Positions 1 through 64,000 of a stretch of 64,000 nucleotides of DNA are shown here, one piece after another. The stretch spans positions 35,536,250 to 35,600,249 of the forward strand of contig OX453273.1 in assembly GCA_949710005.1 (NCBI GenBank), written 5' to 3'. Position numbers and translations under genes: made by a program. The notes under the pieces were generated by a model. The model was given only the letters and a program-made list of their open reading frames with translations, was not told the DNA's origin and did not search any database. Position 1 is the first letter of the stretch, and every line of letters begins with the position of its first letter. This DNA comes from Ricordea florida (lineage: Eukaryota; Cnidaria; Anthozoa; Corallimorpharia; Ricordeidae).

Positions 1-1169
1 TAATTCCTCCTCCTTTAAACAAGTTCTCTAAGGCGGAATGCTTTTTTATTATAACTTAATTGTATGCTTGACGGCGTGTGGTTTTAGCTTGCCCCCAACC
101 GACAAAGATAACGCTAAAAAGAAGGAGTTAAATGATTAAAAAAGAAAAAAAAAATGATCTGCTTAATTTTAGGAGCTTTTGGCTGGCAGATATGTCAAGT
201 AACATCTTATCCTCGGCAATTAATTCTTTTCTCATTAATGTTTGATTTAAAAGCTATAGAAATACTCCAAACACAGCGAAGACGCTTTACGCTAAGTTCA
301 AACGAATGGAAAGCGCGCGCGAAACTTTTAACAGCTGGAAGATGATTTTCTGTGTTTTGCTTGAACATTACTTGTTCGTCTCAAATTCAATATTCTATGG
401 GGAAACTTTCTAGTATGGGCAGAATTTCGTGTGAAAGATGTTTTACATCAACGAAAAAAGGTAAGTTAAGTGGCTGTCTACCGCCTCTAAAGGAAGCTTT
501 CATCAAAGAAACTTTGTATTAGGAAATAAAGTTTTTGCGAATATTGACAGTGACATGAAGCTTTCCAAAGAAAGTTGAACAGTTGAACAACAACCTAGAA
601 GAGACTTGAAGCACAACCCTCCCGAGAACGTGGGAACTGCAATCTTACAGCTTCCGGACTGTAATCACTCTCCTGTAAGACTGAAAGTAATTTTCAATGC
701 AATGGAGGTCAGATAAGGAATAAAAAGGAAACACACACACGAACTCTTACTAAAAACTGTTAAAACAAAACTGTTATCGACAGAATTATCTCTCGCCTTA
801 CTAAACACAAGATAACATCATTACACGTTTCAAAGAATAAAATAATTTTAAGAAAAAAGCCGACTTTTGCAAACTTGACGGAAAACTACTTGTATACTAA
901 GTTAGCAACGCGACGACTAAATTAATTTGTTATTTACCACTATGAGAGCTCCCATCATGGTGCAGACCGTGTAGAATGTGTACGACTGAATTCCTTACAC
1001 AGCAATTTTAATTTTCAACTTTTTTTTTCTTGTAAATGTCATCTTTCCTGACGCTGAAAGCTTCGGTAAACAAAGTATCATTATTTCGATTACTTTTACA
1101 TATTTCGTTAATTAATCCTTTTAATGCGAATGATCTTATCTGAAACGCCGTCTATACTTTTTGTAAGCC

Positions 1170-1253
<84 letters not shown>

Positions 1254-2557
1254 CCAGACTTAATGAAGTACTCACGCAGTAAATGGTTTAGTGGTTTTTT
1301 AGTTATCTTAGACTTTGCAAGTCGTCTTATCCTGCTACACTTTTTTATGTCCTTTTAGAATGGACAACATTCATCGAAGAAAGTAATCTGCTAGATCAAA
1401 ATGCATATTAAAATTATACTGAGGATATTATTATTAAATGGGGATGCGTCATAAAAATATTACTTGGAAATATGAGAAATGCAACGAATTTCATTGAAAT
1501 TCAACATTTTCTCGGTTCACAAGACTTTAAATCTAAACCCGGAAGAGATATAACAAATTCGAAAAATGGAAATGTCATTCAAAGCGTTTGACCATGTTTC
1601 CTTTGCAGCTGGTTGGTCAAAACTCTACAGCTTTAATTAACGATATTTTTTATCGTTTATCAGTGCTCAAAATTAGCAAATCAAGTAAAATAAATTATGT
1701 GGGCCAAACCACGGCCGGCGATGATGAAAAATATTTCAGGAAAGAAATCGAACCACTCAATGGTGGGTGGTAGCGCTCCTGATTGCATCAAACTCAGTAA
1801 ATGTTCAGTTTGAATTCAGTCTGGATGTAACTTGAATTCATGTGTACAGCAAAGCCGCTTTTATCTTTCTTATTATTGATATAAAAATTCCCCCAATCAA
1901 TGCGGATTTTAATTGCACAAGCTGCACGTTACAAGCTCACATGGAAAAGGCGCGGCGCAAGAGCGAAGGCAATAGAATTATTTCCTTGCTCTGTCAAAGA
2001 TCTATTAACCACACGAGAGTTAAAACCGGTTACAATGAGATCGTTCTAATTGCATTTGTCGACTGGACATTAAGTCATAGCGGGAAAAATTTATTTCCTT
2101 TTAAAAAGTTCAGTAGAAAGACATTAAGAACTCAATAGTTTATTCATTGCTCTATTTTGGTAAACACACCACACGAAAACTGAGAGTTGAGAACTTTTAT
2201 GTCGCTTATTCATTTTGCCAAACATGGAACACTAGCCGTGAATTGAGATTTCAAACTTTTATTTTCGGCGGACATGCGAGACTGATCGATGCTGTTGAGT
2301 GGTATCGCCTTTTGCGCGTCCAAGTGTAAAAGATGTAGTTTACAATGTACATAGTTTGTTTCTGGGTGTGACAATCCAAGCTGACAGCAACAGCAAAGGG
2401 GTAACACGTGTCGTACAATCGACCACGCCCGCTCCCAGTACATTATAGTAACTTACAATAGCGCCAACGTTTGTATAACCATTGGAATTAACACATGCGC
2501 GCGTTCGGGTCTGTTGCCATTGAGAATCACGCGTTTATCATATCAGCTCAGAATCCT
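1..2557. other. Intergenic, no gene recognised
   Basis: AT-rich sequence without a convincing exon. The open frames here are short (under 100 codons), start mostly at chance codons and show no domain or signal-peptide pattern. The only structured item is the dinucleotide tract listed separately. Confidence 0.6.
1172..1250. repeat. (TC)n microsatellite
   Basis: About 79 bases of uninterrupted TC dinucleotide. It is a simple polypyrimidine repeat. Confidence 0.98.
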
Positions 2558-2587
2558 TTAACCCTTTCACTCCCAAGGGGTCTTCAT

Positions 2588-2632
<45 letters not shown>

Positions 2633-2659
2633 AGTCACTCTTAGGAGTGAAAGAGTTAA
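2558..2659. mobile_element. piggyBac-type MITE, about 100 bp
   Basis: The segment is bounded by TTAA on both sides (2558-2561 and 2656-2659). Inside these are the inverted ends CCCTTTCACTCC and GGAGTGAAAGAG. The ends match those of the larger piggyBac element at 51388-52929, so this is probably a non-autonomous derivative mobilised by the same transposase. It has no coding capacity. Confidence 0.8.
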
Positions 2660-3849
2660 AGACTAAACGTTTTGAATGAACTTAAAGTATAACAGTCGCT
2701 ACCCTGTAAAGAGAGCATTGCTCGTCGAAACTTGGGAAACTATCACTTTATAGCTTTGCCGTTGTATTCCATCCACCTTGCGCATGCTCATCCCAGAACT
2801 GATACGGTCATGTCCGATGAAGGCCAACTCTGTCAGCAACCAATTTGCCTCAAAATATCGCCCTACGCCGCTTTTTAAAACAGTTATCTCATAATCTATT
2901 ATTTTTAATGTAAATCTTAAATTATTTAACAGCTAAAAGCCTTTGCTGGTACCGCCTGTGTAAGAGAAACTAAATTATGGGAAAAAACAGGCTGTTATAT
3001 TATTTTCCAAATGTTTCTAAAAATGCACTTCGGAAACACTTGGTTTGCAGTTAACCATTGAAATGTTGGCCTTTGACAGCACATAAACTAAGAGGTTTTT
3101 CTAATTCTCATCTTTTTTTGATCGTGCTTTGTTTGGTTTTATCAGTTGTGTTAATTATGCGTTGTTTTGTGTCATGTACACGAGAATTTTTGTTGTGTTT
3201 AATTAAGGTGCAAGGAACGGAAAAAAGCACCTCCTTTTTTTACAACAAAACACTTGCGTCCTCCATTCGCTATCTGATTGTAAACTCTTTCTCTCGAGAT
3301 CGTAACAATGAGTAATTATGTAGCTTAAAAATTGTTTAGATATAATGCAGCCCTAACTAAAGAAGTAGTATCACAAATGGTTCTAGAATTGCTCGTAAAA
3401 ATTTGCCGTTACTAGAGTTTTCCGGACAATTCTCGTTAACGTGTGGTACTGCGTCGGGGTGATGGGCCTCTGTAAGTGTTAACTGGAGTAATCTCAATCT
3501 GCAGACTGATTGGTGTTCTTACCACTCGGAAAAATAAACACTCTAATTCGCTCACTGTCGGTGTAACACAATTTGAAACTAGTCACTATTCCTGCTGCAA
3601 GAAAAATCGAAGTGCTTGGGTTCCTTACGGAACGACATTCTATACCCTCGAAAAGGCACGGTCATGATGTTACATTTTGCTTTCTGTTCTCTGGTAATTG
3701 TCGAGGTATAGATTTTCTAATGTTTGTTACCACTTTTAAAACCGTGAAAACTGTCGTTTACATGGTTGTAGTGCAGTTTTGGACCAATATTCTTGTGCCA
3801 ACCAGCGTGTTTGAAGACAAATTTAGGATTTAGTACTACACTGGATGCA

Positions 3850-4295
3850 TCTCCCTGCACCCAGTACACACCCAATTAAATAGATTAGACAAAGGAGCAA
3901 TTTATGAGTCTTAAGTTCTTTCTATACCCAGTGCACATCCAATTAAACAGGTTAGGAAGGAAGAACCTATACGAGTCTAAAAAAATAACGGAGTACTGAA
4001 ACTAAATTGGTTTGTTGGATTCTAAAACAGGTCTAGTGTTGTTTTCAACGAATGAATCCGTAAAAAGTCATGATCCTCTTTTACAGGACAGCTTTTCTCA
4101 GCGAAGTTCGCAACTAGGAGAATTGGCTTGATGCTAAGGAAGCGCGATAATAAAGGATACCTAAAAAAGAGCCGGGGAAAATACAGTTATTGTAATTGCA
4201 GTTGCATAGAGACGTGTCTCTCTACACCCCGTGCACATCCATCTTAAGTAGATGGGACAGGGAAAAACTAGACGAGTCTAAAAGATAACGGAGAA
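3850..4295. repeat. Diverged direct repeats (three copies)
   Basis: The phrase 'gtgcacatcca' followed by an 'acgagtctaaaa..ataacggag' block recurs near 3858 (partial), 3930-4000 and 4225-4292. The copies are diverged and unevenly spaced. This looks like an old local duplication. No coding content was seen. Confidence 0.55.
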
Positions 4296-4607
4296 CAGAC
4301 AATTTTGGGAGCCCAATTTGTTGAATACCAAAGGTTAACTTAAAGGGAACTTAGCATGGTAACTTTGTGAATTGACTTGATACTAAGTAGGCGCAAAAAT
4401 TGAGGATACTTCGGGACCAAAAAAGTAACCACAATTATTTTAATAGCGACGAGCAAAAAATAGATTTAGTCCCATGAGACCCCCCGCGTGACTCAGACAA
4501 ACACTTCAGTCCGCCGTAAGCGAATGTTTGCGGAGTGCATCGATATATAAAAGCAAAATGTAAAACATCAATTAAATCGGAGTGTGTACTTTCCCAAAGA
4601 GCAAAGG

Positions 4608-5070
4608 ATGGTTAGTACTAAGCATTGCTGTTGGGCTGAGTGTAGAACGGACTCGCGGTATCCTGACAATAGGCCGAAATCGCTCAAAGATTTAGAGGAA
4701 TCGGGGAAGAAAGTGTTTATTCCATTCCCCAAAGCATCGCAAGATGTTGATAAATGCAAAAGATGGGTAGTGGCTTGCGCATGGCAAAACTTCACAGTAA
4801 AGAATATCGCAAGAAATACGTACATTTGTGCTTTTCACTAGCCCGGTGAAAAAGGCCCCACTGCTGTTAATCCCGATCTCTCAAGGCAAATCTAACGCCG
4901 GAGCAACTCAATCGCGCGCGTGCTACCAAGAGAAAGACGCCGAAAACAAGATCAGGTAGGGCACCCAACGACTTAGCCTCCCACGCAGGCCTTCGTAGGG
5001 CTGGTGCGTGCCGTGAAGGACGTTTTCGCAATTTTTGGCACTTAAAAAGGTCACCTAGCAATTTCGGATG
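4608..5070 (+). pseudogene. THAP-domain protein, broken
   Basis: The frame from the ATG at 4608 reads as a THAP-type zinc finger. It has a Cys pair (C7 and C12), a 'PFPKA' block, a 'KRWVVAC' segment with the conserved Trp, and the closing C-x2-H at 'YICAFH'. A TAG stop (4839-4841) follows at once, but the same frame continues with THAP-like sequence ('PGEKGPTAVNPD'). A second frame then takes over near 4884 ('ANLTPEQLNRARATKRK') and stays open to about 5070. I read this as a THAP gene or THAP-bearing transposon relic with one nonsense change and one frameshift. THAP domains bind DNA and are common in P-element-like transposases and their domesticated relatives. An unrecognised intron at the TAG is the main alternative. 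Confidence 0.6.
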
Positions 5071-5925
5071 AGAAAATGGTTTGTTGAGAAGTTTTTTTTA
5101 AGGTGTCGTCCAGCTAGCCTGAATTTTTGAACTGAAGATGAACGTTTTTCGCTGATTTCATCAAGTGGTGACATTTGAAGGAGGAGTGGCAGTCAATTAA
5201 GTTGGAGATGGATATACCACACAGTCCTTCAGAAACCTTTAATTACTCAATTTTACTTGCCGTAGCATTTCTTTGTTTTCGTGGGTGTGGCATTGATTAT
5301 GTTCTTTCCCTGAGTGTGTTCTATTGTTTCCTTGATGGATCACTGCATGACGCGTAATGTTGATAGAACAGAGTAGCTACTTTTAGGGGCGTATACCTTT
5401 TCAATGGGTGATTTTACTCCAACGCAACTTGCACGTTTTCTAGGTCGAAAAAATTGTCCGGAAGTCTTTTAAATGTAGTTCATGAGTGGGTTTTTCTAGA
5501 TTTTTCGGTAAACAGGATATTCAAAGCCCTTTGAGAAATAAAGTACTGACGTCTGCGGATCAATTTTTAATACCGTGGGAGTCACCAAAATGCGATTTCT
5601 TCCATAATTATTCTGAGTGTCACGTATCCCGGCACAGTTTTTAAATTGAGATTTTTCCTTCTATTTTAATCCCATGGAAAAACTTAACGAGGGCTGAATA
5701 TAAAAGGCCAGTTCAGAGTGGAGAGAAAATTGTCGAAACATTGACGCATAATTTCCAAATCAAGGTAATCATATTGCGAATGTTCTAGCTTTTCGATTTT
5801 GATTCATTGCACCGAGTTTTGATGAGTTGCAACGTTTAACTGATGAATTTCAGAATCAAAATCCGAGCAACGCAGCGTGGTCCTAATTTTAGTGTCATCT
5901 ATGATCTATCACCTATTATCCCTTT

Positions 5926-6208
5926 GGCCGGTTGTTCGAAGGCCGATTAGCGCTAACCCAGGATTGAATTTTAACTTGGGTTCCTTTTTCTCTTGTTAAA
6001 ACGCGCTTTCTCCGATAACTTTCTCTATTTTATTCAGAGCATACAATCACCAAATTGTATTCAAAAAGAATTATACTGAATGTGCTTTTTAAGCTCTCAT
6101 ATCTGTATTTAAATTTCGCACTAACTTGTTACCTTAACCCAGCTTCGAACAACCCGGCCCTGGGCCGAGTTGTTCGAAGTGGGTTAAGGTAACTTCGAAC
6201 AACCGGCC
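5926..6208. mobile_element. Inverted-repeat element with GGCCGGTTGTTCGAA ends
   Basis: The left end GGCCGGTTGTTCGAA at 5926 is matched by its reverse complement ending at 6208. A second, nested 'TTCGAACAACCCGGCCC' hairpin lies near 6146-6180. The 'gttaaggtaac' boxes next to the ends are also repeated. This is a non-coding MITE-like unit, with no clear target-site duplication identified. Confidence 0.6.
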
Positions 6209-6554
6209 CCTGGAGTCAAACCCTGAGCTATGTGACTAGAAACATTCAACCCTTAAGATATATTCTGGGTGCAACACTTTAGTAAAAAATATCACGTTAG
6301 TTCAAAGGCTGAACTATTTTACCGAACGTTAAAATCACACTGTATACGAAACAGTCCCTCAAGGATTCAATTTAATGTTACCCAAATGTATTTTACGACG
6401 AACAATTGAAGTCATAAGTTCTAATCAATTTAGTAGTCTTGCACGAAATTTGTCGATTACATATTTAAGTAAATAGAAATTGTTTAAGATTTGCATTTTA
6501 AAATGGAAAAAAAATTCCAAGACATTCAGATTTATTGTCCTATTTTACAGAAAA

Positions 6555-6908
6555 ATGACATTCCTAGCACCACTACTTCAAGCAGCTTTTTTGTTTGCTT
6601 TGGCCACATGTGGATCTCAGTCCGTAAGAAGGTACGGAAAACACATCGAAGTTTGCGATCCATGGGATGTTAAAGTGCCCGTCAGAGTAATAGGGTGTCA
6701 AGTAAGAGATGTCGTTCTGCCGCAATGCTTCGGAAAATGTCGGTCTGTGGACACCTATTATGAGAAGAGCTGCCAGTGTTGTAAACCGACTAAAGTCAGT
6801 TGGGTAAAAGTAGAGATTGCATGCAAACACGATGGTAAATATTTCATAAAGGAACACAGGATTCAAAAGCATGACGCATGTGCGTGCTTGAGATGTCTGG
6901 AATACTAA
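6555..6908 (+). CDS. Short secreted cystine-knot (CTCK) factor, bursicon/GPHA2/norrin-like
   Basis: The protein has 117 residues. Residues 1 to about 20 form a hydrophobic signal peptide. The remainder is almost entirely a C-terminal-type cystine knot: Cys48, the C-x-G-x-C signature at 58-62 (CFGKC), 'SCQCC' at 72-76, Cys90, and the closing 'CACLRC' at 109-114. These ring-forming spacings (C-x-G-x-C and C-x-C) are those of the cystine-knot growth factor and glycohormone superfamily. 'SCxCC' and 'CxCxxC' recall bursicon, GPHA2 and mucin CTCK domains. I infer a secreted ligand or antagonist, probably disulfide-linked. The ATG at 6555 comes five bases after a good 3' splice site (tattttacag), so a 5' UTR intron is likely. 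The assignment to a subfamily is uncertain. No N-glycosylation sequon is present, unlike many glycohormones. Confidence 0.75.
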   Translation: MTFLAPLLQAAFLFALATCGSQSVRRYGKHIEVCDPWDVKVPVRVIGCQVRDVVLPQCFGKCRSVDTYYEKSCQCCKPTKVSWVKVEIACKHDGKYFIKEHRIQKHDACACLRCLEY

Positions 6909-7157
6909 ATCTGCAAACCCAGCTGCGCCTACTGAAACGACAACACACTCTGGTTACTGAACAACCTTTGTAATAATTCCATTTCCGATAGCTAGATGCA
7001 TAGCAAATTTATAATCCTGAAAATGACTGTTCTGTTAAGATTACCGAAACCAAGTTTAAATGGTATATAAAAAATAATAATAATAATGTTGTGTGGTTTT
7101 ACTTGTTAGGGATTCTTTACTGACAGAGACATAACTTGTTCCAGGCCCTCAGGAGGG

Positions 7158-7248
7158 TAGTCTCCTCCGCAGCCGTTATTAGGATCGTCACGCAACGCTT
7201 CTCCCCCACTTAGCGTGACGATTCTAAAAACGGCTGCGGAGGAGACTA
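7158..7248. mobile_element. Palindromic MITE with 9-bp target duplication (Mutator-like)
   Basis: The ends TAGTCTCCTCCGCAGCCGTT and their inverse enclose a core containing 'TCACGCAACG' and 'AGCGTGACGA'. The 9-bp direct repeat TCAGGAGGG flanks it exactly (7149-7157 and 7249-7257). A 9-bp duplication is typical of Mutator-like elements. Related TCACGCAACG cores occur at 15.4, 21.4, 27.1 and 47.9 kb. Confidence 0.8.
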
Positions 7249-10200
7249 TCAGGAGGGGGTCCTTGGGATTTTCGGTTTAGGCCATTTTTTCTAGGCCGGT
7301 TTTTTTGTTCTGGCACCGAACAGAACCTCGCGGTTTTTCGGTTTTTGTGCTTGTTGCGGTTTCAGGGTTTTTCTTTTTTTTTTAACTTTTTGTTTTGATT
7401 TTCCGCCAGAATACAAGCGGTTTTTCGGATCTCGTATCCACACGATTTTCGGTTCAAGTCGGTTTTGGTTTCTCGTTTCTTTTAGGCAATTCTGAGCCTC
7501 ATCTTTAATCTTTATTGCGCCCCAGTTTCCCTCACTTTTTCCCCGTTTGGCCTGGCTTTCGCCCCTTGCCATTTGAGGGCCTGGAACAAACTAACGGGCA
7601 TGACGTATAGGACCGTGAATTGCCCAAATTAGTTCTATTCTGCACCGTTTCCAGAAATTAGACTATTTAATTTTAAGAATTGATCGTGCCTACGTACAGT
7701 TATTTACGCCTGAGCGCATGCGCAAAACGGACAGCGTAGCTTAAGTGACCGAGTTGTTCGTGAAGGGCTTAAAGAAACTGGACGTTTAAAATCTTTTCTT
7801 TGGTGTGTACCCTCTCAAGCCATAATGTTATGCCAAACGTGCGTTCAGACAAGTTCATGGAGTCCAAAGGTCTCAACAGAAAAACCTCTTTTTAGAGTGA
7901 CTAGACAGCGGTTACAGGGCCTGTAGTCTGGGTGGCCAGCGTTCATAGGGTGAACGAGGGGTTCAGGTACAACGAGTTCAAGCGCAAAGCGCGATGACAG
8001 CCTCGTGAATCGTTGCCCTCGCGCTTCGCGCTCCAACTTCTGGTACCTGAAATCTCCTTTCCCCTTCTCATTTGAGCACCGGTCACACACCCACACAGGC
8101 TATAACCTACGGGGCGAGCCATTACGTCTGCCATACTCGCGGGACACATGTACTCTCTTGACAATAAATATCCTCTTTTTTTGTTCTTGTTTCTCACAAC
8201 CATCTTTCCCGGAATACCGGGATTAACTATCCCCAAGAGAAAATGAGGTAAGAGAACGCATTTTCCATACTGGGTTCTGTTACTATGATAAGGAGACAGA
8301 ATCTATTTTTAGATCCGGAAACTATTTTAACTGACCAATGGCTGATGTCCTTCTCATCCCGTGGTTGTAATTTCAATGCGCCATGGGGAAACCGCGCAGC
8401 CATGGAACCACATATAAATATATCCCCCGCTAATAATAGATTCTGTCCCTTATCATATCAGACGGGGTTATGTTCTCTTTCCTCATTTTCTCTTGCTATC
8501 CCTGATTTAGTAAGCGCTCAATATCGATCTTTTTTAAATACCTCCAGTCGTTCGTCTGGTTGCAAAAAATGCGCCCCCCGCAAAGGCTTCTATGCACCAT
8601 CAGTGAACAAATCTAGGACTTTCTAGTTTTGCGTTGAAGGGCACTTGTTTAGTTTTTTATTATAATACAGTCACGATTCTACACGTGATATGATTGGTCC
8701 AAACAGCGTCCTTTAACAGAATATAAAGGACGGAGCTCGTTCTATATTCCCAACGAGAAAAATAATGGAAAGGTTTCCCAGCTCTTCGTTAAATATTCTG
8801 ATCATGAGCAAGCTCAAACAAAATATTCCTTGCAGCTTAGACGACAAGAAAAAAAAAACAGGACGGCGATGTCAAACAGGACACCATCAAACAATGGCAA
8901 TGGAAAACAATAAAACTGTCGGGCAAAATACAATTTGGTTCGTTTCCATGCCAATCTCTACAAAATATGTGAAATAACCAATTTGCAAGTCCTCTCCAAG
9001 ACGGGACAGTTGACGGCAAAAATTCGAAATGGAATGCTAACGGTACCATGTAGAAAATTATACAATTTCAGAAAAAAAAATGGAAACGATATCAAAATTG
9101 CCTACAGTCAACAATGCAAGAGGAAAGGATATCCATTTTTGTCACCGGTACGGTCCTCGGCGTTGTTCTCCTGTTTGCCTGAGCTGCCTTACATCGCAGT
9201 TAGTAGAAACAACAAACGGTACGGATCAAACACGCGGAGGTTAAAACATTATGACATAAAAGTATATTTCACGTGACCCCACCTTTTCCCTAATTTTTTT
9301 TTTCGCATGAACCTCAAAATCTCGGTGCTTAATACAACTGAATGATTTTTCGTTAATTAGAGCGGTTTTGAGTTTGCATTCTTACGACTCGCCACTGTAC
9401 AAGGAACCCTCCATCGCTGTCTCAACCAATCAATTTAACGCCTTTCTCCAAACAAAAGTTAAATCAAATCCAGTTACGCCCAGTTTGCACGCGTTTTCCC
9501 GTGCACGGTTCTGATTGGTTTATCCATTGCCCAAAGTACAGTAATTACCCCCAATGAATTTGATTTCAGGCCTGCGCAGTAATTTGAAAAAAAAAGTGCT
9601 GTAACATATGTTGCAATTGTCCTATAGAGTACTGTATTTTTACCGTGTTTTATTATAACCAGAGATTCTAATTTTGTCCTTGACAATTCGTCAAATCGTC
9701 GTTGAGAAGCAATTTAAGTTAGCAGAAATATGGTGATGTCAGTGACAATCAGTTGCACCTTACATACGCAGTTAAAATATTTCCAACTTCTCCAACTGTA
9801 CACGGATGGAACCATGTAATATAAGCACTTTGTGAAACGCGACTGAAAGCTACTATCCTTTGGCTAATTATGACTCTCAGTTCAGTTTTCATTTATGAAC
9901 AAATCGATGCATCAAACCATTCTTCAGTTCTGGGTTCGGTTCGAATTCAGGGTTAACCACAGATGGCCCAACATTTTCTGATTTGAAAGGGTTGGTATGA
10001 CAGAAAATTCAATTTTTTTTTCCAATTAAATCGACTTACTTTTTCCCTATATGGCATTTTATGTTGTCCTTCCGATTCTCAGGCCATTCGAAAGGGATTT
10101 CGGCGAGTTAATGCTATCTTGATTTTCCACTTCCCTTTTCTACTCTTCCACCGAAATCGCTTAAGAATGACCAAAGAATCATACGGACAACATAAAATAT

Positions 10201-10418
10201 CACACAGGAACAAAGTAAATTGATTTGAGTGAAATAGATAAAATTTCCTTTAAACTTACGCTTTTTTAACGCAATAGCTGAATAAATAATAATATTTAAT
10301 TAAACGGAGAAGCAAGCACCCTTGAATTAAGATCGAAATTAGGAAAACTCGCATGAGCCAAACAAAACTCGAAGAAAATACAAGTCGTCACCATCAAGCA
10401 AAAAAAGCTAGACTTCAC

Positions 10419-10605
10419 TTCCATGTCAACGGGAGAGAAAAATACTGGGCGTCACACGAAGAGTCCATTTGAAACTGATCCGTAAATTTTACATTCTGGA
10501 TCGGGATTCTCTCAAAAGGACAGATTTGCAAATTTGCGCCAACCACAGACCACAGCAAACCCAAATTACACAGGACAACCAACACAAGATTAGGTTTGCA
10601 TTGTC
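10419..10605 (-). CDS. Possible exon of a secreted or membrane protein (unrecognised)
   Basis: On the minus strand a hydrophobic run 'LVLVVLCNLGLLWSVVGA' is followed by 'NLQICPFERIPIQNVKF' and a second Cys. A possible 3' splice site (gacgcag) precedes it and a GTGAAG donor follows it. The hydrophobic run looks like a signal peptide, but there is no in-frame ATG inside the segment, so an upstream exon would have to supply it. No partner exons were identified. This may be chance. Confidence 0.25.
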
Positions 10606-10974
10606 CTGCGTCGAACGTAATTGACGTTTTGACCCGAAATATTTTTAGGGGCTTCCGCGCAACAGGTCGTAAGAATCCACGACCGGATAAGTTGCTGTAC
10701 AGCGGATAAGTAATCGACTGAGTGGAGTCCAATTCGGTCTGTAATCATACGAGTGATAACAAAATCGGACGACCGCGAAGAGGAAGTTCGATTTGTTTAT
10801 CACGAGACCGAATTGAACGACACTAAGTCTTATTACCAATTAATCATAAACATTACAACTCACCGAGAAAAGAAGAGCCAAATGCAAGTTATGAAAGAAA
10901 TATTGTCATAGTTCAAAGGAAAAAAATTCTCCATTTAAATGAAAGTCCCCATCTAAGAGTTTTTACACTGTTTC

Positions 10975-11085
10975 TATGGTGATTGAAACCAAGGTTGTGA
11001 TTGGTTGATTATAACTACAACCTTTAACGTGATTGGTCGATTTAAACTACAACTTTGAAGGTGATTGGCTGATTGAACTGTCCGA
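10975..11085. repeat. Tandem repeat, about 32-36 bp unit, three copies
   Basis: Units begin 'gtgattg(g)' and continue with an 'actacaac' block. They recur at roughly 32-36 base spacing, diverged from each other. Non-coding. Confidence 0.65.
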
Positions 11086-22768: not shown

Positions 22769-25700
22769 CTGTGAGTGATGTAACGGACCCAGCGGAAAGG
22801 GCTGTAAGCCCTCTCTAAATCATGGACACGAAGAGACCGGATTTGCAGACCGGAACAGATATGCATCGGGATTTCAAATTCCAAACTTCAACAAAAATAA
22901 AAACAAAGAAAAATATTAGTGACCCTCTGCTGAGATGCATTGCAGCGTGGTAGCTGTTCTGTTAAAAAGTATGGTTTTTCAACGATGGATCAAGCCACGC
23001 AAAACGACCACTCCTTGAAAAGCTACTGAACAGTACTGTACTGTGGTAGTGTTTTACTATACACTGTGGTTCTAACTTTTTCGTCTGTGGATCAAACTAT
23101 GCAGTGTGACCATTCTTTGTAAAGCTACTGAACAGTGCTGTACTGTGGTACTGTTTGTTTTACTATACAGTGCGGTTCTAACTTTTTCGTCTGTGGATCA
23201 AACCATGCAGTGTGACCATTCTTTGTAAAGCTACTGAGCAGTTCTGTACTGTGGTACTGTTTGTTTCACTATACAGTGTGGTTCTAACTTTTTCATCTGT
23301 GAACAAGACAATGCAGTGTCACCATTCTTTAGTATGCGCCTAAACAGTACTGCACTTCGGCGCGCTCAAGTGCCGGGTTCTAAACATTTTATTCCAAGAC
23401 CCAATCGTCCAGTGATTTGCACTTATCGAATACGGAATAAAGACTTATGTTATCTAATTATAATGGAAATACAGTCGACTCCCGATAACTCGAACCTTTT
23501 TCAATTTCCCTTGAAGGTTCGAGTTATCGGGAGTCGACTGTAGATGTTTACAGGACGAACTGTGTGTGTTTAACTGCAGTAAACAGCATTGGTTACGTAC
23601 CTTACAGGTCCCACTTCTTTCCTGGCAGATTTTCTTTTCTCATTTAAGTGAATCTAAAAATTATACGAAAAGGGTTGATTACAATACACTCCCTCCACCC
23701 CCCCCCCCCAAATATGGCAAGCCAAATGGTGCAAAAATCAAGCGTGAAAATGTCAATCAAAATCTCCCTCCCCCCCAAATAGGGCAAGCCAAATGGTGCA
23801 AAAGTCAAGCGCGAAAATGTCAATCAAAATCAAATGTTGCAAAATTCAAGACCAAAAATAGCGATCACTTGCAAGGTCAAAAAATCACATACAACAACTG
23901 GAATCACATTCAGAACTAAAATTACAATCACAATCAAGGAGTATTATCACATTCAGCAATTCCATTCACATCCAAGGTCTGAAAACATACTTAGCAACTT
24001 GATTTTACATTCAAGATGTGCAGTTCTCACATTCAAGACTGTTTTGTCTGTCAACAAATCCCAGAATTCTTTTCGCCTTTCGTAAGCAAAGGAAACCCTT
24101 TTTTTTAGTCGTCATAGTTTTAGAAAATAATATCGGATTCGAAAACAGAAAGAATATTCTTATTTCTTTGTTGTTTGAGTTGTGTTTTAGGTCCGCTTCT
24201 CAAACTGTGTAGCTCCTATGACTGACGGTTGTGACAATTGCATCTATTTCTCATTTGATAATATAACAACAAGGCAGGAAAAGAGCTCGCCTTTTTAACT
24301 GCGTTAAACAAATGTATGTGTACACTCAAAACATACACATTCACACGTTGCCGCAACAGAATAGAACCCCGCTGGATTTGGTTCATTCATTCAGAGTTGT
24401 GCGCTGAACTGTTAGGTGGTCAGTCTTTCTAATAACCCGTCCATCTCCTGAACTTCTCAATGTCTTAAATGTTTCCTGCACCTTCAATCATGGACAAAAA
24501 TGTTGAGACAATTTACCAAAACTCACGCTTTGTAACTAACAACAGAATTTTGTATTTGAACGAAAACATCTTTTTCATCTGAAATCACCCCCTCCCCCCC
24601 CAAACAATGTTGCAAAACGCTTTGTGGATGTTCAATAGTTTCCAACATTGAAAAAGGGGGGAGGGGAGGCTACCTTTCACGAGAGGAGAGGGAACAGAAT
24701 TTAAACCAAGGAAAATGGTTGGTAATTTTCATGTGTCTCAACAACTTTTGTCCATGATTGTTGCTTTTCCTCAGGCCAATGGTACCACTTTACATGGCTA
24801 CGTTCACACTTTAACGGATCTACTTTAGATCCAGTATAAGATTTTCAGGGATATGCTTCTCGTTCACTTTAACGGATCTACTTTAGATCCAGTATAACTG
24901 AGATTTTCAGGGATATGCCTCTCGTTCACACCGTAGCTACTCTTTGGACAGGCTTTGTACCGTCTATCAAGTTTTGTACTTGCTCCAGAAGCAGGTTACA
25001 CAGTCTTGGATCCGTAACGGTCTCAAGTTGTACCGGCACTGTGTTTTCGTACCAGAACGCCAATTTGTTATTCTACCCACACAATTATCACGGAAATGCG
25101 TAACCGCTGTGTTCGAGCGATTGTGGACCAGTGTTCGTAGAGTAAGGAAATGAAAATACGACAAGGATAGAAGATCCGCGTCATTGTCAACCGGTGTAAA
25201 ACTTGCACAGATCCAACCTGTATCTGTAAAAATCCACTCTGTAATAGTACAGTGGTCTACGGGTCCATTGAACGTAGCTTAAGATAAATATAGTATACAT
25301 ACTTTCAACCACTCTTCGTTGCGTTGAATCCAACAGGTTTCCTATCGTTACGAAAGGAGAAAAGGACTTCGGGATTTGTTGACAGAAAAAAAAAACAGCG
25401 TTAAATGTAATAGCTTAAGACCTTGAATGTGAAATTCAGTTGCCGAGTGTGATTTTAGACCTTGGATGTGAACGACATTGTTGAATGTAATATTATTCCT
25501 TGATTGTGATCGTAATTTTAGTATTGAATGTGATTCCAGCTCAGTATCCCGTTGAATGTGAATATTATTTCTGGATCGTTAACAGTGTTCGTAATTATTG
25601 AACTTTAACTTTTTTTTGTTCTTGTTGTTCAGTTGAATGAGATCGTACTTGTTGAAGTTGATTACGTTTTTCCGTACAATGTAATCTTAATTATTGATTT

Positions 25701-28700
25701 TGATTGAGTTTTCCGGTAGAATGTGATATTGTTTGTTGATTTTGATTGACATTTTCACGCTTGATTTTTGCACCATTTGGCTTGCCATGCCCTAACACAC
25801 ACAAACACACAAACACACACACACACACCACCACCACCATTACCACCACAACCACATACATCACCACCAAAAACCAGCTATATATTTGCAGGACCAATGG
25901 GATTCTTCGATCGATCACGCTGCGAAAATGCCAATAATTACTGAGGAGGCAACACAAACGAAGCTATTTCCATAGTTCTTAGGCCATTTTCGAATGCAAA
26001 ATAGCTACATGAATCGGGAACATTCCCACGACAAACCCTTAGGATTATATGTTCATCCACATGAGTTTGGGCTACCTGTGGTCACCCTGTCAAGTGACCT
26101 TGGCATGCATGCTGGTCTCCTAACCCTCTTTTTTCTGGATCTTTATCCGAGACAGCTCCGTTGTATTCACTGCCTAACGGCGAGATGTGCCCTGTTTGCC
26201 ACATTTTTTAATCCCTTGGATTGGCAACCACTAACATGAGATGTCAATGCCGCTGCAGGAGGTTGCTATTCAGCAGTTCAGTAAGCAAATTACCTAAAGA
26301 AGCCTCAGTCGGGCATATAATTCATGGTAGGCCACCATATAGTCCGTTTACAGGGGTATACAAGGGTTTACAAGGATATACCTTTGTAAACCCTTTTATA
26401 CCCCTGTAAACACTATATTTGGTGACTATATGGTGGCCTACCATGAATTATATGCCCTCAGTCGTCATACCTTGATCGCAGCAGAGATTTCTGATCCACC
26501 TTGAGCTTTGGTTATATTCCAGTACCAGGCCTTCTCAGATATCTTGTATTCTGCGCTTTGTGTGCCGACGGTAATGTTGTGTGTGACACTTCAAATAAAG
26601 GAACATGGTACATGTATGACTCATCTACTCGTCGAATAATTTGACGAGGATCAAAGTCTGCAATTCTGGATACGTAGGCGCAGTGATTTCGGTAATTTGC
26701 TTCTTTTTGGTCACGTGTGGTGTAAAATGTTAATTTTATGACAGGCAACCATTTGAGAACGAAGATTTGTCAATCACAGGGCGGTGATGGTGACGATGCT
26801 GGTTATGGTGATGATAGTGATGATGCTGGTGGTGAAGGTGATGATGGTGGTGGAGATGGTGATGATGGTGATGATACTAGTTATGGTTGTGGTGGTGGTG
26901 ATACTGTTGATGGTGGTAATGATGCTGCTGCTGGTGGTGATAGTAGTGGTGGTGATGTTGATGGTGGTGACGATGGTGATAATACTGTAGTGGTGCTGGT
27001 GGTGGTTATGATGATGATGGTAATGGTAAAGGTGATGGTGGGGGTGGTAATGGGATGATGCTGCTTGTGATGGTGATGGTGGTGATGGTGGCAGCCGTTG
27101 ACTGGCTCGCCACGCAACGTTCTTCCCGCACAGCGTGGGTAGAAGCGTTGCGTGACGTGACTGTTGCGATGGAGACTTCGCCTAAACTAAAGCCCCACAG
27201 TCACAAAGCCGATTACAAATACAGATGGAAAATGGTAGGGTTGTGGGATGTGGCGTAAAATGACGTCAAAATGTAGTAGGGGTATGTTCAAGCCACACAT
27301 GCGCACTGAGACGATAGTGGTAGAAGGGATAAAATACAGCTGCACGGAAGCCAAGCTACCACCGGGAGAAGCAACGGTGAATTATTTGTGAGACTCAGGA
27401 GTAAGGAATTGAAACTTACCTGTCTGAAGACTTAGGAACGGGAAGTTTTAAAACAATATTGTTTGCAAAGCTGAAAACAAAACAAAAATTGAAAACTAAT
27501 GGTTGAAAAAGTCGATGCAGAAGCAAGTTGGACATAGCTGATGTAAAAGTCTATATCAGCAGTAAATAGCTACCAAATCACAGGGCGTATTCACCTCAAT
27601 AATGCAAGGTATATAAATGACTTCCTGAAAGGGAATTAGAAAATCATACCTCGACGATGCAAAATTGCACCTCAACTTAAGAACCACCTCAAACGTTCTG
27701 CAATGAAGGGAAGAACATGGAGAATGTTACTAGTAAAGTAAGCAAAATATAAACTTGCCATTAACTGCCGACTCCGCATCTGGAGACAATTCATTAAACA
27801 GCACAGTTGTGTAGTGGTTTGCGAGTTTGACTTCAGATCAAGAGATCTGGGGTTTCAAGGCTCTCTGTAAGCGGCACTACGATGTTTCCTTAGAAAAGAA
27901 ACTTAACGTCACATTGTCTCTCTGCAGCCCGGCCGTGGTTGTTTAACTGAAGGGTCGCATAGAGAAAGTCGCATAGAGAATGTGCGTTTTAGTTTTCTAC
28001 CTCAGATATCTAAAACGATCAAACATTTTGCGGTGCTATATTGCTTAAGCAGTGATGACAGAGCTGGAAGAGATGGGGTCTCTCATGGGGTGAAGAAGGT
28101 GCCAAAGCCCAAGGCCACAGAGAGTTGAGAAAAATGTTTGCGACCATATGTCCCACCGGGGGTAAAGTGGATAGGTAAGTACGTAGGTAGGAAAGTATGT
28201 AAGTGAGTGAGTGAGTGAGTGAGTAAGTGAGTCAATGAGTGAGTAAGTACGGTAAGATTCCGCACAGGTCCCTAATTTATTATGCATTCTGTAACTATAC
28301 TATTTCGTTCTTCGAACAAAAGAAATATTTGCGCGTGCATTGCATCAGACAAGACAGCTTCAGCATGCATAATGAAGTAGGGACCTGTGCGGAAATCTTA
28401 CCGTAATGTTATTTAAGCACTAAATGAAAGTAACATATAAAACTTTACAATTTATCGACCCGACATTTCGACAATTCTCGTCCAGTGTTTTCCACAGGGG
28501 TGAAGTGGCTTGGCGTAGTGGCTGCCCCATTCCTAGCGTGTTATTTTTACGTATATCATCAACTGGATAGCCAATTATCCACTGGATACAAGCAGATCCC
28601 AAATAACTATGGCTAGATGTACAATATTAATGGGTACAGGGGAAGTACAACTTAGAATAACCCAATTTAGTATAGATACTCAGGTGATTATACAAAACCG

Positions 28701-31700
28701 TGCGCTCTGATTGGTTCGCTATCTCGGATTATCAGCCGATAATCACCTCGACGAACAAAATGGCTGCCAGTCGTTCGCGCGCTTTTGATGAAATATAATT
28801 TTTTCGTGTTGTACAATACTTTTTCTTTTCTTTTTTTGAAATAATCACCTGTGTATTTATACTAAAACAAGTATTCGCCTCAGGCTCAGTGATTATCGGT
28901 GAATATTCACCGATAATCACTTCATCTTCGGCGAATAATTGTTAAATAGAGCAAGCTAGTTGCGATTGGTCAGTCTCACTGCGGTTTTGCTTAATTAAGC
29001 GGCTTGCGGTTTACTGCCTGATTGCGGTGTTTTTACTTCAGTCCTTGCGGTTCTGCGGTATTTGGACCCCTCCCTTGCGTCCCCCCTCCAAACAAACACC
29101 GACAGAAAATTCAGTGGAAATCGCCAGTTCTCTGATTAAGCGGACGTTAAAACTATTTTGAGAGTCCACTGTTATTTTTAACCATAAGATTGTTCTGTTT
29201 ACGTTCACTTTAACGAACGCCTCCGTATCACAGAAACTAGCTAGAAATTGGGCGTTATGTAACTGTTTCGCCGACTGCTGTATGGTATGCCCACTTGAAC
29301 AAGGAAACAGATTAGCGATGTCGATGTTTGCGGAGCGTTTCTTAAGTCTGTAAAATAGCATTAGTTTGTTTGTTTGTCTTGGGTAAAAACTCACTTGGAA
29401 TGTTCATCTTCATCCACGAAGGAAATTAACGTAAACGGAAGGCTGGTGTGGTGTTCCTCGGACAGTCTGTACTGCATGACAACAAACTGGTGAAAGGAAA
29501 AGTATCTAGCGGTAAGTTTCCAAAAAAAGCTGGTGCTGCGTTGGAGGGAAACTGAACCACAAAAAAAAAATGGTTTATCAAAGGAGTTGATAATTAACAG
29601 TGAATTTTGATTCCCGAGAATCTCAATGTTGAAATTCGAGGGAAACAAAATTAACTGTTCCCCAAGGGCCAGACTTTAAGAGATCTGTTACATATCAAAA
29701 CAAAAACGCCCTGATTACGAGCAACAGCGGTCAACATTTCGCAGATAACTATGAACAACTGTTTTCCGTTTGACGTCATAGTTTTTCGCAATGATTGCCC
29801 GCTCATGGCATTTGGCGGTAAACAGTTTCATTGTTAGATGAACTAGCCAATGAATGGGCACGCTCTAGCGGGAAAAACGCCAGCTATATAACAAAGTAAT
29901 TTGTGCCACCGTGACTTTTGAAAATACAAACAATGTGAAATAATGAAGATGTTATAGTTTACGCGGAAAATCCTTGAATTCTTCTGTCGCTAGGATGGCT
30001 GGAGAGTGGCTTTCCTATAATCGCTGCGATCGCTAGAGAGAGGATTCCACATGATCGCGAAGATCGCCGAATTATTTTTTTTTTTTTAACGATCGAAGTG
30101 ATCATATGGAAACAGTCTTTAAGAGTCGAGCCTACATGTAAAGAACACCATTAGCGAGGCTCGTCTATTTTTTATCATTACAAATGATTCTCCTTGATTC
30201 GTCAATCTTGTTTATTTACCACTTAATCATTGGCCTTATAGGTGGAAATATTTAGTACTTAACAGCGGCATTTTACCAGTGGCTTTTAGTCTTTAGTCCT
30301 TATCGCCTTCAGCTGAAGTGTTTTTGCTAAAGGCGTTTCCCTTATTGAATTGATCCTTGGTTACTTAACGTACAAGCTGGAAGCAATGTGTAAGTACAGC
30401 TGCCTCAATACCTTTTGTTTGCAAGTACTTGTTAAGGATAATAGTTTTTTTTTCTAGTGCTCAATACTTCGTAATCCTCTTTAGCGTGGATTTTAAGTTT
30501 AACACGTGACAACGCCCTAGTCTTTACATCTCGTATTTTCGCCTCACTGAGCACTAAAATACCGTAGACAACTGAACGTGTTTTTCATAGTCTCAGCCCT
30601 TCCTTCCATTCCACGTCTCGCTCGCTATGGCCCTCATGCGAATTGTAATCACGCATTTGTAACTTTTCAAATAGTACCTTATGCCCTCGGTCTGCTGTAT
30701 TTCCACCTTGTGTGCTATCTAGCCGACTATAAGTATTTAGAATTTGTAGTAGTAATCAGTTCGTATAATGTTGTGTTTCAGTTTACACTTGAGTATCGTC
30801 AATTAAATCATCGACTTTCCATGATTGCTGACTTTACTCCATTAGTGAAAGCCTTTCCCGCCTCGCTACTTTCATCGCGACAAGTTGTTTTTGCTTGTGA
30901 CACTCGGCTCTTTAACCCTTTAAGCCCCAATGGTGTCTTTAATGGTGATTGTACTCGTCAGAGGGAGACACCTCGGGGCTTAAAGGGTTAACAGTCGCAG
31001 TGAACCTAGCGCCACACTACAGATACAACCTTCCGATAACTGGTTCGGACGCTATAACACTGAGCCACAGGAGACTCACTGAGCCACAGGAGACCCACTG
31101 AGCCACAGGAGACCCACTGAGCCACAGGAGACCCACTGAGCCACAGGAGACCCCCTCTCCCACGAGGAAACTCGCAGGAGCAAGGCCAAATACAAACTAG
31201 TTTCATGGGATAAACATGCTGCATGCTACTAGGAGGGTCTCAATGGGGTTAACCGTTAGCCGTTAGGCGTAAATATTGGAAAACTTTAAGCCGTTAGCTG
31301 TAAAAAATATTAACCGTTAGCCGTAAAACAGCCAAAAATATTAACCGTTAGCCGTAAAAGTCACCACCTCATTGAGACCCTCCACTAGGACTGGGATGCG
31401 AAATAAGGTTGCAGTCTAAACTTCAATTCGGAGAACTGAGATTCCTTTTTTTTCCAAGCTTGCCTGTGACATTGCTGAAAAATACGGCATCTTTTAATAA
31501 AGACACTGTTCGTAGATTGTTTTGTGGGGATTTGTCATGTTCTGGAAAAAAAACCTGAATTTTGTACTTCTAATCAAACCACTAAACATAAAATATTTGA
31601 ACAACCTCTCCTTCAGGTGGATTAACAACTAGAGTCCTGGAAGTATCAAAGTTAGACAAGTCCACAGATTCATGGAATGTACAGTTGTCCAGCCTTGAGC

Positions 31701-34700
31701 CCATTCTGTTGACTAAATAACAAGTAAAAACAGGAAATGTAAATTGTAGTTTGATCCCAGGAGTCTCGGTAGTTGAATGTCGAGTTTCATCATTGCCTAG
31801 GTGAAAATAGTTCCAAAAAAATAAACTGTTGAAGAGACTGACCATGATGGATTCTGGTCGGGTTGTTGAAGCCTCAATCAAAGCTAACATGACTGATTTT
31901 GACTTCTGATCATGCTGCCAAAGCATACGATCAGCCAACAGCATAAATAGTTTTTTTTTTGATGTTCAAAATTTCCTGCACCTGGACAATAATTATTGAA
32001 TTCAACAAAACAAAACACGACTGATTAGTAATTCAAGTTTTAACTGAAGGTGTGTAATATTATTAGAATGCCTTAATTAAAGATCAACTTGTTTCACTGA
32101 AAAGCAAGAACGCATAATGCAATTTTTACCACTTGTAACTGCTGCTAATCTCACAATCTGATTGGCTAATTTGCCGTTGCCGATAAGAGTCCAGACAACG
32201 CTGCTCGCGTCAATGTGCCACGCAATGCAATAGCCAATCAGAGATGCTCATTTTGGCAAATAAACCAATCAGATTGCGAGAAAAGTATAGACAACGCCAC
32301 TTGAGTCCACAACAATTAGATCACTGTGATGATGCATCCTTGTTGTCGATAAGAGTATAGACAATGCTAAGCTAAATTCGATTTGTTAAACAGACTGTAT
32401 ATTGTGAGAATCACAAGGCTACTGTAAATAACGGTCACTTGCTTTCAACTTTTGATTCCTCTAACTTGCACACACCTGGAGACAATGCACTGGACACTCC
32501 TTGAAAAAACTCATCATTGAGACTAATCTTCACTTCTGCACCCCCCGGCACAAAGCTCTTCATCTGAATACAGCCATCGATGTCACTCCGCAGAACATTT
32601 CCCTTCACGAATAAGGACAAAAGCTAAACTAACTTGCATACAAGATAACACATTTAGTGAATAAGTGGAGAGGTGGACAGGAAAACATTACGCTTGTGGT
32701 AATGACAACGATACTGTGATTCCACTCAGTCTTCTGACACCTTTAAAAATACTTCTAACAATAATTATTGCAATATTAAGTTGGGTTTTTTTTTTTTTTC
32801 AGGCTTTAAAATTCACAGATGCTTAAGTTGTGTACATAACTGCGATGATCATTTAATGTTATTACATATTAATCTGCAGTTCAAACATATGGTGTTTCAT
32901 ATATTCATTTGCAATATTAAGTTTAACTAAAACTGACTCCTTATACATGTGTCAAAGGCGCTGCACAGCCTAGCCTAGCTAATCACCCTTACGACACTAG
33001 ACAGGAGTGCTGAAACATCAAGTCAGTGAATTTTTGTTATTTTTTAAATGACACTCATTTTGCCAAACCAGCATAGCATCAACTATGTATAATTCGTGTA
33101 AACTTGAAACCTTGAAGATTTAGTTTCATGTATTTTATATCTTATACAGTAGCCCCTCTTCTAACAAATGAGATTCAAAGCTTTGTGATCTATTAATTTT
33201 CATTACTTATTGTTATCAGTACACCTGGCAGAAATCAAAAGCCCATTAGTATCAATTAATTAACAAATCAATTGACAAATTAATTATCGGAGAATATTCA
33301 CCGAGACAAAGTCGAGGTGAATATTCATGAATAATCAAAGAGCCTAAGGTGAATAATTGTTTTAGTATCAATACACAGCAGAAAAAGCATTGTACAACAC
33401 AAAAAAAATTCTCTTTTACCAAAAAGCACGCGTCACAATTGAAAACGATTGGCAGCAATTTTGTTTGTCGAGGTGATTATTGGCCGATAATCCGAGATAG
33501 CGAACCAATCAGAGTGCACGATTTTGCATAATCACCTGAGTATTTATACTAATTATTAATAATACAAATGTAATACTATTTACAGCCCTCACTTACATTG
33601 GCACTGATTAACACTGTGAGCCTCTCCAAAAGATCCACAAACACTTCACTTTTGCTTCCTTTCTGCAGCATGTATGAAAAGAAAATGTTTCTCTTAAATA
33701 TTCAATGCTCATTGCACTATTTTGAACTGAGGACATCCTGCAGTTTAGCTCTGAGTATTAAAGGGTTAAGTGTTAGGTTTGAAACTAGGAGCAAAATGGT
33801 AAAGGTTTATAAACAACAAACAACAATGTTTAACGTTTTTAAAATAAAATCAATTAAAATAATACAACATCTTGGAAAGGTCTACATTATTAACAAAATA
33901 CTCAGGTGATTAGGTATACAAAATCATGCACTCTGATTGGTTTGCTATCTCGGATTATCAGCCAATAATCACCTCGACGAACAAAATGACTGCCAGTCTT
34001 TCGCGCGCTTTTGATGAAATAAAATTTTTTCATGTTGTACAATGCTTTTTCTTTTCTTTTTTACAAACAATCACCTGTGTATTTATACTAAAACAATCAT
34101 TTGCCTCAGGCTCAGTGATTATTGGGGACTATTCACCGATAATCACTTTGCCTTTGGTGAATAATTAACATATAACATATAATTAACATATAACATAATT
34201 TATGCATTCTAAGATGTATTTACACCCTTGCCTACATACAGCAACTGGCACTAATTGAGGTAGGCAGTATGGGGAAGCTATGCATACATAGGATCCATAA
34301 ATATATACATTTAAGGAGTGGTGATCAGCACTCGAAGCTAACGGTTGTCCACTCATCAAAAACGAGTAACACCATGGGATGAGTGAGAATTACAATTACT
34401 CTTACTTTTAGACGAGTATGGAGTTTCTTGTCTTCATACTTTTTTGTTTTACGAGTTTTAAGTCAATAAAAACAACTATTTGTCTTTATTTACGAACGTG
34501 CAGAGACACATGCCGTGAGGCCATTTTGAAAGTAGAGAGAAACTGGTGTGAGTATGGTGATGTATATTTTAAAGATAGAGATTAAAAAAAAAGAAAACAA
34601 AGTAAATTACAAGCATGCAGAGAACATGATGTAGAGATAACTAGGAAGAGAAAGAAAGAAGTACGATTCATTGATGTGATGATATCTCTATTATTTCATC

Positions 34701-37700
34701 AATAAGGGTGTCTATGTCAGCATAACCATCCTGCTTTTCAGGGACTGACAAAAAAGAGATTCTGTATATTAATCTTAGGGGTGTGTTTTGTGTGTGTTTC
34801 AATTTATACCACAATGTATGACGAAAGTTTGACTCTGAGAGTGCAAGGGTGAACAAGACAGTACCATAGAATATCAAAAAAGGTTTAAAGATAAGGGAGT
34901 AAAGGGGTTAGAAGTTCAGACCAAATTGCACCTCTATACATCAAGGTTTCACCCCAAGAGAGAAAGGAGTGAGAGAGAAAACCTTGTTATATGATTAACA
35001 TTTACCTCTTTCAGTGCAAAGTTTCAAGGTGAATTAACTAATTGTTGCAAGAGTCAGCCAAGACATTGTAGTGGAATCAACATATTTTCAAATTAGAAGC
35101 AAACCTTGCTCATCTTTGATAGTACTACAGGCTTGTTTGCTGCAGTACTTGGAAGACTCATCTTCTCTGTTCCATACTGAAAAATTAATACAAATTAAAA
35201 AAGCCATTTAAATAAGTCACTCAGAATCTAAAGTTCAGATACTATTAAAGAAAAAATCACAAAGAAATAACCAATAAGAAATCTATAGTCATACCATCTT
35301 ATAGGGTGCAATAAAAAATCAGAAATTGTATGACATTTTCAGGGTAGATTGTGCGATAAGAAAGGATTATTATGCGGTAAATTGTGACCTCTCACGCGAA
35401 AACGTACACTAACGGCTTTCCATTGAACGGGTAAAACGAACGGCTATCGAACGGGTAAGAAACACATAATAAAGGCTCAACCTTCTTTCCATGATGTTGA
35501 AGTAGATGGCGGATATGTTGAATATGTTGACAAATGTGTCATCTTTTCTATGCTCAAACATACAGACCCACACACTGTTTGTGTTAGATCTACTCAAAAA
35601 CATGGCGTGTGTAACAAGCATATATTTCGATGCATGTCGTTCCGCAAACTCAAAACTATTTTGCGTGGCAGCTTTAAAACACACTGAAGAAGGCGGTAAT
35701 GCCGAAACGTCGGCTTATTTATACCACCATTAAGAGTCTTTTTACAAAAATATTTTCAACATTTACTGGTAGTATAAAAGATGCTCTCTTAAATACTATA
35801 CCTTTTAGGGTACTGATCCAAAAATATATCACAGTGTGTTGTTTTAGAACTGCTACCTCTTACAGGAGAAAAAAATTTAAAGCACCCTCAAGCCAGGACC
35901 TTGGACACACCCTAAATGGTAAACACTCGTAACAGCATGCAGTCTACCTGCAGCCCGACTTAAGATCTTAGATTGTCTTGTTTACCATAATTCTGAGAAA
36001 GAAAAGCATTTTTGTACTCCTCTATAAATGATGGAACAAAAAATAAGCAATTGAGAGTGAATTGGGATAAAACTTTAATTTCATTATGCTTGTCCACCAC
36101 AGATTTTCTTAGATAATAAATTACCATGTTAAACAAAAAACAAAACATCAGTCCGTCATCAATGTGGAACGTGCTAGTGGCATATATTTCTGCTCTGTCT
36201 TTGTAAGTCAGATTTGAAAGAAGGTGCAATTTGGTTTTCCCAGTAGCTGAACACGAAGGAACAGTGGGCATTTTCACCATAAACTTTTCCATGAGGACGT
36301 CTGCGATGTATGTGAAGGAACATAAGCTTACATTTTGTTGTCAAACAGTGCATCTCAGATGTAAACTATGCTTATTTCTGATTACCCATGATGTGAGAAG
36401 GATCATATGTCATGGTTGATATCAGCAATCCTTTTTCAAAGGTATTTCTTGGGCTTTTTCAAAAGTTTCAATTGTCTTGAAACTATGTGCAGACATTAAA
36501 ATTTTTCAGAGAAGGCATCTACTTATGGTTTATTTTTTAAGAATTGTGCGATGTTTTATGAATTAAGACATTTTTTTACGAATTGCGAGATCGAATGAGA
36601 TTTGAGGTCACTTGTACAAAATCACACCATCGCGTAATATCTGCAGATGGCCTGTATAGCAGGGTTGTCAAAATAAGCCGGCAACCGGCGCATTTCACCG
36701 GCTATTCCGAATACTGCGCCGGCTACTCCTACTGCTAGGTTTGTTCTGAGCATGAAAAGATCAGGTATTGCGGAAAACCATACCTACCCTGAACGATGTG
36801 CAATTGCCTTATGGCAGCCGCCTACTTGATAGACAGAAACGGCTTCTCAGAAACCTACTGACAAACCTGGTATAGCATTATACTTTAATCAACTTCTGAT
36901 TAGGTTAAGTCACACAATTCTTCCAAGAATTTGATTTCAAAAAGTATAAGTTCATTTTAATTGCAATTAATGTAATAAGGCATTGGTTACTTAGTTAACA
37001 TCCTTACTTTTTGGAGATTTCGCTTTTTATAAAATCCATGTTTTCTAATATCAGTGTGCAGTCAAAGTATCAAATCTACAGTAGGCAAGTATAATTCAAA
37101 CGTTTCTGGCATACCACAGTTCCACCTGAACACTGCCACAGTGGGTCATCAGATGATCTAACAACTTCTGGTTCACTGGACACATATGCTTTCAAACTTT
37201 CCGTTGAGGTGACTTGAACATAACCAAAATCCTGCAAAGCAAGCAAGGAATGAAGTTTTACACACAAGTTGACATATCTTGCATGCTTCCAAAAATACTT
37301 TGTCTTTACCCAAACCTACAATCTTTCGGCTTTGCCAAAGTACCTTGGATTGATGACCAGTTTTTGATGTTTTTGTACAGTTTTGTGGAATACTACACAT
37401 CTTACAAATAATGTTGATACTGATTAGTATAGGTAATAGCATGGCTTGTAGTGGTATTTGGCAAAAATACCACAAGTAATATTTCAAAATTGTCTAAAAT
37501 ATTTGGGGAATTTTTGAAATATTATGAGCCGGTATTATGGCCAAATACCATGTATTTGTTTTGACTGTATTTCTATTTACTGCTTTTTCGGCGAGCTTTT
37601 TGTATTTCCTCACTAGAAATTTCCAGGAAACTCCACCATTTTCAGTTGAAAACAAAAGCAAAAAATGTAATGTGTTCAGTGTTGTCATGGTGACCTTGTT

Positions 37701-40700
37701 ATACCATCCAATTTTGCTGTTATATACCACTATTACGCAAAAATAGTCATACTATCATCCAATCAAATCTCCGAAATTTCTTGGCTTATATTATAACAAA
37801 GGTAATACCATGGAGATTATTTAAGCAATAGATCACACTTTCTATGGGTTTACCGGCGTGATAACCCATGCGGGATATTGGGAGAACACGAGAAGAGCTT
37901 GTAAATCACGAGCCGAAGGCGAGTGATTTACAAGCTTTTCGAGTGTTCTCCCAACATCCCAAGTGGGTTATCACGCCGGTAAACCCATAGAAAGTGTGAT
38001 CTATTGCTTTTATAAAATAACTTTTAGTAGAATGGAGTCTTTGAGGTAAAAAGTATGCTTTTAGTACCGTGATCAAGTCATGTCTTCTCTCTAAAGTCAT
38101 CATAAGCCAATCATGACTCACAATTTAATAGCGCTGAACTTTCTCAAAACTCAGTTCAGTCAAACAACAAACAGCAGCACTTCAAAACACGAGTTTTTGC
38201 ACTCATTTCATGATAACTTATGAAAGCTGTTTTACAGGAAAAGTCAACACATATTCATGCGAACGTACAATGAAAGAATACGTTCGTGGTTTGTTTACTA
38301 CAGAAGTAGAAATTAATTGTACCTCGCAGCTGTATTTTGTTGAGTCGATCCGTAAGAATTTCGTGCTTACAGACGGAACTGGCAGCTATTGTAATGGAGG
38401 ACTTCATTCACTTTTAACAAGCCGCAGTGGTTTAAGATCTGTTTTCTGGACTTTATTGTGATCAAGAAATGCTGCGGTAACGTCATGGCTGCATTTGCGA
38501 AGTTGTCGCATCCCTGGTAGAAATCCTTCATAGGATCCTGCAGGATCCTCTAGGATTCCATAGGATCCTGTAGGATCTTGAATAGGATTAGGATCCTTTC
38601 CAGGATTTCAAACTAGGATAAGGATCCTAATCAGGATCCTGAACAGGATAAAGATCCTGATCAGGATCCTGAATAGGACAAAGATCCTAATCAGGATCCT
38701 GAACATGATAAACATCCTGATCAGGATCCTGAATAGGATAAAGAACCTAATCAGGATCCTGAACATGATAAACATCCTGATCAGGATCCTGAATAGGATA
38801 AAGAACCTAATCAGGATCCTGAATGGGGTAAGGATCCTAATGCACACTCTTGATATAATCCATAGGATCTTGATAAGATCTATAAGATCTTGATAAAATC
38901 CTATAGGATCTTGCTGAAGAATCTTGATAAGATCCTGTAGGATCTTGATAAAATCCTATAGGATCTTGCTAAAGAATCTTGATAAGATCCTGTAGAATCT
39001 TGATAAAATCCTATAGGATCCTGCTAAAGAATCTTCATAAGATCCTATAAGATCTCGATAAAATCCTATAGGATCTTGCTAGAGGATCTTGATAAAATCC
39101 TATAGAAGCATTTCCACCTTTCCTCTGATCGTGATGTAGCTGTTAGTTTTAATACCAGTTTCATGGTTCACTGACAGAGGGAGGGGATAAAGGGGGCAAA
39201 ATTTTATTGTCAGGTTCAATGAAATCAGTTCAAATAACTTTGAAATTGCAAATGCATTTTTATTAATTTGACCTTATCAAATTCAAATATATATGCTACA
39301 TGTGTTCCTCAAACACAAGTTTCTAAAGTCATGTTTTAATAAATTGACCAAAAGAGGCATTATGTCAATTTATTGGGTCGTGCATTTCTCATTTATGCAC
39401 TGTAGGTGTAAGACACTGTAGTTGTGAGACACTGTAGTTTCAGGTAGCATAACTATTTGGTCATTTTTGAGGTTGTGGCTCATTGTATACCATTCCTATC
39501 GTTAGGAACTTGCGACATAATGCATCAGAGGATGCACTGTACAATAAAATGTCTAAGCGTATTTTTCCTTTACGTTGCCTTTCTCCTGGGTACATGTATT
39601 GCTGTAGTCCGGGTCAGCTGCGACTGGAGTTCATAAGCTATCTCCAATCATCTCTTTCACGTCGATCGCCAACAAAATACCGCACCGCGCAACTGGAAGC
39701 TGATATTCTAAACAGGTCTTTTGTATTCGCTTTCTGAGCTTGGAAGACCAATAGAGCACTTAAAAGAACCTCGTCTTTCTGTAATTCCCATAAATTGCTT
39801 CTGAAGCAACAGCTAACACACCTCAATAATGGTCCGCCATATTGAGACAAGACTGCCGTCAAGGCCCTGGATCGAGATGCTTTGCTGCTGAACCAATCAG
39901 AGCATGCATATTTTCATGGCGGTAAACGCTGCTGGTCGTGCAGCGAGCTCAAGCAGTGAATGAAAATCGATGTAAACTTCCAGGTGTGGTACAGTACGTA
40001 CGTCGATTGAATCAAACGTTTTCGATGGCTTGGTGAGAAGCAAGGCCGTATAAATTAAAAAAGTTTTTATTTTGGAAGTCACAATCAAGATTCGTTTGGG
40101 AACCATTCAAAAGCGCGCAGTTCGTGGTGAGTACAACAACGACTTCCTTTGTTCACACATACTTTACGCTGCAGCTTAAAGTTAACTTAAAAGACAATTG
40201 AAAAAGGGCTGTGTGTTTATTTTGATGAACTTAAAAATTTTGCTGTGGAAAGGTCCTCAATAATATCACGACATAGTACAAAGTAAAATCAACTCGGGCG
40301 CTGCTTTATAGCTTGGTTTACGAACTTCATGCGAAAAGCTGGCTTACATTTGGCTTGAAAATCAAGCACCCTCCTCGATTTTCCTTTAGTTTTTCAATGG
40401 ATTCTGGTTTGAAAACTAGCAGAAACTGGAGCAAAAGGGAACACACGTAAGGAATAGTATAAATTTTTCATTTTTGTATCAGGACATTTTTGAGTCAGAA
40501 TTTCCGTGTTGATTTTGATTTGGTTTTGAGTACATGTTATAGCTAGATGCCCTCCCAGCTGTTCGTCTATTGTTTGGCATAATATATTTTGCGGAATTGG
40601 ACCTAGAACAATTACCAATATAGACCTAGCCCTTCTTCTGCAAAGATTTTAACCTTGCTATATAAACTACATATACATCTCACTGGGTATTTTTATATTA

Positions 40701-43700
40701 CAGATGCTGTGCAAGAGAAACCAAAATCGAGAGATAGCTAGATCAAAAGCAGCTAAGTCTTGATCATCATTGTTATTATGAAACAATATCTCGTCAGTCA
40801 GATCTTATTTTCTAAGTTTTGTTTCATGAAAATGAAGCTAACTACCACAATAACTACAAGGAGACTCATGACTTCATTGTTAATTTTTTTTGAATAAATA
40901 GTATAAGGTGCAGATTCAAAATACCAGTAGTGTTTGCTGTCTGAGGGTTACAGTGTCAGTGTGCATTACAAAAGAGACCCATATTAGTATATACAACTTA
41001 CCAAGATGTCCTGCACTTTTGATATTAATGGTTATATCAAAAGTAGAATGCCTGCATGTTGCATAGTATACTTTATTATAATTAAAAACTACATACTTAG
41101 TAAGAAGTAACCAAAAGTACTGTAATTTAAGTATACCTCTATTAGTACAGTTTAAGTCTACTTTAAGTGTAAGTGAAATATACTTTTTGGTTCTTAAAAG
41201 GTGTTCTGAATTCCAGCAAGATATCGACATCAATGAACCAAAAATGTTAAGATAAATTAAAACAGCATAGGCATACTTCTACTGCTGATTAACTGCAGAA
41301 TTCTTGTAAGAAAATTTTAATCTCTGTGCCTGGAATGTTCATCTATTGTACCAAGAAAAAATTTTAATAGGCTGATGAAAACCCATTTCCTCATACTTGT
41401 CCAATACTCTGACAAATTTATGCACAGCTTTGTATTGAAATACATTGCGTTGTATTGCATCGTTCTAGAATGCATTGTTGAACTCTTGTTATGGCCATAT
41501 AATACAGTACAATGCTACACATAATTAAAATTTGTTGGAGTATTGGACAACCCTCCATTTCATGAGCAGTCTTTATGCTCAATGCAGTTTCAGACTATAA
41601 ATACAATGAATTGGCATTCCAAGTACAATCATTTTGAATACAAGGTTATTTTTTTAGCAAACATTGACCTGTACAATAAATCCTTGCAGATGTTGATAAA
41701 CAAACTAATCTTTGTTGTTAGCTACATATAATGTTAATTAACCCTTTACTTCCATGCTCTGAGAAGCAATTCTCTTAGCAACTGCCATATATTTGGTTTT
41801 AAGTTAGTTGGGAGAATTTATCAGAAGAATTTATAATGTCTGAGTTGATCATTTCTGTGATTCTCATTAACAGTTAGCCATACTGATAGTACATTGCACT
41901 GTTCTTGTATGGAGAAGTTCCATGCTGTTCACTTCTGGGAGGTAAAGGGTTAATAGAAATTAGAACTGTCAATTCCTTGTGGTTAGTGTATTATTTTAAG
42001 TGCAAAATCAGATCTGTGTAGTTTAAGCCTTTGTAAACAACAGTTACGTGCTCTTTGAAAAGTTAATATTTGTCATAACTTGTATTATAAGGGTTGAATA
42101 AAATAATGTGTTATCAAGTTAGGTGCTTTTTCAAATGGATGCTTAATATACTGAAAGGGAACATGACATCAGAGGGATTTGTAAAGATAAGAAACAATCA
42201 GAATACTTATACGAATTTCCTAGGATCCTGTACAAGATCCTACACATTTGCCAGGATCCTGTACAAGACCCTACACATTTGCTAGGATCCTGTACAAGAT
42301 CCTACACCTTTCCTAGGATCCTGTACAAGATCCTACACATTTGCTAGGATCCTGTACAAGATCCTACACCTTTCCTAGGATCCTGTGCAAGATCCTACAC
42401 ATTTGCTAGGATCCTGTACAAGATCCTACACATTTGCTAGGATCCTGTACAAGATCCTACACCTTTCCTAGGATCCTGTACAAGATCCTACACATTTGCT
42501 AGGATCCTGTACAAGATCCTACACATTTGCTAGGATTCTGTGCAAGATCCTACACATTTGTTAGGATCCTGTGCAAGATCCTACACATTTGCTAGGATCC
42601 TGTGCAAGATCCTACACATTTGCTAGGATCCTGTACAAGATCCTACACATTTCCTAGGATCCTGTGCAAGATCCTACGCATTTCCTAGGATCCTGTACAA
42701 GATCCTACACATTTGCTAGGATCCTGGATAGGAACAGGATCTTGAACAGGATCTTGAACAGGATCCTGTAGGATCTTGTAGGATCCTACAGGATCCTACA
42801 GGATCCTAAGTAGGATCCTATAGGATCCTGTAGGATCCTACAAGATCCTAACAGAAAGACCTGTAGGATCCTGAAAGGATCTTAATCAAGATCCTATCAG
42901 GATCTTATTAGGATCCTATTTAGGATCCTAGGTAGGATTTCTACCAGGGATGTAACTTTACATGCTCGTACAGCGACCGATGGAAATATACCGAAGAAAG
43001 GTTTCTTTGCCGTAGACACATATTGGCGTTAATATTTGTCGATTTGTGAAGTCAGGTGGTTTGAGGTAGGTTATGGCATCAATATCACGGAATAATTTGT
43101 GCAAATGTTGGAAAAAACCAGCCCGAAACTCTGACATCTTTCATCATCGTTGGCAGCTTGTTTACAACCTACAGCGGCCGATTTTTAACCATATCTTGAT
43201 CAGAGATCTCTTTTTGGAACAATTTCTTTCATTAAGGAATTTAATTTTGACATAAAATAAATCAAGAATGCTAAAACTATCCGTTTTGTTGCTGGTTGGC
43301 ACTTGGTTAAGTTTTCCTAGAGACTTTCTACACCAGAAATTCACACAGTTGTCTTTCTCTGCGATTTGGCATCGTCGTGAAATGTAAACTGCTTTCCAGC
43401 TTTGTACTTTATAACTTCTAAAGCTATGGCAGTCGCGAATTGTGAGCCTTGTGACGCTTTTAAGATTAAGAAGGGCTGGGTAAGTAACTTGTTCTGTTTT
43501 TTAGCCTTTCTAAAATCGTTGTTTACAGATCAATAGCGGGTTTTGTTTATGGCTCGTGGTCCGGATGCCTTTTTCTATGGGTTTACCGGCACAATAACCC
43601 ATAGGTTTTCAACCAATCAGCGCGCATGTAGTATCTGAGTTATTTTATAAAATACAGTAATACAATGTACCACATTGTTAACCTCAACATTCAGAGGGGA

Positions 43701-46700
43701 GGGAGGATTTATGATGCGAGTTGTGATACTTTCAAGGGCAAAAATTGGCCTATTGGTCCCACATTTTTTCCAAACATTGTAGCTACCTACAGCTGGGCAC
43801 AATTATATAGCTATTATTGATCACAACATCACAATTAGAAATTCAAAAGCTACTTACCAAAATCTCATCCAGCAGCTCATAAATAAGAGGAAAGTTACAT
43901 TTGATTGACTCCTCATTAAGAACTCCACAGTAGTCTTTACAAAGATTAGAGACCCTGAAAGAAAACATCATACAGTATGTACATACATGTATCTCTTATT
44001 TTCTCCAAGAGATTATGGCAGTCTGATTGGTTCTTATCAAGGTTTGGGCAGTTTTCCACTTATCAGACCTCCAAGCCAAGATATAATATATATATGTTAT
44101 TTACCGGGCAGGTGGTCCGTATGGGAAAAAACTGTGCCCAAGGTCTTGAGTACAGCCCGAGGCCGAAGGCCGAGGGCATTACTCAAGACCAAGGGCACAG
44201 TTTTTTCCCATACGGACCAACCTAGACCGGTAAATAACTTATTTATTTTTTCTGCTTGTTTGCTTTTTTTTCGCAACAATTTCAATTTGCCGCGAATAGC
44301 GCGGATAAAAATCCGGACCGTGGTCCGTATCGTAAAAGGCTGGACTGGTTACGAGCGCGCGATTAGCCAATCAGATTTGAGGATTTGGGATTCCAGCCTG
44401 CTGCGATGCTTGAGAAAAAAATAAATATTAGTATCACCCAACTAGTGGACTAATGCAAATGCCACAATCTGATTGGCTACACTACTAGAGGACTACTACT
44501 AATTGTCCTCTAATAGCGGAATTCGTGACGCTTTCTTCCATTTTATTCCCAAATAAATATTTCTTCAACTGGCATTTGCTAACTTTATTATTGCCTTTTC
44601 TGTCCGACTAGTTGGGTGATACTAAAACAATTAGACCCTTTGCCCTCAATGGCCACAGGTCAATAGTCCATTCGACACGGCCAATTGGGCTATTGACCCG
44701 TAGCCCTTATGCCGTAGCTCTAATTGTTAATCATAATTATATGGCTACTCAGGGAGCAGGCAACATGAGGCAAACCATGAGTTCTAATTGGCCACCTAAG
44801 CAGGCATATTGATCAGTACGCTAGGGACTTCCTGCATTGTCCCATGAAACAAAAAAAGAAAATGGCCATATAAAAAATCCTTTATTGATCAAGCTTATTC
44901 CACAATGTAGTCAAAGTCAACAAAAACGCAACCATCTGTTGACCTCGTGTTTGGTCAACAATCCATGCTGAAGATAATATTTGTGATAACACTTTTTCAA
45001 GGCAAATTAACATCATTAAATATGCCAGGTTAAGGTGTCTTCAATGCTTTCTCATACATTGTATACCACAACCTACACAAGTTATCATGAATGGTGTACT
45101 CTTACATAGCACGCAGGTTTTCCTGAGCCATGTATCTTCCAATTCCCTTTTTTCCCTAACAAACCTACTGTACCAACTCCCTTTTCACTACAAGGGACGA
45201 CAGACAAAAACAAACATTTTAGCAGCATGGCCAAATGCGTTTGAAGCAGTTTGAACAAGGTAGGTCGTAATATCAAAAATAATTACTGATTAGAAGGGGA
45301 TAAGCACCCACCCTTTCAACATAAGAACCTTAAATTCAAAACTCTCTAAGCACTGTACAAAACAAATAAAATTTACTTGTATAATTTATTAGAGTTGATA
45401 CAGGGCTAAAAATTAACTCCAGTGCTTGGTGGCCAGTCGGGCCAGTTTCCTTGAGTTCTTAGTGGCCCATCCCAAAATGAAGTAGCCCTCGATTTTTATT
45501 TTAGAGTCACATGGCAATCACAAAATTTTTAGCCTTGGTTAATAGTAAAACTCAGAATATTCAGGTATTAGAGAGGGCATTGGGATTTTCAGTTTTGAAG
45601 GTTTTGGCCATTTTTTGGGGGGGAGGGGTGGGGGGATTGGCTTTTGCACTAAAAAGCTTTTTTTCTCTCTGTTTCGATTTGCAGTTTTTCTGATTTTCAG
45701 CATTTGATTTTTGGCAAAAATAGAAACATTATTTTATGGATTTAGTATTCAACATTTTGGTGTTTTTTTGAGAGCTACAGGATAGTTTTTTGTGATTCCA
45801 AAATCCTCCAAATATCTAATTGAAATTCAATATAGGATTTTGGTGAATTTTAGTTTTAGAGACTAGATGAGGTATACCCCAGATGTCAACCAAATAACAG
45901 ACTGATATGGGTCCATATTAAAGGTTTTTGAGATTGAAATGTGTAAATCTCTGGTTTGGTATTTTGCTTTATGTCTTGTATGAAATCCATAGCGTTTTTG
46001 AGGTTTTAGGTGATTTTTAGAGCAGTTTTCAGTTTCTTCTGGGTCCCATTGGCTTCCCAACCCTCCAGGCAGGTGATACTGCAGTGTCAGCATAGCAGTT
46101 AACAACATACCTGCTTAAAACTTCAACTGCCAAAGCAGGCGAAATATTAAACTTTGTAGTGCAGACAAAGTACAGTCCATTTCTCTTGACAAAAATATAA
46201 TTGATGCCATCAACATTCTGTAGAAAAAGGTATATATAAATTCCAAAAATAATACTATTAAAAGAGTTTGCCATCTGTTATGAATCGCAAATGCTATAAT
46301 CTTTAAAATAAAAGCTTCAATGTTATTAAGTATTTTGACAATAACAATGCCAATCCGACCATGTTGACCTTTTACTGAAGTTCCTGTCTAATAGAGATAA
46401 TAGTGGATAGTTACTCAGGGCTCTGTCGTTACGTTTATAGTTTCGTTTGATTGACATTGCTATCAATATTACAATTGTTTTCTTTCCCTTCATTATCACA
46501 ATTGTTATTATTCTTGTAACTATTATTACCATTATTACAGTGTGACTACAGTACTCGAACCATTGGCTACCCAGATAAATTATCATACTAATTTTGAATA
46601 ATTTTTATGTCTGTTTTTGACACTGAAGAAAAGATTTCTGGCGAATTTATATCATCCGAGATGATTCTTTTTCAATCTTGATATGTTTTGCACAGTTATA

Positions 46701-48664
46701 AAACAAATTATGTGCATTTTAAGTGAGATATGAAACATTTGGTGAAAGACTGTTGTTTAGATACTCGACTGTGATTGGATAATTTTTTTAAAAAGTGGGT
46801 GGTGCTCGGGTGGCCTAGGTTCGAGTAGTTGCACTGTAATAGATTATTATTTTATTATTATTTTAATTATTATTAGTCGGGCAACCGACTATAGGTTTAC
46901 CCTCGAGTTTCATCGCAAATCGCAGTCACGTGCAATGGGGAATACCGCAGACACATAATACGGGCGCAAACTTCTTTCTACGATGTCGAAGTCGATGGCG
47001 AATATGTTGAAAACAAATGGTGTCATCTTTTCTACGCTCAAACATACAGACCCACAAACCGTTCGCGGTAGACCCACTCTAAAAGATGGCGTGTGTAATG
47101 AGCGTATATTTCGAAACGGGTCGTTCCGCGAACTGAAAATAGCAAAAGAACCAAATGATTTAGCGAATGTCTCACTAGAATCAAACCAGAAATCAAACGA
47201 GTTACCAGTGAACAGAAAATGTGGACAGAGTGACAGAAGAGCATTTGCTGATAAAGACAAGGTGCCTCGCGATGAAACTCGAGGAAACGACAACAAAGAT
47301 GCCACGTTGGAAACCAGGACCTTGGTACCCTTAGCATTTCTTTTTGCGGGCCGGGGATTTTGCGAGCTCACATTTGCGAGCTGCGAGCTGCGAGCTGTGA
47401 AAAAAAAAAATAATAATGATAATAATAATCGCAGAGGTCATGGGTTCAAATCCCGTTCAGGCCTGAGTTTTTTTCAGGCTTTAAAATTCACAGCTGCTTA
47501 TTAAGTTGTGTACATAACTGCGATGATCATTTAATGTTATTACAAATAATAATAATGATAATAATAATAATAATGATAATAATAATAATAATAGGAAAAA
47601 GAATAGGAGCAGCCTTCAGTTAGCTTAGTAGCTAACTTCCCATATCTTTTCGCAAGCGAGTCATGTCGTCATGATGAGACAAGAACTGATGCAAGGAAGA
47701 CTACTTACGTCAATTCCATACGCCAAGGACCTCTCACATGGATGTAGACATCCGCCGTGGTTATTCTATTAAAGACTGATTGTTTCTGATTGTTTCGTTA
47801 CTGTCGGAATTAGCTGCAGTCGATGGGGCTCGCTACTTCAGGGGAGCCAAAACACCTCGTATAAGGTTGATGCGACTGAGCTTTTTTTTTTCGAAATAAA
47901 AGTGGAACATTCGTTAAAGGTAGTAGCCTCCCTTCCAGACGTTCTTTTCGTCACACAATCTTTCCTTCCATTCCTTGGAGAGGAAAGGGGGATTGCGTGA
48001 CGGGCCAGAAGAGGCTCCCGTCGCGCGTTACTCGCACTTTGCGCTCGCGAGCTCTCGGGGAGTCCCTTCTTTTGGTATTTCAAGGATGATACATCAATTT
48101 TATTTTATTTTTAATTTTTTTTTAATTTATTTATCTTTTGTTTGCAGCTCGCAGCTTGCAGTTCGCAGCTTGCAGCTCGCATTATTTCAGCTCGCGTGCT
48201 CCCCACATTCTCTTTTTTGGACCACTCCGCACCATAAGTGGTCAACACTCATAACAGCACGTCTACCTGTTGCCCGACTTACGATCTTAGATCGTCTTGT
48301 TATTATTATTATCGTATATTTTTTGTTATTTTTTTTTTATTTTTTATTTTTTTTGCTTCTCGATTAGGAAGCATTTTTGAGTATAAGTCAAGTGTGATTA
48401 GAATCTTATTCGGGTCACTGCCAGTTTCTACTTACAAATACGGGAGGCAAGCTCTCTTTTGTAGCCTTTATCTTCCGGTAAACAATGTCCGCTGCTCCTT
48501 TAACAGTATCTCCTCTGTCTATCAAAACAGATTAAGGGGGAAAACTATGCAAATAATGTACGCTTAACAAAGCAAATTCAGGCGTTCATTCTTCAGTAAA
48601 GGATACAATCGCGAAAAACAAGAGTGTCTCCTCTACTGGACAAGATGAAGAAATTCGACAACAT
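22769..48664 (-). CDS. AP4M1: AP-4 complex subunit mu, 15 or more exons
   Basis: Medium subunit of adaptor complex AP-4, which selects tyrosine-signal cargo at the trans-Golgi network. Exons: 48664-48607, 48518-48436, 46217-46111, 43954-43858, 37231-37126, 35176-35106, 33662-33597, 32602-32476, 31712-31606, 29486-29395, 27697-27650, 27470-27420, 26588-26471, 23653-23601, 22885-22769. All have GT-AG ends and join in frame (about 433 residues; the human protein is 453). The N-terminal longin-like part starts 'MLSNFFILSSRGDTLVFRD'. The mu-homology domain starts near residue 176 with 'VFVDLLERL', then 'IDGCIQMKSF', 'VVLKLRCNF', 'WYWNITKAQGGSE' and 'CSGLQIRSLRV'. The C-terminus is unsettled. Reading on gives a stop at 22690. 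Splicing at GTCAGA (phase 2) to an exon at 22109-22037 gives 'HSQFVLRL', closer to the usual mu ending. The introns carry many transposons. Confidence 0.92.
22975..23330. repeat. Tandem repeat, about 104-bp unit, three copies plus partial
   Basis: Units start at 'gctactgaacagt..ctgtactgtggta' and run through 'ggttctaactttttc' to 'gtgaccattctttgtaaag'. The second and third copies are nearly identical. It lies in the AP4M1 intron next to the exon at 22885. Confidence 0.85.
23472..23540. mobile_element. Tc1/mariner-type hairpin MITE, 69 bp
   Basis: A perfect 27-base inverted repeat begins CAGTCGACTCCCGATAACTC, flanked by TA on both sides (23470-23471 and 23541-23542). The TA duplication and CAGTCGACTCCCG-type ends are typical of mariner/pogo-group elements. 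It is non-coding and lies 60 bases from an AP4M1 exon. Confidence 0.85.
24485..24760. mobile_element. MITE with CAATCATGGACAAAA ends, nested
   Basis: CAATCATGGACAAAA with 'GTTGAGACA' on the left is matched inversely on the right ('TGTCTCAACA' and 'TTTTGTCCATGATTG'). An inner hairpin pairs a C-rich run (about 24589) with a G-rich run (about 24655). It sits inside the 2.1-kb long-inverted-repeat element. Confidence 0.7.
24795..24930. repeat. Tandem duplication, about 62-bp unit
   Basis: The block 'tttaacggatctactttaga' through 'ttcagggatatgc' occurs twice in a row, at about 24813 and 24868. Confidence 0.8.
25799..25865. repeat. CA / CCA simple repeat
   Basis: An ACAC-rich run grades into a CCACCA-type run at the right border of the 2.1-kb element. 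Confidence 0.85.
26311..26457. mobile_element. Near-perfect hairpin MITE, 147 bp, with 6-bp target duplication
   Basis: The ends GGGCATATAATTCATGGTAG and their inverse, continuing into 'GCCACCATATAGT', make a stem of over 60 bases with a small loop. The direct repeat TCAGTC flanks it exactly (26305-26310 and 26458-26463). The right flank is only 7 bases from the 5' splice site of an AP4M1 exon, which ends at 26471. Confidence 0.85.
26782..27090. repeat. GGTGAT / GGTGGT trinucleotide-type repeat
   Basis: About 300 bases of imperfect GAT/GGT triplets, creating long artefactual open frames on both strands (Asp/Gly on one, His/Thr/Ser on the other). It is intronic in AP4M1. Confidence 0.9.
27095..27175. 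mobile_element. TCACGCAACG-family MITE core
   Basis: 'GGCTCGCCACGCAACG' is paired with 'CGTTGCGTGACG' around an 'AGCGTGGG' centre. It abuts the triplet repeat. The outer ends are not clear. Confidence 0.55.
27796..27940 (+). mobile_element. tRNA-derived SINE fragment
   Basis: 'cagttgtgtagtggtttgcg' resembles a pol III A box region. 'gacttcagatcaagagatct' and 'ggggtttcaaggc' occupy the B-box position. This head is typical of tRNA-derived SINEs found in many marine invertebrates. The B box has decayed. Confidence 0.55.
28171..28248. repeat. GTGA/GTAG tetranucleotide repeat
   Basis: A run of gtaggtaa grading into gtgagtgagtga. It abuts the next MITE exactly. Confidence 0.85.
28249..28404. mobile_element. 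MITE with ACGGTAAGATTCCGCACAGG ends
   Basis: ACGGTAAGATTCCGCACAGG followed by TCCCTA is matched in inverse at the right end, with one inserted base. The inner 'gcatgcataatga' box is shared with the MITE at 50165-50303. The total is about 156 bp. Confidence 0.75.
28667..28942 (+). mobile_element. Dispersed approximately 275-bp element, copy 1
   Basis: It begins 'TTAGTATAGATACTCAGGTG', contains 'CTCGACGAACAAAATGGCTG', has an inner 'AATAATCACCTG' inverse block and ends 'GGCGAATAATTGTT'. Two other copies lie at 33280-33556 (inverted) and 33896-34166. It carries a CCAAT-like 'GATTGG' motif. Internal inverted blocks suggest a MITE. Confidence 0.75.
29038..29394. other. AP4M1 intron stretch, no exon recognised
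   Basis: A 118-codon minus-strand frame here directly follows the AP4M1 exon at 29486-29395. It has no similarity to the mu-homology domain, which instead continues at 27697. I treat this as intron. Confidence 0.6.
30912..30991. mobile_element. piggyBac-type MITE, 80 bp
   Basis: TTAA at each end (30912-30915 and 30988-30991) with inverted ends CCCTTTAAGCCCC and GGGGCTTAAAGGG. Confidence 0.8.
31062..31156. repeat. 19-bp tandem repeat, five copies
   Basis: The unit GAGCCACAGGAGACCCACT is repeated five times head to tail with one or two substitutions. Confidence 0.95.
31232..31383. mobile_element. MITE with GGAGGGTCTCAATG ends and satellite core
   Basis: GGAGGGTCTCAATG and CATTGAGACCCTCC are the inverted ends, with ACTA flanking both sides (31228-31231 and 31384-31387). 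The core is three or four copies of TTAACCGTTAGCCGTAAAA. It is non-coding. Confidence 0.7.
32787..32935 (+). mobile_element. SINE 3' tail, copy A
   Basis: 'caggctttaaaattcacag' followed by 'gcttaagttgtgtacataac' and 'tgcgatgatcatttaatg'. It matches the tails at 47429-47544 and, inverted, at 58193-58300. Confidence 0.7.
33280..33556 (-). mobile_element. Dispersed approximately 275-bp element, copy 2 (inverted)
   Basis: The reverse complement of the copy at 28667. It lies in the AP4M1 intron immediately downstream of the donor of the exon ending at 33597. It forms an inverted pair with copy 3, about 340 bases away. Confidence 0.75.
33896..34166 (+). mobile_element. Dispersed approximately 275-bp element, copy 3
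   Basis: The same orientation and layout as the copy at 28667, including 'CTCGACGAACAAAATG' and the terminal 'GGTGAATAATT'. The AP4M1 exon 33662-33597 sits between copies 2 and 3. Confidence 0.75.
35380..35985 (+). mobile_element. AGTCGGGCAAC-type element, copy A (short, degraded)
   Basis: The block around 35500-35650 ('ttgaagtagatggcggatatg', 'tcaaacatacagacccaca') matches 46985-47130. The right part ('gcccgacttaagatcttag') matches 48270-48300. A hairpin 'aaggcggtaatgccgaaacg' is present near 35690. No intact frame. Confidence 0.65.
36050..36292 (-). pseudogene. BED-type/hAT transposon relic (N-terminal zinc-finger part)
   Basis: The minus-strand frame contains 'YATSTFHIDDGLMFC', 'YLRKSVVDKH' and flanking sequence resembling the BED-like zinc finger of hAT elements and CGGBP1-like proteins. 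One of the zinc-binding Cys positions is missing and no catalytic part follows, so it is probably a decayed fragment in an AP4M1 intron. The assignment rests on pattern only. Confidence 0.35.
36661..36760 (+). mobile_element. hAT-like terminus
   Basis: CAGGGTTGTCAAAATAAGCC opens a GC-rich 'gccggcaaccggcgc' stretch. CAGGG-type ends are usual for hAT elements. No matching right end was found. Confidence 0.35.
37825..38007. mobile_element. 183-bp hairpin MITE
   Basis: GCAATAGATCACACTTTCTA plus 'TGGGTTTACCGGCGTGATAA' pairs with the exact inverse at the right, around a 'gagccgaaggcgag' loop. A shortened relative with 'TTTCTATGGGTTTACCGGC' is at 43566. Confidence 0.85.
38521..39108. repeat. GGATCC satellite, left arm
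   Basis: It includes a 60-bp composite unit repeated almost exactly at 38701 and 38761 (with a diverged copy at 38641). Then comes a 60-65 bp unit of 'aggatcttgataagatcctg' type. Many BamHI-like palindromes are present. The translated frames across it are artefacts. Confidence 0.9.
41738..41953. mobile_element. piggyBac-type MITE, 216 bp
   Basis: TTAA flanks (41738-41741 and 41950-41953) with inverted ends CCCTTTACTTCC and GGAGGTAAAGGG. It is nested in the centre of the foldback-like element. Confidence 0.75.
42221..42725. repeat. 31-bp tandem array, about 16 copies
   Basis: The unit starts AGGATCCTGTACAAGATCCT and ends ACACATTTGCT. Copies vary mainly at TGTACAAG/TGTGCAAG and TTTGCT/TTTCCT. 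Each unit contains two nested palindromes. This is the inner part of the right arm of the foldback-like element. Confidence 0.97.
43566..43655. mobile_element. Shortened relative of the 183-bp hairpin MITE
   Basis: 'TTTCTATGGGTTTACCGGC' and 'AATAACCCATAGG' form a short hairpin, followed by 'GAGTTATTTTATAAAAT', which also follows the longer copy at 37825-38007. Confidence 0.55.
44096..44238. mobile_element. 143-bp hairpin MITE
   Basis: GTTATTTACCGG plus 'GGTCCGTATGGGAAAAAACT' and 'GGTCTTGAGTA' are mirrored at the right end around a 'gaggccgaaggccg' loop. Confidence 0.85.
44429..44624. mobile_element. 196-bp MITE with TAGTATCACCCAACTAGT ends
   Basis: TAGTATCACCCAACTAGT and its exact inverse bound the unit, and inner 'AAATGCCA' and 'TGGCATTT' blocks are also mirrored. 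A TA duplication is possible. Confidence 0.8.
45405..45535. mobile_element. Solo end of the CAGGGCTAAAAATT element
   Basis: Nearly identical to the left 125 bases of the element at 62687-62995 ('CAGGGCTAAAAATTAACTCC', 'TGGTGGCCAGTCGGGCCAG'). No right end. Confidence 0.75.
47429..47544 (+). mobile_element. tRNA-derived SINE, 3' part
   Basis: A pol III B box (GGGTTCAAATCC) is followed by 'cgttcaggcctgag', then 'caggctttaaaattcacag' and the 'tgtgtacataactgcgatga' tail, flanked by TAA repeats. No A box is visible, so it is 5' truncated. Confidence 0.75.
47928..48015. mobile_element. TCACGCAA-family MITE, nested
   Basis: 'TAGCCTCCCTTCCAGACG' and 'TCGTCACACAATC' on the left are matched by 'GGATTGCGTGACG' and 'CAGAAGAGGCT' on the right. 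Confidence 0.6.
48519..48606 (-). other. U12-type (minor spliceosome) intron 1 of AP4M1, 88 bp
   Basis: The intron opens with GTATCCTTT immediately after exon 1, the diagnostic U12 5' splice site. It has 'CCCCCTTAATC' close to the branch consensus TCCTTAAC, with about 13 bases from the branch region to the terminal AG. There is no strong polypyrimidine tract. It is phase 1. All other AP4M1 introns have ordinary U2-type donors. Confidence 0.8.
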
Positions 48665-49094
48665 GGCGGATTACTGTTTTGAAGTTAACCGCTGATCGCG
48701 AAGTAAGGTGATCGACGACTTGACAGATACGAGAAGCTCTGGGAACCAGAATGAAACGCGTTTTACTTCACCCCCATTTTTGCTTTTTTTCGGTGTGAAA
48801 TTGCAATTGAGGACTTCCTGTGTGTTTGTCTAACTGCTTTTACAGTTGAATAAAATGATTAGGTATTCAGAGGTTATTCACTGTCTTGCACTTGTTCAAT
48901 CTGTTTGAATTCTGGAACAAAAGATAATGCAAGTGAAATCACTGACTCGACCGGCACATGCGCAGATTTGCTCCCGTGGTCTGCTGGGGGTCGATACTTT
49001 CTGCGACGGCACGTGTGGTTGTTCAAAGTTGAGATTTTGCGCCCTTTCTTGTCCACGATTTAAGCATCAGGTTCAGCAAGAAGTAACTGAAAAC
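48665..49094. promoter_or_regulatory. Probable bidirectional promoter, AP4M1 and hnRNP U-like
   Basis: The two start codons face away from each other with 430 bases between. The interval has CpGs, no clear TATA box, and an NRF1-like CATGCGCAG at 48957-48965. The reading frame of the hnRNP U-like first exon is open back to an ATG at 48927, but the start at 49095 fits the family. Confidence 0.6.
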
Positions 49095-52000
49095 ATGAGT
49101 GAACTTGACGAGGCAGCTATAAAGAAGCTCAAGGTAGCGGAACTGAGGACCGAGCTTCAGAATCGCGGCCTTGACTCGAAAGGGAACAAACCCGTTCTTG
49201 TTGAACGCTTGCTCGCAGCAATTTCAAACGGGTCGGTCGAGGAGGCACCCAACGACAAGATAAACGATGATGCAGTGGCGGACACATCAGAGCAAGATGA
49301 AGAAAAGCAACCGTCTTCTGGTGCGGAACAAGAACTAAAGGATGGAGAGGAGGATGTTTCCGAAACTGCTGTAACGCAGGAACCCGAGTCTTCTAGCTCA
49401 ACCGAAACGGCGACCGCTCCACCGACGGAAGACGCGCCGATGGAGGCAAAAGAAACGAAAGACGAATTGGACTTAACTAAAGAAGGGGAAGGAGCAGATG
49501 AAACTGTGTCGACTGAAGAAAGCGCTACAGACGTGAAAGACGATGAAAAGAGTACAGATAAGCCGATGGAAACAAGCGAAGAAGCCGGAGATTCAACATC
49601 GAAACAGTCAACTAGCGAAGGTTTGTTGTGTTTGCTATTACTTACTTGTACAATGAAGTTTTATTCATGCTTATCAATTTAAAAGAAAATTCTAGTTTTA
49701 AAGATTTGTTAAATGACAATTGGTGGTATTTGTCGCTTGTGTTGTTACTTGAAATCGCGCGCTGTTTTGTGAAATCCGTTTAATGTAACCTGATACGTAC
49801 AAGTAGTTGCAAGCTATAAATTATGAATGCTGCGGCAATTCACGAAGATTTCCCGAACAACAGCATGTATAACTTAATAGAAATTATGTGTAACTGATCA
49901 TCGATGATACCTTAGGCTTGGTGAAAGGATTTACCTCCATTCACAGGACAAACACATCATGGTTCGATTGTTGTATCGGTTTGGTATCAATTGTGCATTT
50001 CATTTTAACAAGTTCTACGTGGAATGATCGAGCTGATTACGTACTCGCCCATCACTAACTGATCATTAAGTTTTCCTATGTTGATTCATAGTTCACGTAT
50101 TTCTAGTCTTAAAAGTAATTAAAATGTCCGTAATAATCCCAGTCGCAAGTTATTACGAAAGCTTTGGCTAGATTTCCGCATAACCATATACTTCTTTATG
50201 CGCATGCTCTAACTGTACTGTCTCACTCTTCAAAAAAAAATTTGCACATTCATTAGCCTACAGCATGCATAATGAGGTATGGGGTGATACGGAAATGTAG
50301 CCAGAGATTTTTGCTTAACCTAGGTGGAAATGGGTTACCCCATCTGTATTTGAAACAGTTATGAAGCCACCTTCAACTTGTCAATCATCAGTTAACGGTG
50401 ATGACACTTCGATACACAAATACCGCTGTCCCAACAGGGTCCACTTAAGACTCTGAAACTTAACTGATTAATGCAAATGACAATAGCACTTTATGAATTG
50501 CTCCTTTGGATATCTCAACAAGCAGTACTTTGCAAATCTGGATTGTTTTTTACCCGGGCTCAATTTAAACAAATGAAATTCAGGTAAATTGACTTTTAGT
50601 GTAGTATAGAGATGTAACAGTTTTAAAACTACTCCCACGTGAAATTTAACCCCAAATGACTTGCATGCTTGTGGAAGAAAGACTACTGGTAGATATAATT
50701 GTTTACAAGTTGTGAGTAAGGAAATGAGTTACTTTTCTGATGCAATGTTAGTAGCTGTAGAAGATGTTGTAGTAATTGAAGGTAATCTGTCACTTGGCAG
50801 TAACTGTTCAATGAGATTTTACAAGAAGCTATTGTATTTTTAAAATTGTGGCTTTGGAACCTTAACTGCTAGTTATTTCCTACATAGATGTTTCACCTTG
50901 GCTGCATGTCTTGAAGCAGTATATGTATTTTAGGAGCGAAAAACAAAAGTTTGTTGTTTAGGGTTGTTTGCTTCTAAAACGGCATGGAACCCTTTAAAAG
51001 TTTTAAATTACTTAATTACAGAAGAGGTGAAGATGAAAATGGGAATGGTTATGGAAGGAGATATCTAGCAAGAGTTCAGAGGCTTGCTGTTACACACTCC
51101 AATCTATTTTGATGTACTTACATCACATGCTTTGCTGTCAGAGTTTCATAGCTGCAGATTTTGTTTTATCTTCTTTCAATTGATATGTGGACACCACACA
51201 GTCAGCACTCCAAGCTGAGCCATTTTGGTTGCCTTGGCGAGTACAGAAAAAGAATTGGCAACCAAAACTGTCAGGAAGGTTTCCAATTTTGGGGACCTAT
51301 TTCCTGGCTATTTGATTTGTTTTGATATCTAGACAGGGCAAACAACCACAAAACTGTTCAGTTCTTCTTTTCGTAATTTCTGGCTCTTTAACCCTTTCAC
51401 TCCTAACTTGTCTGGACTCAAATATCACCTTGGTCCTGAATTAATTAGGCTTACATCACATAATTATGAAGTACTGTTTATTTCACCTTAATAACTTTAA
51501 AATACTAGAAAAAACCCTATTGCACCTAAAAGAAAAGTTGTAGTCAAGAGAATAAGCTATCGCACATGTCAAATCGGTCTACATACAAACACCTATAAAA
51601 TAAGAAAACAATATTTTTAATTAGCACAATTTGAATTTCCCGCGCCATGCTGTTGTCCATTCACGGCTCTGAATGAAACAAATCTACTTTGAGGCTCAGG
51701 AAAACTTCTAAATACAAATTTAAGGTACAAAAAATTGTCAAAGAAATAAAATAATGTCTAAATGTCAGTGTCTGAACCGTTATTTTCACCCTCTGGGCGA
51801 AGAATGCTATGCCATTCGGCGAAACAATTTCCCTTACAAAGAATGACCTTGCACCCGCGGCAGCCAGCTCGGGATTCGCGAGGCCCATCGCCCTTTTTGT
51901 TCGCTATTTTAAGCCTGAGACTTCTGGCCTTGCAGGCTTCACAGAGCAGCGCTTTCTTATTCTTTTGAACAATTCGATCATATATATGATCCATAAATCC

Positions 52001-55000
52001 GCAAGGACAGGTTCTGCTCGTGGATGGCCAGCACGCTTTCGTTGAATAACAAGCTTTAATCGGTAGAGTTTGTGCTCTGGATGATTCGGTGCTGGTAGTG
52101 TTCTTGGGTCTGAGATGTGAAGATATATATCGCATTAGTTCGAGAAATCTGTCCCGAAAGAAAACTTTCGCTGTGCTTGTCTGATGGAACCGCTCAGGCG
52201 AAGACCAATAAAGGAAAATATTTGGCAACTTAATAATTCCCATCAAAATCAGAACGCCAAGGAATGCTTTGATTCCTGTCACAGAAGTAGACAAAAATTC
52301 GCGTAGCATTTCTTCTCGGTTGAGGTTGATTTCAGCCGTGTAACTGTTGTTGTTGTTACTGACAATTTCAAACAGGTCCGCTGTAAACAAAGGCAAGAAA
52401 TAATCTAGAACGGACGAATACAGCGGCATTCGTCTTACAAGGCCAACATGTTCGGTAAACTCGGGTGTTTCTACATTCTCGGGGCTTTCATTCCACTGAA
52501 TTTCATCGCTTTCCTCCGATGATTCTTCGTCTTCCATCTCCTCTTCAAGTGACACTTTGTCACCATAGTCAAAATCTTTACGCGTTTGGCGAAACATTTC
52601 TACTTCTTCTCGGCTAAAGCCGAGAAAGTCACCATTATCAGAGTCATCGAACAGCGACGCCATTTTTCGATAACAGCGAAAAAATCGCGAAGTTTAACTT
52701 CAAAATTCTCGGTGAAAGCGACGTTTCACGGGGAAGTCGTGTATGAGAAAATTTCTATTTGGCACGTGCTGGTTTCTTTACTGAAGGTCACATGACCTCA
52801 GCATTAACCAATGAAGAGAAAAGAGCTGTTGAACTGAGCTACCCCAAAGAAACGTCGCTTGACGTAAATCGGACTTTCGCGTGACACGAGCGTCACGTCA
52901 ATTGACGTAAACAGGAGTGAAAGGGTTAAAGACTTTATTTAAAGTAAACATCATTTTCCGCCAAGGTATTCGCAGTGTTGCATCCAGAGTGCGCCATTGC
53001 ATCCTGGGACATAATATTTTGCCTTTGGACGCCCTAAAATACTAAGGAGGGGTCCTTGTGGACACACAAACTTCACACTTGAAATAAATGCAAATTCATA
53101 AATTGAAAACTTATGAACCACACGCTTGTTATATTTATCTTAACAACATTGCTATTTTTCACATACTTAATGTTGATTGATCCATCAAGAAAATGCATGA
53201 CAAAGAGAGAATTCTAGTTGATGTATTTTCATTTCAGCATCAGTATAACTTGAAAGTAATACGTTTTCACATGACTTTCAAATCCTGAAGATGACGCGGT
53301 CAATGTTGTTCAGTAAACAACTTGGCATAAAGTGAAAAGCCAGTGAACTAAATTCCAGATTGGTCGCAGAAGTCTAAGTCTGCATGTCATTTTGCTGCCA
53401 ATGGCTCCGCAATTTCAAATGGATTGAGTTCAAAGTGTGGAAAATGTTTTGTTCCAGTAGTATAGACGCGAAGATAAACAATACGCATGCCATGTGTGGA
53501 ACATTGAACTTCCAAGGATCAACACTGGAGCCTCAGGCCAGCTGCAATGAACATTGCACTGCCTCAGGAGCTCAAGTCCTTTGCCGATCCATGAATGCTG
53601 CAACCGAGAAAGCTTGGAGCCATCACAAAAAGGCGATTATGTGCGCAAAGAAGACTGCTTACTTTGTAGCAAAGATGAATCTTTTGATCTCACACTATGG
53701 AGAGATTATTGAATTACTTCCTTGGCATTCATTTTTACTTAACCGTTCTTTCTGATGCACAGTTGTTACCAAATGACTTATTTTGGTGTTCACTTGCTTC
53801 GTCTTTTTTAGTTCTGACTTCCCATAACAAAACCTTTTAAGGGAGCCGTAGTGTCACCGAAGTGACTGAAGCAGCATTTACTCGGCCCAGTAATCGCAGT
53901 TTTCAAAATGGTGATTAAGAAAACCAATTGAAGGCTTACAGAAGGGAATAAAAGTTGACATTGAAAGCAATAAATTGTTCTTGATAGTGTTTCAATGAAT
54001 TTCAACCACCAACAGAATTTTACATTATCAAATTAATAGGTGATCGATATCATCTTTTATGATAGGAGCCCCAAATATTTGTCCAAGGGGCCCAGAGGAC
54101 CCCCACCCTCTAAAACCTGGGTGCAACACTGTATTTGCTTGCGCAGCAGCCATTTTGATACAGTATGGTCAGCGGTTTCCCATTCATTTAATATGGTGCA
54201 ATGTTTACAGAAAAGTGAAAACTGTTCAAAAATAAAAAATAAAAATATAATAAATGACGACCAAAACAATATCCCTGATGACCTTTTTAGAAGTGAAGGT
54301 TGCCAAAAGGTGACTTAACGAAAAACTTAGCTTGCAGCACTGACAGTAGTTGAGAATTTCAATAATTTTGTGTTGTTTCTTTAACTTACTGTGGTTTCTC
54401 AGTTGTAAGACGCACTCCTAATTTCAATATTGTTGTGGTAATTTGTTTTATCAAGTCCAAAACTGAAAGTTTCACCGAAACCTTTGGTTATATGATGCAA
54501 CCTAAACTACAGGAAAATTTTTCTTGATGTTTCCCTTTATGAAAACGCTACGTCATTGAATTCTCTAATTAGTGTCTTTTAATTGATGGAACAAAAGGAA
54601 CTACCTCACACAGTAATGAACAAAAGAAGAAAAGTCACACGTCTTGATGATACACAAGTCAGATTGCACAGAAAAAAAAAACTAGTTCCATTTTACAGCA
54701 TCAAACATCACCCATGCATTTGAATATTCAGTTGCTCAACTTCTCTCTGAGAGCATTCACCAGTTAAAAAAGTGTATATTCCAAAATGATTTTCCTGTCA
54801 TGCAAAGCACTAGCTGTCACATGTACGATAAAGGTGAAGTTGAAAGTAGTAGCACAGGCCAAAACCATTAACAACCAATGAGTTGATTGCGAGTGGGAAT
54901 TTTAGAATCCAAAATTTTGGTAGGAGGAGTTGCACCAGTCATCGACAGCAGTTCTCGCATGTTTACATCATGTGGTCAAATTGCACACCATTTTGGTATT

Positions 55001-58000
55001 CTTCATTTGTCTCTTATTTAGAACCTCTTAGGTTTTTAGGTAGATACATCTTTTGAAAACATTTCAACAAAACATTTTAAGTGCTTGAAAAACTCAACCA
55101 TAAGATGTACCCAGAGTTTACAACAAATTTACAGCAAACAAGGCAACTTTTTTCTGAAAAAAAAAAATGTTGTGCCTTAAAACAGAGAAACTATGGTATG
55201 TGTGTTTATTTTTGCACATGAAATACTGTGTCTTGAAAATTACAGAGTATAGTTAAATCATAACTTTGTACAGTATGTGTCACTTGAAAGCAATGGACTG
55301 TCAGATTGTATCCCAATCAATATTCTTACCTTTCTAGTATTAAACTTTTAAGTCCCAAGCAGGCTTTTGATTTATAGGAGGAAGATTTCTGTCAGGGTCA
55401 TGTTTGGTTTGTGTTATGTGTTTTGACCAGTGTTGCGACAACTTTGTTCAAAATTCTAGGGTCTGCCCTTCAACAGAGCGGGTCACTTGACACTGTCACT
55501 GGAGCATAGTGCAAGTCATGCGGTGTTAAGGTAGCAGTTTATCACCCCACTACTGCCATCTCGATTATTTGAGACAGAGGAGAGACAAACTTCCCTCTGG
55601 TGCCAAAAACAATAATCCTACAATTGCAGTCATGAGTCAAATGAGACTAGAAGTCTTGAAGTGAGTGCTGGTTTGTAGAGCAAACCAAGCCACATTGTGT
55701 AAATGACTTGCAACGAAACTTGGAGAATAGTGATTTGCACTAATGATAATCACAGTCATGCGTTACCCATCTGAAGATAGATTCTAAAGATGTGGATGGA
55801 TGGTGTTATCATACAGAAAAGTAAATAACCAACTTGAAACACGAAGGGAGGTCACTGCTGCCCAAAGGAAATGAGCTTATCATTTGCTAACACGGACAGA
55901 TCAGAATGAGAATCCTTGATGTCAGAAATGATGACGACAAGTTGTTAACAAGGAAGACGATCCTGTAATGTCAGTGGTAGATTGCCACATGAATCACAAG
56001 TTTAAATGTTTATGTTACCAGCTCTGGCAGAGATACCAGATATTTCTAGACAGTATCAGCAGTATTTATTTAGTGGAGGAACTAACTGCCACTGATTATA
56101 AAGTTCTTATTACAGTACCTAACAACAACAAACCTCGGCTGATGTTATGGGTAAGGAAAAATCAGTTGATTGTTATCACTTTGTGTGATGTTTGTCTGTT
56201 TGGTTTTATTCTTCAGACAAAACTGACAAAGATAATGATGCTGATGATGAAGTTGAAATTTCCACAGATGCTAGGTAAATAGTCCAACTCAATTTTCCTG
56301 CGGTTCACCTTAAAATCATTAAGATGGCAACAGTATGGTGCTTTCAAAGTGACCACTGGAGTGATCATGATTGTGTCGTCAACAGCTGAAGAATCAGCAG
56401 CTATGCGGTTGACAGTCGCGTCTGCTAAATGCAGATGGGCTTTAAGGACCAAAGATTTCTGAGTTTCCAACATTTCATTTTCCTTCCAGTAGAGTTGAAC
56501 CAGAGGAAGAAGAGATAGAGCTTGACGACTCTTTAGTCGTCTTGGATAAATGTAAGTGGAAGGAGGCCATGCACAGTGTGCCGTACTTACAATACTACAT
56601 TTTAGCTCTGGGGGGGGGCACCTCAAGCGTTTGCCCTCCCAAGATCTTAGTACAGTTTACGCTTAGCCATCAACTGTGCATAGCAGAAAAATTTGTTAGT
56701 CATAGAACAGGTGGTGACAATGTTGATCACAGGTTTGATGTATGCTTATTCTTCCTAGACAACAGCGATTTGCATCTCAAAATTGCCCCTGATGGTCTCA
56801 GTGGAAAGGTGCTGACAGATGAAGGCTTCTGTTATCTCTTTGCTGGTGCCAGAGCCACATGGGGTGCAACAAAAGGAAAAGTTTACTTTGAATGCAAGGT
56901 GAGAACTTGACACTGGGCTTTCTCTAGCTCGTTATTAGTGTGGTATTGTAGAAATGCTTGCTACACCTGCGTAAACCTGCTGTAAGTGGTCAACAAGACC
57001 AGAAAGTGGATAGTTCTCTCCTTGCAACTGATGTTTTTTGTTACCATGGAAAACTTCCGGTAAATTCTCTATGAAGCCACCTCCCCTCCTGAATTAAGCC
57101 TCCCTCCTCTTATAAACCACCCCTCCCTAGAAGAAGAAATTTTTAAGCCAGCCCCCCTTCTTTTTAGCCAGGTCACTCCCCTGAAGAAGAAAAAAATGCA
57201 CAATACCCCAGTGAAAATAAGTAATATAATTATTCATCTCTAAACAGTTCAATTTGTGACATTATGTCATCATCAATTCCTGTGTTGGTAAACATAACAT
57301 CATAAATTACTGTAGCATGGGTAGCTTGTTAGCTGGCTCTCCTGGAGGTTTATTTGGCAGCTTGCATTTTTAGAGTTTCAGGGGTCTTGTAGCATAAACG
57401 AGGGGAAAAAAGCTGTTGAATCTACAAAAAATGGAAATCTGTAGATACACCTATTATGCACAATTTAGCTAAATCAAGAAGCCATTCCTGTCTTGTAATC
57501 TACCACAAAGGTGCCTTGAGTAAATAAGCCATGTAGGTGGCTTAATAGGGAATTTTCATTCTGTGACTTAAAAGGAATAAATTAGTAATGGATTTTCCAA
57601 ACCCAGGTGACACTGTTTGACACAGTGGAGCTTCCTGAATCTGAGGGTGCCAAGAATGTTGTCAGGATTGGCTGGTCATTAGACTCTTCAACCCTTCAGC
57701 TGGGTGAGTACCACTTTGATGATCACTAGAAGTCCCATTTGCACATTCTTGTACATCTCAGCTTTCCCAAGGGCCAAAAGTTACAAAATTTGATACACTC
57801 ATGGCCTCTAGAAGAGAGTGGATTAAACATTTTTTCAGGATTTCAAGAGAAATTGTGGGGGAAATGCTTGTTTTGATTTAAATTCCATACTTAAAATTTT
57901 ACTCATGTAAACCCTTGGGAAAGCAAGATAGCTCACAAACGTTTTGCTGTGTTACATTTTGCACTGCTACATGTACAAGCATGCTGTTTTTGTGTTAAAT

Positions 58001-61000
58001 GAATTTGCATTAAGACAGAGTGACCCACATGTTTAATTTTTGTTTTTGCTTTTTTTTTTTCATTGTTTGTTTGTTTGATTTTTTTTTTTACTAAGCAAGA
58101 ACCATGCCATCCCTACTACGGTATATTAGCTGAGGGTTTTGTTGTTGAGTTAGGGGATTTTCTTGTTCTTGTGCCTTCAGCTTTCTTTATTTATGCAAGT
58201 GAAGATACGAAAGACCATATATTTGAACTGTGGAGTAATATGTAATGACATTGGTTGATTGTCGCAATTATGTACACAACTTAAGCAGCTGTGAAATTAA
58301 ATTCTTCATTTATGTTATCTTGCAAGTTATTTGTAATTATACTGAATTGCCCCACTATTAAGCCATTCCTCCTGTATTCACTCTTGTATTCACAGGAGAG
58401 GACAAGAATTCCTATGCTTTTGACTCATCAGGCATGAAAGTTAGCCATTCAGATTGCACTGAGTTTTCTAACTATGGTCAGACATTCAGCAGTGGTGATG
58501 TAGTAGGATGTTACTTGGTATGAAAATACTACTTATTAACCGAGAGTGAGGTCATTACAGGGAAATCTCGGACAGAGGCCTTGATGTATTGATTGAGCGT
58601 TAGTGTGGTCAATACGTCAAGGCTGAGGTCCTTATACTTAAAATTTTCTGGAGAACCCTCTAAGAATAGTATTGCTGGATCTTCTTTGAATCCATCCTGA
58701 TGCCATTTTTTAAAGCCCCAGATTTTTGGTTTGCATAGTTAGCAAAAAAAATATGATTAAATTTAATGTACTCTAGTTTCTTTGTTGTAACATGCAGCAT
58801 TTTTTCTGAAAAAGTTGCCTTGTTTGCTTCAATTTTTTGTCAACTCCAGATAGGCCTTATAGTCGAGTGTTTTCAAAGATCAAAATTATTTTGCTGGAAT
58901 GTTTTCGAACATTGGACCTACCAAAATACTTAAAAGGTCTAAGAAACATTCAGATATTAACTTCAATCAGTTTAGTGGTTCTCAAGAGAACCACTGAACT
59001 ATTGAGCTGCAGGTGGTAGAGGAAAGAACAGGGGGAGCTAAGGTGCGTAGACTGAACAACGCAAAACCAAAATGGCAGGTGATCTGACCACGTGATGTAA
59101 ACATGCAAGAACTGCTGCTGTAAATGGTGCAACTCTTCTTGCATATTTTCGAATCATGGATTCTTAAATTCCACATTCACAGGCGGGAAAATCTGTTTGG
59201 AATATACGTTTTTAAACTGTAAAATGCACTCATAGGTGATGTTTGTAAATTTAAAAATGGATCGATTACGATGAATGGTTTGTTTCCTGTATGTTATGAC
59301 TTGTGTATCACCAAGACATGACTTTTTTTTGCTGAAATTGTGAGATTTTCCCTTTTTCCATTTGTGAAAGATGCTAATAAGAGAAATCAATGACATTTTG
59401 TTTTCATTCAAGCAAACCTAATGAAAAATTTACCCTTAGTTTAGGCTGTACCTTATAACCACATGTTTTGGTGAAACTTTCAGTTTTTGACTTAACACAA
59501 TAAAAACATTGAAGTTAGGGGTGTGTCTTATATCCAAGAAACTACAGTAACATACAGTGAAAAACAGCTCTGAATAAAGAAATATCTTTTTAATCCATAA
59601 TAGTGTTTTAAGAGCCAAATCAGTACTAACCTGGGGTTCCCTGGGATTCAAAAGGTGGCCAATCTTGAGCGGCCGAATTTGTACGCTTGCCATTGAGAGG
59701 GTTAACTTTATCTTTAGTCCATTTGTCATTGTAGGACTTGGAGAGTGAACCCAAAACAATATCATTCACAAAGAATGGTGAAGACATGGAGTCGGCTTTT
59801 GAACTGACTGAGGATCTTGAAGGAAAAGCATTGTTCCCTCATGTGCTTGTGAAGAATGCAGAGTTCAGTGTAAACTTTGGTTCACAGGTCAGTAGCAGCT
59901 CATTTTCACTATAGGAAGCTTTTCCAGAGCAGGCTAGTTCATTTGTTTATTATTGTCTGTAATATACTCAACCTGTATCAGCCCCAAAGCATGTTGCCAG
60001 TGAATAAATTACTTGTGAGTAACAAAATTGTACTTTAATTAGAGGCAAAATATTTCTTCTAAGCACTGCATTTTATATATGGCAAATTACAAACAGAAGA
60101 GAAGAGATGAAATATGAAAGATGTCGACAGAATTGCACTTTCATGAAAGGCAAAACATTTCTGCCAAGCACTAAATCTTATATCTGCTGAGTTAGAGACA
60201 GAAAAGAAGAGATGAAATTTGAAAGTTGTTGACAAGAAAAAAGAGGTAGTTTTATTCACCTTGAGTAGTCCTTTCAAGGACTGGTGCCAGTATCATGAAA
60301 TGCAACCTCGTAGCTTCTTGTAATCCTTTTTAACTGTGGCAAAAGTTTTTATCAAGCAAGAACTTTGTTATTCAAAAGGTTTACTCTAAAAGATCTGCTT
60401 TGGGCTATATTATGCAAGGCAGTACTTTGTACTGATCAGTAGCATGATCATGGGTTACCGGTAATAACTGAAGGTACTCCACTCTCTGCCAAGTATTTCC
60501 CGTGTCACACCAGAATCCTCGCAAATTTATACACAGGATGTACAAATAATTGCTCTTCCTACTACAATAAACAAAATCACGATTTTTTTTTTTCGACTTT
60601 TCAGCAAAAAGGCTACTTGTTACCACGAAATGTGTGTAATTATGCATGTAACACTTTACAAAATCAAATAATACCTGGTACATTTTACACCTCAGTGTGA
60701 TCTAAATATAACTCAAGAGCTTGAAACTGCAGGGAAACTTCATTAAAATAAAGGTCAATACCCTCACAAAATTTCAGATTCATTACATTACTTTAAGAGG
60801 CGAAAATACTGCAGAGTGATCCTAGGTGATTCATGTAACGCTCATAGAAGCCCTACTCACCACCTGTGTCTTTTCTCTCGCAGCAAATGCTGTACTGTAG
60901 CATTAAAATCTGAAACAAGTACCACCACAATGGGCTTGTTATGGTTTATCATTCATGTTAATTTAACATCATAACAACATATATTAACAACACTACACAG

Positions 61001-63449
61001 TTTCAAAGAAAACTGAAACAATTTTTAATTCCTTTAAATACTTGCAAATTATGTAGCCTGGACTCATCACCATTTCAAACGAATCTCTTAGTATCTAAAT
61101 TTAGATTGTGCCAGATGAAACATATAGCGGCTAGTTGGGCTTAAACATAGCTAAAGTTATGTGCATTTATAGCCATTTTTACCCCCCTAAAATAAAACAT
61201 CCACTTTGAACAAGTTTGAAACAATATCTGTGATTACTGTCATGCTCACAAGGCATAACGAAGTGCAATCAAGTTTGCGGGACTCCGAGAAATGCTCAAG
61301 AACAATATCTCCTCGATGCTTGTGACTTCGCTTTGTCTTCCTCTGTTAGCATCTCATTTGCAAAATAAACCAGGTGGCCTGCAAAGTTTTTCAAGGCATT
61401 TGCCTATGTAATGGATTTTGTAATCTTGAAAACATGAGGTCATTTGCTTATGGATGCAAAGCAGAAAAGAAACAGGAATAAGTCCATTTACAAGCTGTCC
61501 TTGATTCAATATGAAGAAATAATTGCTGCAATGTGAATTTCAAAAGAAGCAATTTTGATCTGTAAATAATGTAGATAATATGTCTTTAAACTGTAAAAAG
61601 TAGCAAATCAGCCACATCCACAATGCATCATGGGTAGATGAGAAAATGTACATAAAAAGCGTTTCAGAGTACAATATTAAGAGTAACTGTTTTGATATTT
61701 TGATCTTGCTTAAAAATATATTGAAAGAAATAAAGAAAACCAAAGTTCAGTGAAAATTATTTCAAGCCCTGTTGTGTAAAAACAAAATGTCTTGGAACAA
61801 AATTAGGCTACAACAAACAATTCAGAACTGTTGTCTTCCTGTTTCCTGTTTCCTTAAGGATTCGGTTAGTTTCTCACTGTTGAAATTGCAAACAGTTTCT
61901 TTTTACTGAGAGCGTTATGCCTTGTTTGTAGGAGGAGCCTTGGTTCCCTCCCAAAGAAGGATATGTATTCATCCAGTCTGCTGGGGAAGAGTCATTAGTT
62001 CATGGTACACGAGGACCAGCTACTAAGAAGGAATGCCAGGTGATGAATAATGTTACTATCATGGCTTTATTTTTGTAGCTTTTTTTCCTAGTCTAGTATG
62101 GATTCTTCCATAGCGTGTGAGTAAGCTTTTTTTTTCCTCCATGCTCAGCTGCTTCAGTCTTAGTAATAGCATCTCTTGAAACAAAGTGGATCTTATATCA
62201 GACTTTCTGCTGCACATAATGTAGAACCATCCATGGACGATTGAAATCTACAAACTAGATACTGTATGTTTGTTTGTTTGTTTGTGGTAGACATCAAGCT
62301 TCATAAAACCTTGTTTAGTGGAGCTTAAAGGGTTCTCTGACAGTTGGACTTTTTGCTCTGTATTCTTGCTGCATTCAGGTCATAATGATGGTTGGTCTAC
62401 CAGGGTCTGGGAAGACAACATGGGTGAATAAGCATACAAGTGAAAACCCTGACTTGAAATTTAATGTTCTGGGAACAAACTCTATCATGGAGAAAATGAA
62501 GGTAAATTGTCTTGTCTGTTTTTATACTAATTTGAAAGTAGCAAATAAAACCAGCATGCATCCTGAAATTTATGTATTGGATTTCAAAATATTTCAAAAC
62601 AAAGTTTTCACCCTGGATTGCAGACTGAAAATCTCTAGAGATAGAGTAAAACCGAAATGTGAATCCATCAAATTCATTGTATTTTTCAGGGCTAAAAATT
62701 AACTCCAGTGCTTGGTGGCCAGTCGGGCCAGTTTCCTTGAATTCTTAGTGGCCCATCCCAAAATGAAGTAGCCCTCGATTTTTTTTAGAGTCACGTGGCA
62801 ATCACAAAATCAAAATGGCATCTATATGAATGTGGATCGCTCGTGAAATCACCGTTAAAACGACTTGAAACTTCCACTTCAGAACTAAAAACTCAGTAGT
62901 AAACTACATGTTGAGTTCAAAACCTTAACTTTTGGTAGCCCTGGTCAGTTTTAACTCGCCACTGGCGACCGTGCGACCGCCAATTTTTAGCCCTGATTTT
63001 TGTGTTTGTGTAACTGGGAGTCAGAATGTTCTGAACTTGTTTACAATACAGAGACGTCTTTTGAGAGTAAACATAGGCCATATTGAATTATTTCACATTT
63101 ATGTCTCTTCTGCATTTTCCCTGTTGTTTAGTTTGTATCTTGCTGATTTTGGTTGTCAAAATATTTGGAAATTTGCAAACGTTTTTGTAACATGTACAAT
63201 CCAGTAAGATCTTTTGCAGTGTGGGCATGGTCCAAGCTAATTTGAATTTTTTTTTTATTTCCATTTATCTCTTCTCCAATTTCCTTTTCCTTTAGTCTGT
63301 TGCTGATTTTATTGTTTTTACAGATCATGGGTATTAGCAGGAAGAGAGATGTTGGTGGTTATAACAAGTTGATGGACAAGGCAGCCAAGTGCCTTCACCG
63401 GCTGTTTGAATTGGCCCCTTGCAAGAAGAGAAACTACATACTTGATCAG
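49095..63449 (+). CDS. hnRNP U-like protein (SAP, SPRY, P-loop), 5' ten exons
   Basis: Nuclear RNA- and DNA-binding scaffold protein of the HNRNPU/HNRNPUL family. Exons: 49095-49620, 56217-56274, 56490-56551, 56759-56898, 57607-57703, 58396-58517, 59735-59887, 61932-62039, 62379-62501, 63324-63449. Splice phases match throughout, giving 505 residues so far. A SAP domain lies at about residues 8-42 ('[16 protein letters not shown]'). An acidic low-complexity stretch runs to about 175. The SPRY domain is at about 216-386 ('YNSDLHLKI', 'GKVYFECKV', '[10 protein letters not shown]', 'GDVVGCYL'). A polynucleotide-kinase-like P-loop domain follows, with Walker A GLPGSGKT at 428-435 and 'KKRNYILDQ'. 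The expected rest of the kinase-like domain and the Arg-Gly-rich tail lie beyond the right edge. Intron 1 (6.6 kb) carries a piggyBac element. Confidence 0.95.
50165..50303. mobile_element. MITE with TGGCTAGATTTCCGCAT-type ends
   Basis: 'TGGCTAGATTTCCG' at the left and 'CGGAAATGTAGCCA' at the right are inverse. It shares 'gcatgcataatga' with the MITE at 28249-28404. About 139 bp. Confidence 0.7.
51388..52929 (-). mobile_element. Internally deleted piggyBac transposon, 1.5 kb
   Basis: TTAA target duplication at both ends (51388-51391 and 52926-52929) with 13-base inverted ends CCCTTTCACTCCT and AGGAGTGAAAGGG. It contains the minus-strand frame at 52663-51758. It lies antisense in intron 1 of the hnRNP U-like gene. 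The ends match the small TTAA-flanked MITE at 2.56 kb closely and share the CCCTTT start with those at 30.9 and 41.7 kb. Confidence 0.9.
51758..52663 (-). CDS. piggyBac transposase, N-terminus fused to C-terminal zinc finger (catalytic core lost)
   Basis: The frame has 301 residues. The acidic N-terminus (about 1-65) leads into the piggyBac transposase N-terminal region: '[12 protein letters not shown]', '[20 protein letters not shown]', 'YWSSPERFH' and '[13 protein letters not shown]'. Full-length transposases of this family are around 550-650 residues. Here the RNase-H-like DDD catalytic core is absent, and the frame resumes in the C-terminal Cys-rich zinc finger ('CEACKARS', then '[19 protein letters not shown]'). 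The frame has a proper ATG, no internal stop and intact flanking ends. It may therefore make a DNA-binding, non-catalytic protein, or it may simply be a recent deletion. There is no sign of host promoter or intron use. Confidence 0.82.
   Translation of the reverse strand: MASLFDDSDNGDFLGFSREEVEMFRQTRKDFDYGDKVSLEEEMEDEESSEESDEIQWNESPENVETPEFTEHVGLVRRMPLYSSVLDYFLPLFTADLFEIVSNNNNSYTAEINLNREEMLREFLSTSVTGIKAFLGVLILMGIIKLPNIFLYWSSPERFHQTSTAKVFFRDRFLELMRYISSHLRPKNTTSTESSRAQTLPIKACYSTKACWPSTSRTCPCGFMDHIYDRIVQKNKKALLCEACKARSLRLKIANKKGDGPRESRAGCRGCKVILCKGNCFAEWHSILRPEGENNGSDTDI
52930..56216. other. Rest of intron 1 of the hnRNP U-like gene
   Basis: No exon with supporting splice sites and no recognised domain. 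The 123-codon frame at 53384 has no family resemblance. Confidence 0.6.
58193..58300 (-). mobile_element. SINE 3' tail, inverted diverged copy
   Basis: 'tatgtacacaacttaagcag' and 'catatatttgaactg' match the reverse complement of the tail at 32787-32935. It lies in an intron of the hnRNP U-like gene. Confidence 0.65.
60045..60240. repeat. Tandem duplication, about 110-bp unit
   Basis: 'ggcaaaatatttct..aagcact' and 'agaagagatgaaat' recur in two adjacent diverged copies. Confidence 0.7.
62687..62995. mobile_element. hAT-like MITE with CAGGGCTAAAAATT ends, 309 bp
   Basis: CAGGGCTAAAAATT at 62687 and AATTTTTAGCCCTG ending at 62995 are inverse. The flanks share ATTTTT, which may be part of an 8-bp duplication. 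It lies in the intron between the P-loop exon and the next exon of the hnRNP U-like gene. A second partial copy is at 45405. Confidence 0.75.
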
Positions 63450-64000
63450 GTACATGCCTTTATAATGGCAATAATGTAATAATAATATTAATAACAACAA
63501 CAACAACAACAATAATAATAATAATAATAATAATTGGGTGGACATGTCCAGTTGAACTGATACGGAGATCTGGACTGTTGGGGGTGGCAAGAATTCTTAG
63601 AAACGTTCTGGAGATGTTCACAGAAAAGGAAAGAATCAAGGATGCTTCTTGGTTACCCTGGGCAACTGGTTATTGCCTGGAGCCAATGAAAACCAGAGTT
63701 AACACCTTTTATCTTTGAGTATTAGCACGTAATAGTAATAGTTAGAGTAATAATAATAATAATAATAATAACAATAAAACACTATGTCGGGCCTGACGTA
63801 GTGTTTTTGGATAAGCAGTAAGGGTAGTGCCATATAATAGACATACCAATACCGGGGAGTGCCTGCATCAAGGAAAAAGAAAAGGAAAAGTTGGACACAC
63901 GGCAGGATTTAAGAAGAGAAGTTGCTTGGTTATGGCATGGAAATGTTACTGTAACGCACGTAGTGGTTGGGGCTTTGGGTGTGGTGACAAAGAACTTGCA
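63450..64000. other. Intron at right edge, with TAA/ACA microsatellites
   Basis: It follows the donor of the last visible exon of the hnRNP U-like gene. Simple repeats (aacaacaac, ataataata) lie at 63478-63533 and 63750-63776. No further exon was seen before the window ends. Confidence 0.6.

Follow-up and report, generated by a model that had tools for sequence, protein, structure and literature searches.

The locus analysed here lies in a stretch of 64,000 nucleotides from Ricordea florida (termed the window) and features two arrays of short palindromic repeats on either side of a non-coding centre. It raises the question of whether the arrays are neighbouring satellites or the arms of one mobile unit and, in the latter case, to which kind of transposon the unit belongs. 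The original prediction had favoured a foldback element, with arms in opposite orientation, an 18-base capping repeat and perhaps captured host DNA in the middle.

The feature is real and constitutes one mobile unit (Table 1). We consider it a non-autonomous cut-and-paste transposon, a copy of a young family, which is most likely mobilised in trans by a TRC-type CACTA (EnSpm) transposase; the probability of this reading is roughly 0.78. The family is new, and its kind is already known.

Table 1. Features of the element, in window coordinates
Feature	Position	Strand	Basis
Whole element, non-autonomous DNA transposon, 4,438 bp	38512..42949		Inverted ends, 2-bp duplication, dispersed copies
Left terminal inverted repeat, 15 bp	38512..38526	+	Core CCCTGGTAGAAATCC exact
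Right terminal inverted repeat, 15 bp	42935..42949	-	Core exact, opposite strand
Target-site duplication AT (2 bp), left copy	38510..38511		Pair analysis and a relative's empty site
Target-site duplication AT (2 bp), right copy	42950..42951		Pair analysis and a relative's empty site
Left subterminal array, AGGATCCT-like palindromes in 10-, 30- and 55-bp units	38532..39105
Right subterminal array, AGGATCCT-like palindromes in inner units of 31 bp and outer units of 10-12 bp	42215..42930
Centre without recognisable coding sequence, common to the family	39106..42214		Open frames and scored copies

Boundaries of the element and copies across the genome

The 18-mer CATCCCTGGTAGAAATCC is found exactly at 38509-38526 (+) and 42935-42952 (-), and it has no other matches in the window at up to three mismatches (0.04 expected). 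While the predicted cap is thus present at both borders, the true repeat measures 15 bp; the 18-mer is made up of this repeat, the AT target duplication and an outermost C/G match that arose by chance. The window copy starts with CCC, ends with GGG and is flanked by AT on each side.

The genome searched comprises 537.8 Mb on 48 contigs, with the window on C2. The 18-mer yields 95 matches at up to two mismatches, with variable bases at the three positions preceding the core CCCTGGTAGAAATCC. The core itself has 96 exact matches distributed over contigs C1 to C16 (reversed control, 0), and arrays accompany these ends in the copies read. Exact ends pair up facing each other in 39 cases; these pairs span 140 to 7,890 bp, with a group of 25 at 4,071 to 4,757 bp. 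The gap-free copies L007 and L010 align with the window element over its full length, at 93.5-100% identity per 200-base bin, indels aside; L008 and L009 were excluded from this alignment, since each contains a 5,000-N stretch.

These two stretches, at L008:4079-9078 and L009:1906-6905, comprise exactly 5,000 N and are either assembly gaps or withheld sequence; one of them starts directly after an array. Three exact ends, one on the plus and two on the minus strand, fall within 5.4 kb at C10:14437050-14442402 (L022), a locus which includes a 1,125-bp deleted copy and where copies are possibly nested or rearranged.

The surroundings of the element in the window harbour SAP, HSF, DAN and piggyBac-like domains, including a heat-shock-factor DNA-binding domain at 20666-21295 (-; E 2e-24) and a piece of a piggyBac-like transposase at 51761-52693 (-; DDE_Tnp_1_7, E 3e-12), the latter lying about 2 kb downstream of a SAP-domain exon at 48909-49679. 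A palindromic repeat at 44086-44246 recurs in the flank of another family copy (94% over 72 bases), and by eye a hairpin of similar look is visible at about 37835-38005.

Target-site duplication and recent movement

Comparing the flanks of several copies, as had been suggested for defining the target duplication, gives a length of 2 bp. The duplication is present in 24 of the 26 pairs from the 18-mer search (shuffled mean 4.5; maximum 13 in 10,000) and in five of six additional pairs read from loci, and hence in 29/32 pairs in total, with 11 different dinucleotides. Exact duplications are missing from C2:21621493 and C2:25389180, each one base off, and from C9:10670351 (L009), a pair that crosses the 5,000-N stretch and was counted as a miss. 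The 32 pairs leave eight of the 39 exact-end pairs outside the reading and include C3:27776532, which is not among the 39 because its right end carries one mismatch. Three gap-free copies had at first suggested a terminal AT without duplication, or a Spy element; both candidates were dropped when the 95-match search revealed the 2-bp duplication. ISL2EU (PHIS) was rejected as well, given that, according to the portion of its description available to us, it requires an AT-only duplication, in contrast to the 11 dinucleotides seen.

An insertion-free site, proposed earlier as a check, is available for one insertion in the form of a related repeat. The element at C4:20352560-20356837 interrupts a repeat, of which an uninterrupted relative is 80-86% alike, and the filled site GGAAGAT|element|ATCTCATTG compared with the empty GGAAGATCTCATTG confirms the 2-bp step. 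Together, the target duplications and this empty site establish insertion.

The elements at C1:31574269-31578763 and C2:25389180-25393925 share 1514/1515 bases at their left ends, while their flanks are unrelated (65/200). Such identity of one end despite unrelated flanks indicates recent movement. This pair of elements differs more at the right ends (208/300 identical, ungapped).

Superfamily assignment and search for a transposase

The assignment to CACTA is made from ends, duplication and layout only. Animal TRC elements, a CACTA/EnSpm type, begin with CCC and are bordered by 2-bp direct repeats, according to the sections of the Schistosoma report accessible to us (7 of 14 copies; PMC1636069). 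The same sections give the Tribolium end as CCCTAGTAGCACCG... and also as CCCTAGTAG..., and the Aedes end as CCCAGTCAAC. CCC ends and 2-bp direct repeats are likewise described for Hydra Spongebob (EnSpm-4N1_HM) in the available part of PMC4298943. The window element, whose inverted repeats CCCTGGTAGAAATCC begin with CCC and which shows a 2-bp target duplication, resembles these Schistosoma (SmTRC1), Tribolium, Aedes and Hydra elements as far as those partial accounts go, and SmTRC1 also contains a tandem-repeat region. Whereas the Schistosoma, Tribolium and Aedes elements encode Transposase_21 in the sections seen, the window copy lacks recognisable coding sequence; it also differs from the TRC elements by carrying arrays of one palindrome at both ends.

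A more general trait of CACTA elements, short inverted ends accompanied by subterminal repeats that extend over several hundred bases, is found in the window and in the copies read; this trait is drawn partly from soybean Tgmt*, as covered by the accessible text of PMC2613891. There, Tgmt* is described with 13-bp inverted ends and palindrome-forming subterminal repeats, four in 159 bp on one side vs 24 in 732 bp on the other, and its authors recount that the TNPA protein of En/Spm recognises such subterminal repeats. The short inverted ends and the unequal palindrome-forming repeats on the two sides liken Tgmt* to the window element; by the same partial account, its CACTA ends, 3-bp duplication, length of 20.5 kb and coding capacity set it apart. 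The family is probably a cousin of the plant CACTA elements. Full-text literature searches retrieved no animal family of CACTA elements that carries arrays of GGATCC palindromes.

Transposase_21 has 61 matches in the genome, many of them in long open frames, two of which were confirmed by Pfam. Throughout the whole genome none of these matches is linked to family ends, the smallest distance to an exact end being 69.5 kb (the distance comparison covered 59 of the 61 places, and the remaining two adjoin these). The transposase neighbourhoods L071 and L072 contain neither these ends nor a AGGATCCT array, and a scripted search for end pairs around two transposases returned nothing convincing. Upstream of a 921-aa Transposase_21 frame, L072:3490-4050 harbours diverged CATTAATG palindrome repeats, with five exact octamers between 3491 and 3964. 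These repeats are missing from the related copies L069 and L070, from which L072 diverges at 4051; the copy comparison yielded that point only.

An autonomous partner was also sought via two ends with unfamiliar interiors (L060/L065 and L015/L066), and none was found. One of them, at C3:30711370 (L060, L065:71), is an unpaired exact end bearing a short array; no second end was located within 10 kb, and no transposase frame was recognisable by eye. The longest pair, at C6:1707438, owes its extra length to unrelated sequence that enters at element position ~2416, and no autonomous partner was seen in the 2 kb read.

The element might instead belong to another cut-and-paste superfamily, known or undescribed, which also generates a 2-bp duplication and combines the same anatomy with a different transposase. 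Such a reading draws on the outcome of the searches made, which covered the genome's Transposase_21 matches, the unfamiliar interiors and part of the longest pair and revealed no coding copy bounded by these ends. It is nevertheless unlikely, considering that CCC ends plus 2-bp duplications are the marks published for animal TRC elements, as far as the accessible sections go, and that this genome contains CACTA transposases.

Palindrome arrays and orientation of the arms

The octamer AGGATCCT occurs in 40 exact copies in the window, where 0.69 are expected, and all of them are confined to 38532-39022 and 42222-42929. Tandem Repeats Finder reports left units of 10, 30 and 55 bp and right units of 31, 12 and 10 bp. 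Octamer counts and repeat units alike bear out the two arrays about 3.1 kb apart.

Their supposed opposite orientation did not hold up. Since AGGATCCT is a palindrome that reads the same on both strands, array orientation is undefined. The left and right arms align about equally well inverted (473/554 identical) and direct (467/546), as compared to 390-409 identical bases in three shuffles, and therefore show no appreciable inverted orientation. Clear inverted pairing is limited to ~31 outer bases (94%), and the longer repeat units differ between the arms. Each arm folds on itself as a single strand far more strongly than shuffles do (z -12 and -16), because the unit is palindromic; this folding is no proof of function.

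A Mutator- or P-kind foldback element, as originally predicted, would have long inverted tandem-repeat arms around an unrelated centre. The repeat arrays at both ends, the non-coding centre and the inverted ends agree with that description, but beyond ~31 bases neither arm is an inverted copy of the other. The accessible part of PMC4079207 describes the Drosophila virilis foldback Tetris, placed in Mutator by its authors, as similar in having tandem repeats in both ends, a non-coding middle and no autonomous copy found, and as different in its 220-bp repeats within truly inverted arms and its duplications of 8-10 bp, vs 2 bp here. Even a 503-bp relative (L040; C1:29715981-29716483), which has the same ends, symmetrical 133-bp arms that are 94% complementary and a different centre containing repeated GGGGATTTGA-like motifs, shows a 2-bp duplication. 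A foldback origin is accordingly very improbable. Rehavkus, which shares a minisatellite near an end, was rejected, as it requires a 9-bp duplication where 2 bp are seen; its available description further gives inverted repeats of 26-400 bp and a PHD finger in the transposase.

Two independent satellites, neighbouring by chance, can be set aside almost entirely: the three-unit array pattern is common in the genome (1010 matches, against 173 for the reversed pattern, an imperfect control that tandem units can partly satisfy), but 50/50 of the forward matches listed out of the 1010 (C1 near 2.49, 7.57 and 21.99 Mb) lie beside exact ends, and ends, duplications and whole-length copies refute this origin at the window locus.

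The reading as a single transposon is also borne out by the arm types. Typing of 47 distinct end sequences gave 20 left-type, 21 right-type and six neither; L051 is absent from this set, as its first 1,000 bases equal those of L043, and was typed from a separate comparison. Each of the 12 long elements whose two ends were read combines one left-type with one right-type arm, and the inverted repeat caps the arrays in every case. The observation that might have overturned the one-unit view, arrays never occurring together or caps absent from their borders, was thus looked for, and the outcome favours one unit. The first palindrome unit (at most one mismatch) begins 20 bp from the end in 41/41 typed ends, and array spacing is nearly constant close to the end, while inner units are highly variable in number.

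Centre and short relatives

None of the eight open frames in the centre matches Pfam above the cut-off; two weak matches fall below it. The stretch 39600-40160 was scored in 40 of 164 first-look candidates, i.e., the window copy and 39 others at 92-98% identity (3/40 partial), and at least 40 copies thus exist. Of the 40, 38 are separated from an exact end by no more than 6 kb, another lies at 6.8 kb, and the remaining one is 3.6 kb from an end with two mismatches. With 40 or more copies, every one close to a family end, the centre was not captured by the window copy alone, and the suggestion of captured host DNA finds no support for this copy. An older, diverged host source of the centre may exist, with 40 of the 164 candidates scored. 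A part of the centre had also been described as CpG-richer. This contrast is real, with observed/expected ratios of 0.77-1.33 in four 250-base bins (39501-40500) vs 0.00-0.49 in the element's other bins; these four bins are, however, near the window mean (0.77), and it is the rest of the element that is CpG-poor.

Apart from L040, copies of 140 bp (L019) and 178 bp (L046) consist of hardly more than ends and palindromes, and all three have a matching 2-bp duplication. A further 140-bp unit (L064), 77% identical to L019, has a right end that differs from the core at two bases. Deletion after insertion would give the same picture, and therefore the short copies do not prove that ends plus arrays suffice for movement.

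Proposed mechanism and significance

For a transposon moved in trans by a CACTA transposase, the 15-bp end repeat would serve as the cleavage site, and the palindrome arrays are candidate binding sites. An element-encoded protein might bind the palindromes and pair the ends, like TNPA on the subterminal repeats of maize En/Spm. The fixed spacing of the outer array could alternatively reflect recent common descent; inner units would be gained or lost through slippage or unequal exchange. The helper is presumably an autonomous relative not found, or since lost from the genome. A bolder and rather doubtful extension takes the arrays as the working part of a CACTA parasite: copies rich in binding sites would outcompete coding copies until the autonomous element is lost, with the 140-178-bp copies as the end point and the centre as a regulatory segment carried to at least 40 places.

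The family provides a clean CACTA-like case in an animal, where end repeat, target duplication, empty site and subterminal arrays are all readable, and its near-identical copies point to recent movement. The arrays, nearly constant outside and variable inside, form a natural series that bears on the question of how many binding sites a transposase needs, as well as on the conversion of transposon ends into minisatellites.
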